From: a beta proteobacterium KB13 | Lineage (GTDB): Bacteria; Pseudomonadota; Gammaproteobacteria; Burkholderiales; Methylophilaceae | Length of the DNA stretch: 64,000 nt | Direction of reading: 5' to 3' | Assembly: GCA_000156155.1 (NCBI GenBank) | Contig: DS995299.1 | Span: 2,390-66,389, forward strand | Notes under the pieces: generated by a model | The model's database searches: none | Seen by the model: the letters and a program-made list of their open reading frames with translations, nothing else | What the model was told of the DNA's origin: nothing | Shown here: positions 1 through 64,000 of the stretch, piece after piece | Layout: each line of letters starts with the position of its first letter | Numbering within the stretch: position 1 is the first letter of the stretch | Program-made: the position numbers and the translations under genes

Positions 1-866
1 TTGAGGGTTGCTACCACGGTCATGCAGATGCCCTGCTTGTGAAAGCGGGTTCAGGGGCACTTACCTTTGGTCAACCGAGTTCCGCTGGGGTGCCAGCCGA
101 TGTGGCCAAAGATACCCTAACCTTAAGCTACAACAATGTGGAAGAACTGCAACAGCTGTTTGATCAGCAAGGCGGTGAAATTGCCTGCGTCATTCTTGAG
201 CCTGTGGTGGGAAATATGAATTTGATTGTGCCGTCAGAAGAATTTTTAAACACGTTGCGAAGTGTCACAGAAAAACATGGCGCGGTGTTGATTTTTGATG
301 AGGTCATGACTGGTTTTAGAGTCTCACTGGGTGGGGCGCAGGAGCTCTTTGGCATCACCCCTGATATGTCCACTTTAGGTAAGGTGATCGGAGGAGGTTT
401 ACCGGTAGGAGCATTTGGTGGGCGCAAAGAGATCATGCAAACATTAGCTCCCTTGGGGCCAGTCTATCAAGCTGGAACGTTATCAGGCAACCCGGTGGCC
501 GTGGCAGCAGGGTTAAAAACACTCGAACTCATTCAGGCCAAAGGTTTCTTTGAATCTTTATCTCAACAGACCAAAAAATTGACAGACGGACTAACTGTTG
601 CGGCTAAAGAATTGGGTATCAAATTTTGTGCACGCAATGTGGGAGGAATGTTTGGTCTCTATTTTAGCGAACAACCGCCTAACTCATTTCAAGATGTGAT
701 GGCGTCTGATCGTGAAAAATTTAATGTATTTTTCCACGAAATGTTGAGCCAAGGAATCTATTTTGGACCGTCTGCATTTGAGGCTGGTTTTGTCTCGGCA
801 AAGCATTCAGATGAGGACATTAGTTTCACCATTGAATGTGCCAAAAAAGCATTTCAAAAAATCTAA
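1..866 (+). CDS. hemL: Glutamate-1-semialdehyde 2,1-aminomutase, 3' part
   Basis: Converts glutamate-1-semialdehyde to 5-aminolevulinate, the first dedicated tetrapyrrole precursor in the C5 pathway, using PLP in the cytosol. The reading frame is already open at base 3 ([16 protein letters not shown]), so the N-terminal third lies outside the window and the first in-frame GTG at 39 is not the real start. The PLP-binding lysine is visible in [17 protein letters not shown], and [10 protein letters not shown] supplies the aspartate that contacts the cofactor ring nitrogen. The C-terminus ends normally. hemE lies further along the same strand, but gltBD separates them, so this is not a compact heme operon. 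Identification is firm; only the missing 5' end is uncertain. Confidence 0.96.
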
Positions 867-895
867 ACTAAACCCGAATAAATCCCTCATAACCA

Positions 896-924
896 TTGAA
901 TTTACTGGATAAAACCAGTATTAT
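896..924 (+). promoter_or_regulatory. Probable sigma-70 promoter of gltBD with a dyad in the spacer
   Basis: TTGAAT (896-901) and TATTAT (919-924) are separated by 17 bases and lie about 40 bases before the gltB start codon. The spacer contains an inverted repeat, ACTGG-ATAAAA-CCAGT (904-919), which could be an operator. The arrangement is seen directly; promoter activity is inferred. The same dyad could be a weak terminator for hemL, but no run of T follows it. Confidence 0.45.
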
Positions 925-962
925 TGTTGGTTCGGCTCATTTAAAACAACAGATAAAAAGTT

Positions 963-3900
963 ATGGCAAAAAAATCAAATATTGAGAGGCAAGGTCTTTA
1001 TAATCCATCTAACGAACATGATGCTTGTGGCGTTGGGTTTGTAGCAAATATTCATGGTAAAAAAAGTCATGAAATTGTTGCACAGGGCCTGACCATCTTA
1101 GACAACCTCACCCACCGTGGAGCGACTGGGTACGATCCAAAACTTGGTGACGGTGCAGGGTTATTAAGTCAAATCCCACATGAATTTTTCTTAGCCGAAG
1201 CCAATGAAGCCGGATTTAAATTGCCGGAATTTGGTCACTATGGTATCGGAATGCTATTCCTTCCTCAAGATGACTCACTTCGAAATGAAGTGGAGACTCT
1301 TATTGAAAAAATAGTAGAAGAAGAGGGGCAGTCGACTCTAGGTTGGAGAGGTGTGCCGGTAGATAATTCTGATATCGCTGATGCGGCCAAAGAGGTTGAA
1401 CCAGTTATCAAACAAATTTTTATTCAAAGAAGTAGTGAGTGTGACAAACACACGGCCTTTGAAAGAAAATTATTTGTCATCCGAAAAAGAATTGAAATTG
1501 CTGTCAATAAACTGAATCCGGAAGATAGCGCTAAGTTTTACATTCCATCGATGTCATCCAGAACAATTGTTTACAAGGGGATGTTGTTAGCGGCGGAAGT
1601 CGGTGTTTACTTTACAGACTTAAAAGACGAAAAATTCACCTCCGCCATTGCACTAGTGCACCAGCGTTTTTCAACAAACACTTTTCCTTCCTGGGATCTT
1701 GCCCATCCTTTCAGAATGATTGCGCACAATGGAGAAATTAATACGGTCCAGGGGAATGTGAATTGGATGCATGCACGACATGAGACCATGAAGTCTATGT
1801 TGCTTGGAGAAGATTTAGAAAAATTATGGCCGTTAATCGAAGATGGTCAGTCTGACTCGGCCTGTTTTGATAATTGTTTAGAGCTGCTCGTTGCTGGAGG
1901 GTATAGCTTGCCGCATGCCATGATGATGTTAATTCCTGAGGCATGGGCCGGTAATCCTTTGATGGACAAGGAAAGAAAAGCATTTTATGAATATCATGCA
2001 GCTCTGATGGAACCATGGGATGGACCTGCCGCAGTGGCTTTTACTGATGGTCAAATGATTGGCGCTACACTTGATCGAAATGGATTACGACCAGCCAGGT
2101 ATCTGATGACGGATGACGGCGTGGTGATGATGGCATCCGAGATGGGAGTACTTACTTTCCCGGAAGAAAAAATTGTTAAAAAATGGCGATTAGAGCCTGG
2201 CAAGATGTTGTTAATTGATACTGATGCCGGCAGGGTGATTGATGATCAGGAAGTTAAAAAATTATTAGCATCAGCAAAACCTTACGAAAAGTGGGTCAAT
2301 GATTCAAGATTTTTCTTAGGAGATTTGGATAAGGTTGAAGAATCGCAAACAATGTCTCAACCGATTTTAGATATCCAGCAAAGTTTCGGCTACTCTCAAG
2401 AGGACATCAAATTTATCCTACAGCCAATGTTTGAATCTGGTCAGGAAGCGTCAGGATCAATGGGAAATGATGCTGCTCTTCCAGTGTTATCTAATAAAGC
2501 CAAGTCTCTATATAACTATTTCAAACAATTGTTTGCCCAAGTCACGAACCCACCAATTGATCCGATCAGAGAAGAAATTGTGATGTCACTGGTGACTTTT
2601 ATTGGACCAAAACCAAACCTTTTAGGTATTGAAGAAACCAATCCACCATGGCGTCTTGAGGCAAGCCAACCTGTATTGAGTCTTCAGGAATTAGAGCAAT
2701 TAAAATCAATTGAGCAATTAACTAACGGGCACTTCAAATCAAAAGTGATTGATATCACTTACGAAAAATCAACTGCAGAAAATGCCGAATTAAGAATGCA
2801 GCAGGCCTTAGATAATGTCTGTCAGGAAGCCAACCAGGCCATTCGTGATGGTTTTAATATCTTAATTTTATCTGATCGAAATGTGTCTAACGATCGGATC
2901 GCCATCCCAGCACTGTTAGCTTCCTCTGCAACACACGAATTTTTAGTGCACGAGGGAAATAGAACGAACGCAGGTCTCGTTGTGGATACTGGATCTGCAA
3001 GAGAGATCCATCATTTTGCATTGCTTGGTGGTTACGGCGCTGAAGCAATATGTCCGTGGCTTGTGTTTGAAACCATGAAAGAAATTACGGATGATGCAAA
3101 TCAAGCGCAAACTAATTTTATAAAGGCAGTTGGCAAAGGCTTATATAAAATCATGTCGAAGATGGGTATTTCGACATTCCAATCCTATTGTGGCGCGCAA
3201 ATTTTTGAAGCAATCGGTTTAAATTCAAAATTTATTGAAAAATACTTTACTGGTACGACAACAAATATTGAAGGAATTGGTTTAGCTGAAGTTTCAGCAG
3301 AAGCTGAAAAATTACATAGTGATGCATTTGGAAACGATCCTGTATTAGCCAATGCGCTTGATGCTGGTGGTGAGTATGCCTTCAGAATTCGTGGTGAGCA
3401 ACACATGTGGAATCCAGAATCCATCGCAAAATTACAGCATGCCACTCGAAAAAAAGATTTCCAAACGTATAAAGAATATGCCGAATTGATTAACAATCAA
3501 TCCGAGAGATTCATGACCTTAAGAGGTTTATTCCAATTTAAATCCTCCAATAAATCAATTTCTATTGATGACGTTGAGCCAGCCACCGAAATAGTTAAAC
3601 GTTTTGCAACAGGCGCCATGTCATTAGGCTCGATTTCAACTGAAGCACATACAACGCTTGCTATCGCGATGAATCGTATTGGTGGTAAATCTAATACGGG
3701 TGAAGGCGGCGAAGACAAGAAAAGGTTTATACCGCTGACTAAGGATTCCAGCTTGGAAGAAATGTTTGGTAAAGATTTAATTGAGGCAAATATTCAGCTT
3801 AAAAAAGGAGACTCTTTACGGTCTAAAATTAAACAAGTTGCTTCCGGTCGTTTTGGAGTAACAGCTGAATATCTTGCGGCAGCAGATCAAATTCAAATTA

Positions 3901-5588
3901 AAATGGCTCAGGGCGCTAAGCCTGGTGAGGGCGGTCAACTTCCTGGCCATAAAGTGAGTCCGTACATTGCACAGCTAAGATTCTCTGTTCCAGGTGTTGG
4001 CTTAATTTCACCACCACCCCACCATGATATTTATTCTATTGAGGATTTGGCTCAGTTAATTCATGACTTAAAAAATGCCAACCCACAGGCTGATATATCA
4101 GTTAAGTTGGTGTCTGAAACTGGGGTCGGTACCGTTGCAGCTGGAGTGGCGAAGGCAAAATCAGACCACATTGTGATCGCAGGTCATGATGGGGGTACAG
4201 GCGCTTCACCACTTTCATCCATCAAGCATGCAGGCACTCCATGGGAGCTTGGACTTGCAGAAACACAACAAACTCTTGTGCTGAATAAATTACGAAGTCG
4301 TGTCATTTTACAAGTGGACGGCCAAATGAAGACCGGACGAGATGTTGTCATTGGAGCGCTATTGGGCGCTGACGAATTTGGTTTTGCTACTGCACCATTA
4401 GTGGTGGAAGGATGTATCATGATGAGAAAATGTCATTTGAATACATGCCCTGTTGGCGTGGCAACTCAAGACCCTGAGTTGAGAAAAAGGTTTACAGGCC
4501 AACCAGACCATGTGGTAAATTACTTCTTCTTTATTGCTGAAGAGGTCAGAGAAATTATGGCTGAATTGGGCGTTAAAAATTTCAATGATCTCATTGGTCG
4601 TTCAGACCTTTTAGACATGCAGGCTGGTATAGATCACTGGAAAATACACGGTCTAGATTTTACAAAAATCTTCTATCGTCCAGAATTGTCAGACGAGGTT
4701 GGGACATATCATCAAGAAACTCAAGATCACGGCCTAGACAAGGCGCTTGATCATAAGCTGATTAAGCAAGCAAAAGATGCGATTGAAAATAAAGGTTCTT
4801 GTGTAGTTGATACCCCAATTACCAATATTAATCGAACCGCTGGCACGCTTCTGTCTCACGAGATTGCAAAAAGATATGGCAATGACGGACTTCCTGAAGA
4901 CTCAATCCAAGTAAATTTATCTGGAACCGCTGGGCAAAGTTTTGGAGCTTTTTTAGCAAAAGGCATTACATTTAATCTCGAGGGTGAAGGTAATGACTAT
5001 GTTGGCAAGGGTTTGTGTGGTGGAAAAATCATCATCAAACCTCCGAAAACTTTCAATGCAAAAGCATCTGAAAATATCATTGTAGGTAATACAGTGATGT
5101 ACGGTGCGACATCTGGCAAAACATTTTTCAGCGGTATTGCTGGGGAAAGATTCTGTGTAAGAAATTCTGGAGCCAGTGCTGTAGTTGAAGGTGTTGGTAA
5201 CCATGGGTGTGAATATATGACGGGCGGAACAGTCGCTGTACTTGGGCCGACAGGTCAAAATTTCGCGGCTGGTATGTCAGGCGGCGTAGCTTATATATTT
5301 GATTTGAATAAGACCTTTGAAGCCAATTGCAATAAATCGATGGTCACGTTAGAAAAAGTTTTACCTGCGAATTTACAACCGAGTGAAGCTCAACATCTAA
5401 ATCAACCGGATGAAGTGACCTTAAAGACCTTGGTAAGTGATCATTTGAAATATACCAATAGTGAAGTGGCGAAACATATTCTTGATAATTGGGATGATAT
5501 GTTGAATCATTTTGTCAAAGTCATGCCAAATGAATATAGAAGAGCTCTTAATGAGTTACAAGAAAAAACGAATAAGGAAACAGTGTAA
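963..5588 (+). CDS. gltB: Glutamate synthase (NADPH) large subunit
   Basis: Transfers the amide nitrogen of glutamine to 2-oxoglutarate, making two glutamates; with glutamine synthetase it is the high-affinity ammonium assimilation route. The 1541-residue length is normal for the family. Cys22 in EHDACGVGF is the N-terminal nucleophile of the class II glutaminase domain, implying removal of a 21-residue propeptide. The central and FMN domains follow ([15 protein letters not shown], then [19 protein letters not shown]), with the 3Fe-4S cysteines at [13 protein letters not shown], and the C-terminal beta-helix domain ends the protein. The ribosome-binding site before the ATG is weak. The stop codon shares one base with the gltD start, so the two subunits are probably translationally coupled. 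Confidence 0.98.
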
Positions 5589-7015
5589 TGGGTAAAGCAA
5601 CAGGATTTTTAGAGTTTGATAGGTTATCTGAACAAAATATTCCTCCTCATGAACGAGTAAAGAATTATAAAGAGTTTGTTCTGCACTTAACGGATGAAGA
5701 AGCGAAAGTCCAAGGTGCCCGATGTATGGATTGCGGGATTCCTTTTTGTAATAATGGCTGCCCTGTAAATAATATTATTCCTGACTGGAATGATCTGGTG
5801 TATCGCCAGAATTGGGAAGAAGCAATCAAGGTGTTGCATTCTACTAACAACTTTCCTGAGTTTACTGGAAGAATATGTCCAGCTCCATGTGAGGCTGCTT
5901 GTACCCTAAATATTAATTCCGATGCGGTTGGGATTAAATCAATTGAACATGCGATTATTGATAAGGCATGGGAGCTAGGTCTGGTAAAACCTCAGTTAGC
6001 AGACAAGAAAACTGGTAAAAGAATTGCCATTGTTGGTTCTGGTCCAGCTGGTTTAGCTGCAGCACAACAATTAGCTCGTGCAGGCCACGATGTCGATCTA
6101 ATGGAAAAAAATGATCGCATTGGTGGTCTCCTTCGATATGGAATTCCTGACTTTAAAATGGAAAAATCTCATATTGATCGACGAATGGAACAGATGGCTG
6201 CTGAAGGAGTTAATTTTTTAACCAACCATAATGTCGGTGAAAATATTCAACCTGATGATTTAATTAAAGATTATGATGCGGTGATCCTATCAGGTGGTGC
6301 TGAATGGCCAAGAGACCTTCCAGTTCCTGGAAGAGAACTTGATGGAGTTCATTTTGCAATGGATTTTTTACCCTCTCAAAATAAAGTGGTTGCTGGAGAC
6401 AAGTTATCAGAGCAAATTCTGGCGACAGATAAACATGTGGTGGTAATTGGCGGCGGCGATACTGGTTCGGATTGTGTTGGAACATCTAATCGTCATGGTG
6501 CAAAATCAGTGACGCAATTTGAATTGATGCCACAGCCACCTGAAAAAGAAAATAAATCGATGGTTTGGCCATACTGGCCCCTGAAACTGAGAACCTCAAG
6601 CTCGCATGAAGAAGGTTGTGATCGTGATTGGTCTGTTGCTACCAAAGAATTGATTGGCGACAATGGCGTTGTAAAAGAATTGGTTGCTAGCCGAGTCGAA
6701 TGGAAAGATGGCAAGATGGCTGAAATACCAAATTCAGAGTTCAGAATTAAAGCGGATCTTGTTTTATTGGCAATGGGTTTTGTTAGCCCCCAACAATCGA
6801 TTCTTGAAAAATTTGGTGTTGAAAAAGATGCTCGTGGCAATGTTAAGGCAGATACTGAAGGCAAAAAAGCTTACTTCACGTCACGAGATAAAGTGTTTGC
6901 AGCTGGGGACATGAGAAGAGGTCAGTCATTAGTTGTATGGGCAATTCGTGAAGGTAGACAATGTGCTCATGCGGTTGATGAATATCTCATGGGAAGCACC
7001 TCGCTACCTAGATAA
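5588..7015 (+). CDS. gltD: Glutamate synthase small subunit
   Basis: FAD and iron-sulfur subunit that takes electrons from NADPH and passes them to GltB. The N-terminal domain has cysteines for two 4Fe-4S clusters ([14 protein letters not shown] and [11 protein letters not shown]). Two Rossmann folds follow: [17 protein letters not shown] near residue 150 for FAD and [11 protein letters not shown] near residue 290 for NADPH. The C-terminal [16 protein letters not shown] is the usual FAD-binding end of the family. Its ATG overlaps the gltB stop by one base, and hemE starts five bases after its own stop, so gltB-gltD-hemE is probably one transcript. Confidence 0.98.
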
Positions 7016-7020
7016 TCATC

Positions 7021-8076
7021 ATGAATCTATTAAATGATTCATTTCTTAAGACATTAAGACTTGGAAAGACATCTTACACTCCTGCATGGATAATGAGGCA
7101 GGCTGGCCGCTACCTGCCTGAATATAGAGACACTCGAAAAAACGCTGGGTCTTTTATGGATCTTTGTCGGAACACATCTTTTGCTACTGAAGTCACCATG
7201 CAGCCCTTAGAGCGTTATCCTCAGTTAGATGCCGCTATTTTATTCTCTGATATTTTGACCATCCCTGATGCCATGGGTCTGGGATTAAATTTTCTTCCTG
7301 GTGAGGGCCCTACGTTTTCAAATCCATTAATCGATGAATCATCCGTTCACAAACTTGACATTCCATCCATGGAAAAATTGTCTTATGTTTTTGATGCTAT
7401 TCGTTCAATTAAAGATGCTTTACAAAATAGAGTCCCCCTGATTGGATTTGCTGGAAGTCCATGGACACTTGCGACATATATGGTTGAAGGTAAAGGCGGT
7501 TCAGATTTTTTGAATGTAAAAAAAATGGCATATGAGCGTGATGACCTAATGCATCATATTTTAAAAATTAATGCGGAAACAGTTAGTCAATATCTTGCTG
7601 AACAAATCAAGGCAGGGGCAGATGCAGTGATGATTTTTGATTCATGGGGTGGAGCATTAAGTCATTTGGAATATGAAAAATTATCATTGAATTACATGAA
7701 AGTTATTATAGATAACCTAAATATTCTTGGCTTTGGTGATGTGCCAAAAATAATATTCACCAAAGGCGGTGGACAATGGATAAATCAACAATTAAAAGCT
7801 GGATCCAATGCAATAGGGCTTGATTGGCAAACCAGTTTAAAAACCGCAAGAGAATTAACAAAAGATAAAGTAGCGCTTCAAGGAAATATGGACCCAGCAA
7901 TCCTATTAGGATCCGATAAGAAAATTGAAGGCACAGTCAAATCAGTTATCGATGATTACGGCCATGGTGAAGGCCATATATTTAATCTTGGACATGGCAT
8001 TACCCAATTCACTGATCCCGCTAAAGTGACATTAATGCTCGATGTGTTGAAAGAGTACAGTAAAAAATACCATTAA
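7021..8076 (+). CDS. hemE: Uroporphyrinogen decarboxylase
   Basis: Removes four carboxyl groups from uroporphyrinogen III to give coproporphyrinogen III in heme synthesis. The N-terminal signature [16 protein letters not shown] carries the substrate-binding arginines, and [14 protein letters not shown] contains the essential aspartate. The 351-residue length is typical. It follows gltD after five bases. Its TAA stop overlaps the stop of the convergent symporter gene in the shared tetranucleotide TTAA at 8073-8076, leaving no intergenic DNA. Confidence 0.98.
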
Positions 8077-9635
8077 TGTTTTTTACCCTCTTCTATCCCA
8101 ATCCCAGTAATGGATCTATAGAATTGTTCTTGGAATCCTTTTTTATCTTTTATTGCCTGACTTGATCGATCTGATAAAGATATAAAAATAACAAAAAAGA
8201 ATGTTGTAGTCATAGAGAACAAAGCTGGATACTTATAAGGGAATATGGCTTCAGTAAAATGGAAAACATCTACCCATACAACAGGACTTAAGATGACCAA
8301 TGCGATGGTCACTAAAAGACCAATTAACCCACCAAGAAAAGCCCCTCTTGTCGTAAGATTCTTCCAGAACATGGATAAAAATATAATTGGAAAATTAGTA
8401 CTGGCTGCGATAGCAAAAGCAAGCCCGACCATAAAAGCAATATTTTGTTTTTCAAATATGATGCCCAGAAAAATTGCCAAAATACCTAGAAAAATCGTGG
8501 CAATTCTTGAAACAAATAATTCTTTTTTCTCATTTTTGTTTGAAGAATTAATTACATTGGCATAGATATCATGAGATATGGCTGACGCACCTGCCAAAGT
8601 TAATCCTGATACAACGGCTAAGATAGTCGCAAAGGCTACAGCCGAAATAAATCCAAGTAACACATCACCACCAACGGCATGAGCCAGGTGGATTGCAGCC
8701 ATATTGTTATTTCCAATTAGTCCACCATTAGGTTTTAGATAGTCGGTATTTGAGCCAACGAGAATGATGGCTCCAAAGCCAATGATGAAGGTAAGAATGT
8801 AAAAATATCCTATAAAGCCGGTAGCATAGACTACGGATTTTCTTGCCTGAATCGAGTCTTTTACTGTAAAAAAACGCATCAATATGTGTGGCAATCCTGC
8901 GGTACCAAACATGAGCGCTAAACCCAACGATATGGCAGAAATAGGATCCTTGATCAGGCCTCCGGGATTAAGAATTTTTGATCCTAATTCATGATTTTGC
9001 ACTGCGGTAGAAAAAAATTGATTTAGGTTAAAATTGAATTGATATAAAACCAGAATAGATATTAATGTCGCTCCAAAAAGCAGAAGTACAGCCTTAATGA
9101 TTTGAACCCAGGTTGTTGCAATCATTCCGCCAAACGTGACATATAAAATCATCAAGCCACCAACAATATAAACAGCCAAATCATAAGGAAGGCCAAATAA
9201 GATTTGAATTAATTTTCCTGCACCAACCATTTGTGCAATCAGATAGAGAGATACGGTTGCTAGAGAGCCTAGTGCAGATAATGTTCTAATGGGTCTTTGC
9301 TGGAGCCGATAAGAAGCCACATCTGCGAAGGTATATTTCCCTAAGTTTCTTAATGGTTCCGCGATTAATAAGAGAACTATTGGCCATCCTACTAAGAATC
9401 CAATTGAATATATGAGACCATCAAAACCTGTTGCAAAGACAAGACCTGAGATCCCTAAAAAAGATGCGGCTGACATAAAATCACCTGAAATGGCTAGACC
9501 ATTCTGAAAACCAGATATATTTCCACCCGCTGTATAGAAAGAGTCTCGGTTAGAGATTTGTTTCGCTGCCCAATAGGTTATATAAAGCGTTACAAATACA
9601 AAAAGTAAAAATAAACTAACTGCAATGATGTTCAT
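8073..9635 (-). CDS. actP: Sodium:solute symporter, cation/acetate (ActP) type
   Basis: A polytopic inner-membrane symporter of 520 residues with about 13 hydrophobic segments. The N-terminal stretch [20 protein letters not shown] and the following [18 protein letters not shown] match the ActP branch of the solute:sodium symporter family, which takes up acetate and related monocarboxylates. The gene upstream, overlapping by four bases, encodes the DUF485 protein that habitually accompanies ActP. The real substrate cannot be read from sequence; in a methylotroph it could be another small carboxylate such as glycolate or pyruvate. Family assignment is firm, substrate less so. Confidence 0.85.
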
Positions 9636-9895
9636 GACGTGATTTTTTTGATTTCAGGTTCTAAATATTTATTTGATAAAAATACATACACAAGGGTGAC
9701 GATAAATATGATCAGAATTAACAAGAAACCAAAAACGATTCCATATGAGATTGTGGAATTAAAAAATTGCTGACCTAAAAATTCAGGAAAATAAGCAATG
9801 CAAGTAATAAATAAGAAATAGGAGAACATGATTATAAATAAGAGCGGCACAACCATTTTCTTTTTGATACTTATTAGATGACTTATATCTTTCAT
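9632..9895 (-). CDS. DUF485 (YjcH-like) inner-membrane protein
   Basis: An 87-residue protein with two strong transmembrane helices (about residues 15-38 and 49-73) and short charged ends. Size, topology and position immediately before an ActP-type symporter identify it as a DUF485/YjcH family member. Its molecular role is not established; it may assist or regulate the symporter. The four-base ATGA overlap with the downstream gene indicates translational coupling. Confidence 0.8.
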
Positions 9896-9927
9896 GTTGT
9901 AAATATAACATTAATAACTAAAGTTAC

Positions 9928-10776
9928 TCATGGAAAAACATCGATTTTAATTGTCAATTGTTTTTGTAATATGTTCTTAATATGATTAAGTTCGTCTAAA
10001 GATAATCTTTCAATAGTTATATCTTGATTATTCTGTAAGGATGGTCTTGCCAAGCTATAAAGATCAATTTTTTTAATTAACTGCTCGTAAGGTTTAATTA
10101 ATTTGGAATAATTTTTTAAAAAATCATTTGTCGGAACTTGATGATTAATTTTTAATAGGCAGGTTTGAATCACTGTATGACAGGTCTCTGCACATGTTTT
10201 TAAATTATTAATCATCGAATTAGGATCTAAATTAACTTGATTGATTAGTTTTATAAAATCTTCATCCGCTGCATCAATTTTGAACCAGACCTCACCATGA
10301 TGGCGATTAAAAATATTAAGGCATTCTTTTTTTTTGCTGATAAAGCTTCCGTTTGTAATTAAGCGAACAGGAATATTATCAATCAGTTTATGTTCTTTTA
10401 AACTTGCAATGATAATTTCTAAAACCTCTAAAAATTCTGGTGCTGCAGTAGGCTCTCCATTGCCTGATAGGGCTACATCGGCAAAGGTTGTTCCAGGAGG
10501 AGTATTTTCTTTTAAAAAGTTAGAATTTATTATTTGATCAATCCAAAAGTTTAACTCATCTTTTAACAATTCAACTTGGATAGGTTCCGGACCACCTCTT
10601 GTGAGGTTTGGAATTTCACAATAAATACATTGCCAATTACATGCATTATTGGTATTGAGATTTACCCCTAAAGACAATCCCCCAGCTCTGCGTGAAACAA
10701 CAGGATAAACATATTTTGAATCGAATATATTTCTGTCATGATCTTCAGCATGAAGGACATAAGTTTTTTTGTTCAT
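9928..10776 (-). CDS. Radical SAM protein (COG0731-like)
   Basis: A 282-residue radical S-adenosylmethionine enzyme. Cys46, Cys50 and Cys53 in ACNWQCIYCE form the CX3CX2C motif for the 4Fe-4S cluster that cleaves SAM. ALSGNGEPTAAPEF is the glycine-rich SAM-binding motif, and VRLITNGSF follows in the next strand. The overall pattern resembles the COG0731 group (wyosine-synthase-like Fe-S oxidoreductases), whose bacterial members mostly lack an assigned reaction. It stands alone between two minus-strand units, so context does not reveal a substrate. I am confident of the fold but not of the function. Confidence 0.8.
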   Translation of the reverse strand: MNKKTYVLHAEDHDRNIFDSKYVYPVVSRRAGGLSLGVNLNTNNACNWQCIYCEIPNLTRGGPEPIQVELLKDELNFWIDQIINSNFLKENTPPGTTFADVALSGNGEPTAAPEFLEVLEIIIASLKEHKLIDNIPVRLITNGSFISKKKECLNIFNRHHGEVWFKIDAADEDFIKLINQVNLDPNSMINNLKTCAETCHTVIQTCLLKINHQVPTNDFLKNYSKLIKPYEQLIKKIDLYSLARPSLQNNQDITIERLSLDELNHIKNILQKQLTIKIDVFP

Positions 10777-10821
10777 GCCTTCAATTATAGCTAATTTTAA
10801 GCTGGCGTTAATTTACAAAAA

Positions 10822-12537
10822 TTAATAATTGCTGATCCACATCGTTTGATATGGTTTTAAAGAAACCTTTTTAGATTCAATTTTCTTATTGGAAATGAGA
10901 TCCATCCAGTTTTTATTAAAAATTAAGTTTATTTCATTGAGATCAACGGGCTGTTTCTGATTCGTAATATTACATAGGACAAAAATACTCTGTTTTCTAT
11001 TTTGACATTGTCTCCATAAGGCAAATATTTTTTCTCCTAAGTTTAATGTAAATTGAGTTGCATTTGGATGAAATGCTGGTTGTTTTTTTCGAATCGTAAT
11101 TAAAGAATTAAGTTGTTTTAAAACAGCAGCATGGATTGTTTTTTTATTCATCTTATTACTTAGGTCTTTTAAATCATATCGTTTTCTATTAATACTTCTT
11201 TTCTGTTTTGTTGATTGCATTCCGGCGTAGTCATTTTCCGTGCCAAAAAAACTATGAACATAGATAGCTGGAATTCCCTCGAGACTTAACATAATTGCAT
11301 GCGCACATATAAATCTCTGGATTTGAAAATTATCTAGGTTATCAATTGTTCCCTTAAGGGCATCAATTAGCGCAATATTAATTTCATATGGTTTATTTTT
11401 ATTTTCAACTTTGCGGTAAGAAACCTCGCCCCCAAACTCTTTCATTCTTTTTAAGATGGCTTTGATATTTTTTTCCGGTATCAATCCCTCTGCAGGTCTC
11501 ATGCCAATCCCATCATGAGAGGCGATAAAATTAAAGTAAGTAGTCCCTTCCATTGGAGGAGGCATAGACATCAGCCATTTTCTTAAGATAGTCGAATTAC
11601 CATAAAGCATGGAATAAAGAATAAGAGGCGGAAGTGAAAAGTTATATATTAATTGCGCTTCATTGCCATTTCCGAAATAATCAAGATTTTCTTTATTTGG
11701 AAGATTGGTCTCTGTAATTAAAAATGTTTTTTGAGAACTAGCATCGAGCAGCAGCCTAAATAACTTTATAATTTCGTGAGTTTCATTCAGATTAATACAA
11801 TTTGTTCCAAGCTCTTTCCAAAGAAATGCAACAGCATCTAATCTTAAAATTGAAATACCCTGGTCTAGGTAAAATTTAATAATTTTTAAAAACTCAATTA
11901 AAACATCTTTATTTTTGAAATTTAAATCTACTTGATCCCTACTAAAAGTACACCATACATATTTTTCATTTTTTTTTATTTTAAATAACTGCAATAAATC
12001 ATGACTTCTGGGCCTGACGATTTTAGAAGTATCAAATTTATCTTCATAATCTAAAAAAAATTTTTTCCCTGGAAGCTGATTGTTTAAGAACTGTTGAAAC
12101 CATTCAGATTGACTGGAGCAATGATTAATTACAAGGTCAGCCATAATTTTATATTTTGAGGAAAGTTTTTTGATATCACTCCAGGTAGCTAGCCCTCTTT
12201 TAATATTTAAATAATCAATAACAGCAAAACCATCATCTGAACTATAGGGAAAAAAAGGAAGGAGATGGATAATTGAGACACTGTCTTGAAGATAAGCATT
12301 TAGCACTTTATTCAAAGTCTGAATATTTTTTTCATTATCATTATGGAATGTATCAAGATAAGTAATTAAGGCAACATCTGACTCATCCCACCTGTTTTGA
12401 ATTAAATGTTGTTTGGGTGATTTTTTTTCAAAAAAAATAGAAAAGATCTTCTTAGTTAAATGGGCATTATTTGATTTGGGATAAATGATATTGAGGTGGT
12501 TAAGTATTTGCTCACTGATTTTATTTTGAAAACTCAT
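10822..12537 (-). CDS. GH13 sucrose-phosphorylase-family enzyme, probably glucosylglycerate phosphorylase
   Basis: A 571-residue TIM-barrel glycoside phosphorylase. The conserved GH13 regions are present: ADLVINHC, the nucleophile Asp234 in ILRLDAVAF, the acid/base Glu276 in FLITETNLP, and FIASHDGIG with His341-Asp342. Family knowledge: GH13 subfamily 18 includes sucrose, sucrose-6-phosphate and glucosylglycerate phosphorylases. It overlaps by 17 bases the gene for a glucosyl-3-phosphoglycerate synthase, itself overlapping a matching phosphatase gene. I therefore infer that it recycles glucosylglycerate to glucose-1-phosphate and glycerate. Sucrose phosphorylase is the main alternative. Confidence 0.75.
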   Translation of the reverse strand: MSFQNKISEQILNHLNIIYPKSNNAHLTKKIFSIFFEKKSPKQHLIQNRWDESDVALITYLDTFHNDNEKNIQTLNKVLNAYLQDSVSIIHLLPFFPYSSDDGFAVIDYLNIKRGLATWSDIKKLSSKYKIMADLVINHCSSQSEWFQQFLNNQLPGKKFFLDYEDKFDTSKIVRPRSHDLLQLFKIKKNEKYVWCTFSRDQVDLNFKNKDVLIEFLKIIKFYLDQGISILRLDAVAFLWKELGTNCINLNETHEIIKLFRLLLDASSQKTFLITETNLPNKENLDYFGNGNEAQLIYNFSLPPLILYSMLYGNSTILRKWLMSMPPPMEGTTYFNFIASHDGIGMRPAEGLIPEKNIKAILKRMKEFGGEVSYRKVENKNKPYEINIALIDALKGTIDNLDNFQIQRFICAHAIMLSLEGIPAIYVHSFFGTENDYAGMQSTKQKRSINRKRYDLKDLSNKMNKKTIHAAVLKQLNSLITIRKKQPAFHPNATQFTLNLGEKIFALWRQCQNRKQSIFVLCNITNQKQPVDLNEINLIFNKNWMDLISNKKIESKKVSLKPYQTMWISNY

Positions 12538-13744
12538 TCATATCCTCTGTAACCGCTGATATAAATTCTTTTTGTAAATCCGGAATGGCGCTATTAACCC
12601 TTGTCCAAGATGGTATAAATGGCGTTTCCATTGGATTGTCTAGATAGCTATTTCCAGCGTCAAGAATATTTTGTGCAAACATTTCAACAGCTTTCTCTTC
12701 AGAATGAATATCTAATTTAAGTCCATTCATCAGGGCATCATTGTTGTAAGTTTCAATAAAATCTAGAGCAATACGAAAATATGTAGCTTTGATGGATCTG
12801 AAGGTTTCAGAATTGAAAACATGTCCGTTGGTTGCAAGTTTTCTGAAGATGGATTTACATATATCAATCGACATTTTTGATAATCCTTTTTCTTGATCAT
12901 CTAAACTTAAGTCCTGATGTTTATGATCGTAATGATCGGCAATATCAACCTGACATAAATGATTATTTGAATAATTTCTATTCACTTCAGAAAGCACACC
13001 TATTTCCAAACCCCAGTCACTTGGAATACGAATATCATTAAGTACTTCAGTGCGCATTGAAAATTCTCCAGCCAATGCATATCTAAAACTATCTAAGTAA
13101 TTTAAATATTCATTGTCATTGAAAATTTTTTTTAAAGATCGTATCAAAGGGGTGACTAGAAGACGACAGACTCTGCCATTAATTTTTTCATTAGCCACTC
13201 TTGAATAATAACCTTTACAAAATTGATAGTTAAAATTTGGATTAGCAACTGGATAAATTAAACGTGCTAGCAGTTCTCGATTATAAGTCACGATATCGCA
13301 ATCATGCAGAGCGACTGACTTTGCGCTGCCATCTGCGAGGACAAATCCAAAACAAAACCAGACATTTCGCCCCTTGCCTAACTCTCTAGGAGATAAACCA
13401 AATGATTTGAGTTTCTCATCTATTTTTTTTAAACGTGGTCCATCATTCCATAAGACAAAGTGTTTTTGAGGAAGCTGATTGAAAAAATGTAAAGCATACT
13501 TGTACTCCTCTTTTGTCGCTTGATCTAAACCGATAACAATCGAATTTAAATATTTGACTTTCTTTAGCTCGTCCACAATTAATTGAAGTGCTGGTTTTTC
13601 AAGTTCAGAAAATAAACTCGGCAGGACCAAAGTCATCGGCCTTGATTTTGCAAATGACTCTAAATTTTTTTCTAAATCACCTAAGGACTGTGTTCTTAAA
13701 TTATGAAGGGTGCTGATAATACCATTTTGATAAAAATCACTCAT
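12521..13744 (-). CDS. gpgS: Glucosyl-3-phosphoglycerate synthase (GT81-like)
   Basis: A 407-residue GT-A glycosyltransferase expected to join glucose from NDP-glucose to 3-phosphoglycerate. ALHDCDIVTY holds the DXD-type metal-binding motif, and GKGRNVWFCFGFVLA fits the nucleotide-sugar pocket of GpgS enzymes. The region SDWGLEIGVLSEV, and the later DHYDHKHQDLS with its histidine-rich metal site, also match this family. It is the middle gene of a three-gene cassette, overlapping the phosphorylase gene by 17 bases and the phosphatase gene by 8. The product after dephosphorylation would be glucosylglycerate, a compatible solute. Mannosyl-3-phosphoglycerate synthase is a less likely alternative. 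Confidence 0.8.
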   Translation of the reverse strand: MSDFYQNGIISTLHNLRTQSLGDLEKNLESFAKSRPMTLVLPSLFSELEKPALQLIVDELKKVKYLNSIVIGLDQATKEEYKYALHFFNQLPQKHFVLWNDGPRLKKIDEKLKSFGLSPRELGKGRNVWFCFGFVLADGSAKSVALHDCDIVTYNRELLARLIYPVANPNFNYQFCKGYYSRVANEKINGRVCRLLVTPLIRSLKKIFNDNEYLNYLDSFRYALAGEFSMRTEVLNDIRIPSDWGLEIGVLSEVNRNYSNNHLCQVDIADHYDHKHQDLSLDDQEKGLSKMSIDICKSIFRKLATNGHVFNSETFRSIKATYFRIALDFIETYNNDALMNGLKLDIHSEEKAVEMFAQNILDAGNSYLDNPMETPFIPSWTRVNSAIPDLQKEFISAVTEDMNEFSK

Positions 13745-14486
13745 TATTTAATACTTTCATTATTTCTTGATTCCAGCCAGAGGGTCCACACATCTTGCTC
13801 ATGACCCAGCCAGGTTTATGCAAGTGTTCATTGTTATTTTGAATCAATATCTTAATATCACATGCGTCAATCATATTAATATCATTTTCTCCATCACCCA
13901 ATGCAATGCTGATAAATTCTGTTTGACAATCTTTTTCGAGAGTATTTTTGACCCATTTTAGTGCTTTTGCTTTATCGTGGTGCGATGAAATGGTTAAAAA
14001 TCGACCACCTTGGGCAGCATGCAATCCTAATTGGTGAATTATTTGTATAAATTCAATTTTTTTCTCTTCATCATCAAGCCAAATAATGGGTTCTGAGAAC
14101 TGCCTTTGTTGAGAAAGCTTGGCCTCTTCTTCTGCCAATCCAGTATGCTGAACCGCGTGTTCAATCGGTAGCAGAGAGTAACAATTAAAATTAAAAGTTT
14201 TTTGCAAAGGAATTATTTTGTCGTGAATTTCGGTTAAGTTAACGCCAAAGCTAACGACTTGATTGTTAAAAAAAACACCTGATCCATTTTCAAATATGAA
14301 AGGATCTTTAAGAGCTAATTTGGACTGTATTTTTTCAATTTCAGCTTTCGTTTTACTTGAGGAAAGGATTAAAGGAATCTTGCGTGATTTTAAAACAGAT
14401 AGGGCTTCGGAGGCTGGTTCAAAAGTGTATGTTTTATGATCAAGAAGCGTCCCATCCAGATCTGAAAAAATAATGTAATTCCGCAT
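13737..14486 (-). CDS. HAD-IIB phosphatase, glucosyl/mannosyl-3-phosphoglycerate phosphatase type
   Basis: A 249-residue HAD hydrolase. Motif I is FSDLDGTLLD with the nucleophile and acid/base aspartates at residues 9 and 11. Motif II is LILSSSKTKAEIE, and ALGDGENDINMID is motif IV. The C2B cap between motifs II and III and the sequence PFIFENGSGVFF place it in the mannosyl-3-phosphoglycerate phosphatase group (MpgP/YedP). Next to gpgS it probably removes phosphate from glucosyl-3-phosphoglycerate. It is the first gene of the cassette and overlaps gpgS by eight bases. Confidence 0.82.
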   Translation of the reverse strand: MRNYIIFSDLDGTLLDHKTYTFEPASEALSVLKSRKIPLILSSSKTKAEIEKIQSKLALKDPFIFENGSGVFFNNQVVSFGVNLTEIHDKIIPLQKTFNFNCYSLLPIEHAVQHTGLAEEEAKLSQQRQFSEPIIWLDDEEKKIEFIQIIHQLGLHAAQGGRFLTISSHHDKAKALKWVKNTLEKDCQTEFISIALGDGENDINMIDACDIKILIQNNNEHLHKPGWVMSKMCGPSGWNQEIMKVLNNE

Positions 14487-14521
14487 AGGAATTTGAAATT
14501 GTTATCAGTAAAAAGTTTGAA

Positions 14522-15148
14522 TTATTTGTGGAACCACATTCTTTTGAGGACACCGTCTTTATTAACTAAGGCATGTTTAAGTGCACCTGCGAAATGAAGG
14601 ATAAAGAATAACAATAAAATTTGGCCAAAAATTTCATGAAATTCTTTGAATAAGTCCCTGAGGGTCTCATTATCTATTCCAGGAAGAAACGGAATGCCAA
14701 ACCAATGGATGCCATATTTGCTGCCAATTGACATGATGATTCCACTCAGTGGGATTAAGAACATCAATAAATACAGTGCATGGTGGGCTGCAGTAGCTAA
14801 CTTAATTTCGAACGCACTCATCGAAGTTAGCATTTTTGGTGGTTTATGGGTCAAGCGCCAGTATATTCTGAATAGCACTAGAAAGAAGATAGTTACCCCA
14901 ATGGATTTATGCAAAAGAAAGTAAAAGGATCGGGCTGACATTTCTTTGGATGATTCAAAAGTAAAGAGCCCCAGATCAAAGAGATCAAAGCTTGAAACTT
15001 TAGGCCCACCTTTTGGGAGTTCATGCATGTACCACCCAAGAACAAACATAAAAATTATTCCAATCGCTAGTAGCCAATGCAGTAATATAGCTACATTAGT
15101 GTACCTATCTTTTTTTGGACCAAAATAACTGTTTTTATCTTTTGTCAT
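14522..15148 (-). CDS. Cytochrome b561-family membrane protein
   Basis: A 208-residue integral membrane protein with four hydrophobic helices and histidines in helix positions suited to bind two b-type hemes (LLHWLLAIG, FLLHKSIGV, AAHHALYLL, FILHFAGALKHAL). This is the pattern of the bacterial cytochrome b561 family, which passes electrons between quinol and periplasmic or membrane acceptors. Its partner is not evident. It is divergent from the zinc hydrolase gene, with 50 bases between the two start codons. Confidence 0.88.
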   Translation of the reverse strand: MTKDKNSYFGPKKDRYTNVAILLHWLLAIGIIFMFVLGWYMHELPKGGPKVSSFDLFDLGLFTFESSKEMSARSFYFLLHKSIGVTIFFLVLFRIYWRLTHKPPKMLTSMSAFEIKLATAAHHALYLLMFLIPLSGIIMSIGSKYGIHWFGIPFLPGIDNETLRDLFKEFHEIFGQILLLFFILHFAGALKHALVNKDGVLKRMWFHK

Positions 15149-15198
15149 AAACAGTTAATATAGACTCTAAAATAACAAATATCAATACAAATAAACTA

Positions 15199-16098
15199 AT
15201 GCTGAAAAACCATATCTTTTTTTTTCTTTTGCTTGTTGCAGTGAATGTTAATGCATTTGTACAAGAAATTGGACCTGGTGTATTCGTTCATATCGGCAAG
15301 CATCTTGATATAGATGAAGGCTATGATGGCGATATCTGTAATATCGGATTTATTGTTGGTGAAGAATCTATTGCAGTGATTGATACTGGCGGGAGTTATC
15401 TTGTTGCAAAAGAACTAAGTAAATACATATCAGATAACTTTAAACAACCTGTCAAATATGTCATCAATACGCATGCTCATCTTGATCATGTTTATGGAAA
15501 TGTTGTTTTCTCGGATGCGGATATATTTGGCCACAAAGATTTACCTAAAGCATTGAAATCACGAGCAGATATCTATCAACGGATCAATGACAGGTATTTA
15601 GGAAAAGTTTCGGAGCAGAGCCCCCTAATACTGCCAAATAAATATGTTGAAATTAATAAACCTGAATCTATTGATTTGGGCAATAGAAAAATTAGACTCC
15701 AAGCGTATCAAGTTGCTCATACAGAATCAGATTTAACTGTTTTTGATGAAAAAACTAAAATTTTATGGTCAGGAGATTTAGTTTTTTCTGAAAGAACTCC
15801 AGTGGTTGATGGAGATATACATGGATTCATAGAAGCATTAGAGGAAATAAATAAACAAGAAATTAATTTCGTAGTTCCGGGACACGGACTGCCCTCGTCC
15901 AAGGAATATGCAATTCGTCCAATGATTGAATATCTTGTCACTTTAAGAAACGACGTAAGAAAGTTTATAGACAATGGAGAGTCACTTGAATTTGCAATAG
16001 AAAATGCCGCTAGTTCACAAAAAGATGAGTGGCTTTTATTTGATATTCAGAATAAAAGAAACGTTAATCGCATTTTTCCAATGATGGAATGGGAATAA
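15199..16098 (+). CDS. Exported metallo-beta-lactamase-fold hydrolase, quinoprotein-associated (SoxH-like) type
   Basis: A 299-residue protein with a cleavable signal peptide (about residues 1-19, ending NVNA) and a metallo-beta-lactamase fold. THAHLDHVYGN at residues 91-101 supplies the HXHXDH zinc ligands, followed by VAHTESD, LWSGDLVFS and VPGHGLP for the remaining ligands. The N-terminal DGDICNIGFIVGEESIAVIDTGGS resembles SoxH-like zinc hydrolases that occur beside PQQ-dependent dehydrogenase systems in methylotrophs. The periplasmic location agrees with that. Its reaction is unknown. The presence of pqqA elsewhere in the window supports, but does not prove, the quinoprotein link. Confidence 0.78.
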   Translation: MLKNHIFFFLLLVAVNVNAFVQEIGPGVFVHIGKHLDIDEGYDGDICNIGFIVGEESIAVIDTGGSYLVAKELSKYISDNFKQPVKYVINTHAHLDHVYGNVVFSDADIFGHKDLPKALKSRADIYQRINDRYLGKVSEQSPLILPNKYVEINKPESIDLGNRKIRLQAYQVAHTESDLTVFDEKTKILWSGDLVFSERTPVVDGDIHGFIEALEEINKQEINFVVPGHGLPSSKEYAIRPMIEYLVTLRNDVRKFIDNGESLEFAIENAASSQKDEWLLFDIQNKRNVNRIFPMMEWE

Positions 16099-16113
16099 AA
16101 GTTTTATTCCCAT
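16089..16113. repeat. 12-bp inverted repeat between convergent genes
   Basis: Bases 16089-16100 and 16102-16113 are perfectly complementary around one central G (ATGGGAATAAAA / TTTTATTCCCAT). The stop codon of the zinc hydrolase gene lies inside the left arm, and the DoxX gene converges from the right. No clean run of T follows on either strand, so a role in terminating or protecting both transcripts is only a guess. Confidence 0.5.
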
Positions 16114-16124
16114 CACAGCATCAA

Positions 16125-16532
16125 TTATTTTTTTGCAAGTTTTTGATCAAGGCTGCACCCTGCATTTTCAGGATGAGCACCAACCAAGAGAAGACCGCCT
16201 GCTATTGCGACATACAAGAGGCTCATAATAAGGACTGGCTGACCTTGCATCGCATTCATGAAATAAATTAATGCCCATAAAATAGAATAAGCAGATAACA
16301 CATATGCAGAAATTTTAGTTTTATAACCAAGGATTAGCGCTAAACCACCAACAAATTGAACAAGAATGCTAATCGGCGCCATGATTCCTGGCAATCCCCT
16401 TGCCCCCAGCATATCCTGATACATTCCATAACCTCCTGGTGTGGAGATAATGTTATTTAAAATAAAAAGAATAGAAATAAAAAAGATCTGAGCTAACAAG
16501 ATTCTTGATATGAGGCCAATGTGTTTCGACAT
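16125..16532 (-). CDS. DoxX-family membrane protein
   Basis: A 135-residue inner-membrane protein with four transmembrane helices. RLLLAQIFF-like residues near the start, FVGGLALILGYKTKISAYVL in the middle and a short basic C-terminus are characteristic of the DoxX/YphA family. Members are linked loosely to redox or oxidative stress functions, and no specific reaction can be assigned here. It converges on the zinc hydrolase gene and is divergent from the GNAT gene, with a 56-base gap. Confidence 0.82.
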   Translation of the reverse strand: MSKHIGLISRILLAQIFFISILFILNNIISTPGGYGMYQDMLGARGLPGIMAPISILVQFVGGLALILGYKTKISAYVLSAYSILWALIYFMNAMQGQPVLIMSLLYVAIAGGLLLVGAHPENAGCSLDQKLAKK

Positions 16533-16588
16533 TATATTTCCTTATAATTTATTTAATTGAATAAGATGATGCCTTTAAAATAAAAACT

Positions 16589-17026
16589 ATGCAAGTTAAC
16601 GACAAAAAATTTGTCCTCCTATCTTGGGCTAAAGATATTCAAACTATTAAAGATTTAAGAACAGAGGTGTTTATCAAAGAACAAAACATTCCAGAGGAAC
16701 TTGAGTGGGATAAAGATGATGAGGGAGCACAACATTTTGGTATTTTATCTAATGACATTTTAATTGCCTATGCAAGGGTTCTGATTAAACAAAAAATTCA
16801 TATCGGCCGGATGGCTGTAAGGAAAAAATACAGAAGAGTGGGTATAGGATCATTATTGTTATCAAATATTATTAATCAGGTTGACGATCGGAATCATTCA
16901 AAAAAAATTATGTTATCGGCCCAAGAGCAAGCTATCCCTTTTTATGAAAAAAACTTATTTCAAATTAGAGGGAACGAATACTTAGATGCTGGAATTATTC
17001 ATTATGATATGGAGTTAGTTCGTTAA
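16589..17026 (+). CDS. GNAT-family N-acetyltransferase
   Basis: A 145-residue single-domain acetyltransferase. IGRMAVRKKYRRVGIGSLLL is the acetyl-CoA binding motif A with the R-x-x-G-x-G/A loop. The N-terminal EVFIKEQNIPEELEWDKDDE resembles the ElaA/YjcF-like GNAT group. The acyl acceptor is unknown. Its 3' end overlaps the convergent mutY gene by 12 bases. Confidence 0.85.
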   Translation: MQVNDKKFVLLSWAKDIQTIKDLRTEVFIKEQNIPEELEWDKDDEGAQHFGILSNDILIAYARVLIKQKIHIGRMAVRKKYRRVGIGSLLLSNIINQVDDRNHSKKIMLSAQEQAIPFYEKNLFQIRGNEYLDAGIIHYDMELVR

Positions 17027-18025
17027 ACTAATTAACAGTGACTTAATGGGAGCTGGGAGCCCAAGCTCTGGTATTTCTTTCCAATCAAACCACAATCCAT
17101 CAACCATCAAATCTGATTTGTTAGTAATTTTAATTAAAAAGTATTTGTACTTTAATCGATAATGTGAAAAGACGCATTGTCTTTCACCTTGTTTGATAAG
17201 GTTTATTTTTTTACCTAAATAATTTTTTTGGGGAGGAATCCATAACCCGCTCCAAACTCCTGTTCGATTTTTGACTAAAAGTATTTGTTTATTACATTCA
17301 TAAATATAAAATTCAGTTGATCGGTCCTCCTTGGTTTTTGTTTTATTTTTTACAGGAATGGCTTCGGTTAAATTATTTTGTTTTGCAATACATGTCTGAT
17401 TCATTGGGCAGGAATGACATTGGGGATTTTTGGGAGTACACAATGTGGCCCCAAAATCCATGATGCCTTGAGTGTAAATATCAATGTCACCATCAGGTAA
17501 TAGTTGTTCGCTAAGATCCCATAAATCTTTTTCTGTTTTAGCTAAACTTATACTTTCTTGAATGCCAAAAAAACGAGTTAACACTCGTTTGACATTGCCA
17601 TCCAAAATGGCAAATTTTTTTTTAAAGCAAAATGACAAAATTGCTCCGGCCGTTGATCTCCCAATTCCTGGAAGTTGAATTAAGCTTTCAAACGTATCCG
17701 GAAATTTACAAGAATATTGCTCGGCAATAATTCTCGCAGTTTTATGAAGGTTTCTCGCTCTTGAATAAAACCCAAGACCACTCCAGTAAGACATGACTTC
17801 GTCTTCAGAGGCTTCAGCTAGATGTTTGATATTTTGAAATCGATCAATAAATTTAATATAGAAAGGGATAACGGTGCTGACCTGTGTTTGTTGAAGCATT
17901 ATTTCTGACACCCACACTAAGTAAGGATCTTTATTTTTTTGCCATGGAAGATCATACCTCCCATGTTGTTCATGCCATCGCAAAATTTTGTTTGAAAATT
18001 TTTTTTGGGACCGTGAAATTATCAT
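17015..18025 (-). CDS. mutY: A/G-specific adenine DNA glycosylase
   Basis: Removes adenine mispaired with 8-oxoguanine. The N-terminal domain has the catalytic region QQTQVSTVIPFY, the helix-hairpin-helix LPGIGRSTAGAIL and a downstream aspartate-containing ILDGNVKRVL. The 4Fe-4S cluster is ligated by CX6CX2CX5C (CTPKNPQCHSCPMNQTC). The C-terminal NUDIX-like domain that recognises 8-oxoguanine follows (SGLWIPPQ, then FSHYRLKYKY). The start codon abuts the uppP stop directly, so it probably belongs to the thiC-uppP-mutY transcript. Confidence 0.96.
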   Translation of the reverse strand: MIISRSQKKFSNKILRWHEQHGRYDLPWQKNKDPYLVWVSEIMLQQTQVSTVIPFYIKFIDRFQNIKHLAEASEDEVMSYWSGLGFYSRARNLHKTARIIAEQYSCKFPDTFESLIQLPGIGRSTAGAILSFCFKKKFAILDGNVKRVLTRFFGIQESISLAKTEKDLWDLSEQLLPDGDIDIYTQGIMDFGATLCTPKNPQCHSCPMNQTCIAKQNNLTEAIPVKNKTKTKEDRSTEFYIYECNKQILLVKNRTGVWSGLWIPPQKNYLGKKINLIKQGERQCVFSHYRLKYKYFLIKITNKSDLMVDGLWFDWKEIPELGLPAPIKSLLISLTN

Positions 18026-18820
18026 CTAATAAAAAAGAATTAGAAAAATGATCCCGATAAGAATTCGATAGTAGGCAAAAATTTTAAAATCATTATGAGC
18101 AACAAATTTTATTAGAAATCGAACCACTATCAGCGCTGATATAAAAGCCGTAGAAAATCCAATTAAGAAGAACCAAAAGTCATCTGATGAAAGGCTATGA
18201 AGGTTTTTAAATAAATCATAAAATGAAGCAGCGAACATAATGGGGATTGCTAAAAAAAATGAAAATTCAGTCGCTGTTTTTCGATCTAATTGTAGAAGTA
18301 GCCCTCCCATAATTGTAGCTCCAGACCTGGATGTTCCAGGAATTAATGCTAAACATTGAAACAATCCAATTCCAAGAGATTGCTTATAAGAAATATTGTC
18401 TACAGTTTTTGTTGATCCAATATTTGTTTTCTTTTCAATCAGCAATATTAGTATCCCTCCAGTAATCAAAGCACAGCTAACAACAATAGGATTAAATAGA
18501 AATATTTTGATCACATCATGGAATGCTAATCCAACAATTGCTGCAGGTAGAAATGCTAAAAAGATGTTTGAAAAGAATGTTTTTGATTTCTGGTCAGAGA
18601 GATGAAGTGTTTTATTAAGCAATTGAGTTCTATATTCATAGATGATGGCTAGTATTGCGCCAAGCTGAATAAAGATTTCAAAAACTTCAATGTTGGGATG
18701 GTTGGCATTAATGAGATGAGCTCCAATGATCAAATGACCAGTGGAGCTGATAGGCAAAAACTCTGTGAGGCCTTCAATAACTCCTAATATAACTGCCTGA
18801 ATAAAGAAGATTAAGGTCAT
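18026..18820 (-). CDS. uppP: Undecaprenyl-diphosphatase
   Basis: Dephosphorylates undecaprenyl pyrophosphate at the outer face of the inner membrane, recycling the lipid carrier of peptidoglycan and LPS synthesis. EGLTEFLPISSTGHL and PGTSRSGATIMGG are the two signature motifs of the BacA/UppP family, carrying the catalytic glutamate, serine and arginine. The length of 264 residues and eight or so membrane segments are normal. It lies six bases after thiC and directly before mutY. Confidence 0.97.
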   Translation of the reverse strand: MTLIFFIQAVILGVIEGLTEFLPISSTGHLIIGAHLINANHPNIEVFEIFIQLGAILAIIYEYRTQLLNKTLHLSDQKSKTFFSNIFLAFLPAAIVGLAFHDVIKIFLFNPIVVSCALITGGILILLIEKKTNIGSTKTVDNISYKQSLGIGLFQCLALIPGTSRSGATIMGGLLLQLDRKTATEFSFFLAIPIMFAASFYDLFKNLHSLSSDDFWFFLIGFSTAFISALIVVRFLIKFVAHNDFKIFAYYRILIGIIFLILFY

Positions 18821-18826
18821 TGAAGT

Positions 18827-20725
<1,899 letters not shown>

Positions 20726-20742
20726 TTAAGTTGAAAAGTAAG

Positions 20743-20826
20743 GAGTGCATCTTTTGCATTCCCTACGTCGGTATTATCCGAATCAGGTTCCAAGGGTGTT
20801 TCTCACAATATAAAATTGACCCCCAG
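20743..20826 (-). promoter_or_regulatory. TPP riboswitch (THI element) upstream of thiC
   Basis: Read on the minus strand, the segment contains GGGGGTC, then AACACCCTTGGAACCTGATT, then CGGATAATACCGACGTAGGG. These are the core helices and loops of the thiamine pyrophosphate aptamer. It ends about 30-40 bases before the thiC start codon. The aptamer is followed by TGCAAAAGATGCACTCCTT, a small hairpin ending in an anti-Shine-Dalgarno-like stretch that could mask the thiC ribosome-binding site. That suggests translational control, which is an inference. Confidence 0.95.
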
Positions 20827-20839
20827 CAAATATTTAAAC

Positions 20840-20868
20840 ATTGTACATAAATTATGAATTTAGGTTAA
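20840..20868 (-). promoter_or_regulatory. Probable sigma-70 promoter of thiC
   Basis: On the minus strand TTAACC (20868-20863) and TACAAT (20845-20840) are separated by exactly 17 bases, and the predicted start point near 20833 falls just before the first riboswitch helix. The position agrees with a promoter driving the riboswitch-thiC transcript. Activity is not proven. Confidence 0.5.
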
Positions 20869-20941
20869 TGCCTTCAGTCATAACGACCAAAAATATAAGA
20901 TATAATTCAAGTATTATTCTTTATACTATTCAAAGACATAT

Positions 20942-21595
20942 ATGCATTCTGAAAAAAGTAAATTTAATATGATTGAACAGCAGATAAGAACATGGAATGT
21001 TCTTGATGAGTCTGTTCTCGATTTATTTAGAAAATACGATCGTAAACTTTTTGTACCTTCAAAATATCAAGGCATAGCATTTGCTGATTTAGAAATTCCA
21101 ATTAATGCTAATGCTTCAATGTTAGCTCCAAAAGTTGAAGCAAAAATAATCGATTCGCTAGAGTTGAATAAAAAAATGAAAGCCTTACATATTGGAACCG
21201 GTAGTGGCTTTTTTGCAGCTTTATTGGCAAGTCATGTTAAAGAGTTATACACAGTTGATATTGACTCAGAGTTTATTGCGCATGCACAACAATTACTTAA
21301 AAAAAATAAGTTAAATAACGTTAAGTACATTGTAAGCAACGGGTTTAATGGGTATTACCAAGAAGCCCCATATGACCTTATTGTATTTACTGCATCGCAT
21401 GTGAAAGAGCCTCCAGGATTGAGAGAGCAACTCAATATTGATGGACAACTGTTTATTTTCGAGGGCGATCAATCGCTTCAGCATGCAAAAGTAATTAAAA
21501 GATTATCTGATTCAGAATATAGTGCTCAAACAATGTTTGAGGCCTCAATTCCTCAGCTTATTGAATCATGGGAGCCAAACAAATTTTTATTTTAA
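20942..21595 (+). CDS. pcm: Protein-L-isoaspartate O-methyltransferase family protein
   Basis: A 217-residue SAM-dependent methyltransferase. MIEQQIRTWNVLD at the N-terminus, FADLEIPI, and the SAM-binding motif ALHIGTGSGFFAALLA define the PCMT family, which repairs isoaspartyl residues in damaged proteins. The usual active-site loop is slightly modified (NANASMLAPKVEAKI instead of the common GQTISQP), so the substrate could be diverged. It overlaps the tolC-like gene by 28 bases, a pairing known from other betaproteobacteria. Confidence 0.85.
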   Translation: MHSEKSKFNMIEQQIRTWNVLDESVLDLFRKYDRKLFVPSKYQGIAFADLEIPINANASMLAPKVEAKIIDSLELNKKMKALHIGTGSGFFAALLASHVKELYTVDIDSEFIAHAQQLLKKNKLNNVKYIVSNGFNGYYQEAPYDLIVFTASHVKEPPGLREQLNIDGQLFIFEGDQSLQHAKVIKRLSDSEYSAQTMFEASIPQLIESWEPNKFLF

Positions 21596-22959
21596 GGCTA
21601 AAGAATTTATTTACTCTTTTTCTAATCTTTTTTTATTTCAGTCATGTAACAGCTGAAGAGAAAGATCTTTTTGAGTTATATCTTCAAGCCTTACAAAATG
21701 ATCCCGTCTTATCTTCTGAAAAATTTCAAAATGAAGCGGTTAAAGAATTAATCAATCAGGGCCGTTCACTTTTTCTTCCATCTATTTCAGCCACAATGAA
21801 TTATGATGATCGTAACCAAGAGAGAAAATTTTTAAATACAGATGCAGCACTTGGTAGCAGTTTATTTACCAGGGGAACTAAAGCCGATTATGATGCCTAT
21901 GGTTATAATGTTGTAATCCGTCAACCTCTTTTTAATTATTCTGCCTATTCAACGTATAAGCAAATTCTTGCACAAACCAGTTTGGCTGATAAAAAATATC
22001 ATTTAGTTCAGCAAGATTTAATGATGAGGGTATCCGAACTTTATTTTGAATCACTGTTGGCAAAAGATAAAGTTGATCTCATTCAAACTCAAAGATTAGC
22101 GATTCAAGAACAACTTCGGGAAGCTGAAATAAAATTTGAAGCAGGATTAATATCTATAACTGATATTAATGAAGCTAAAACCAAAAAAGATTTAATGGAA
22201 GTGGATTTGCTTAATGCAGTTAAAGAATTAAAGATTAAAAAAAGAGAGATTGAAGCCATTACCGGAGAATTACCTGGCGCACTTAAACCTCTAATGAGTT
22301 TAATTTCATTTGAAAAAATGGATAACCTCCCAGAAGAGTGGGTAGACATTGCAATGCAAAACAGTGTAGCTATTTTAATTAAGGATGCTGAAGTAGAGGT
22401 TGCCAGAAAAGAAATTGATGTTCGTAAAGGAGATCAGTATCCAACCATAGATGCTCTTGCTGCAAGAAGGAGAACCTGGGATAAGGATGGATATGCTTTT
22501 GGTTTAAGAAATTACTCAGATACGATTGGCGTTGAGATAAATATTCCAATTTTTTCTGGCGGGTTTACTTCATCAAAAATTAGAGAAGCAGAATTATTAA
22601 AAGAAAAGTCAATTCAAGAAGCTGAAGCCTTAAAAAGGCAAGTTGAATTACAGGTAAGAGAGGCGTATTTAAATCTTCAAACTAACCTTTCAGCAATTGA
22701 TGCTTATCAGCAAGCTTTAAAATCATCCGAGCTGCAATTAAAGTCTACACAAGTCGGCTTTAGAGAAGGTTTAAGAAATAGTGTTGAGGTGTTGAATGCT
22801 CAACAAATGTTATTTTCTGCAAAATATGATTTACTATCTTCCAGGTATAATTATTTGAAGAATCTGTTAAACTTGAAGCATACTGTTGGAACTTTATCGA
22901 TTAAAGATCTAGAAGAAATTAACAAATATTTAACGGTTAGTCAGGAAGATGAAAGCTGA
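21568..22959 (+). CDS. tolC: TolC-family outer-membrane channel protein
   Basis: A 463-residue outer-membrane efflux protein with an N-terminal signal peptide (roughly residues 1-27, ending HVTA). Two long alpha-helical repeats typical of the TolC trimeric tunnel are visible: one around ELYFESLLAKDKVDLIQTQR and its duplicate around REAYLNLQTNLSAIDAYQQ. It would form the exit duct for type I secretion or an RND/MFP efflux pump, but no pump gene is next to it. It overlaps pcm upstream and the isochorismatase gene by 11 bases downstream. Confidence 0.92.
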   Translation: MGAKQIFILRLKNLFTLFLIFFYFSHVTAEEKDLFELYLQALQNDPVLSSEKFQNEAVKELINQGRSLFLPSISATMNYDDRNQERKFLNTDAALGSSLFTRGTKADYDAYGYNVVIRQPLFNYSAYSTYKQILAQTSLADKKYHLVQQDLMMRVSELYFESLLAKDKVDLIQTQRLAIQEQLREAEIKFEAGLISITDINEAKTKKDLMEVDLLNAVKELKIKKREIEAITGELPGALKPLMSLISFEKMDNLPEEWVDIAMQNSVAILIKDAEVEVARKEIDVRKGDQYPTIDALAARRRTWDKDGYAFGLRNYSDTIGVEINIPIFSGGFTSSKIREAELLKEKSIQEAEALKRQVELQVREAYLNLQTNLSAIDAYQQALKSSELQLKSTQVGFREGLRNSVEVLNAQQMLFSAKYDLLSSRYNYLKNLLNLKHTVGTLSIKDLEEINKYLTVSQEDES

Positions 22960-23503
22960 AATACAGAGAAGTCAATTAGTCATTATTGACATGCAAGATA
23001 AGCTTGCAGGCGCAATGCCTAAAGAAGTGGTTAATAAAATGATTCAACGTTGTGAGCTTATTGCTACTTTAGCTAAAATTGAAGAAATTCCAGTTCTAGT
23101 AACTGAGCAGTATCCCCAGGGCCTTGGTAAAACACTCTCCAGTATGATTCCTTTTTTAACCCATGCAAGCTTTATTGAAAAAACAGCTTTTTCATGTGTG
23201 GATGAACCAAAGTTTAATTCGAAACTAATTGAAACCAGAGATCAAATTATCTTAGCTGGAATGGAGTCACACATATGCATACTGCAAACGGCACTCGATT
23301 TGATTAATCAAGGTAAAAAAGTATACATCTTAGAAGATGCCATAGTATCAAGAAATATTTTAAATAAACAAAATGCAATTTTCAGACTGCGCGATGCTGG
23401 TTGTATTTTAACTAATGTCGAATCAATTGTATTTGAATGGTTAAAAAATTCTGATAACCCAAGCTTCAAAACAATCGCACCATTAATTAAAAATATTTGC
23501 TAA
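22949..23503 (+). CDS. Isochorismatase-family cysteine hydrolase
   Basis: A 184-residue alpha/beta hydrolase of the isochorismatase/nicotinamidase superfamily. The catalytic triad positions are visible as Asp in VIIDMQDKL, Lys in IEKTAFSC and Cys in GMESHICILQTALDL. Members cleave amides or vinyl ethers, and the substrate cannot be inferred here. It overlaps tolC by 11 bases upstream and the convergent waaA gene by 17 bases. Confidence 0.88.
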   Translation: MKAEIQRSQLVIIDMQDKLAGAMPKEVVNKMIQRCELIATLAKIEEIPVLVTEQYPQGLGKTLSSMIPFLTHASFIEKTAFSCVDEPKFNSKLIETRDQIILAGMESHICILQTALDLINQGKKVYILEDAIVSRNILNKQNAIFRLRDAGCILTNVESIVFEWLKNSDNPSFKTIAPLIKNIC

Positions 23504-24740
23504 TCAGCTGAATAACCTTCTCTTCATCTTTTTTATTCTTTAAAAGAAATTTATTTAAATTTTGTTCAAAAACTTTTTTATTTTTGGTTTTAAAAAAATT
23601 ATTTATTTCAACAGCTATGGTATCAGGTGCAATTTGTTTGATTACTTTTGCAGCTATTCCATGTTGTATGATCGATAAAAAATTATAAATGGATGGACCA
23701 ACTAAACATGGAGTTTTTAATAATAGAGACTCAACTGGGCTTTGGGAGCCAAAGTTTTTGAAACTACCACCAATTAAAACTAAATCACTAATCGAAATAT
23801 ATTTATTCATTTCACCCATGGTATTTCCAAGAACTATGGTGTTGGATTGATTAGTTTTTTTTGGGTGTTTAGCTAAATTACAAGCATACCCATCTTTCAA
23901 TATAAGCACTTCTACTTCCTTGAAGCGCTGAGGGTGCCTTGGGATTATCATAAATGTAAAATCGTTAAAGTTCTTTAATAACTTTATTTGTTTTAAAAAT
24001 AGCTCTTCCTCTCCTTTTCTTGAACTGATCAAAGAAATAACTTTTTTAGAATTTATGTTTAAAAGTTTTTTAAATTTATTTTTTTCAGATGGCGTTAATT
24101 CTGTAATGGGCTGATTAAATTTTAAGTTACTGCAAATCTGAATTTTATTATCAGTAATTGACTTGAAATTTTTCTTATCATGTTCTGACTGCGCTATGAT
24201 CAAATCAAATGAATCAAAAGTTTGTTTAATAAAATATTTGATGTGTTGGTATTTTGCTAGAGATTGATCCGATAATCTTGCATTAATTAATAAGGTTGGA
24301 ATTTTTCTTAGTTTTAGTTCTTTAGTTATTCCTGGCCAAATCTCTGTTTCTAAAAAAATCGCAACCTTAGGTTTGAAATAATTTAAAAAAAGTTTATTTA
24401 AAAACCAACTATCAAAACAAAGGTAAGCTCGAAATATTCTTTTCGAATTATAAATTTCAGTATTTCTTCCGGTGGGAGTTGAATGAGTAACTAAAAAAAA
24501 TTTATCTTTAAATCTTGGAACTAAGTGTGATAGTAAACTGTTGATGGCTTTGGTTTCTCCTAAAGACACACAATGAAACCAAATAAGATCATTATTTTTG
24601 ATATTTTTAAGATTGTATACACCATATCGTTCAGCTAAATGTTTTAAGTAATCAGGTTGTTTGATGCTCCGGTAAATAAACTTTATAGGAGACAAAACAA
24701 TGAGTATGTGAACAAGTAACTGATATAAAAAAAATCTCAT
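23487..24740 (-). CDS. waaA: 3-deoxy-D-manno-octulosonic acid (Kdo) transferase
   Basis: Transfers Kdo from CMP-Kdo to lipid A precursor at the inner membrane. The protein has an N-terminal membrane anchor, the conserved IWFHCVSLGETKA motif with the catalytic glutamate, and the C-terminal GT-B signature IGGSFKNFGSQSPVESLL. The length of 417 residues is typical. Base composition is notably AT-rich even for this window, with many lysine and asparagine codons. The leader upstream is shared with the divergent nrdJa promoter region. Confidence 0.95.
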   Translation of the reverse strand: MRFFLYQLLVHILIVLSPIKFIYRSIKQPDYLKHLAERYGVYNLKNIKNNDLIWFHCVSLGETKAINSLLSHLVPRFKDKFFLVTHSTPTGRNTEIYNSKRIFRAYLCFDSWFLNKLFLNYFKPKVAIFLETEIWPGITKELKLRKIPTLLINARLSDQSLAKYQHIKYFIKQTFDSFDLIIAQSEHDKKNFKSITDNKIQICSNLKFNQPITELTPSEKNKFKKLLNINSKKVISLISSRKGEEELFLKQIKLLKNFNDFTFMIIPRHPQRFKEVEVLILKDGYACNLAKHPKKTNQSNTIVLGNTMGEMNKYISISDLVLIGGSFKNFGSQSPVESLLLKTPCLVGPSIYNFLSIIQHGIAAKVIKQIAPDTIAVEINNFFKTKNKKVFEQNLNKFLLKNKKDEEKVIQLISKYF

Positions 24741-24840
24741 AATTATTGTTATTTTACCTCTAAAAAAAAAATTTCATCCTGAAGTCTTTGATTTATATAC
24801 TTTTTATCATTAATGCACTAATTTTGAGCAATTTTATGTA

Positions 24841-24896
24841 TTGACCAACCACAATTTAATGATAAAATTTAAATCATAGACCACAACATATTGTGG
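24841..24896 (+). promoter_or_regulatory. nrdJ promoter with tandem NrdR boxes
   Basis: Two 16-base NrdR-box-like sites lie at 24849-24864 (CCACAATTTAATGATA) and 24881-24896 (CCACAACATATTGTGG, nearly palindromic). Their starts are 32 bases apart, the three-turn spacing usual for paired NrdR boxes. A candidate promoter TTGACC (24841-24846), a 16-base spacer and TAAAAT (24863-24868) overlaps the first box, as expected for repression. The sites are seen directly; NrdR control is inferred, and nrdR itself is not in the window. Confidence 0.8.
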
Positions 24897-24971
24897 TTTT
24901 AAATGATTTAAAGAATTGTTACAATTTTCTTAAATATCATTCTTTTTTGCAATAAATTTCAGGGGAAATTA

Positions 24972-27131
24972 ATGTTAGAGGCCGTCCATTCAGATAAAAC
25001 CGACCAAGGCGAAGTCGCAACTAAAATAGAGATGCAGTCAGTTTCTGTTGATATTTGGGATAAAAAATATCGACTGAAAAAGAAGGATGGAAATTATGTC
25101 GATGAGACGATTCAAGATACCTATGAAAGAGTTGCAGAGGCTTTAGCGGATGTAGAACCCTCCAATAAGAAAGAATGGAAAGAAAATTTCTTATGGGCTT
25201 TACAACACGGGGCTATCCCAGCAGGAAGAATTACATCGAACGCGGGTGCGAAAGAGCACAAACCAGCCACCAGTACAATTAATTGCACCGTTTCGGGAGC
25301 AGTTCAGGACAGCATGACTGATATTTTAGATAAAGTTCATGAAGCAGGCCTTACTTTAAAAGCAGGTTGTGGTATAGGTTATGAATTCTCAACTTTAAGA
25401 CCAAAAGGAGCATTTGTCGCAGGAGCCGGCGCATACACCAGCGGACCTCTTTCATTTATGGATATATATGATCGCATGTGCTTTACCGTGTCTAGTGCGG
25501 GTGGTCGCCGAGGTGCTCAAATGGCAACATTTGATATCTCTCATCCTGATGTGACTGATTTTATCAAAGCAAAAAGAGAGGACGGAAGGCTTCGTCAGTT
25601 CAACCTATCCTGTTTGATAACCAAAGAATTTATGGAGGCTGTTAAATCAGATTCTGATTGGAAACTAGCATTTCCTGTAACCGAAAAAGAAGCTAAACAA
25701 GACAACCTTGACTTCAAAGATTCTGAAAAAACAGTTTGGCGCGATTGGCCGGTTAAAGAAAAGTACATAGTAAAAGAGTCAGGAAAAGATGCTGGAAAAG
25801 TTGCATGCAAGGTTTATTCAACCATTAAAGCGAAAAGATTATGGGATGTAATTATGGCATCAACTTATGATTATGCAGAGCCTGGTTTCATTTTGATCGA
25901 CCGCGTTAATGAAATGAACAATAACTGGTTCTGTGAAAATATTCGCGCCACAAACCCTTGTGGGGAACAACCTCTTCCCGAATATGGAGCATGTCTGTTA
26001 GGTTCAGTAAATCTTACGATGTTTGTAAAAAACCCATTTACTGATGATGCCTATTTTGATTGGGATGAGTATAAAAAAGTAGTCAGTATTTTTACCAGGA
26101 TGCTTGATAATGTCGTTGAAATTAATGGCCTCCCGCTTGGCAAGCAGCGTGATGAAATCATGCAGAAAAGACGACACGGTATGGGTTACCTTGGCCTTGG
26201 CTCAACACTTACGATGATGAAAATTAAATACGGTGACCCAGAATCAATTAAATTTACTGAAGAAGTGACTCGTATACTTGCTGAAGAAGGATGGAAAGTT
26301 GGCATTGAGTTAGCCAAAGAAAAAGGTTCTGCACCTATCATGGAAGAGTTATTTGAAATAACTGAGCAAATGCTTCAGATGCGACCAGAAATGAAAGCTG
26401 ATGGAATCAAGGTTGGAGATAAGGTTGCTGGTAAAGTATTAATGGGAAAATACAGCAAATATATGCAGCAGTTCCCGGAAGAGTTAAGAAACGAGATCGC
26501 TGAAAATGGAGTTCGATTTAGCCACCATAGCTCAATTGCTCCAACCGGGACTATCTCATTGTCATTAGCAAATAATGCAAGTAATGGTATCGAGCCATCT
26601 TTTGCCCACCATTACAGCAGAAACGTGATTAGAGAAGGTAAAAAAACTAAGGAAAAAGTAGATGTTTTTTCTTTCGAATTATTGGCTTACAGATCTTTGA
26701 TCAATGATAAAGCCATGCCTTTTTCTGAAAAAGAGGATGAAGTATTACCAGATTATTTTATTGATTCATCTACAATTAAAACAAAAAATCATGTGGATAT
26801 TCAGGCGGCTGCACAAAAATGGATTGATAGCTCCATTTCAAAGACTATTAATGTGCCAACAGACTACGACTTTGAAGACTTTAAAGAGATTTATATGTAT
26901 GCCTATGAAAAAGGGTTAAAAGGATGTACAACATTTAGATTTAATCCAGAGGCTTTCCAAGGCGTGTTAGTGACCGAAAAAGATTTAGAAAATACGAAGT
27001 ATCAATTCAAGTTAGATGACGGATCTACGGTCGAGTTAAAAGGTAACGACGAAGTTGAATACGACGGCGAAAAACACACCGCAGCTAACTTGTATGACGC
27101 TTTAAAAGAAGGATATTACGGAAAGTTCTAG
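24972..27131 (+). CDS. nrdJ: Adenosylcobalamin-dependent ribonucleotide reductase, catalytic subunit NrdJa
   Basis: Class II ribonucleotide reductase that makes deoxyribonucleotides using adenosylcobalamin as radical source, with or without oxygen. The 719-residue chain has the active-site NPCGEQPLPEYGACLLGSVN with the thiyl-radical cysteine at position 330. It also has RQFNLSCLIT with one redox cysteine and the phosphate-binding SIAPTGTISL. The C-terminus stops at GYYGKF without the usual cysteine tail, which is encoded separately by the next gene, as in the NrdJa/NrdJb arrangement of Pseudomonas. The gene has a good GGGG-type ribosome-binding site and lies behind paired NrdR boxes. Confidence 0.93.
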   Translation: MLEAVHSDKTDQGEVATKIEMQSVSVDIWDKKYRLKKKDGNYVDETIQDTYERVAEALADVEPSNKKEWKENFLWALQHGAIPAGRITSNAGAKEHKPATSTINCTVSGAVQDSMTDILDKVHEAGLTLKAGCGIGYEFSTLRPKGAFVAGAGAYTSGPLSFMDIYDRMCFTVSSAGGRRGAQMATFDISHPDVTDFIKAKREDGRLRQFNLSCLITKEFMEAVKSDSDWKLAFPVTEKEAKQDNLDFKDSEKTVWRDWPVKEKYIVKESGKDAGKVACKVYSTIKAKRLWDVIMASTYDYAEPGFILIDRVNEMNNNWFCENIRATNPCGEQPLPEYGACLLGSVNLTMFVKNPFTDDAYFDWDEYKKVVSIFTRMLDNVVEINGLPLGKQRDEIMQKRRHGMGYLGLGSTLTMMKIKYGDPESIKFTEEVTRILAEEGWKVGIELAKEKGSAPIMEELFEITEQMLQMRPEMKADGIKVGDKVAGKVLMGKYSKYMQQFPEELRNEIAENGVRFSHHSSIAPTGTISLSLANNASNGIEPSFAHHYSRNVIREGKKTKEKVDVFSFELLAYRSLINDKAMPFSEKEDEVLPDYFIDSSTIKTKNHVDIQAAAQKWIDSSISKTINVPTDYDFEDFKEIYMYAYEKGLKGCTTFRFNPEAFQGVLVTEKDLENTKYQFKLDDGSTVELKGNDEVEYDGEKHTAANLYDALKEGYYGKF

Positions 27132-27140
27132 GGGATAAAT

Positions 27141-27803
27141 ATGGTAAAGAAAATTGAAAAAAAGATTGTTGGTTACTCTGTATTAAATGACAAAAACGAT
27201 GACCCTAAGGCTGATGTTGTTCAACTAGGGGAGCCGCTTGAAAGACCAGAGCATATTCGAGGAACTACTTATAAAGTAAAAACACCCGTTACTGAGCACG
27301 CTTTGTATATCACAATCAATGACGTGGTGATGAATGAAGGCACTGATCAAGAACACTCAAGACCATTTGAAATATTTATTAATTCAAAAAATATGGACCA
27401 TTTTCAATGGATCGTAGGATTAACGAGAGTGATGTCTGCAGTTTTTCGTAAAGGCGGCGATGTTACTTTTTTGCTCGAAGAGTTGCAAAGTGTTTTTGAT
27501 CCTAATGGTGGATATTACAAAAAAGGTGGTAAGTACGTTCCAAGCCTGGTTGCTGAGATCGGTGAGGTCTTAGAAAAACATTTGATTGACATTGGCATGC
27601 TGAAAACAAAAGAGCTTGATGAACATCAAAAAAAATTAGTTGAAGAAAAAAAGAAAGAGTACTTAGATAAGAATCAAGACCAGCTAGATGAGTCTGGATT
27701 TCCTAAGGATAGTCAATTATGCTCAAAATGTAATACCAAAGCAGCCATTCTCATGGATGGATGTCTAACCTGCTTAAACTGCGGTGAAAGTAAATGCGGT
27801 TAA
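27141..27803 (+). CDS. Ribonucleotide reductase accessory subunit NrdJb (TSCPD domain)
   Basis: A 220-residue protein nine bases after nrdJa. It carries the TSCPD-type domain (HALYITINDVVMNEG and FRKGGDVTFLLEELQSVFDP). A charged linker is followed by a cysteine-rich tail, CSKCNTKAAILMDGCLTCLN, and a final CGESKCG. Family knowledge: NrdJb binds NrdJa and provides the C-terminal cysteines that re-reduce the active site. The split is a stable arrangement, not a frameshift, because each part has its own start and ribosome-binding site. Confidence 0.9.
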   Translation: MVKKIEKKIVGYSVLNDKNDDPKADVVQLGEPLERPEHIRGTTYKVKTPVTEHALYITINDVVMNEGTDQEHSRPFEIFINSKNMDHFQWIVGLTRVMSAVFRKGGDVTFLLEELQSVFDPNGGYYKKGGKYVPSLVAEIGEVLEKHLIDIGMLKTKELDEHQKKLVEEKKKEYLDKNQDQLDESGFPKDSQLCSKCNTKAAILMDGCLTCLNCGESKCG

Positions 27804-27820
27804 TCATGAACTAACTGTTG

Positions 27821-27863
27821 CGTATCTTATCAGAACTGTTAGATAAACTTTTGATAAGATACG
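27821..27863 (+). repeat. 12-bp inverted repeat abutting a start codon
   Basis: CGTATCTTATCA (27821-27832) and TGATAAGATACG (27852-27863) are perfect complements separated by 19 bases. The right arm ends on the base before the ATG of the protease gene at 27864. No Shine-Dalgarno-like sequence is left free in front of that ATG. The structure has no following T run, so it does not look like a terminator of nrdJab. It could be an operator or an RNA element controlling translation of the protease. Confidence 0.7.
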
Positions 27864-28850
27864 ATGCGAAAATTATTATTAATCCTTTTTTTAATCCCTA
27901 CAATTTCTAATTCAGCTGGCCTTACCCAAGAGCTAACATTGCAATTAAATCGTTCCATAGTGAAAGTTCATTCTGCCAACCAGGCAGGTAACCATGGAGT
28001 GGGTTCAGGCGTTGTGGTTGCAAAAGATCATGTGGTTACTAATTGTCACGTGATCGCAAATTCAACAGGCATTCATGTCACAAAATATGGAACGAGCTAT
28101 CCCCCAGAAAAATTAATCGCGGATTGGGAGCATGATATATGTATTCTCACTTTCAAATATCTTAATTTAGAGCCTGTGACATTGGGTTCTAGTTCGGATG
28201 TTGATTACGGTACCAACGTAATCGCTAAAAGCTATGGTGGTAATGCTACCAGGCCGGTGACATCAATTGGTAAAGTCAGAGATATTTTTGATTTAAAGGG
28301 CAAAAAAGTGATTCAGTCGTCAACATGGTTTTCTTTAGGAGCAAGCGGTGGTGGTTTATTTGATGAAACCGGAAAGCTATTAGGTATTACAACATTTAAG
28401 ACCCCTGGGCGCGGCGCCTTATATTATTCAATCCCAATTGAGGTAGTTAAGGAGCTTATGGAAAAAGGTGAGCGCTTAGAGGTGACTACACAAGCTCAGA
28501 TTCCTTTTTGGGATGAACCTCCAACCAATCTTCCTTACTTTATGAAAATAGTTAAACCCTTATTTGATGAAGATTGGAATGAATTGAAAAATATTTCTCA
28601 AGAATGGATAAAAGAAACGAATGCATTTGAGGCAAAATATTATTTTGCTAGAAGTTTATATCATCTCAATCAGGTCGAGGAAGCGAAAAATGAACTCATG
28701 AAAGTGCTTGCCAAAAAAGAAAATCACTCTATGGCACATCAATTGCTATCAAAAATATATGCAGATGAAGGAAATTTGGTAAAATCTGAATACCATTCAA
28801 AAATCTTCATGGAATTAGATAGTGAAATTCAAGAATTTAGTAAAAATTAG
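27864..28850 (+). CDS. Exported trypsin-like serine protease with C-terminal TPR-like region
   Basis: A 328-residue periplasmic protein with a signal peptide (about residues 1-18). The trypsin-like domain has the catalytic residues His62 (TNCHVIANS), Asp91 (EHDICIL) and Ser161 (GASGGGLFD). There is no PDZ domain, unlike DegP. Residues 245-328 form a helical, TPR-like region (ETNAFEAKYYFARSLYHLNQ). The substrate is unknown. Translation start is fixed by the signal peptide, although the ATG is directly preceded by a 12-bp inverted repeat. It overlaps the next, lipoprotein gene by 29 bases. Confidence 0.85.
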   Translation: MRKLLLILFLIPTISNSAGLTQELTLQLNRSIVKVHSANQAGNHGVGSGVVVAKDHVVTNCHVIANSTGIHVTKYGTSYPPEKLIADWEHDICILTFKYLNLEPVTLGSSSDVDYGTNVIAKSYGGNATRPVTSIGKVRDIFDLKGKKVIQSSTWFSLGASGGGLFDETGKLLGITTFKTPGRGALYYSIPIEVVKELMEKGERLEVTTQAQIPFWDEPPTNLPYFMKIVKPLFDEDWNELKNISQEWIKETNAFEAKYYFARSLYHLNQVEEAKNELMKVLAKKENHSMAHQLLSKIYADEGNLVKSEYHSKIFMELDSEIQEFSKN

Positions 28851-29211
28851 TTTATTATTTATTGTATTAAATTTTCAAGCATGTTCTTACGTCAATACAG
28901 ACAAGATCGGCCGTGTTTTATCAACCGATTATTATGAGCTTGATACCACTCCAAAAGACTCAACGTTATATCAGTGTGAAGAAAACAAAGAATTTTATTT
29001 GAGAGATATTTCTGGTGTTGAAGAAAACATTGATAAGTGGCTTATCTTAAAAAATATGGAGTATAGACTTAATTTCATAGACGATGAGACTTATCAAAAC
29101 GACATGCTGATTCTGAAATTCTCAAACAGTCAGGCAAACATTAAAACATTAAAAGAGCAAGAAAATATGGACTTTGTTTTTTCCAATTGTAATCCTGTTC
29201 GGAGCAATTAG
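28822..29211 (+). CDS. Hypothetical lipoprotein
   Basis: A 129-residue protein that I do not recognise. A basic start, a hydrophobic stretch and the lipobox FQAC (Cys21) predict a lipid-anchored envelope protein. The rest is acidic and lacks known motifs. The GTG start lies inside the end of the protease gene, with only a weak ribosome-binding site, so its translation may depend on the upstream gene. A functional partnership with the protease is plausible but unproven. Confidence 0.65.
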   Translation: MKFKNLVKISLLFIVLNFQACSYVNTDKIGRVLSTDYYELDTTPKDSTLYQCEENKEFYLRDISGVEENIDKWLILKNMEYRLNFIDDETYQNDMLILKFSNSQANIKTLKEQENMDFVFSNCNPVRSN

Positions 29212-29280
29212 CATGCTTGATAACATAGTTAACATAGAGTAACTTATAGATATATTATTAAACTTCATGAGGTGCTTATT

Positions 29281-29481
29281 ATGGATAATAAATACGGTCT
29301 TGGAAGTTCAAAAGTAGCGACAGAAATCCACAAAAAAAATAAAAATAATGAATGTAAATTTTGTAATAACAAAAGGTTAAAATACTGCCCAACAATGGAA
29401 GATCATCAATGTGAATCGTGCAATAGATGGCAAAATGATCTCCCAGAAAACTATGCAACAGGAAGAAGTGCTGATTATTAA
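29281..29481 (+). CDS. Small zinc-ribbon-like hypothetical protein
   Basis: A 66-residue protein with two cysteine pairs (CKFC and CESC) and an extra cysteine at YCPTMEDHQC, suggesting a small zinc-binding ribbon. I chose the ATG at 29281 because GAGG lies eight bases upstream; an in-frame GTG at 29272 would overlap that ribosome-binding site. The function is unknown. It ends nine bases before the dienelactone hydrolase gene, so they are probably co-transcribed. Confidence 0.6.
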   Translation: MDNKYGLGSSKVATEIHKKNKNNECKFCNNKRLKYCPTMEDHQCESCNRWQNDLPENYATGRSADY

Positions 29482-29490
29482 GGAAAGAAA

Positions 29491-30231
29491 ATGCTAATCA
29501 AATCCCATCATATTGATATTGATACCCCTACCGGAAAGATGAGAACATATGTTCATCAGCCTGCACAAATAGGCAAGTTTCCAACTATTTTATTTTATTC
29601 TGAAATCTTTCAACAAACCGGACCTATATTGCGCGCTGCACAAATTGTAGCAAGTCATGGTTATAACGTTCTTGTGCCAGAGGTTTTCCATGAGTTAAAT
29701 CCAATCGGAACCGTGTTGGGATATGACGACGCAGGAAGGGATAAAGGAAATGCGGACAAGGCAAATAAAGATGTTGAGTCGTACGATAGTGATAACGACG
29801 CCCTTATAAATTGGGCAAAAGAGCAAGATTGGCATAACGGTAATTTTGGAGCGATGGGATTTTGCATTGGTGGCCATTTAGCTTTTCGCGCTGCGCTAAA
29901 TAAGAATATAAAGGCGACTGCATGTTTTTATGCCACAGACTTACACACAACCATCATTCCCAATAAGCCAGGTCAACACAGCATGGAGCGGTTGAAAGAT
30001 ATCTCGGGTGAGCTGTTAATGATTTGGGGAAAACAGGATACCCATGTCTCAACAGAGGCTTTGTCTGAAATTAGACAAAAGTTATTATCAACAGATATTA
30101 CATTTGAATGGCACGAATTTAATGCACAGCATGCCTTTATGAGGGATGAGGGTGATCGATATGATGCTGAATTGGCCTCAATTTGTTATGACATGTCGTT
30201 TAGATTTTTTACAAGAAACTTTAGTGCATAA
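29491..30231 (+). CDS. Dienelactone hydrolase family protein
   Basis: A 246-residue alpha/beta hydrolase. The triad is Cys125 (GFCIGGH), Asp183 (GKQDTHV) and His214 (NAQHAFMRDEG), the cysteine nucleophile being typical of dienelactone hydrolases. No aromatic degradation genes are nearby, so a general carboxymethylenebutenolidase-like or ester-cleaving role is more likely than a catabolic one. A ribosome-binding site (AAGGAAAG) precedes the ATG. Confidence 0.9.
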   Translation: MLIKSHHIDIDTPTGKMRTYVHQPAQIGKFPTILFYSEIFQQTGPILRAAQIVASHGYNVLVPEVFHELNPIGTVLGYDDAGRDKGNADKANKDVESYDSDNDALINWAKEQDWHNGNFGAMGFCIGGHLAFRAALNKNIKATACFYATDLHTTIIPNKPGQHSMERLKDISGELLMIWGKQDTHVSTEALSEIRQKLLSTDITFEWHEFNAQHAFMRDEGDRYDAELASICYDMSFRFFTRNFSA

Positions 30232-30243
30232 CGAATAAAGACC

Positions 30244-30444
30244 ATGAAGATTTGGGTAAATGGCGAGATAAAAAATTTTGAGGAAAATTTAACTGTATAC
30301 AACTTAGTAGAAGAAATTGGTGTGGCGAGTAAAAAATTTGCAGTTGAGTGTAATGGTGAGATTATTCCAAAAAGTAGTCTTAAAGATACGCTAGTAAAAG
30401 AAGGAGATAAGTTTGAAATTGTCGGAGCAGTTGGTGGTGGATAG
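30244..30444 (+). CDS. thiS: Sulfur carrier protein ThiS
   Basis: A 66-residue ubiquitin-like protein ending in Gly-Gly-Gly (GAVGGG). Its C-terminal glycine is thiocarboxylated and delivers sulfur to thiazole formation by ThiG. The start [12 protein letters not shown] and length are typical. The thiG reading frame begins within this gene, overlapping by 32 bases. No TPP riboswitch is visible before this unit, in contrast to thiC. Confidence 0.92.
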
Positions 30445-31228
30445 CACTTCAGATAAATTTATAGTTGGTTCGAGAGAATTTAATTCTAGATTGTTAGTAG
30501 GCACTGGAAAGTATAAGAACTTTAAAGAGACAAAAGAAGCAATAACTGAATCTGGGGCTGAAATTGTTACTGTTGCTATTAGAAGAACCAACATTGGTCA
30601 AAATGCAGGTGAGCCTAGCCTAATTGATTTCATAGCACCCTCAGACTTTACCTATCTCCCAAATACGGCCGGCTGTTTTAATGCTGAAGATTCTATTAGA
30701 ACACTGAGGTTGGCTCGTGAATTGTTAGACGGCCATAATTTGGTGAAGCTTGAAGTGTTAGGAGATAAAGAAACACTATATCCAAATGTGATTGAAACCA
30801 TTGAGGCGGCAAAGGTTCTAGTAAAAGATGGTTTTGAGGTCATGGTGTATACATCAGATGATCCTATTGTTGCCAAAATGTTAGAGGATATTGGCTGTGT
30901 AGCGATTATGCCTCTTGCATCTTTAATTGGTTCGGGAATGGGTATTCTGAATCCATGGAATCTTGAAATCATCATAAAGAATTCATCAGTCCCAGTTATA
31001 GTTGATGCTGGGGTTGGGACAGCATCCGATGCTTCTATTGCGATGGAGCTTGGATGCGATGGCGTATTAATGAATACGGCTATTGCTGAGGCAAAAAATC
31101 CTATCATGATGGCTGGAGCCATGAGAAAGGCTGTTGAGGCAGGAAGAGAAGCTTATCTGGCCGGGAGGATGAATAAAAAATTATATCAAGCTGATCCCAG
31201 CTCACCGACTTCTGGGCTAATCAAATAA
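30413..31228 (+). CDS. thiG: Thiazole synthase
   Basis: Condenses deoxyxylulose-5-phosphate, dehydroglycine and ThiS thiocarboxylate into the thiazole phosphate of thiamine. [46 protein letters not shown] and [11 protein letters not shown] are standard ThiG motifs. I accept the TTG at 30413 as start because AAGGAG lies at 30401-30406, six bases upstream. A GTG at 30434 would give a more usual N-terminus but no comparable ribosome-binding site. The extensive overlap with thiS suggests translational coupling. Confidence 0.95.
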
Positions 31229-31229
31229 T

Positions 31230-31610
31230 ATGAGCCATCTGAGTAAAAAAATTGAAATCAGTGTGCTGACAGAATATATGCCTTCACACTCATCAGATGA
31301 AGAAAGCAAATATTTTTTTGCTTATTCGGTGACCATCAAAAATGAATCTGATATCAATGTCCAATTAGTCTCTCGGCATTGGAAGATAGTCAACTCTAAC
31401 GGTAATATCAAAACAGTAGACGGAATCGGCGTTATTGGCGAACAACCAATCATTTATCCGGGTGATAATTTTACCTATACCAGTGCGACTGAAATAGATA
31501 CACCTATAGGTGAAATGTATGGTTCCTACTCTATGGAAACTGAGTTTGGTGAAAGGTTTGATGCAGAGATACCAAAATTTGATTTGATCATGCCGAGGAG
31601 CCTGCATTGA
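31230..31610 (+). CDS. apaG: ApaG-domain protein
   Basis: A 126-residue single-domain protein of the ApaG family, with a fibronectin-like fold. Conserved features are FFAYSVTIKNES, VQLVSRHWKI and GVIGEQPIIYPGDNFTYTS. The family has been associated with cobalt/magnesium tolerance, but the biochemical role remains unclear. It starts directly after the thiG stop and overlaps mltA by four bases. Confidence 0.93.
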   Translation: MSHLSKKIEISVLTEYMPSHSSDEESKYFFAYSVTIKNESDINVQLVSRHWKIVNSNGNIKTVDGIGVIGEQPIIYPGDNFTYTSATEIDTPIGEMYGSYSMETEFGERFDAEIPKFDLIMPRSLH

Positions 31611-32836
31611 TTAAATTTCTTCTTCCGCTCATATTTTTTATTTTCATTGGCTGTGTTCCAAAGCAAATAGAAAAAACAGATTGCCAATGTGATGAAACAG
31701 AAGAAATCAAAAAGTCTGAGGAATGTAATGTTATTGAGGTGAAAGAAAAGTCTGATGAGAATATTGTTCCATTTAGTCAGCTCAGGCAATCTGAGTGGTA
31801 TGAGATAGACTTCATTTTAAAGAGTGACAATGTTAAAGATTCGTGGCCTGCTTGGCAAAAAAGTTGTTCTACCCTCATTAATCAAAAACAATGGAAAAAA
31901 GTGTGCAGCATTGCTAACTTGATGGAAGATCCATCCTCTGAAGAGGTTATTGAATTTTTTAAAACAAACTTTACTCTCTATAAGTCATGGAAAGATGATG
32001 GCACTGATTATGGATTAATCACTGGGTACTATCAACCTATTCTCAATGGCAGCAGGGAGAAAACAAAAAAATATTCAACACCAATTTATAAAACACCAGA
32101 AGATTTGATTACGGTCGATTTATCTGAGCTCTATCCAGAGATGAAATATAAAAGATTGAGAGGAAAAGTTGAGGGCAATAAGTTATTACCTTACTTTTCA
32201 AGAAAGCAAATTTCATCAAGTGAGAATATCTTAAAAGGCAATGAATTATTCTGGGTGGATAATGCGGTCGAAGCATTTTTTCTTGAGATCCAAGGTTCCG
32301 GAATAATAAAATTTGAGGATGGAAGTGAGATACCTATCGGCTATGCTGATCAAAATGGACACCCTTATCGCTCAATGGGAAGAGCATTAATTAATGCGGG
32401 CGAGCTAACAAAAGATAAAGCTTCAATGCAGGGGATAAAGTCATGGGCTAATAAGAACAAGAAAAAGCTAAAAAAATTCTTAGATAAAAACCCTAGCTTT
32501 GTATTTTTTAGAGAACTTGATATCGGCTTGGATGGGCCAATTGGAGCTCAAGGAGTTCCGATAACGGCTGAGAGATCAATCGCCATTGATAGACGATATG
32601 TACCAATTGGCTCCCCAGTATTTCTTGCGACCACATTTCCTAATTCAAATGAATCACTGAATCGTTTGGTCATTGCACAAGATACAGGAGGAGCAATCAG
32701 AGGACCAATTAGAGCAGACTACTATTGGGGGGCAGGACCAGAAGCTGGAAAAAGGGCAGGCGCAATGAAACAGCAAGGAAATATTTGGGTCATGTTACCC
32801 AAAGAATTTAAGATCAATAAAAAAAAGGAGCAATAA
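31607..32836 (+). CDS. mltA: Membrane-bound lytic murein transglycosylase A
   Basis: Cleaves peptidoglycan glycan strands, releasing anhydromuropeptides, while anchored in the outer membrane. The TTG start overlaps the apaG stop (TTGA), with GAGGAG a few bases upstream. A lipobox (FIGC, Cys16) ends the signal peptide. The MltA domain (GLITGYYQPILNGS, FFLEIQGSG) is followed by the 3D domain with catalytic Asp in LVIAQDTGGAIRGPIRADYYWG. The 409-residue length is normal. Confidence 0.95.
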   Translation: MIKFLLPLIFFIFIGCVPKQIEKTDCQCDETEEIKKSEECNVIEVKEKSDENIVPFSQLRQSEWYEIDFILKSDNVKDSWPAWQKSCSTLINQKQWKKVCSIANLMEDPSSEEVIEFFKTNFTLYKSWKDDGTDYGLITGYYQPILNGSREKTKKYSTPIYKTPEDLITVDLSELYPEMKYKRLRGKVEGNKLLPYFSRKQISSSENILKGNELFWVDNAVEAFFLEIQGSGIIKFEDGSEIPIGYADQNGHPYRSMGRALINAGELTKDKASMQGIKSWANKNKKKLKKFLDKNPSFVFFRELDIGLDGPIGAQGVPITAERSIAIDRRYVPIGSPVFLATTFPNSNESLNRLVIAQDTGGAIRGPIRADYYWGAGPEAGKRAGAMKQQGNIWVMLPKEFKINKKKEQ

Positions 32837-32847
32837 GCTCCTTTTTT
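32821..32847. terminator. Bidirectional intrinsic terminator between mltA and pqqA
   Basis: GGAGC (32827-32831), a five-base loop and GCTCC (32837-32841) form a hairpin flanked by six A on the left and six T on the right, so it can terminate transcription from either side. The mltA stop codon forms most of the loop. Convergent mltA (+) and pqqA (-) would both end here. Confidence 0.85.
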
Positions 32848-32862
32848 ATACCTAAACAATAA

Positions 32863-32934
32863 TTACTTATTGCATACGTACATTGTTACTTCAAAACCGA
32901 AACGCATTTCAGTAGCAGCAGGTGTTGTCCACAT
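32863..32934 (-). CDS. pqqA: Coenzyme PQQ precursor peptide PqqA
   Basis: A 23-codon gene. The peptide begins MWTTPAATEMRFGFEVTMY, with the Glu and Tyr of the EVTMY motif (Glu15, Tyr19) that PqqE and PqqD join and convert into pyrroloquinoline quinone. The length, the N-terminal MWT and the GFEVTMY core match the PqqA family. A strong ribosome-binding site (AAAGGAG) lies eight to nine bases before the ATG, and a terminator follows. No pqqB, C, D or E is adjacent, so this is an orphan, perhaps extra, copy. PQQ is the cofactor of methanol and other alcohol dehydrogenases. Confidence 0.93.
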   Translation of the reverse strand: MWTTPAATEMRFGFEVTMYVCNK

Positions 32935-33039
32935 AATGTAATCTCCTTTCAATTAGATTCTGTATAAAACAGTAACCCTACTTTACTTAAAAGAAACAAA
33001 AATATACATTTAATAACGCTGAAAAAAACCTAATGATTT

Positions 33040-35235
33040 TCATGAGAGTTTTTTTTGTATTTTCTTTCTAAATCTTTTAGTTTCAACAAAAATATCATAC
33101 TTTATAAGGGATAATTTATCTAATAGGGATAATGATTCATTATTGAGTTGAAAATAATATTTTAGGAAAATGTTCCTGGTCTCCCAATCAAATTTATTAA
33201 GCAGTCTTACTATGTCTTTCATGCGTTGTTTTTTGCGTGATTTGAAACTGAGATTGCTGTAAAAATTTTTCACCCTTCCTGTGTCAATTAATTCAAAATC
33301 AAAATGTTTATCCTTAATATTAATAAAGAGATTTCCCGCAGATAGGTCATTAAAAAATAAACCACGACCGTGCATATCATTAATAAAACGAGCAGATTGC
33401 TCAAAAATATGTCTTTTGCTTAAACCTTTGAATGTATTTTCAGTTTGGAAATGCAGAGCGAGGTCGTTAAAATTGTATGCATCACTGTGTGAACAAATAT
33501 AATAATTTTCAAGACCTGTCTTATCATTCTTTTTGCTAAATACTGCAATTGGAGGTGCGGTACTAATTCCTTTGGCAAGTAAGGCATTTGCCCCATTCCA
33601 CGCCCTTACGGATTTGTTAGGACGGTGTCGATCAAGGTAACGTTTATGTGCATAGATATGTGCCGGCTTTTTGATCACGACCTTGCCAAAATTTGGAATA
33701 TCATGACTCCACACCGCATTCCTAGATAGCCTGAGACTGTCTTTTTTGTCAGGACTGACTAGTTTAGATGGATGACAAGCCTTTAAAAATGAATTAAATG
33801 CTATTTTATTGTTTACTTTAATCAGCCCATTCCATTCGGCATCATGCAGAAAAAAATAATTTTCAGGATTGTGGTGAATAAAATAACGGTTAGAGATTTT
33901 GGGAGCCTGAATTAAATTTGGTTGGTGAGATTTATTCCAAAAAATATAGACAGGGTTTTCAGTAATGGCATTAGGTGTTTCAATATCATTTCCAAGATGA
34001 TCTTTATATTGCCCATTACTTAAATCATTTAAATGATAGTGAAGTTTAATATCCTGAATCAGGTTATTTTGTGTCCATAAAAGATGAATGATCTGATTAT
34101 TCTTTTCAAACTCTAAGATATGTATATTTTGCTCATGCGCGTAATCCTTTATAAATTTAGCGCCAGGGATAGTAGCGTTAAAAAAACGTAGGGCATAATA
34201 CATTTTTTTAATAATAAAGTCAGAAATCTGACCCCGAGCTTCTTCGTAGTATGTGACCTGTTCTAGCTTGGGATAATCGGGCTCCTTGATGCCATTGGAG
34301 ATCAGCCCCTCACGTCCACAAATCAGTGGACCCCAGAACACTTTTGAGAAGTCACCCTTAGCTGCCAACAGAGCAAAGTAACGAGTCACATACTTTGACC
34401 TTTGAAGATTTGGGTGCTCTATGAGTCTATTGACCCTTTTTTTACTCCAGAATGCACACGGAGATATCAGGGGTTTTATATTAAAGTGCTCTGCTATAAC
34501 TTTATATAGTGCTGATTTTTTATAAATATCAAACTTGAACAGCTTTGGATATTTTCTCAAAAAGATACGACGATCATATGGTTCCGGTTCAATCGTTCTT
34601 TCCATAAATAGATTATTTGATATTTCATCTGGCAGCTGATGTTTGGATTGCAAAGATTTATATATTCCAAAATTAATAAAGGGCTCAAAATCAGTAATAT
34701 TTGGACCAATAATAGAACGTTTATGAATTCGACACATTGAGTAAGTGGCGGCCCAGATCATGAAGAAGCTTTTGAAAGTGAGTTTTGTCCATGATGGTCT
34801 ATTAATGGTTGATCCTATTTCGACTGCAAATGGGATTTCTTTAAAATCATTAAAGAATTTATTGATAAAATTTTTCCAAGCGATCATTCCATGCTCAGTT
34901 GAAATATCAACAGCATCTTTAGGTGGAGGACTGAGATTGACAATGATAGATCCACTAAAATGTTTTAATTTTTTTAGCAATCTTGCTTTATGATTGTTCA
35001 AATCTTGGTATGTGAAATATATCCTCAGGTTTTTTACTCCCAGATCCTGAATTTTTTCTAAGATGTATTCGTCGGTTTCCTCATTTTCATTACTGGCAAT
35101 ATTCACTCCGATTAAATTTTCAGGAACAACATGGGGCGTATCTGCTTTTTCAATATTCCTTAAATTTGATCGCACATAAAACAGAATAAATTGTGAGAGA
35201 TATTTTAAATTTATGAATATATGACTCAATTTCAT
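33040..35235 (-). CDS. Two-domain protein: glycosidase-like N-terminus and WaaP/Kdo-kinase-like C-terminus
   Basis: A 731-residue protein. Residues 1 to about 470 look like a TIM-barrel glycosidase-type domain (NLIGVNIASNENEE, GVKNLRIYFTYQD, VEIGSTINRPSW, SIIGPNITDFEP). The acid/base and nucleophile glutamates cannot be fixed by eye. From about 490 onward it is a small kinase-like domain of the LPS kinase (WaaP/KdkA) group: Lys in VVIKKPAH, catalytic Asp in FFNDLSAGNLFI and metal-binding Asp in FELIDTGRVK. No signal peptide is evident. Its start overlaps the stop of the LtaS-like gene by four bases. A role in making or phosphorylating surface glycans is inferred. Confidence 0.7.
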   Translation of the reverse strand: MKLSHIFINLKYLSQFILFYVRSNLRNIEKADTPHVVPENLIGVNIASNENEETDEYILEKIQDLGVKNLRIYFTYQDLNNHKARLLKKLKHFSGSIIVNLSPPPKDAVDISTEHGMIAWKNFINKFFNDFKEIPFAVEIGSTINRPSWTKLTFKSFFMIWAATYSMCRIHKRSIIGPNITDFEPFINFGIYKSLQSKHQLPDEISNNLFMERTIEPEPYDRRIFLRKYPKLFKFDIYKKSALYKVIAEHFNIKPLISPCAFWSKKRVNRLIEHPNLQRSKYVTRYFALLAAKGDFSKVFWGPLICGREGLISNGIKEPDYPKLEQVTYYEEARGQISDFIIKKMYYALRFFNATIPGAKFIKDYAHEQNIHILEFEKNNQIIHLLWTQNNLIQDIKLHYHLNDLSNGQYKDHLGNDIETPNAITENPVYIFWNKSHQPNLIQAPKISNRYFIHHNPENYFFLHDAEWNGLIKVNNKIAFNSFLKACHPSKLVSPDKKDSLRLSRNAVWSHDIPNFGKVVIKKPAHIYAHKRYLDRHRPNKSVRAWNGANALLAKGISTAPPIAVFSKKNDKTGLENYYICSHSDAYNFNDLALHFQTENTFKGLSKRHIFEQSARFINDMHGRGLFFNDLSAGNLFINIKDKHFDFELIDTGRVKNFYSNLSFKSRKKQRMKDIVRLLNKFDWETRNIFLKYYFQLNNESLSLLDKLSLIKYDIFVETKRFRKKIQKKLS

Positions 35236-37142
35236 TGTGGAGGCAATCTATAAAGTTTCTGACTATATAAAATACTTGGCAGCAGGGCATGTGCTAACTG
35301 TTTGTCATAGTTAATATTATTTTTATCGTTTGGGATAATTTTATTATTTATAAAGTCATATTTCCCATAAAAAATTTCTTGGTTAGGCTGTAAAATAAAG
35401 AGTTCGTCTTGCTCCATCCAGGCAAAGTTATCGTAGTATTGCATAATCGCTCGACCTTTATAGGACTTATCAATAGCACTCATGTCTTGTCCAATCATAG
35501 GATGTTTCGCATGGATGCCTGCCAATGAGAGTATGGTGACAGGTAAATCAATCTGGCTAGTAATTGAGCTGATGACTTTGGGATTGATACCGCCCCCCAT
35601 GATTAAGCCAGGTATATGAAAGTTTTTAATTGGAATCAAAAAATCTCCACGGACACGGATATCGTGATCTGCAACAATCAAGAAAATAGTATCCTCCCAG
35701 TAATCACTTTGTTTTGCTTTTTTTATAAATTCACCCAAGGCATGATCTGCATATTTCACAGCATTTTTTTCTGTAGCTTGCGGTTGTTCGTATAGATCAA
35801 TTACACCTTCTGGAAATTCAAAAGGAGCATGATTAGATGAGGTAAAGACCAGGCTGAAGAAGGGTTGATTTTGGCTGTGGCGTTCTAAGAATTCTTCATG
35901 TGCCTTTTGATATAGATCCTGATCTGATGCACCCCAGCTCCCTTTGAATATTGGATTAGTAAAATCTTTTTGTTCAATTATTTTTTTAAAGCCATTTCCA
36001 GTAAAAAAATTGCGCATATTATCGAAATGGGCTTCTCCGCCGTAAATAAAACTGGTTTCATAATTTTTCTCATTTAATAAAGAGGCCAGGGTGAAAAAAT
36101 TAGATTGTGACAAGGGGAGCTTCACCGTACTTTGTGCAGGTGTAGGTGGGAACCCGGAGACGACGGCCTCAATTCCTCGAACAGATCGTGTCCCTGTGGC
36201 ATACAGCTGGGTAAACCAGATGCCCTCACTTTTTAATTTTTCTAAATTTGGCGTGACAGGCGCTCCACCTAGAGACTCTACAAAAGTGGATCCCAAACTT
36301 TCTTGAAGGAGGATAACAATATTTTTTGGCTTACCTTGATAGCTTGGCGATAACAATTTTTGGGTTGGGTATTCAGCCGGGCCATGTTGGGAGGTCAGAG
36401 AATAAATTTTATCAACATCCATCTTTCCATACACTTTTGAGGCCGAGGCTTCATGCTTCATACTATAAGCTGCGTAAAACACAGAGTATGGGGAGTTAAG
36501 AACAAGAGAATTCACCATGGCATTGTCGGTGATAGCAAACATTGCCGGGTTGGCAGGACGGTGACCAAAACTCGATCTAATGCTGATCAACATTAAGATA
36601 AGGATGATTGGCCAAATCACTAGGTGAATGAATTTATTCTCAATCTGATTTTGTTTTCTGAAAGCAAGAATGATAAGTCTTGAGACAAGCAACACAGACC
36701 CAACCACTAAAATCACATCCAGGGTAAATCCCTTAAATAACATTTCAAAGACTTCTCTGGGATATTTTAGATATTCTAGAAATAGGACATTAGGTCTTGT
36801 ATTGTATTCATTGATGAATGTGATTGAGCATGCTTCAATGATGAATAAAATTATAAAACTGATAATGATCCAAAATCTTAAAAATGCAGAGTAAATATTT
36901 TTTGTTTGACCATTAATGAAACTGAGTGGAAAAATTAATAAGGGAATTAGAAACATTAATCCCAGCTGGATAAGGTCCACTCGAACACCTTGTACGATAA
37001 TATTTAATAATTTATCGGTTGCATCAACGGCATCCAACTGCCAAAAGATTAACCCTATTCTTGACAGGCTAAAAAAAATTAAACCAAAAAGATAAGCCTT
37101 TAGAAATGGGTGGTAAGGATTGCTTGATAGCTTAGGAAACAT
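35232..37142 (-). CDS. LtaS/sulfatase-family phosphoglycerol or phosphoethanolamine transferase-like membrane protein
   Basis: A 636-residue protein with about five N-terminal transmembrane helices (residues 10-200) and an extracytoplasmic sulfatase-fold domain. Metal and active-site motifs are visible: ILLQESLGSTF, the nucleophilic Thr in YATGTRSVRGIEAVV, FTSSNHAPFEFP and IVADHDIRVRG. Family knowledge: such proteins transfer phosphoglycerol or phosphoethanolamine to surface polymers. In a Gram-negative cell the acceptor could be periplasmic glucan or LPS. It is coupled by a four-base overlap to the kinase-domain gene, which suggests a shared surface-glycan pathway. Confidence 0.82.
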   Translation of the reverse strand: MFPKLSSNPYHPFLKAYLFGLIFFSLSRIGLIFWQLDAVDATDKLLNIIVQGVRVDLIQLGLMFLIPLLIFPLSFINGQTKNIYSAFLRFWIIISFIILFIIEACSITFINEYNTRPNVLFLEYLKYPREVFEMLFKGFTLDVILVVGSVLLVSRLIILAFRKQNQIENKFIHLVIWPIILILMLISIRSSFGHRPANPAMFAITDNAMVNSLVLNSPYSVFYAAYSMKHEASASKVYGKMDVDKIYSLTSQHGPAEYPTQKLLSPSYQGKPKNIVILLQESLGSTFVESLGGAPVTPNLEKLKSEGIWFTQLYATGTRSVRGIEAVVSGFPPTPAQSTVKLPLSQSNFFTLASLLNEKNYETSFIYGGEAHFDNMRNFFTGNGFKKIIEQKDFTNPIFKGSWGASDQDLYQKAHEEFLERHSQNQPFFSLVFTSSNHAPFEFPEGVIDLYEQPQATEKNAVKYADHALGEFIKKAKQSDYWEDTIFLIVADHDIRVRGDFLIPIKNFHIPGLIMGGGINPKVISSITSQIDLPVTILSLAGIHAKHPMIGQDMSAIDKSYKGRAIMQYYDNFAWMEQDELFILQPNQEIFYGKYDFINNKIIPNDKNNINYDKQLAHALLPSILYSQKLYRLPPQ

Positions 37143-37200
37143 AAGTTATTTTTTTTATTACTTATGCGAATTATACTGAAAGATTAAGCCTTATGAATAA

Positions 37201-37230
37201 AAAAAGGGTGCATTTACATGCACCCTTTTA
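37201..37230 (-). terminator. Intrinsic terminator of the porin-glnK-amtB operon
   Basis: GGGTGCAT (37206-37213), a four-base loop and ATGCACCC (37218-37225) make an eight-bp GC-containing stem. On the minus strand it is followed by a run of T. It lies about 40 bases after the amtB stop and before the promoterless end of the LtaS-like gene start region. Confidence 0.85.
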
Positions 37231-37235
37231 GGATC

Positions 37236-37271
37236 ACTAAGATATCTTGAAGAGAGGAGAGGTATCTTAGT
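37236..37271. repeat. 9-bp inverted repeat spanning the amtB stop codon
   Basis: ACTAAGATA (37236-37244) and TATCTTAGT (37263-37271) are perfect complements that straddle the amtB stop. It sits just upstream (minus-strand sense) of the intrinsic terminator. It could help stabilise the mRNA end or form a longer terminator structure; no function is shown. Confidence 0.45.
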
Positions 37272-38658
37272 TGCGGTAAGCTGTCTCACCATGTGATGAT
37301 GTATCTAGACCAGACACTTCATCTTCTTCAGACACTCGAAGACCGATAACTGCGTCAACGATTTTGAATAGAATGAAGCTGATCACACCACACCATACAA
37401 TGGTGAATAACACTGATTTAGTTTGTGACCAAAGTTGTGTAGCCATAGTCACACCGTCGTCATAACCAACACCACCAAATTGTGGAGCCATTAAGACTGC
37501 TAAACCAATCGCGCCGATGATTCCTGCGACACCGTGGATACCGAAGACATCCAATGAGTCGTCATAACCAAGAGCATTTTTAAGTGAGCTACATGCCCAG
37601 AAAGCAACAATACTTGCTACAAACCCGAGTAAGATTGCACCGATTGGACCAACCACTGCACAAGCAGGAGTAATTGCAACCAGTCCAGCAATTGCACCAG
37701 ATGCACCACCAAGCATGGATGGTTTACCTTTAGCAGCCCATTCGATCGCTAACCAGCCAAGTACGGCAGCGGCGGTAGCAGCTTGTGTGTTAATCATCAC
37801 TAAGCCAGCAGTTCCATCAGCAGCTAATTCACTACCCACGTTGAAACCGAACCAACCAGCCCATAGTAAAGATGCACCGATCATGGTTGCTGGAAGATTG
37901 TGAGGTGCCATAGCTGTTTTGCCAAGACCAATACGTTTACCGATAATAATTGCACCCACTAATGCGGCAATACCTGCATTGATGTGAACTACGGTACCAC
38001 CAGCAAAGTCAACTGCGCCCCATGAGTCGATGAGTCCACCACCCCAGACCATGTGACAGATAGGTAAGTACACCAGTGTTAGCCATAATGGCATGAATAA
38101 AAGTAGTGCTGAAAATTTAATGCGCTCAGCAAATGCACCAACAATCAGTGCCGGTGTTAATGCTGCGAATGTTAATTGGAAAGTCACGAACACAAACTCA
38201 GGAATCGTATCTGACACAGAGTCTGCTGTAATACCATTTAAGAATGCAGCACTGAGACCACCAATGTAATCATTCCATGCACCACCATCACTGAAAGCTA
38301 AGCTGTAACCGTAGAACACCCAAAGTACCGACATGAGTGAGAATGTTACAAACACTTGCATCAACACGGATAACATATTCTTAGCTCTCACTAAACCACC
38401 GTAAAACAGGGCTAGGCCAGGAATTGCCATCACAATGACAAGGATGGTAGCCACGATCATCCATGCGGTATCGCCGGTATCAATCGTCGCTTCTTCTGCA
38501 GCCATTGCTTCATCTCCTGCTGGCATCTCTTCCATCTCTGCCACCAGATATGAATTATCACTGAACACACTAGTGTCAGCGAAACTGATATTAGTAAAGC
38601 CCATTAAGAAAAGACTGATGAGACTTACTAATCCTAATTTGGATAATAATTTTTTCAT
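37267..38658 (-). CDS. amtB: Ammonium transporter
   Basis: Conducts ammonium (and often methylammonium) across the inner membrane. I start it at the ATG at 38658 because AAGGAGATCA precedes it; an in-frame ATG 12 codons upstream would overlap glnK. An N-terminal signal peptide (ending FADT) and an acidic periplasmic stretch precede 11 transmembrane helices. AMIPGLALFYGGL-type residues, DFAGGTVVHINAG and DVFGIHGVAGIIGAIG include the twin pore histidines. It is the last gene of a porin-glnK-amtB operon behind a sigma-54 promoter, so it is probably nitrogen-regulated and gated by the PII protein. Confidence 0.97.
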   Translation of the reverse strand: MKKLLSKLGLVSLISLFLMGFTNISFADTSVFSDNSYLVAEMEEMPAGDEAMAAEEATIDTGDTAWMIVATILVIVMAIPGLALFYGGLVRAKNMLSVLMQVFVTFSLMSVLWVFYGYSLAFSDGGAWNDYIGGLSAAFLNGITADSVSDTIPEFVFVTFQLTFAALTPALIVGAFAERIKFSALLLFMPLWLTLVYLPICHMVWGGGLIDSWGAVDFAGGTVVHINAGIAALVGAIIIGKRIGLGKTAMAPHNLPATMIGASLLWAGWFGFNVGSELAADGTAGLVMINTQAATAAAVLGWLAIEWAAKGKPSMLGGASGAIAGLVAITPACAVVGPIGAILLGFVASIVAFWACSSLKNALGYDDSLDVFGIHGVAGIIGAIGLAVLMAPQFGGVGYDDGVTMATQLWSQTKSVLFTIVWCGVISFILFKIVDAVIGLRVSEEDEVSGLDTSSHGETAYRN

Positions 38659-38668
38659 ACTGATCTCC

Positions 38669-39031
<363 letters not shown>

Positions 39032-39042
39032 TTAAGAATTAA

Positions 39043-39843
39043 TTAAAATTCTTTTGACACGTAAAACACACCTCTCTGTTCACCTAAGTATTTGCCATCA
39101 ACTTTGCCCCAGGTTGTTTCAGATTGGTTTGTATTTGTGTAGTTAAAGCCAACATTTAATCCCATGACTTCTTTGTCGATTCCAACTAAAACGTCTTCAT
39201 ATGTGTATGGATCGTTTGCTGCACCAGCAAATTTTTGATGACCCCAATGAAGAGTAGCTGTTAAACCATCTACATTCATGTATTGACCAATGTCATGCTC
39301 AAAATCTACTGAAACATAGAAGGTTCCATCTGCATCATCTCCAGATCCTTGAGCTTTACCCCAAGTCCAAGCGGCATCTGAAACAACTTCATAATATGTG
39401 ATTCCAAAGTCTTTATATGATAAACCGCCATATAATTCTAATGTGTGAGCATTTGCAACAGCATCACGTCTGTCACCAGGATATAAATATTGTAAGAAAC
39501 CAACATCATATCCGACTCCAGAGTCTCCAAATTCACCCGCGAAACCACCGTAAATATCTATTTCTGCAGTACCACCGGATTCATAATAAGAGCTGCTTCC
39601 ATTATCTACAGTCCAGCTGACATTAGATGCCCATGCACCTAAGTAAAACCCACTGGAATGTTCATAATCAACACCACCTTGTAGAGCGGGATCATTATGT
39701 GTTTGTGTATATCCACGGAAAACGTATTCAGAAAATAAACCAACGTTATAAGAAACGCTATGTTCAGATTCTGCTTCCTCCGCAAAAATACTCATCGCTG
39801 GCATTGTTAAGGCAGCTGCCAACGCAAGTTTTAAAGTTTTCAT
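39043..39843 (-). CDS. TorF-family putative porin
   Basis: A 266-residue outer-membrane protein with a signal peptide cleaved after IFA (about residue 21). Repeated alternating hydrophobic and aromatic strands (VSYNVGLFSEYVFRGYTQTH, GFYLGAWASNVSW, GVFYVSKEF at the C-terminus with terminal Phe) indicate a beta-barrel of the TorF/TIGR02001 type. It is the first gene of the sigma-54-driven nitrogen operon, 35 bases before glnK. It may admit ammonium or small amines through the outer membrane; this is inference from context only. Confidence 0.85.
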   Translation of the reverse strand: MKTLKLALAAALTMPAMSIFAEEAESEHSVSYNVGLFSEYVFRGYTQTHNDPALQGGVDYEHSSGFYLGAWASNVSWTVDNGSSSYYESGGTAEIDIYGGFAGEFGDSGVGYDVGFLQYLYPGDRRDAVANAHTLELYGGLSYKDFGITYYEVVSDAAWTWGKAQGSGDDADGTFYVSVDFEHDIGQYMNVDGLTATLHWGHQKFAGAANDPYTYEDVLVGIDKEVMGLNVGFNYTNTNQSETTWGKVDGKYLGEQRGVFYVSKEF

Positions 39844-39924
39844 AAAATACTCTCCTAAGATTTTATAAATTTATACAATGTTTAAGTGATCCGAAAAAAA
39901 CGTAAACATACGTAATATAAGTAA

Positions 39925-39941
39925 TGCAATTTCCGTGCCAA
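39925..39941 (-). promoter_or_regulatory. Sigma-54 promoter of the porin-glnK-amtB operon
   Basis: On the minus strand the sequence is TTGGCACGGAAATTGCA, which matches the sigma-54 consensus TTGGCACG-N4-TTGCA at every conserved position, with the correct -24/-12 spacing. It lies 82 bases before the porin ATG, giving a leader of about 70 bases. An RpoN/NtrC dependence is expected. I could not find a convincing NtrC-binding palindrome upstream by eye. Confidence 0.93.
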
Positions 39942-40058
39942 CTTAAATTTCAAAGCATGAATTAATTTATTATTGGGGAATAACAATGTTAATTTTTTGC
40001 CTTATGTAAATCAGAAAACTCTGTTAGAATCAACGATTTACAACGATATGATAGACCA

Positions 40059-40292
40059 ATGAAAGACAAGTTTCAAAATATTTCTGACAAAATTCGTGAA
40101 TTATTAAAAAATTCACCAATAGAGGACATGGAAAACAATATAAATGCACTAATTAAGAACAAGTGCACTGATTTGGGGCTTGTTTCTCGTGAAGAATTTG
40201 ATGTGCAAACCGAAGTGCTCCGCAAAACCCGTGAAAAGTTAGAAGCCATGGAAAAAGCCTTGGCTGAGTATGAAACTAAACAGTCAAAGTAA
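40059..40292 (+). CDS. ubiK: Ubiquinone biosynthesis accessory factor UbiK (BMFP family)
   Basis: A 77-residue helical protein. The C-terminal half (SREEFDVQTEVLRKTREKLE) is a coiled coil typical of the YqiC/UbiK family. Family knowledge: UbiK assists the Ubi metabolon with UbiJ and has membrane-fusing properties. It is divergent from the porin operon and lies 39 bases before metH. Confidence 0.85.
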   Translation: MKDKFQNISDKIRELLKNSPIEDMENNINALIKNKCTDLGLVSREEFDVQTEVLRKTREKLEAMEKALAEYETKQSK

Positions 40293-40331
40293 TCTCATAT
40301 AGAAAACCATTTATACACACCCTAATAATCC

Positions 40332-43300
40332 ATGGACCCATATAAAAATACAGAAGATTTTTTAAAGGCTGAATTAAAGAAGCGTATTCTTTTTATGGAC
40401 GGTGCCATGGGTACGATGATCCAACAACACCAATTTGTTGAGGCAGATTACCGGGGTGAGCGATTTAAATCTTTCGCGGCCCCAGAAGGCGAACGTGAAT
40501 TATTCCTAAAAGGGAATAATGAGCTCCTCAGTATTACCCAGCCTGCTGTCATCCAAAAAATCCATGAGGATTACCTAGCGGCGGGTGCAGACATTATTGA
40601 AACCAATACCTTCGGTGCAAATAGCGTGGCCCAGGAAGATTACTTCATGGCTAGCCTTGTGAAAGAGATGAATATTGAGTCGGTTAAATTAGCGAAGGCG
40701 GCGGCAGAGAAATACTCAACCGAAGATAAGCCGCGATTTGTGGCCGGCGCGATCGGACCAACCCCAAAAACAGCTTCCATATCACCAGACGTGAATGACC
40801 CAGGCGCCAGAAACATCACCTTCGACCAGTTATTTGATTCTTATGCTGAACAGGCGGAGACTCTCATATCTAATGGGGCTGACATTATTCTGATTGAAAC
40901 GGTGTTTGATACCCTGAACTGTAAAGCTGCCATTGCTGCTGTGCAATCTACATTTGATCAATTAGGAAAAACTCTCCCAATCATGATTTCTGGCACAGTC
41001 ACTGATGCTTCTGGGCGTATCTTATCAGGCCAGACGGTGACAGCATTTTGGAACTCGATTCGACATGCGAAACCCTTAACCATTGGATTAAACTGCGCCC
41101 TTGGTGCAGCACTCATGAGACCGTATGCTGAAGAATTGTCTAACATTGCTGATACTTTTGTATGTATCTACCCAAATGCTGGATTACCCAATCCAATGTC
41201 AGATACCGGGTTTGACGAAAAACCTGATGATACTTCCACTCTCTTAAAAGAATTTGCCGAGAGCGGTTTTGTGAACGTGGCTGGTGGGTGCTGTGGGACG
41301 ACACCGGAGCATATTGCTGCGATTACCCAATCACTCAAAAATATTCCACCCAGAACATTACCAACGATTGTAAAAAAAATGCGTCTATCAGGACTCGAGC
41401 CCATGATTATTGGCGACGATGATTTATTTGTGAACGTTGGTGAGCGAACTAATGTGACCGGGTCACGAGTTTTTGCCAAGTTAATCATTGATGAAAATTA
41501 CGAGGAGGCCGTCAGTGTAGCAAGGCAGCAGGTTGAAAATGGGGCTCAGGTCATCGATATTAATATGGATGAGGGTATGTTAGATGCCGAGAAGGCGATG
41601 ACGACATTCCTTAATTTGATTGCCTCTGAGCCTGATATTTCTAGGGTGCCGATTATGATTGATTCTTCAAAATGGTCAGTCATTGAGGCTGGTTTAAAAT
41701 GCATCCAAGGCAAACCGATAGTCAATTCGATCTCATTAAAAGAAGGCGAAGAGAGCTTCATTCATCAAGCAAAATTATGTATGCAGTATGGCGCAGCAGT
41801 GATTGTCATGGCTTTTGATGAAGAGGGCCAAGCGGATACCTATGAGAGAAAAATTGAAATTTGTGAGCGTGCCTACAACATTTTAAAAGACACGGTTGGT
41901 TTCCCGGTGGAAGATATCATTTTTGATCCAAATATTTTTGCCATAGCCACTGGCATTGCTGAGCATAACAATTATGCGGTGGACTTTATCAATGCGACCA
42001 AGTGGATCAAGGATAATCTGCCTCATGCAAAAATTTCTGGTGGGGTATCCAACGTGAGTTTCAGCTTTAGAGGGAATGAGGCTGCGAGGGAGGCCATCCA
42101 TACCGTATTTTTAAATCATGCCATAAAGAACGGGATGACCATGGGTATCGTTAATGCAGGCATGATTGGGGTGATTGATGATCTTACGGAAGAATTAAAA
42201 GAGGTGGTTGAGGATGTGGTTCTAAATCACCGTGAGGATGCTACTGATCGCATGATTGAAATTGCTGGTTCTCTGCAAGGAAAGAAAAAAGAAAAAGACA
42301 CCAATGAGTGGCGAGGTTCTGATGCTCAGCCTGTGTCTGTTGAGAAAAAAATTGAGTATGCCCTCATCCACGGCATCACCAATTACATCGAAGAAGACAC
42401 AGAAACAGCTCGTTTACAGATCATGGAAAGCGGTGGTCGTCCTATCAATGTGATCGAAGGTCCCCTAATGGATGGCATGAATGTGGTGGGCGATTTGTTT
42501 GCTGAAGGAAAAATGTTTTTACCTCAGGTGGTTAAATCAGCCAGAGTTATGAAACAGGCAGTGGCCCACCTGATTCCATTCATTGAAAAGGAAAAGGAAG
42601 AAGAAGAGGCCAGGACGGGAAAAAAATCCAAACCAAAAGGTAAAATGCTGATTGCAACCGTCAAGGGCGATGTCCACGACATAGGAAAAAATATTGTTTC
42701 TGTCGTGCTCCAATGTAATAACTTTGAAGTGGTGAACATGGGCGTCATGGTTCCTTGCGCTGAAATTTTAAATAAGGCGAAAGAAGAAAATGTCGACATC
42801 ATTGGACTATCTGGGTTAATCACGCCTTCTCTTGAAGAGATGGCTCATGTTGCCAGTGAGATGCAAAGAGACCCATATTTCAGGTCGGTAAAAATGCCAC
42901 TGTTAATTGGCGGGGCAACCACGTCAAGAGCTCATACAGCGGTCAAGATTTCACCTAATTATGAGGGCCCAGTTGTGCATGTGGCGGATGCATCTCGATC
43001 TGTGTCTGTGATGCAGTCGTTATTATCACCAGACTCCAAGGTAGACTATATCGAGAAACTAAAAGCAGATTATGAAAAAGTCCGACAGCTTCATGGGCAA
43101 AAAAAAGGAGTGAAGTACATTAGCTTAAAAGCTGCAAGAGAAAATAAATTATCTTTAAATTTCAATCCAATAAAACCCAAGTTTATTGGAAGAAGAGTAT
43201 TTAAAAATATTAATTTAAATGAATTAACTGATTTTATTGACTGGACTCCATTTTTTAAGACATGGGATCTGGCTGGAAGATACCCACAAATTTTACAAGA

Positions 43301-44081
43301 TGAGGTGGTTGGTGATACCGCAAGTCAATTATTTGATGACGCTCAAACGATGCTGAAGAAAGTCATCAATGATAGAAAATTAAAAGCTCATGCGGTAGTG
43401 GGTTTTTGTAAGGCACATGCGATTGAGGATGATATTGCCATATCAGATGAGCAAGATAAATTACAATTTACCTTTCATACGTTAAGGCAACAATCGGAAA
43501 AACCAATTATTAGCGGTAGGCCCAAGCCAAACTTATCATTAAGCGATTTTATTGCTCCACAAGAGTCTCATATTGATGACTACATCGGCATGTTCGCAGT
43601 GACGGCTGGTGATGGCGGTGAATTTTATCTGAACCAATATGAAAAAAATAAAGATGATTACAGCGGCATTATGTTTAAGGCATTGATGGACCGATTGGCA
43701 GAAGCTTGCGCAGAATATATGCACTTAAGAGTCAGGCAAGATCTCTGGGGTTATGCACAAAAAGAAAAATTATCCAATGAAGAACTGATTCAAGAAAAAT
43801 ATCTTGGAATAAGACCGGCACCTGGATATCCTGCTTGCCCTGAGCATTCTGTGAAAGAAGATCTCTTTAAGTTTTTAAAAACGGATGAGATCGGGATGTC
43901 CTTGACTGAAAATTACGCCATGATTCCAGCCTCCTCTGTCTCAGGATTTTATTTTGCTCATCCGGAATCTACCTATTTTAGTATCGACAAGATTGATGCG
44001 GATCAATTAAATGATTTTGCCAATCGATCTTCAATGGATGTGGATAATGCTCGACGGTTGCTATCTTCTAATATAAAGTAG
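40332..44081 (+). CDS. metH: Cobalamin-dependent methionine synthase
   Basis: Transfers the methyl group of 5-methyltetrahydrofolate to homocysteine through methylcobalamin. At 1249 residues all four modules are present. The homocysteine domain (to about 345) has zinc ligands Cys255 and Cys320-Cys321. The pterin domain begins near [12 protein letters not shown]. The cobalamin cap and domain follow, with the cobalt-binding His782 in GDVHDIGKN. The C-terminal reactivation domain has [13 protein letters not shown]. No cobalamin riboswitch lies in the 39 bases upstream. With NrdJ this makes the cell doubly dependent on B12 unless MetE is encoded elsewhere. Confidence 0.98.
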
Positions 44082-44086
44082 TCTTT

Positions 44087-45442
44087 ATGCATATTCATGT
44101 GATTGGAATCTGCGGTACATTTATGGCAGGCATGGCTTCTCTTGCAAAAGATTTAGGCCACACGGTTACTGGGTGCGATCAAAATGTTTATCCACCAATG
44201 TCTACTTTTTTAGAATCGAAAGACATTCAGATTACCCAAGGATTTGATGCCAACCAAGTAAGCTTAAAACCTGATCTATTTATTGTGGGAAATGTTGTCT
44301 CTAGAGGCAATCCTTTGATGGAAGAAATTCTCAATCAAAATTTAAGGTACCAATCTGGACCCCAGTGGTTATATGAAAACCTCTTGCATGATAAATGGGT
44401 CATAGCTGTCTCTGGAACTCACGGAAAAACCACAACAACATCAATGATCAATTGGATCTTAAGGGAAAACGATATCGATTGCGGTTACCTTATCGGAGGG
44501 ATCACTGGAAACTTTTCATCGAGTAGCTCTTTGTCACAGTCTGATTCACCATTTTTTGTCATTGAGGCTGATGAATATGACACAGCGTTTTTTGATAAAC
44601 GCTCAAAATTTATCCATTACCGACCAAAGACTTTGGTGATTAATAATATTGAATTTGATCACGCTGATATATTTGACGATATTTCTCATATTAAAAGACA
44701 TTTTCATCACTTGATTCGAACCGTTCCCCAACAAGGAAAAATCATAATTAATCAACAGGATAAAAATACAAAAGAAACAGTAGATATGGGCATCTGGTCT
44801 GAGATCGAAGAATTCAATTCTTCCGAGTCATGGCATATTGAACAGATCAATAAAGAGAAATTATTTTTTTATAAAGAAAAAAAAATAGGCAAGCTTAATT
44901 GGGATTTGATAGGGGAGCATAATGAGTTAAATGCTATGGCAGCTATTTTGGCAGCAAGGCATGTGGGAGTCTCAGAAGAAAATGCATTAAAGTCTTTGTC
45001 GTCATTTAAAAATACCAAGCGACGCTTAGAAGTAATCTATAAGAAAAATAATCTAACAATCTATGATGATTTTGCTCATCATCCAACAGCCATACATTTT
45101 ATAGCGAAAACATTCTGCAATAATTTCCCGAAAGATAAAACACTATTTGTGATTGATCCTAGATCAAATACAATGAAAAGAGGAGATTTAAAAGAAGAGT
45201 TAAGAAGTATTTTGAGAAATATTCCAGCATTTATGCTCTTTTCAAAAGATTTGTTATGGGAACCAGCGAAATACCTTGCAGACTTAGACACAAAAATATT
45301 TATTGCTGAAGATCTTGCTGCATTTATTGAAAAACTAAAAAATATAATTTTTGATTATGACCATATTGTTTTTTTGAGCAATGGAAGTTTTGAGGGTGTG
45401 CAAAGTAAAATAATTAGCTTTTTAGAAAATGAAAATTCTTAA
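44087..45442 (+). CDS. mpl: UDP-N-acetylmuramate:L-alanyl-gamma-D-glutamyl-meso-diaminopimelate ligase
   Basis: Murein tripeptide ligase for peptidoglycan recycling: attaches the recovered tripeptide to UDP-MurNAc using ATP. The N-terminal Rossmann motif IHVIGICGTFMAGMASLA, the P-loop SGTHGKTTTTSM and the central IEADEYDTAFFDKRSKF are typical of Mpl rather than MurC. The length of 451 residues is normal. It starts five bases after metH and overlaps the tonB-like gene by 14 bases. MltA in the same window would generate the anhydromuropeptides that this pathway salvages. Confidence 0.95.
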   Translation: MHIHVIGICGTFMAGMASLAKDLGHTVTGCDQNVYPPMSTFLESKDIQITQGFDANQVSLKPDLFIVGNVVSRGNPLMEEILNQNLRYQSGPQWLYENLLHDKWVIAVSGTHGKTTTTSMINWILRENDIDCGYLIGGITGNFSSSSSLSQSDSPFFVIEADEYDTAFFDKRSKFIHYRPKTLVINNIEFDHADIFDDISHIKRHFHHLIRTVPQQGKIIINQQDKNTKETVDMGIWSEIEEFNSSESWHIEQINKEKLFFYKEKKIGKLNWDLIGEHNELNAMAAILAARHVGVSEENALKSLSSFKNTKRRLEVIYKKNNLTIYDDFAHHPTAIHFIAKTFCNNFPKDKTLFVIDPRSNTMKRGDLKEELRSILRNIPAFMLFSKDLLWEPAKYLADLDTKIFIAEDLAAFIEKLKNIIFDYDHIVFLSNGSFEGVQSKIISFLENENS

Positions 45443-46169
45443 ACAAAATTATTTTTCGATCTTTTTTATTATTTCAGTGCTGTTACATGGCACCCTCTTT
45501 TACTTTTTCAACTTAAAATCTAACGAGGTGGTTAATGAAAAAGAATTGATCGTCAATATTTTGAAAATACCTAATCAAGTGACGGATATAGAAACGATTG
45601 ATTTAAAAAAAGAGGTGAAGCCAGAAGTTATAAAAAAAATAAAACAGGATCAAAAAAAATTCCAACAACAAATTATTCAAGAAACTAAAGAATCAACCAT
45701 CATTTCAGCTCCAGAAAGTAAACCAGAAGAAGAAGTAGAAGAGAAAACATTAAAACCAATTAATCTTGATCCATCTTTTATCCAGTCTCAATTATCTGAT
45801 ATTGTCGATAAGAAAAAAATTGATAAACGAACAAAGGTCATATCTAGTAAAACTAAAGAACGTGATTTTCAGTCTTACTATCAGGTGTGGAAAAATAAAG
45901 TAGAAAAAATAGGGGCTTTAAATTATCCCGCTGCGGCTAGAAATGGGATTAGTGAGTCACTGGTTATGACGGTAATACTGAATGACCAGGGAGAGGTGTT
46001 AGATATAAAGATTAATAAGTCATCAGGAGTACCTCAATTAGATGATGCAGCGAAAAAAATTGTGAATCTTGGATCACCCTATGCCCCTTTTCCTCCGTCA
46101 ATTAAAGAACAAGTAGATACTTTGCAGATTAGACGGATATGGAGATTTACAAATAATTTAATGGAATGA
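45429..46169 (+). CDS. TonB-like energy transducer
   Basis: A 246-residue protein with one N-terminal membrane helix (about residues 8-26), a charged linker rich in Lys, Glu and Pro (about 50-150), and a TonB-type C-terminal domain. The domain is marked by YPAAARNGISESLVMTVILN, KINKSSGVPQLDDAAKKIV and PYAPFPPSIK. It would couple the proton gradient to outer-membrane receptors. ExbB/ExbD genes are not adjacent. It overlaps mpl by 14 bases. Confidence 0.85.
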   Translation: MKILKQNYFSIFFIISVLLHGTLFYFFNLKSNEVVNEKELIVNILKIPNQVTDIETIDLKKEVKPEVIKKIKQDQKKFQQQIIQETKESTIISAPESKPEEEVEEKTLKPINLDPSFIQSQLSDIVDKKKIDKRTKVISSKTKERDFQSYYQVWKNKVEKIGALNYPAAARNGISESLVMTVILNDQGEVLDIKINKSSGVPQLDDAAKKIVNLGSPYAPFPPSIKEQVDTLQIRRIWRFTNNLME

Positions 46170-46170
46170 T

Positions 46171-46482
46171 ATGAACAATTATTATAAATATCATATTTTT
46201 ATTTGCCTTAATGAGAGGGACGACGGTGCACAGTGTTGTTCACAATTTAATGCATTAAAAATTTTTGATTACATGAAACAAAAAATTAAATCATTAAATT
46301 TGCGCGGTAAAGGTTTCGTGAGAATTAATCGTTCCGGCTGTTTTGATCGTTGTTCAGAAGGACCTATGTTGGTTGTTTATCCAGATGCGGTTTGGTACAC
46401 ATTTATTGATGACGCAGATATCGATGAAATTATTCAATCACATATCATTAACAACACAACAGTTGAACGGTTAATGATTTAA
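46171..46482 (+). CDS. Thioredoxin-like [2Fe-2S] ferredoxin
   Basis: A 103-residue protein with cysteines in FICLNERDDGAQCC and GCFDRCSEGPMLVVYPD. This matches the (2Fe-2S) thioredoxin-like ferredoxin family. The electron partner is unknown. It starts one base after the tonB-like gene. Its 3' end overlaps the convergent HIT-protein gene by 12 bases. Confidence 0.85.
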   Translation: MNNYYKYHIFICLNERDDGAQCCSQFNALKIFDYMKQKIKSLNLRGKGFVRINRSGCFDRCSEGPMLVVYPDAVWYTFIDDADIDEIIQSHIINNTTVERLMI

Positions 46483-46884
46483 ATTCAAATCTAGCTGTTG
46501 TTTAAGTTGATTTATTTCATCTATTGAATTTTCAAATTTATTATGACGAACAGGATCAGCCCATATGCTCTCAGGGAAAAAATTATCATTCATAAATCTT
46601 GCAATGATATGCCAGTGCAGGTGGGGAGTTTTGTTTCCCAAGGACGCTAAATTAATTTTTTCTGGTTTATAAATATCAGTGATAATTTGTTCAATGATAT
46701 TAATTATCTTATACATTTCACTTTGAATGGCAGGGGTGAGATGGTGTATTTCCTTGACGTGATCAATTAGCTCTAAACGGAGATAGCCTCTAATGTTCTG
46801 ATTATTAACTAAGACAATCCTAAAAGTCTTGTTTTGCCACAATATGGGTAAAGTTGATCTGATACATAATTCACAATCAGACAA
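46471..46884 (-). CDS. HIT-domain protein
   Basis: A 137-residue histidine triad protein. HLHWHIIARF near residue 93 is the HxHxH active site that hydrolyses or transfers nucleotides. SDCELC at the start gives one zinc-binding-type cysteine pair. The substrate cannot be deduced. It overlaps nadA by eight bases and ends the long minus-strand array. Confidence 0.86.
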   Translation of the reverse strand: MSDCELCIRSTLPILWQNKTFRIVLVNNQNIRGYLRLELIDHVKEIHHLTPAIQSEMYKIINIIEQIITDIYKPEKINLASLGNKTPHLHWHIIARFMNDNFFPESIWADPVRHNKFENSIDEINQLKQQLDLNLNH

Positions 46885-47974
46885 TGGCCATCATCCTATC
46901 CAGTGCAACTTTAGCCGACTGAGCGATTGATGGGGGAACGACTATTTCATTAACCACTTTCCCTTCAAGTAAATTATCTAGGACCCATGATAAATGTTGA
47001 GGATCTATTCTAGCCATGGTCGTGCATTCGCATACGATATGTGACATAAATTTAACCACTTTATCCTCTTTAATCATTTCATTGGCGAGACGATTCACCA
47101 AATTTAATTCAGTCCCAACTAACCATTTTGTTCCCGCTTCAGCATTTTTAATGGTATTCAAAATAAATTCGGTGGACCCAACCATATCTGAGTTAACACA
47201 GACCTCAAAAGGCGATTCAGGATGTGAAATGACTATACCATCAGGATTTTCTTCTCTAAATTTTTTAATATGATCCTCTCGGAACATCTGATGAACAGCA
47301 CAATGACCTTTCCATAATAGGATTTTAGCTCGATGTATTTGTTCTTTTGTTAATCCTCCTAGGGGTAAATCAGGATCCCATACAACCATATCATCAAGAT
47401 CAATTCCCATTTTAAATCCGGTCCATCTTCCCAGATGTTGATCAGGGAAGAATAATACTTTTTCTTTTTGTTGAAATGCCCACTCAAGAACCTTTGGAGC
47501 ATTAGTTGAGGTACAGACGATGCCATCATGTTCTCCACAGAAGGCTTTTAAGTCTGCAGCAGAATTAATGTAAGTAATTGGAGTTATGACTTCATCAAAG
47601 TTTAAGACTTTATTTAATTCACGATATGTTCTTTGCACCTTTTGTAGGTCGGCCATATCGGCCATTTGGCATCCTGCAGAAAGATCAGGGAGTATTGTCA
47701 CTTGATCATTTCGAGATAAGATATTAGAGACTTCAGCCATAAAGTGAACGCCAAGAAAAATAATATATTGCGCCTCAAGGTTTTGAGTATATTGAGCTAA
47801 TTTGAGAGAGTCTCCTGTGAAATCAGCGTGTCGATATACTGATTCATTTTGATAATGATGGCCAAGAATAACCAGCTTGTCTTTAAGCTTCGACTTGGCA
47901 TCTATGATTTTTTGCTGACAATCATTTTCTTGAAGTTGATGAAATTTTTCAAATTGTATTACAGTTTCATTCAT
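46877..47974 (-). CDS. nadA: Quinolinate synthase
   Basis: Condenses iminoaspartate with dihydroxyacetone phosphate to quinolinate in NAD synthesis, using an oxygen-sensitive 4Fe-4S cluster. ILGHHYQNESVYRHADFTGD, FLGVHFMAEVSNIL and the cysteine-containing DLSAGCQMADMA, HCAVHQMF and VCECTTMARI are standard. The 365-residue length is typical. nadB and nadC are not in the window. It overlaps the nudB and HIT genes by eight bases each. Confidence 0.97.
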   Translation of the reverse strand: MNETVIQFEKFHQLQENDCQQKIIDAKSKLKDKLVILGHHYQNESVYRHADFTGDSLKLAQYTQNLEAQYIIFLGVHFMAEVSNILSRNDQVTILPDLSAGCQMADMADLQKVQRTYRELNKVLNFDEVITPITYINSAADLKAFCGEHDGIVCTSTNAPKVLEWAFQQKEKVLFFPDQHLGRWTGFKMGIDLDDMVVWDPDLPLGGLTKEQIHRAKILLWKGHCAVHQMFREDHIKKFREENPDGIVISHPESPFEVCVNSDMVGSTEFILNTIKNAEAGTKWLVGTELNLVNRLANEMIKEDKVVKFMSHIVCECTTMARIDPQHLSWVLDNLLEGKVVNEIVVPPSIAQSAKVALDRMMAIV

Positions 47975-48404
47975 AAAATTTTTTAAAATTAATTAAAGCA
48001 TTTCTATTGGTCCAGGAAAATACTTTTTTTATGGCATCTTCCAGGTCGGTCCATATGTATTCAACGTGTTCTTGTGGGTTGATTATTATATGTTCTTTTT
48101 TTGGCAATTGTAAGGCAAACAAATGTTCAATATTGGTTGAGACATTTTCATCATAACGGTCTTTCCATTCAGGATAAATCTGGTACTGATTCATTTGATT
48201 GAGCGAGTAAAAATTATAATCATTTACAATTAGACCAGTTTCCTCAAATACTTCTCGTCCAGCACATTCTTTGGGTGATTCATCTTTTTCAATACTTCCA
48301 GTGACTGACTGCCAATAATTGGGGTTATCTTTTCTTTGTAAAAGTAAAATATTTTTATCATCACAAAAGATAATGACCTGAATAGATATCGGTATTTTTT
48401 TCAA
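47967..48404 (-). CDS. nudB: Dihydroneopterin triphosphate diphosphatase (Nudix)
   Basis: A 145-residue Nudix hydrolase. GSIEKDESPKECAGREVFEE followed by TG is the Nudix box with the metal-binding glutamates. NYWQSVTGSIE and WTNRNALINFKKF match the NudB group that removes pyrophosphate from dihydroneopterin triphosphate in folate synthesis. Another Nudix substrate is possible. It starts five bases after ispH. Confidence 0.85.
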   Translation of the reverse strand: MKKIPISIQVIIFCDDKNILLLQRKDNPNYWQSVTGSIEKDESPKECAGREVFEETGLIVNDYNFYSLNQMNQYQIYPEWKDRYDENVSTNIEHLFALQLPKKEHIIINPQEHVEYIWTDLEDAIKKVFSWTNRNALINFKKFYE

Positions 48405-48409
48405 AACAA

Positions 48410-49345
48410 TTAAATGATTGGTAACTTAAATTTTATATTTTCTTTAGGACCATCAATTTCATTAATAATTGCATTGGAATGAGATTGTATTAACTTAGTA
48501 AGCTGTTTGATTAAAATTTCAGGTGCTGAGGCACCCGCAGTTATAGCTATATTTTTTTTATTATCAAGCCAAGTAGGATTGAAATCAGACATATCATCTA
48601 TCAATATACTTGGTATTCCTTTTTTTTCACCAAGTTCTTTTAAACGATTTGAATTAGAACTATTTTTTGATCCAACTACAAAAAGTATATCTGCTTGCGG
48701 TAATAATTGTTTAATTGCATCTTGCCGATTTTGAGTTGCATAACAGATATCATCAGCTTTTGGACCCTCAATCATTGGAAATTTAGATTTTAATTCATTA
48801 ATTACATCCTTAGTTTCATCAAGTGATAAGGTCGTTTGTGTCACATATGCAATCTTGTTTTCATCAGAAATATTAAGATAATGAATATCGGATACCTTTT
48901 CTATCAAATGCATTTTTTTTGAAGTTGTGTCCTGTCCGAGTGTACCCTCTACTTCAGGATGTCCTTTGTGACCAATCATGATAATTTCATAATTATTTTT
49001 TAAATAATGGTTCACTTCTTTATGGACCTTAGTCACTAATGGGCAGGTTGCATCGATACTTTTAAGTTTAAAGTTATCAGAATCAGATTTTACTTTTTTT
49101 GAAACACCATGAGCACTGTATATGAGATATGAATTTTCTGGTACTAACTTAAGATCATTGACAAAGATTGCACCCTTCTTTTTTAGTGATTCAATAACAA
49201 ATTTATTATGTACTACTTCATTTCTAACATAAATAGGAGCACCATATTTATCTAAGGATTGTTCGACAATTTCAATAGCACGATCAACACCGGCACAAAA
49301 ACCCCTTGGATTAGCTAATGAAATAGATATTATCTTTTTATCCAT
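48410..49345 (-). CDS. ispH: 4-hydroxy-3-methylbut-2-enyl diphosphate reductase
   Basis: Last step of the MEP isoprenoid pathway, giving IPP and DMAPP. The three cluster cysteines are in RGFCAGVDRAIE, DATCPLVTKVH and DDICYATQNRQDA. The catalytic Glu/His regions (AHGVSKKVK, GHPEVEGTLGQ) are present. The 311-residue length is normal. A 77-base gap separates it from lysA and may hold its own promoter. Confidence 0.97.
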   Translation of the reverse strand: MDKKIISISLANPRGFCAGVDRAIEIVEQSLDKYGAPIYVRNEVVHNKFVIESLKKKGAIFVNDLKLVPENSYLIYSAHGVSKKVKSDSDNFKLKSIDATCPLVTKVHKEVNHYLKNNYEIIMIGHKGHPEVEGTLGQDTTSKKMHLIEKVSDIHYLNISDENKIAYVTQTTLSLDETKDVINELKSKFPMIEGPKADDICYATQNRQDAIKQLLPQADILFVVGSKNSSNSNRLKELGEKKGIPSILIDDMSDFNPTWLDNKKNIAITAGASAPEILIKQLTKLIQSHSNAIINEIDGPKENIKFKLPII

Positions 49346-49422
49346 CAGATTTAGTTTTTCTTTTTTATTAAATATTAATTATCGTAGCACTTATGATAGT
49401 TTTTCTTAAGATGTGATGATCT

Positions 49423-50676
49423 TTATTTTAAGAATTTTTCTTCATGAGCAATTAAGTCGGAAAAATTTTCACGCTCACGAATCAGGTAAAACTCATCTTT
49501 ATCAACAATTATCTCTGGTACCCTTGGTCTTGAATTATAATTTGAACTCATCGAAAATCCATAAGCTCCTGCATCCATAATGGCTAAAATATCGCCTTGG
49601 TTTGCTTTAATATTTCTGTCTTTTGCAAGAAAATCACCTGTTTCACAGATTGGACCAACTATATCAAAGATATCATTCGAGTCTTGAGTATTGGATAGAT
49701 TAATTACTTCATGAAAGGCGTTATAAAGTGATGGTCGCATTAGATCATTCATAGCAGCATCAACAAGAACAAAATTTTTATGTTCTGATTTTTTTATGTA
49801 TTCAACATTGGTCAGCATTAAGCCTGCTTTTCCGATTAAGAACCTACCTGGCTCTAAAATAATTTTTTTATTATATTTTAAGAGGTATTTTTTTATCATC
49901 TGCACATAAAAATCAATAGGAGAGATATCTTCATTATTGTATGAAATTCCTATACCCCCACCAATATCAATGTGTTCTACTGCTATTTGATTTGATTCTA
50001 ATTCATCAATCAATGATGCCAATTTGATAAATGCATCTTCAAATGGAGATAGGTCAGTCAGTTGAGATCCAATGTGGCAATCAATTCCAGTGATCTTGAT
50101 GTGATCAAGTTTTGCTGCTTTTTTGTACAATTTTATTGCGCTTGTTTCATCAATACCAAATTTGTTATCTTTCAAACCCGTTGATATATATGGATGGGTT
50201 TTGGCATCAACATTTGGATTAACTCGAATAGATACTTTTGCAATTTTGGATAAACGTTGACTTATATCATTGATTCGGAAGAGCTCTTCTTCAGATTCAA
50301 CATTAAAAGCAAGAATATTATTATTTAATGCCATTTCAATTTCAGAAACTGATTTCCCAACTCCTGAAAAAACAATCTTTGAGTTTAATGAATCTACAGT
50401 TAAAACTCTTTGTAACTCGCCACCGGAAACAATATCAAAACCACAACCACATTCTTTAAACAATTTTAGAATACTCAAATTAGAGTTGGCTTTAACAGCA
50501 AAACAGATCAGGTGATCAATATCGCTTAAAGCATTTTGTAAAAAATTGATTTGATCAAGAATATGTTTTTTCGAATACACATAAGCTGGAGTGCCAAATT
50601 TTTGAGCGATGTCTGTTAGTTTGACGTCTTCAATAAAATAATGGCTTGATTCCTGTCGAAGTAAAGATTTATTCAT
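49423..50676 (-). CDS. lysA: Diaminopimelate decarboxylase
   Basis: PLP enzyme that decarboxylates meso-diaminopimelate to lysine. The PLP lysine is in CFAVKANSNLSIL; HIDIGGGIGI and EPGRFLIGKAG are the cofactor- and substrate-binding motifs, and GAYGFSMSSNYNSRPR closes the active site. I place the start at 50676 (AGGA upstream), where it overlaps the lptM stop by eight bases. An in-frame ATG at 50697 also has a plausible GAGG. Confidence 0.97.
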   Translation of the reverse strand: MNKSLLRQESSHYFIEDVKLTDIAQKFGTPAYVYSKKHILDQINFLQNALSDIDHLICFAVKANSNLSILKLFKECGCGFDIVSGGELQRVLTVDSLNSKIVFSGVGKSVSEIEMALNNNILAFNVESEEELFRINDISQRLSKIAKVSIRVNPNVDAKTHPYISTGLKDNKFGIDETSAIKLYKKAAKLDHIKITGIDCHIGSQLTDLSPFEDAFIKLASLIDELESNQIAVEHIDIGGGIGISYNNEDISPIDFYVQMIKKYLLKYNKKIILEPGRFLIGKAGLMLTNVEYIKKSEHKNFVLVDAAMNDLMRPSLYNAFHEVINLSNTQDSNDIFDIVGPICETGDFLAKDRNIKANQGDILAIMDAGAYGFSMSSNYNSRPRVPEIIVDKDEFYLIRERENFSDLIAHEEKFLK

Positions 50677-50833
50677 CCACTGTTCCTGATGAGTCATCTA
50701 ATTCCTCAGCAGCAGGTCTTTGATTTGATTGAGAATCATCAAGAGGATAAAGCTCTTCAGGAAGATACAACGAACCCTTTGTTCCACAGGATTGAAGAAT
50801 GAATAATAGAAATAAACAAAGTATTTTTTTCAT
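50669..50833 (-). CDS. lptM: Small lipoprotein, LptM (YifL-like)
   Basis: A 54-residue open frame. A basic, hydrophobic start (MKKILCLFLLFILQSCG) ends in the lipobox LQSC (Cys16). GTKGSLYLPEE follows, the conserved GxKGxLYLP motif of the LptM family, whose members help LptD mature by supporting disulfide rearrangement at the outer membrane. Position directly upstream of lysA is the usual context. The ATG overlaps the stop of the Gx transporter gene (ATGA) and the end overlaps the lysA start. Confidence 0.88.
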   Translation of the reverse strand: MKKILCLFLLFILQSCGTKGSLYLPEELYPLDDSQSNQRPAAEELDDSSGTVDE

Positions 50834-51360
50834 GGGTAAATTTTATCATTTTTAATCTGCGATTTGGATACTCTCATTATTTTGTCAACGATATACGCAT
50901 TGATCAATGCAAAAATAAAAGCAAAAATAATAAATATTGGAATCAAGAAAAATACACCATTATCTTGAATAATGAATAGTCTTACACAGATAAATTGACC
51001 GAGTACATGACCTAAACTCATGAGCATGCTGAATGAATAAATGGAAAAATACTTTTTATTTAAAAAATAAGATGCAATTGCTAAGCATCCTAGACTAGAA
51101 ATGGCACCTGAAAAGCTTAGAAAAAAGGTAGGGGTTAGAAAAGTACCAAGTATCAAACTCGAGATAAATACGCGTATAAGAGACACATATAATGCTGAGC
51201 TAAGATTAAAAAAATAGTAAGCAAAAAGAACAACAACATTAGCAATACCTGGCTTCAGGCCAAAAATCGGTGATGGAAGAAAAAACTCTGCCGTATGAAG
51301 TACTATTGCAATAGCAGACAATTTTGCGATGATATGAATATCAGTAGTTTGTGCTGTCAT
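50830..51360 (-). CDS. Gx transporter family membrane protein
   Basis: A 176-residue protein with about five transmembrane helices. SAIAIVLHTAEFFLPSPIFGLKPGIANVVVL matches the Gx transporter group (also annotated as heptaprenyl diphosphate synthase component I). Transport substrate is unknown. It overlaps the NusG domain II protein gene by 20 bases, which in turn overlaps apbE. The trio recurs in many bacteria and is suspected to serve a redox or quinone-related function. That link is family knowledge, not visible here. Confidence 0.8.
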   Translation of the reverse strand: MTAQTTDIHIIAKLSAIAIVLHTAEFFLPSPIFGLKPGIANVVVLFAYYFFNLSSALYVSLIRVFISSLILGTFLTPTFFLSFSGAISSLGCLAIASYFLNKKYFSIYSFSMLMSLGHVLGQFICVRLFIIQDNGVFFLIPIFIIFAFIFALINAYIVDKIMRVSKSQIKNDKIYP

Positions 51361-51694
51361 GTTCGTCAGTATTTTGAGTAATTGTCATTTTAAAAAGATT
51401 TGGAACACATAAAATTGATTGATTAATATGTGAAATCCAACCTTGCATCACGCAATATTGATTCTTACAATTAGAATGACTGACTCGCGCTTTACTCATT
51501 TTGATTTCAACATCTAAGTCACCCAGTTTAATTTTTCTATTTTGATTTAATGAATATTTTATAGTTTGATTTTGATAGTCAATTTTCAATATATCCCCAC
51601 TAGGTAAGTTTAAATAAATTGTCATCGACATTATTAGAATGATGGAAAAAAGTGTAAGAATTAAAAAATCGCCCGGTTTAAATACCTTGAACAA
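51341..51694 (-). CDS. NusG domain II-containing protein
   Basis: About 117 residues with one N-terminal membrane helix and a domain resembling NusG domain II: NCKNQYCVMQGWISHINQSI followed by LCVPN, with the conserved CxxxxC and W. I favour the TTG at 51694 because AGGAAGGG lies about eight bases upstream; an ATG at 51724 is less well placed and is inside apbE. It is probably a periplasmic, membrane-tethered protein. The function is unknown. Confidence 0.75.
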   Translation of the reverse strand: MFKVFKPGDFLILTLFSIILIMSMTIYLNLPSGDILKIDYQNQTIKYSLNQNRKIKLGDLDVEIKMSKARVSHSNCKNQYCVMQGWISHINQSILCVPNLFKMTITQNTDEHDSTNY

Positions 51695-52724
51695 AATATT
51701 TCCCTTCCTCAAATATCCATTCAATTTTTTCTAACATAGATTCTGTAATATAAATATTACGATTAAGATCTGTAACAAAAAAGTTATTAAAATTCATATC
51801 CAACTGGGTTTGTTTTAAATCACTAGAAAAATAAAATGGTTTTGAAAAGACATCTGACTTAACCCCAACTTCATCTTGAGGACTAATAAAAACAGTCGCT
51901 GAGGATTGATTGGAAAATGCACTACCATTTGTTGGATTGATTAGATGGGAATATCTTTTTCCATTATGCATGAAATATTTTTCATAATTTCCTGAAGTAC
52001 CTATGGCGGATCCAGGTGGAAGTTTTAACTTAGCTAATAATTGAGTTTGATCATATGGGTCTTGAATAGCAACTTCCCAAAAGCGATTTTCAGGTTGTCC
52101 ATGAGCGTAAATATTCCCACCAAAATTAGTTAAAACATTTTTAATATTCAGTTTCTGATATTCATCCTTTGCTAAATCAAGTGCATAACCTTTTATCATT
52201 CCTCCTAAATCGATCTGGAGAAAATGATTTACTTTTTCTAAACACCCCTTATTTAAATTAAGTTGTTTTAAGCTGGGGCGAGAAGTTATAATTTTATCAA
52301 TCAAAGCATCATCTGGAGTTTTTTCAACAATTTCATCAGTATGAAATCCCCATGCTTCAATCAAGGCCCCAATAGCTGGATTAAAAAAACCATTAGTTAC
52401 TTTTTCATAATGAGAGGCTCTATAAATAATTTGAATTTGTCTATCATCACAAATGTTTGCAATTTGATTGTTATTAAACTTTTTTATTACAGTATTCTGC
52501 CAAGGATGAAAGATTGAATTTAATTCATTTAATTGTGCAATGATATTTTCCATCGCTTCATCTGCAATATTTTTTGGTGTTTCAAAGAATTTAAACTCTA
52601 AAATAGTCCCATACACTAAAAATTTTTTTTCATAGAAGTTTGGTTTTGTACAAGAGCTGTTAAGCAGCAGCAGACAAATAATTAGTAAATTAAAAAAGGT
52701 TTTGAATAACTGTCTTGGCAACAT
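51678..52724 (-). CDS. apbE: FAD:protein FMN transferase (ApbE)
   Basis: A periplasmic lipoprotein that attaches FMN to threonine or serine of target flavoproteins. The 348-residue chain has a lipobox (NSSC, Cys23). The family motifs are QIDLGGMIKGYALDLA, NFGGNIYAHG and IGTSGNYEKYF with HLINPTNG. No obvious flavinylation target is adjacent. It overlaps gshB by 35 bases upstream and the NusG II gene downstream. Confidence 0.93.
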   Translation of the reverse strand: MLPRQLFKTFFNLLIICLLLLNSSCTKPNFYEKKFLVYGTILEFKFFETPKNIADEAMENIIAQLNELNSIFHPWQNTVIKKFNNNQIANICDDRQIQIIYRASHYEKVTNGFFNPAIGALIEAWGFHTDEIVEKTPDDALIDKIITSRPSLKQLNLNKGCLEKVNHFLQIDLGGMIKGYALDLAKDEYQKLNIKNVLTNFGGNIYAHGQPENRFWEVAIQDPYDQTQLLAKLKLPPGSAIGTSGNYEKYFMHNGKRYSHLINPTNGSAFSNQSSATVFISPQDEVGVKSDVFSKPFYFSSDLKQTQLDMNFNNFFVTDLNRNIYITESMLEKIEWIFEEGKYFVQGI

Positions 52725-53610
52725 TCTGTTTGGTTAACTTTTGAATTTCAACAAGTCCTGTGGGACTTGTTATGTTAATTTCAGTGAGGTAATTTCCAAT
52801 CACATCTATACCAACAAAATTTAAATGATGTTCCATTAGATAAGGTTTAACAGCCTCTGTAATTTTTAGATCAGATGGCGATAATTTAAAAATTTTAGCT
52901 TTTCCACCTTTTGCTAAATTTCCCCTAAAATCAGTTTTTTTAGGAATTCTTAATAAACCATATGGTAGCGGTTCACCATTAACAATAATAATTCGCTTAT
53001 CTCCCTTCCTAATTTCAGGAATGTATTCTTGAATCATTATTAGAGTTGAGTAATTATCAGTAAGGACCTCTAAAGTTACATTAACATTAGGATCATTTTT
53101 TTTTAAAAGAAAAATTTTATTTCCAGCCATTTCATCGATAGGCTTACATACAACTTGTTTGTATTTTGAAATGAATTGGATTATTTCCTTTAAATTACTA
53201 CTCACAAGCGTTTTTGGAATTAATTTTGGAAAATTTAAAATGGAAAGCTTTTCATTATGGGTTTGCAGCGATTGAGGACAATTAATAATTTTTGGTTTTT
53301 TTAACAGACTGAGTGAGATAGTTAAAAATAAATAATCTTTATTAAAAGGAGGATCTTTTCTGATAAAAATAGCATCCAATTGATTGAGATTAACTTGTGT
53401 TTCAACTACCTCTGAAAATTCATCATTAAATTTTTTAACTTCTTTTATTTTTCCATACGGAATATTATTTTTTAAAATGATATCAGTGTGAGTGCAAAAG
53501 AAAACCTGATGACCAATTTCCATGGACGTTTTCATCAAAAGGAGGCTTGTATCCTTATCTTTTTTTAAAGCTTGGATTGGATCGATAATAAATAGGATGG
53601 ATTTAGCCAT
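52690..53610 (-). CDS. gshB: Glutathione synthetase
   Basis: Adds glycine to gamma-glutamylcysteine with ATP. I place the start at the ATG at 53610, eight bases into the gshA end, with GGGA upstream; an in-frame ATG at 53631 is less likely. The ATP-grasp domain is marked by CKPIDEMAGNKIFL, MIQEYIPEIRKGDKRIIIVN and GIDVIGNYLTEINITSPTG. It lies directly after gshA. Confidence 0.95.
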   Translation of the reverse strand: MAKSILFIIDPIQALKKDKDTSLLLMKTSMEIGHQVFFCTHTDIILKNNIPYGKIKEVKKFNDEFSEVVETQVNLNQLDAIFIRKDPPFNKDYLFLTISLSLLKKPKIINCPQSLQTHNEKLSILNFPKLIPKTLVSSNLKEIIQFISKYKQVVCKPIDEMAGNKIFLLKKNDPNVNVTLEVLTDNYSTLIMIQEYIPEIRKGDKRIIIVNGEPLPYGLLRIPKKTDFRGNLAKGGKAKIFKLSPSDLKITEAVKPYLMEHHLNFVGIDVIGNYLTEINITSPTGLVEIQKLTKQNVAKTVIQNLF

Positions 53611-54871
53611 ATATTTCCCGTGCTGCAGCAAGTAAAGCTAATCGTGCGATAACTCCATAAACATAAAATCGATTTGGTGGATCATTACAATCACGTCCTT
53701 GATCTGGCATGAGACAGGATTGCTCAAAAGGTGTTGGAAAAAATTGCATCCCAGGAGAGTTTAAATTTTCATTTTTATCTTTTGATGTATGAACTCTGTA
53801 AAAACCACCAATCACATAGTGATCAATTGTGTAAACAACCGGCTCACTGACGGCCTCATTTAAAATCTCCTCAGAGTGAATTCCCTCTTGAATAATGACT
53901 TTTGACACTTTTTGGCCATCTTTGATGGTGCTCATCTTGTTTCTCTTTTTTCTATTCAGTTGCATTATTTCACTTGGCTCTTGAATAGTAATAATTCCCA
54001 TGCCATATGTTCCCGCATCTGCTTTGATTATTAAATATGGTTGATGATCGATGCCATACTTAGTGTATTTATCTTTAATTTTTCTAAGTAAAAACTCGGA
54101 CTTTTCTGCAATTATTTTTAAATCATCTTCATTATTTATATCCATATCCTCATGAACATCAAAGTAAGGATTTATAAGCCACTCATCTATGTTTAAAAAG
54201 TCTGTAAATTCTTTAGCTACCTCATTATAAAATTTGAAATGATTTGATTTACGTCTATTAAACCAACCTGCAGAGGTATTTGGAAGAATGGTTTGTGTAA
54301 TATCTTTTAAAAATTTTGGATCGCCAGATGAGAGGTCATTATTCAATAAAATTGAACATGGTGTAAATTTAACGCCATCTTTCTCAATGAAAACTTTATT
54401 ATTTTCTTTTTTTAATGGGTAGATAACAATTTTCTGGTTTTCAATATCATATTCTGTCTTTTGAAAAGAAGAATCTAAATTACCAATTTCTACTTCAAGC
54501 CCTGCGTTTTTAAAAATCTCAGTTAAGCTAAGTAAATTCTTAAAGTAAAAAATATTTCGTGAATGATTCTCTGGGATAATGATTATCTTAGATGCTTCGG
54601 GGCAAATTTTCTCAATTGCAATGGTTGTAGCCTGGATGGCCAGAGGTTCAAATTGAGGATTCAAATTATTAAAGCCAGCAGGAAATAAATTTGTATCAAC
54701 TGGAGATATTTTGAAACCAGAGTTTCTTAAATCAACCGATGCATAAAAAGGCGCTTCTTGATCAAGCCACTTTGATCTAAACCATTGTTCAATCTCACAC
54801 GAATTTCTAATAATAAGATTCTCTAATTTTAAAAATTCAGAGTTGATGGTAGTTTTTAATTCAGGAATCAT
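53603..54871 (-). CDS. gshA: Glutamate-cysteine ligase (proteobacterial GshA_ferroox type)
   Basis: First step of glutathione synthesis. At 422 residues it is shorter than the E. coli enzyme and belongs to the distinct family found in Thiobacillus and many betaproteobacteria. Recognisable regions are [20 protein letters not shown], the [10 protein letters not shown] that follows, and [18 protein letters not shown]. The pair gshA-gshB is overlapped and co-transcribed. The four-base overlap with lipA may be the reason for the odd operon grouping. Confidence 0.92.
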
Positions 54872-55800
54872 GATAACTGTTTTGCTTGTATATCTGCATG
54901 ATAACTACTTCTAATAAAAGGACCACAGGCAATTGATGAAAAATTAAACTGTTTCGCAACCTGATTAATTCGTTCAAAATAAGCTGGGTCGTGATAAGTA
55001 TGAACTGGTAGGTGATCCACTGATGGCTGAAGATATTGACCAATAGTCACCATTTTTACATCGTGCTCGGCTAAATCGGCAAGCGTTTCTTCGATTTCCT
55101 CAAATGTTTCGCCTAGGCCAATCATGAACCCTGATTTTGTAACTAATTCAGAGTAGGTATCAGAGAAATCTTTTAATAATTTTAGAGATTGACTATAAAC
55201 TGATCCCGGTCTTACTTCTTTATAAAGCCTGGGAACGGTTTCTATATTATGATTTAAAACATCAGGGAGTGATTTTGCAAAAGAGTTAATCGCTATTTGT
55301 TCCCTTCCTCTAAAATCAGGAATAAGTATTTCTATTTCGATACTTGGTATTTTTTTTCTAATAGAGTCAATGCACTCAACAAAGTGTCCAGCTCCACCAT
55401 CTTTTAAGTCATCTCGATCAACGCTGGTTACTACGACGTAGTTTAAATTAAGTTTGTAGATTGATTCGGCTAGATTTTTTGGTTCATTTTTGTCTAGGGG
55501 CAGTGGTCTTCCATGTGATACGTCGCAAAATGGACAGCGTCTGGTACAAATATCACCCATAATCATGAATGTTGCCGTACCCTTGCTAAAACATTCTCCA
55601 ATATTCGGACAGCTCGCTTCCTCGCAAACAGTATGTAAATTATTTTGATGAATAATTTCTTTTACTTTTTTAAAGTTCTCTGAATGAGGTAAATCTATTT
55701 TTAGCCAGTCAGGCTTTTTTTTTGGAACACTAGGATAAATTTTTATCGGATTGCGAGAAACTTTATCTTTATGACTGTCTTTAGTCCCTGGTAATTTCAT
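54868..55800 (-). CDS. lipA: Lipoyl synthase
   Basis: Radical SAM enzyme that inserts two sulfurs into octanoyl chains on lipoyl domains. Both 4Fe-4S motifs are present: CX4CX5C in [12 protein letters not shown] and CX3CX2C in CTRRCPFC. The C-terminal FIRSSYHAD is the serine ligand of the auxiliary cluster. The 310-residue length is normal. It overlaps lipB by 20 bases. Confidence 0.98.
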
Positions 55801-56404
55801 ATTCCATTAATTTGTTTTTTATAATGGTTATTATTTTATCAGCTACATCTTTATTATCTAAAATAATTCCTAAATCTTTTAGCTGTGTCATTTGTAAATT
55901 TTTATAACCACATGGATCAATAAGACTAAAGGGCGACAAGTCCATATTATTATTAATGCTGATCCCATGATACGTTTGATTATTTTTAACTCTTAGTCCA
56001 ATAGAGGCTATTTTTTTTAAATCGACGTATACACCAGGCGCACCAGCTTGTTGCTTACCAGATATATTGAATCGGGATAAAAATTCTATTATCGATTCTT
56101 CAAAAATTCTGACTAACTTAGTTATCGTCATACTAAATTGATCGAGATTAATAAATGTATAAATAATGACCTGGCCAGGGCCATGGTAGGTAATTTTTCC
56201 TCCTCGATCTGAGCTTATAATTGGAATTTTTGTATCGGGCAGGACAATATTTTTTTTATTCACACCTAAGGTAAAGACAGGGTAATGTTCAAGAGTCCAA
56301 AATTGATTGATATCTAGAGGTTTTTTTATCTCCTCCTTCATATCCTCAAAAATTACATTGTAATCTTCGATTCTAAAATATTTAATTTTAAATTTAGATG
56401 ACAA
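55781..56404 (-). CDS. lipB: Octanoyltransferase
   Basis: Transfers octanoyl groups from acyl carrier protein to lipoate-dependent proteins. [17 protein letters not shown] and [12 protein letters not shown] (catalytic Lys) with [14 protein letters not shown] (catalytic Cys) are the family motifs. The 207-residue length is typical. It overlaps the DUF493 gene by 11 bases and lipA by 20. Confidence 0.96.
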
Positions 56405-56675
56405 ATCTTGTATCAGGATGAGAGGATAGGTGTTGATAAATTAAATCTAAATCTGATTTAGAATTTACATAAACATTGCAAGTCAAACCAATATAATTTC
56501 CTTTTTGACTTGGCCGTATTTCTATTTTTGAAGCATTGAAACTTTTATCGACCTTATTTATTTCTTCAATAATGGAGTGGGTGAAATTATCTTTCATAAC
56601 CCCAGTAACTTTAATGATAAAGTTACATGGAAACTTAATCAAAGATTCCTGTTCATTAATGATATTTTTTGACAT
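56394..56675 (-). CDS. DUF493 (YbeD-like) protein
   Basis: A 93-residue ferredoxin-fold protein. ESLIKFPCNFIIKVTGV and SQKGNYIGLTCNVYVNS are characteristic of YbeD/DUF493, which usually sits next to lipB and may act as a regulatory small protein. The function is not proven. It overlaps both rlpA and lipB. Confidence 0.9.
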   Translation of the reverse strand: MSKNIINEQESLIKFPCNFIIKVTGVMKDNFTHSIIEEINKVDKSFNASKIEIRPSQKGNYIGLTCNVYVNSKSDLDLIYQHLSSHPDTRFVI

Positions 56676-57453
56676 ATACAGTGAGATTATATTCTGATTC
56701 TAAATTTTCTTTAATTTTATTAAGCTCACCACTATTTTTGATAGGCCCGATCAAAATATGAAATAAATTATTGATTTGGATATTTTTTGCTTCATAGTCA
56801 TCGAGTATTTTTAAGTTGTTAATTTTATCAAGCAATGTTTGGCTATTGATAAAATCCTTAAAAGCACCTACCTGTAAATAATTTTCGTCATTACTTTGAT
56901 TATCTACCACTGCCTCTTCATACTCTTTAGGGTTGATTAATTCAACCTCAACTAACTCACTCCCTTTTTCAATAATATCTAATTTATGCGCTGCAGCATA
57001 AGAGAGATCAATTATTCTATCCTTTAAAAAGGGCCCTCTGTCATTCAACCTAATAATCACCCATTTCTTATTTTTTAAGTTTGTCACTTTGACATATGAA
57101 GGTAAGGGGAGAATTTTATGCGCACCTGTCATAGCATACATGTCGTAGATTTCTCCAGTAGAGGTTTTGTTTCCATGATATTTTTTTCCATACCATGATG
57201 CATAGCCTTTTTCTTTAAAAGGCACTATTTTTGTCATGGGAATATATTTTTGGCCAAAAACTTTATATGGTTTTTTTGTGTTTTTATTAATTGCCTCAAC
57301 TTTTGGAATAGCATTCTTAATATTTTCGAGTTTCACATCTATGACTTCATGGGGCCCATCGTCTTGGTAATAGGCTCCTTTGTTATCTGAGGAGGTTTTT
57401 ACCGTGGAGCAAGAGTTTAATAAGACAAAAATAAATACCAATAAAAATTTCAT
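56656..57453 (-). CDS. rlpA: Septal ring lytic transglycosylase RlpA
   Basis: Outer-membrane lipoprotein (lipobox LNSC, Cys15) with a double-psi beta-barrel (GYASWYGKKYHGNKTSTGE, then NDRGPFLKDRIIDLSYAAA) that cleaves denuded glycans. A C-terminal SPOR domain (YLQVGAFKDFINSQ) binds septal murein. The 265-residue length fits. It lies two bases after rodA, in the rod-shape cluster. Confidence 0.94.
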   Translation of the reverse strand: MKFLLVFIFVLLNSCSTVKTSSDNKGAYYQDDGPHEVIDVKLENIKNAIPKVEAINKNTKKPYKVFGQKYIPMTKIVPFKEKGYASWYGKKYHGNKTSTGEIYDMYAMTGAHKILPLPSYVKVTNLKNKKWVIIRLNDRGPFLKDRIIDLSYAAAHKLDIIEKGSELVEVELINPKEYEEAVVDNQSNDENYLQVGAFKDFINSQTLLDKINNLKILDDYEAKNIQINNLFHILIGPIKNSGELNKIKENLESEYNLTVYVKKYH

Positions 57454-57455
57454 AA

Positions 57456-58550
57456 CTAATCAGCGATTAATGTTTTGTTGTAGTTTAATGAATTGATTAA
57501 AGCAAACATAATAAGGTAAATAAATAGAGAAGATCCTCCGTAACTAATCAATGGCAAAGGAATTCCAACAATTGGAAAAAGACCCGAGACCATGGCAATA
57601 TTTATTAAAAAACATATAGTAAAAATCATAACATAGGTCATTGCAAGTAATCGATGGGAGTGGGAGTGAAGATTAATGGAAATGATTACTAACTTATAGA
57701 TAAATAAAAAGACTATTAAGAAAAAAATGATATTTCCTAAAAATCCATAGTTTTCAGATAATACGGCAAAAATAAAATCAGTATGAGTTTCTGGAAGAAA
57801 TAAAAGGTCATGTTGACTGGAGAATTCAGAACTTTTTCCAAACAAACCACCAGAGCCAATAGCTATTGATGATTGAATTGCATGGTAGCCACCGTCAAGC
57901 GGATTACTGAAGGGATCAATAAGATTTAGTATTCTTCCCTTTTGGTAATCTTTAAGGATATTTAACCATGCATAGGGTAAAAGTATTAAAAAACCCAAAA
58001 TCCCAATTAATATCTTTTTTAAACTCAGTCCATTTAGAAAAATAATAATCAATCCAGAAAAGAGAATAATTAGCCCAGAGCCAAGATCAGGCTGTCTCAA
58101 AATAATAAAAAATGGAATAAAACTAATTGAAAGAAATACTAATTCGCTCAAAGTTTGTGATCTATTTTTAAAATACTCGATGAGTGAAACAAGAAAAATC
58201 GGCAATGTCAGTTTCAAAATTTCTGATGATTGGAGTTTAAATACCCCAAAATCTAACCAGCGCTTGGATCCATTAATCTCAGTTCCAAAGACAGCAGTTA
58301 AGATTAAAAGCAGAATCGATAACATATAAATAATTAACGAATGCCTAAATAAGAATTTTAGATTTAAAATGCTTACCAGCATAAATATGATGAGGCCAGT
58401 AAAAATAAAAAAAAGTTGCTTAAAAAAGAAAGGAGAGTGAAATCCCGCAGCTTGTCCTATTAAATTTAAACTAAAAAGTAATATGATTAACAAAAGGATA
58501 AATAATTGTTTATCTGTTCTAGAAAATAAAAAGGTGAAAAAATTTGTCAT
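57456..58550 (-). CDS. rodA: Rod shape-determining glycan polymerase RodA
   Basis: A SEDS-family peptidoglycan glycosyltransferase with ten transmembrane helices. GSKRWLDFGVFKLQSSEILK, RQPDLGSGLIIL and PETHTDFIFAVLSENYGFLG are the SEDS signature regions, and GIPLPLISYGGSS closes the protein. It pairs with PBP2 for lateral wall growth. It overlaps mrdA by four bases (ATGA-type), ensuring balanced production. Confidence 0.97.
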   Translation of the reverse strand: MTNFFTFLFSRTDKQLFILLLIILLFSLNLIGQAAGFHSPFFFKQLFFIFTGLIIFMLVSILNLKFLFRHSLIIYMLSILLLILTAVFGTEINGSKRWLDFGVFKLQSSEILKLTLPIFLVSLIEYFKNRSQTLSELVFLSISFIPFFIILRQPDLGSGLIILFSGLIIIFLNGLSLKKILIGILGFLILLPYAWLNILKDYQKGRILNLIDPFSNPLDGGYHAIQSSIAIGSGGLFGKSSEFSSQHDLLFLPETHTDFIFAVLSENYGFLGNIIFFLIVFLFIYKLVIISINLHSHSHRLLAMTYVMIFTICFLINIAMVSGLFPIVGIPLPLISYGGSSLFIYLIMFALINSLNYNKTLIAD

Positions 58551-60352
58551 TTTATTGTTTCAAAATAAAAATCAATCATTTTCTTTGCAATTGGAGCCGC
58601 AACAGTGCTCCCGTGACCTCCATTTTCAATGATAACAGCAATCGATATTTGAGGGTTATCATATGGAGCATAGCCAATAAATAGGGAATGATCTTTGAGA
58701 TGGTCGGCAATATTGTCTTCATCATATTCTTGATTTTTCAAAGAAAAAACTTGTGCTGTTCCTGTCTTCCCAGCAATTTTATTCTTATTGTTATTGGCAA
58801 TAGATCTAAATGTTCCGTTTGAATTGGTTACTTCTTGCATCCCTCTTTTGACTGTTTCAATATATTTTTCATCTGTAATTTTTTCTACGCTCAATGGGAC
58901 ATCAGTAGATTGATTTTTTATTAAATTCAACGGAGGCATTTTCTTGTTATTCAATAATATATTTAAAGCATGAACTAGTTGAGCTGGGGAACTTAAAAAA
59001 TCCCCTTGTCCAATTGAGGTATTGATGGTTTCATAAGTATTCCACTTTTTTTTATGACGTTTTAATTTCCATTCAGGTGACGGTAGGATTCCCCTTTTTT
59101 CAGTGGGTAAGTTGATTCCCGTTTTTTGACCAAAAGCAAATTTTCTTAAACTTTTATCCATTTTTTCAATACCCAATCGGTAAGCTAAATCATAAAAATA
59201 AACATCACAAGACTCAGCAATTGCGTTAATAATGTTGACATTACCATGCCCTTCCTTTTTCCAGTCCATGAATATTTTCTTCGTTTTCGGAAGTTGGTAA
59301 AAACCAGGATCATTAATTGAATAGTCAGTGTTAATTACGTTGTTCTCAAGACCAGCTATGGAAAGAAAGGGTTTTATAGTAGAGCCTGGTGGATACACGG
59401 CATTAGTAACCCGATCCAGCATAGGTTTGTTAGGATCTGTATTTAATTTATCCCATTCCGAAAAACCTATTCCATTTACGAAAAGATTTGGGTCAAAGCT
59501 AGGGTTGCTTTGATAGGCTAATACTTCATTATTTGAAATATCTGTCATGATTAATGAACCTCTATAGCCTTTAAGAAGTTCATGTGATTTTTTTTGAAGA
59601 TCAAGGTCGATTGATAAGGTTAAATCTTGTCCGTCAAAAGCTTTTTTGTTTTCAATTTCAGCAATAAACGAATTTCTGGCATTGACTCTGATTTTTTTAA
59701 AACCTGACTTACCTCTTAAGCTATTTTCAAATGAACTTTCAATTCCTTGCTTACCGATATGAGTTATTCCAAAATAGTTACCTAATTTCTCAGGATCATT
59801 TTCGATCTTTTTAAGATCCTTCTTGGATATTCGATTAATGTAACCAATTAAATGTGCATTTTCTATGCCATATTTGTAGCTTCTTAAAAACTCTTCTTTT
59901 AAATTAACATCAGGAAATAAAAACATTTTTGAAACAAAAAAGGCTAATTCATCATTATTAATATTAGTTTTCAGTGGAATTTTTCTGAGAAACTTTCGAT
60001 CGGACCGAATTTTAAAAAATAGACTTCTTTCATGCTCAGATATGGAAAGTATTTTTGATAATTCTTCAATAATTGCATTCAGGTCTTCTTTAGATTTATT
60101 TTCAATATTAATTTCTAAATTATAAGTAAGAATATTTTCTGCAAGGATATTGTTATTTCTATCAAAAATAAGACCTCTCAGTGGCTTTATAGGTTCGATT
60201 CTCTCATAATTTGATTTTGAACTTTCAAGATAAAAATCATTTTTATATATTTGTAACCAAAATAATCTTAGAAATATTAAAAGAAAAATTAAAAATAAAA
60301 ATGCAATAAGGATATTAAATCTTTGAACGAGTATGAGTCGACTATTCAGCAT
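58547..60352 (-). CDS. mrdA: Penicillin-binding protein 2
   Basis: Class B transpeptidase that crosslinks lateral-wall peptidoglycan with RodA. It has an N-terminal membrane anchor (residues 11-34), the dimerisation region EPIKPLRGLIFDRNNNILAE, and the transpeptidase domain. The active-site serine is in PGSTIKPFLS, the SxN is in AESCDVYFYD (Ser-Cys-Asp instead of the common SxN) and KTGTAQ is the KTG box. The 601-residue length is normal. Confidence 0.96.
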   Translation of the reverse strand: MLNSRLILVQRFNILIAFLFLIFLLIFLRLFWLQIYKNDFYLESSKSNYERIEPIKPLRGLIFDRNNNILAENILTYNLEINIENKSKEDLNAIIEELSKILSISEHERSLFFKIRSDRKFLRKIPLKTNINNDELAFFVSKMFLFPDVNLKEEFLRSYKYGIENAHLIGYINRISKKDLKKIENDPEKLGNYFGITHIGKQGIESSFENSLRGKSGFKKIRVNARNSFIAEIENKKAFDGQDLTLSIDLDLQKKSHELLKGYRGSLIMTDISNNEVLAYQSNPSFDPNLFVNGIGFSEWDKLNTDPNKPMLDRVTNAVYPPGSTIKPFLSIAGLENNVINTDYSINDPGFYQLPKTKKIFMDWKKEGHGNVNIINAIAESCDVYFYDLAYRLGIEKMDKSLRKFAFGQKTGINLPTEKRGILPSPEWKLKRHKKKWNTYETINTSIGQGDFLSSPAQLVHALNILLNNKKMPPLNLIKNQSTDVPLSVEKITDEKYIETVKRGMQEVTNSNGTFRSIANNNKNKIAGKTGTAQVFSLKNQEYDEDNIADHLKDHSLFIGYAPYDNPQISIAVIIENGGHGSTVAAPIAKKMIDFYFETIK

Positions 60353-60776
60353 ACCTAATTAATAATATAAGATAAATAATACTGAGAGAGCTGTTAATAA
60401 TAAAATAAGGAATAAAATTTTGGCTTAAAGGGTGAAGTAAGAGAAAAATAAGCTGCGCTAATACAATCAATAAAATAAAATAGTAATTACTTTGTTTTTT
60501 CTTTATGGAAATCAACTTCTTTAAGATTAAATCAAAAAATACTAAGCTTAAAAAAATTAAATTGCATGTGCCAAAATTAAAGTTAAAAAAACCATCAAAT
60601 AAAAAGCCGCTAATTAATACACAGAAAAATTTAAATCCATCAGTAGAGACAAAAAAGCAATAGATAAAAAAAGCAATAATCAAACTAATTGTAGGGTAAA
60701 AGATATCAAAGAGGCTTGCCAATAAGGTAAGAACAGCACTGAGGACAAAGAGCTTTATCTGAAAAAATTTAATCAT
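60342..60776 (-). CDS. mreD: Rod shape-determining protein MreD
   Basis: A 144-residue inner-membrane protein with five hydrophobic helices, lying between mreC and mrdA. Sequence conservation is low, as usual for MreD. GFLFDGFFNFNFGTCNLIFL is the recognisable segment. The identification rests on size, topology and order. It overlaps mrdA by 11 bases. Confidence 0.9.
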   Translation of the reverse strand: MIKFFQIKLFVLSAVLTLLASLFDIFYPTISLIIAFFIYCFFVSTDGFKFFCVLISGFLFDGFFNFNFGTCNLIFLSLVFFDLILKKLISIKKKQSNYYFILLIVLAQLIFLLLHPLSQNFIPYFIINSSLSIIYLILLIRYAE

Positions 60777-60778
60777 AT

Positions 60779-61617
60779 TTATTTAACGATCACCAAGAAT
60801 CTTTCTTTGTATGGGTTTGAAGATGGTTCAATGATTAGTTTATAAAAATCATTCAATTCAGTATTAAGAAATTTTTTTACCTTACCTATTCTCAAGCCTT
60901 TGGGTATATTCAAATTATCGCCGGTAGTAAATATTTCATCACCAAGATTAATTTTGTTGGTTTTGTTGAAATAATTTACTGTGAGATTTTTTCCATCACC
61001 TTGGATGAGCGATTGATAAATATTTTTTCCTGATTTGATGTAACCAGTCAGATATAGCTGATTGGATAATATTGTTCTAATTACAGAGCTGTTATTGTTT
61101 ACTGCAATAACCTGTCCAACAATACCTGATTTATCTACAACAATTTGCCCTATATATACGCCATCTTCTTCACCCTTGTCGACCAAAAAATGATGATTTT
61201 GACCTTGATAATTTAAATTTAAAATTTGTGTGATGAGAGAGTCTTTAAAATATTTTTTTTGGATATTCAATTTATTATTTAATTCGCGGTTCTCTGACTC
61301 GATATCCGCCATTTGCATGACATGGGCTTTTAATTCAGCATTTTCTTTTTGGAGTTTTTCATTTTCACTCAGAAGGTTTTGTTTGAAAATAAAATAGCTT
61401 GATACGTCATTAAGCAAATTGGCTCCAAATTCAAAAATTAAACTAATAGACTGAGGTCCAAATTGAAGTGATTTTTTTATTTGATTGAGATATCTATTGT
61501 CCTGATTAGTTGAAAAAATTGAAAAATTTATGATTAATAAAATAATTAACAGATTAAGATTTATTTCATTTTTTGAGAAAAGTGTTTTATTTTTACTTTT
61601 TTTTGAGGATAAGAACA

Positions 61618-61618
<1 letters not shown>
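60779..61618 (-). CDS. mreC: Rod shape-determining protein MreC
   Basis: A 279-residue bitopic protein with one membrane helix (about residues 22-38), a coiled coil (LLSENEKLQKENAELKAHV), and a beta-rich periplasmic region (VDKGEEDGVYIGQIVV, GDEIFTTGDNLNIPKGLRIG). It scaffolds MreB, MreD, RodA and PBP2. Its start overlaps the mreB stop by one base. Confidence 0.95.
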
Positions 61619-62697
<1,079 letters not shown>

Positions 62698-62755
62698 TTA
62701 TGAATACTTTTGTCCATGTATAATACTGCATTCTGAATATTATATCCTTATATTT

Positions 62756-63043
62756 ATGGCCCTAACAGACAAAGATATTAAAAAACTGAGTCATTTAGCA
62801 AAAATTAATATTGATTCTAAAGATGAAGAAATTATCCTCTCCAAATTAGATGGAATTATTAAGCTCATTGATTCCATGCAGAAAGTTAACACCGATAACA
62901 TTGACCCCATGTCACACGCCCTAGATATTACTCAGCCACTCAGAGAAGATGTGGTCACAGAAAAAAATCAAAAAAATGATTTCTTAGAGTTAGGCCCTGA
63001 ATCTAATGACGATTATTTTATAGTTCCTCGGGTAGTTGAGTAA
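62756..63043 (+). CDS. gatC: Asp-tRNA(Asn)/Glu-tRNA(Gln) amidotransferase subunit C
   Basis: A 95-residue protein that stabilises GatA within the GatCAB complex making Gln-tRNA(Gln) and Asn-tRNA(Asn). I start it at the ATG at 62756 (MALTDKDIKKLSHLAKI), which is the normal GatC N-terminus. The longer frame from 62633 runs into mreB. A TATAAT box at 62719-62724 lies 32 bases upstream. The C-terminus PLREDVVTEKNQ and FIVPRVVE are conserved. gatA follows after four bases. Confidence 0.95.
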   Translation: MALTDKDIKKLSHLAKINIDSKDEEIILSKLDGIIKLIDSMQKVNTDNIDPMSHALDITQPLREDVVTEKNQKNDFLELGPESNDDYFIVPRVVE

Positions 63044-63047
63044 AGTT

Positions 63048-64000
63048 ATGAAGAATTTATCTTTAAAAGAATTAAATTTGGGGCTTTCAAGTAAAAAATT
63101 TTCAAGCGAGGAGCTGACCAGGTTTTTTTTGAATGAAATAAAAACATTTAATCCTAAAATAAATGCTTTTATTACCCTTGATGAAGAGAAAAGTCTTCAG
63201 CAAGCTCGCGATGCTGACAAGAGAATTAGTCAAGACAACATGAATGAATTGACGGGAATTCCAATTGCACAAAAAGATATTTTTTGTGCCAAGGGTTGGA
63301 AGACAACTTGTGGCTCCAAAATGCTTGATAATTTTTATTCACCTTATGACTCCAAAGTTATCGAGTTATTCAACCAAAGCGGCGCAGTCAATCTTGGCAA
63401 AACTAACATGGATGAATTTGCTATGGGATCGTCAAATGAAACATCTTACTATGGCAAGGTTAGGAATCCATGGAATTTAGATTATGTCCCAGGAGGAAGT
63501 TCTGGTGGAAGTGCAGCTGCTGTAGCTTCTGGTATGGCGCCGGCTGCAACAGCAACAGATACGGGTGGATCTATTCGACAGCCAGCATCTTTATGTGGCC
63601 TTACAGGTTTAAAACCGACCTACGGTTTAGTATCTCGTTTTGGCATGATTGCCTTTGCATCCAGTCTTGATCAAGCTGGCCCAATCGCAAAATCTGCTGA
63701 AGATTGTGCGTTAATGCTGAAGGTCATGGCAGCCCATGATACAAGAGACTCGACCTCAATCAAACAGAATATTCCTGATTATCTAAAAAGTCTTGATAAT
63801 CCAATTAAAGGCAAAACAATTGGACTACCAAAAGAGTTCTTTAATGATGATTTAAACCAGGAAGTGAAGATTGTATTAGAGCAAGTGATCGATTCCTATC
63901 AGAAAATGGGAGTTAACTTCAAGGAAATTTCACTATCCAATTCACATCTCTCAATACCTGTCTATTATGTGATAGCACCAGCAGAAGCCTCAAGTAACCT
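63048..64000 (+). CDS. gatA: Asp-tRNA(Asn)/Glu-tRNA(Gln) amidotransferase subunit A, 5' part
   Basis: Amidase subunit that hydrolyses glutamine and hands ammonia to GatB. The frame opens at ATG 63048 ([12 protein letters not shown]) and runs off the window end. Conserved features are [13 protein letters not shown] with the catalytic lysine and [15 protein letters not shown] with the cis-serine. [14 protein letters not shown] holds the nucleophile serine, followed by LKPTYG. The sequenced part covers about 317 codons of an expected 480 or so. gatB should follow beyond the window. Confidence 0.97.

Follow-up and report, generated by a model that had tools for sequence, protein, structure and literature searches.

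The orphan pqqA gene studied here is probably a functional gene that feeds PqqD and PqqE in trans, free of the leader RNA that precedes the tandem pqqA pair of the same genome and under an activator common to the pqqA units and pqqBCDE. As far as our searches go, three things are new: a lineage in which no pqqA lies with the enzymes, a set of pqqA units with a common and regularly spaced promoter element, and a leader RNA that is found on the tandem unit and in some phages.

The orphan pqqA gene and its distance from pqqBCDE

Within the window, by which we mean the whole 64-kb stretch of DNA that was analyzed, the minus strand at 32863-32934 encodes the peptide MWTTPAATEMRFGFEVTMYVCNK, and both the open reading frame (ORF) and its coordinates were confirmed exactly. 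The peptide scored 43.6 bits against TIGR02107 (cut-off 20) and 38.1 bits against PF08042 (cut-off 21.1). Its Glu-x3-Tyr pair, the two residues that are joined by PqqE, stands as E15-V-T-M-Y19 and was invariant across 27 genus loci, in agreement with the initial annotation, which had read the gene as a PqqA precursor with this pair. The orphan pqqA is a real gene of a known kind, and it lies among the following features:

32863-32934, minus strand: orphan pqqA, 23 codons and a stop codon, with matches to TIGR02107 and PF08042
32943-32949, minus strand: ribosome-binding site AAAGGAG, read from the sequence
32821-32847, minus strand: terminator hairpin of 11 pairs followed by a T run, with the mltA stop codon in the loop, from the terminator scan
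31607-32836, plus strand: mltA (murein transglycosylase A), the convergent neighbor, with an NCBIfam match of 187.8 bits, below the curated cut-off of 242
33040-35235, minus strand: ORF of 731 aa upstream of the orphan pqqA, with no NCBIfam match

The ribosome-binding site claimed in the initial annotation was recovered as AAAGGAG at 32949-32943, and with a promoter region, a ribosome-binding site, and a terminator of its own, and a place away from pqqBCDE, the gene deserves the name orphan that it had been given. The terminator scan listed two sites around it, both on the minus strand, compared to 0.2 ± 0.5 in shuffled sequences. The earlier description of the terminator as bidirectional held in part: the hairpin has its T run, and the A run on its 5' side makes termination in both directions plausible, whereas the scan listed the minus strand only. 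A gap of 105 bases separates the orphan pqqA from the 731-aa ORF. Where genus loci contain this ORF, its identity is 55-93%; in the rest of the genus, amt (a name given by our own reading) stands near pqqA instead.

The genome, a single contig of 1,334,326 bases that is 99.98% complete, is taken to be of the OM43/Methylophilaceae type. A check for further pqqA copies, which had been proposed along with the initial annotation, yielded two more, a tandem pair at 846.7-847.0 kb whose members lie 198 bp apart, so that this 1.33-Mb genome holds three pqqA genes, the orphan and the pair, with PqqA peptides that are nearly identical in their core. A single pqqBCDE operon (locus L060) lies at about 736.6-739.8 kb, with B, C, D, and E all above the NCBIfam cut-offs. 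The genome-wide search was run for PqqE, and PqqB, C, and D were identified beside it; the only PqqE above the cut-off lies at 736.7 kb with pqqB, pqqC, and pqqD adjoining, outside the window, which had been described as free of pqqE. A lack of PqqE or PqqD in the genome had been foreseen as an objection to the reading, and both proteins are present. The pqqA pattern was absent from the 17 kb around pqqBCDE, where pqqB starts 100 bp past the preceding gene, and the orphan, unlike the pqqA of a pqqABCDE operon, is not directly upstream of pqqB. The claim that pqqA stands apart from the synthetic enzymes was hence borne out, with pqqBCDE located elsewhere and without a pqqA.

This separation extends to the genus. 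Among the 31 genus genomes examined, several of them fragmented assemblies, 26 had both pqqA and an over-cut-off pqqE, and in none of these 26 did a pqqA lie within 10 kb of that pqqE. Outside the genus, pqqA stood directly before pqqB in all six pqqB loci that were fetched (G031, G032, G033, G035, G036, and G037). Because of this difference between none of 26 and six of six, the operon pqqA was probably lost in the lineage of the genus, with the separate copies carrying the supply. The earlier suggestion of an extra copy therefore needs amending: further pqqA genes do exist, but no main copy was found beside the enzymes, either here or in the 26 genus genomes. Surplus and orphan pqqA genes are already published for methylotrophs, as the accessible text of PMC4109929 counts 3 to 12 pqqA per genome in Methylophilaceae, with the other pqq genes mostly single, and that of PMC11317620 describes orphan copies in Methylorubrum; in view of these multiple and orphan copies, the orphan gene is ordinary and unsurprising in itself.

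We compared 27 orphan copies of the genus, namely that of the window and those at 26 further loci, taken from 26 of the 30 relatives in the genus; two of the remaining four relatives gave no pqqA, and two gave tandem copies only. The frame was kept in all 27 loci (13 distinct sequences), which settles the earlier concern that it might not be conserved among relatives. Variable sites numbered 2, 2, and 10 at codon positions 1, 2, and 3, respectively, and the peptide changed at residues 6 and 21 only, while about 20% of single changes to the coding sequence would be silent. The neighbor mltA was present in 24 of the 26 fetched genus loci (absent in L084 and L085, and 1.7 kb away in L053), and it lay 0.1-2.4 kb from a pqqA copy in all five fetched non-genus family genomes (G031, G032, G033, G035, and G036, from a list of six with G034 left out). 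Together with apaG and thiG, both named by our own reading, mltA marks a conserved orphan site, and judging from these gene neighborhoods the position of the orphan close to mltA predates the genus and is common to five other genera of the family.

It is very unlikely, in our judgment, that the orphan PqqA, besides serving as PQQ precursor, does something else as well, for example in lanthanide handling. Such a role would be in keeping with the only over-cut-off TIGR03075 match of the genome, a XoxF-like protein (the XoxF name being our own reading), and with M. extorquens, where, according to the accessible text of PMC11317620, the lanthanide source affects the orphan pqqA2 and pqqA3, for which a part in an uptake system was put forward; yet the cross-linked E and Y and the whole core of the peptide are kept as in a PqqE substrate.

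A palindromic element and the orphan promoter

Upstream of the orphan pqqA, the sequence has the look of a promoter that is activated and whose mRNA would begin with a hairpin; we distinguished four features there:

33030-33045, minus strand: palindromic element TCATGAAAATCATTAG, common to pqqA promoters, scoring 23.6 bits with sequence model R1 and overlapping the last codon and the stop codon of the 731-aa ORF
33017-33023, minus strand: position of the second half-site, TTCAGCG (consensus TTCATGA), degenerate in the orphan, from the alignment
32980-32985, minus strand: putative -10 box TAAAGT, 60 bp past the element start
32960-32972, minus strand: hairpin CTGT-TTTAT-ACAG at the presumed 5' end of the mRNA, with stem letters that co-change in the genus

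Upstream of the 27 orphan copies stands TCATGAWWWTNNNKAG, with little deviation and in most cases with a TTCATGA-like half-site after it. A regular expression for the element, written after the alignment had been viewed, matched 73 of the 77 regions upstream of pqqA (27 of orphan, 23 of tandem, and 27 of other copies); it missed L069, L073, L087, and L088, and looser or reversed forms could be seen by eye in L069, L087, and L088. The model R1 spans 30 positions and was built from 35 copies of the same set. Upon scanning the own genome with it and scoring 150 of the 1658 first-look candidates, we obtained 10 matches, the top two of which were the pqqA units, at 23.8 bits for the tandem pair and 23.6 bits for the orphan, while the third, at 15.2 bits, was the orphan element on the opposite strand. 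Another match, of 12.2 bits, lay about 80 bp before pqqB. The remaining six scored 13.6 bits or less; the five above the weakest one (8 bits) were inspected, found to lie in or adjoining unrelated ORFs, and attributed to chance.

In eight relatives, for which 150 candidates were scored out of 339 to 1719 in seven and all 51 in G037, R1 matches above 20 bits were upstream of pqqA in 17 of 17 cases and those of 16-20 bits in three of four (20 of 21 above 16 bits overall). A match of 17 bits at G018:811168, within an ORF that resembles biotin carboxylase by our own reading, was treated as chance. Five operon pqqA genes of family genomes (L064, L068, L075, L079, and L097) have the palindrome and lack the TTCATGA half-site, and L007 and L025, which belong to two further families within the order, likewise have the palindrome before a pqqA; it was not seen in L005, and inspection of 300 bases upstream of xoxF by eye revealed no element. 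The pqqB of the own genome is itself preceded by a palindrome, CTCATGAAATCCATGAG, without the second half-site, as if it were the remnant of a lost pqqA.

The spacing downstream of the element was regular in most orphan copies and less clear for the tandem unit. From the element start to the best -10-like hexamer, the distance was 59-61 bp for 20 of the 27 orphans of the genus; in a further five it was 50 bp, one helical turn less, and in L044 and L053 the script selected other boxes. For other family copies that have the element, a candidate at 60-61 bp was among the best three in 21 of 22 (L077 being the exception), and for tandem copies it was among the best three in five of six and the best in one of six. 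No good -35 box was found at the orphan, and the matches of a sigma-70 scan were at chance level. Seven bases past the -10 box, 24 of 27 genus copies have a small hairpin of 3-7 pairs, the stems of which change in step (CTGT/ACAG, CTGC/GCAG, CTACTA/TAGTAG, and CTATTTA/TAGATAG). As the fold of the orphan leader by itself was no better than that of shuffled sequences (z -0.5), the case for this hairpin is built on the co-variation.

The genome encodes two GerE-type proteins, at 767.7 kb and 447.6 kb, each adjoining a kinase-like ORF (response regulator and kinase by our own reading). Either of these response regulators is a candidate for the activator, which would bind TCATGAWWWTCATKAG. The accessible text of PMC12997753 and PMC10112286 holds the LuxR-type AgmR/PedR1 to drive the ped and pqq genes in Pseudomonas and reports that pqqA was down 31.8-fold upon loss of AmsR in Acinetobacter. 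As candidates, the two GerE-type proteins can be set beside AgmR/PedR1/ErbR of Pseudomonas and AmsR of Acinetobacter, which control pqq genes and for which the accessible parts of the two papers give no binding motif.

A leader RNA before the tandem pqqA pair

The tandem pair is preceded by a leader RNA that, by its modeled fold, is a riboswitch candidate:

L004 7991-8085 (own genome 846,990-847,084), minus strand: three-way-junction leader RNA before the tandem pqqA, from the consensus fold

Across 17 hosts, the leader is about 95-105 nt long and contains long invariant stretches. In the consensus fold, UCUC of helix P1 pairs with GGAGA of the ribosome-binding site, which the third arm adjoins. 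In the alignment of the 17 hosts, 97.4% of cells were paired, and the covariation was 0.187, compared to 0.092 ± 0.011 for shuffles and at most 0.068 for slid controls. Two-sided changes were confined to P2 and its apical hairpin, being strongest in the latter, with P1 invariant in hosts and the third arm free of such changes. Folding the leaders of four hosts singly gave z values of -2.3 to -4.2. The helix that pairs with the ribosome-binding site was found in the consensus and in all four hosts folded singly, never varied in hosts, and occurred in the best fold of two of nine viral versions.

The leader appears to be restricted to the genus among the bacteria searched. Leader model R2 matched 23 of 187 family genomes, once in each and all within the genus (31 genomes), and all 23 matches abut a tandem pqqA; it gave none in the 156 non-genus family genomes, and in 369 genomes of the class model R3 matched the own genome alone, both under strict filters by which weak relatives may be lost. 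Within the 64-kb window, R3 gave no match at E<=1. An exact 22-base piece of the leader was present in 20 records of a genome collection of 84,980 species, all with Methylophilaceae/Methylophilales labels or with broader or doubtful MAG labels (Nitrosomonadales, Burkholderiales, Proteobacteria, and Methylobacillus), and the named genomes that have the tandem-pqqA leader sequence include HTCC2181, LSUCC0401, LSUCC0665, and LSUCC0717, which is our ground for placing the own genome with the OM43-type Methylophilaceae.

Searches of Rfam 15 listed no match at the gathering score, neither for window positions 32600-33300 (E<=5) nor for L004 7600-8550 (E<=2); Rfam identities for the orphan and tandem leaders were rejected, the matches being weak, sub-threshold, and mostly on terminator regions. 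None of the c-di-GMP models in Rfam matched the tandem leader at E<=2, and the conserved letters of the leader presumably differ from those of the c-di-GMP riboswitch class. Among the matches listed in a literature search on pqqA or pyrroloquinoline quinone riboswitches, the only relevant case was that of Methylophaga nitratireducenticrescens GP59, for which the accessible part of PMC12530212 lists a c-di-GMP riboswitch leader with pqqA as a flanking gene.

Two short ORFs accompany the tandem pair. One, at L004 7793-7918 (minus strand), lies between the two pqqA copies and has a C-x-C-P-x-C motif; it comprises 32 codons in the own genome (MKLQRRRHTDITFWPFHNWQCTCPICSAKSFN) and is found in 20 of 23 genus loci, being absent in L009, L012, and L015. 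The other, a 65-codon ORF upstream of the pair at L004 8188-8385 (minus strand), has a signal-like start and the string FHPTDALLIGGNGGFNP, and related strings stand at the equivalent place in several relatives.

With three pqqA copies in one genome, the orphan might be a redundant dosage copy that has no role of its own and is kept by chance or for more PqqA. Any of the three copies would then do. The near identity of the three peptides in their core points this way, as do the 3 to 12 pqqA counted in Methylophilaceae genomes (PMC4109929, accessible text) and a ribosome-binding site that is equally free in the orphan and in the tandem pair: when the start regions were folded in a rough calculation, GGAG was unpaired with a mean probability of 0.47 and 0.46, respectively, by which the site of the orphan would be no freer than that of the tandem. 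By contrast, the site, the promoter spacing, and the frame of the orphan are kept in most genus loci despite the very small genome, and the two units do not have the same kind of leader. On balance, we regard redundancy as unlikely.

In the reading that we prefer, the orphan PqqA would be supplied in trans to PqqD and PqqE, the enzyme steps of which are known from the literature. One activator, perhaps a response regulator of the LuxR/NarL type, would bind the element and switch on the pqqA units along with the palindrome-bearing pqqBCDE. The orphan transcript would be short, with a small hairpin at its start and an intrinsic terminator at its end, and as it has no leader of the conserved tandem type, the PqqA supply from the orphan would be under transcriptional control, while the tandem pair would be subject to a second, RNA-level control. 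With the supply coming from separately controlled orphan and tandem units, PqqA, of which one molecule is used per PQQ, would thus be dosed apart from the enzymes. Precedent for separate regulation and for a limiting PqqA supply is given in the accessible parts of PMC9851590 and PMC11317620. In M. extorquens, PQQ was not lost when pqqA was deleted (Toyama and Lidstrom 1998, cited in the accessible parts of PMC11317620 and PMC10112286), the orphan copies lying outside that study.

Phage-borne pqqA and the dosing of PqqA

While a narrow exact viral pattern gave no match, a scan of viral contigs for the codons of GFEVTMYV gave at least 120 stretches. A PqqA-like ORF was present in all 120 listed stretches, 115 of which have at least 140 bases upstream, and the element was found at 8 bits or more in 82 of these 115 upstream regions, compared to 57 of 2420 random windows from the same contigs. 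The commonest viral spacing between element and -10 box was 37 bp (29 of 82), with 59-61 bp in 13 of 82.

The leader RNA precedes pqqA in 15 of the 120 listed viral contigs, with L259 and L276 departing from the descriptor. This descriptor gave 38 distinct matches in 3.85 Mb, counting both strands; pqqA follows 36 of these matches, in a set of which most loci had been fetched for pqqA. P2 pairing was a requirement of the descriptor that selected the 13 viral rows of A3, so that their P2 counts are partly circular, and the independent test of P2 is an anchor-only test based on flanking letters alone. In this test, P2 was fully complementary in 14 of the 17 anchor pairs before pqqA, from 15 contigs, while mismatched partners were so in 5.5%; whole viral contigs held 102 anchor pairs with 14 complementary, which by subtraction leaves none away from pqqA. 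The bacteria-only model R2, run on 80 of the 120 listed viral contigs, gave 12 matches, of which the best seven and the ninth (L195) lay directly before pqqA; the others, namely L237 in eighth place and the three lowest-ranking matches (E above 2), did not.

Twelve annotated phage records matched PqqA. Five of them are P19250A, MEP301, Venkman, MEP401, and MEP402; the others are four Melnitz phages (68%), an environmental record, and two records of Acinetobacter phages with weak matches. In the five named first, pqqA lies under no annotated feature, a case in point for the earlier remark that such short genes are easily missed. Unannotated pqqA was thus seen in the cultured Methylophilales phage records KX815270.1 (28085-28153, minus strand), MW452941.1, MT375522.1, OP830906.1, and OP830907.1, and that of P19250A has 23 codons and is 95.7% identical. 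Model R3 gave weak matches directly before pqqA in MEP401 (30.2 bits, E 0.03) and MEP402 (28.6 bits, E 0.06), and reached E<=1 in two of seven cultured or named phage loci. A pqqA was reported for the Lake Baikal Methylophilaceae phage population VP_266 (PMC7678222), which resembles the phages here as a methylotroph phage with its own PqqA; the same work finds that P19250A encodes none of its reported putative AMGs, whereas here P19250A has pqqA.

As Methylophilaceae phages often carry pqqA, in at least 120 viral contigs and in cultured Methylophilales phages, the orphan itself could in principle have come from a phage. We hold this to be hardly probable at all, given that the mltA site is common to five other genera of the family and that the commonest spacing differs, with 60 bp in hosts and 37 bp in viral copies (29 of 82), even though 13 of 82 viral copies fall at 59-61 bp. 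Transfer from host to phage is more likely than from phage to host, and 23 codons are probably too few for a tree to settle the direction.

Our preferred reading of an orphan that acts in trans has counterparts elsewhere. Methylorubrum extorquens AM1 is an alphaproteobacterium. Its pqqA2 and pqqA3 are, in the accessible text of PMC11317620, similar to the orphan in standing alone and being regulated apart from the pqq enzymes. For strain FJNU-6, the accessible part of PMC9851590 reports five pqqA, with pqqA1 (operon) and pqqA3 (stand-alone) expressed most. Both FJNU-6 (PMC9851590) and the Methylophilaceae (PMC4109929) are, as far as these accessible parts go, like the present genome in combining several pqqA with mostly one set of the other pqq genes. 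The pqqA3-5 genes of FJNU-6 are solitary, as here, but pqqA1 lies within pqqABCDE, whereas the operon of our genome contains no pqqA. The accessible parts of PMC4109929 and PMC9851590 describe no shared pqqA promoter element.

A broader scheme, which we put forward tentatively as possible rather than probable, is that PqqA dosing in OM43-type methylotrophs and their phages has two layers. The first would be a family-old palindromic operator that drives the pqqA units, and the second a new riboswitch class, in which the three-way-junction leader over the ribosome-binding site would sense PQQ, a PQQ intermediate, or a lanthanide/C1 signal and gate the tandem and some phage copies. The orphan would then be the ungated copy, and phages that carry pqqA would keep a form of the host operator, and sometimes the RNA, to be read by host control. 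We know of no riboswitch that senses PQQ or a lanthanide, and the leader would, if this is true, be the first.

The OM43 bacteria are methylotrophs that abound in the sea, where they live by PQQ-dependent oxidation of methanol. A precursor peptide detached from its enzymes offers a clean natural case for asking whether the supply of PqqA limits PQQ, and the common element defines a PQQ regulon that is open to testing. Phage-borne pqqA under similar control would, if the leader senses PQQ or a lanthanide, tie this sensing to infection.
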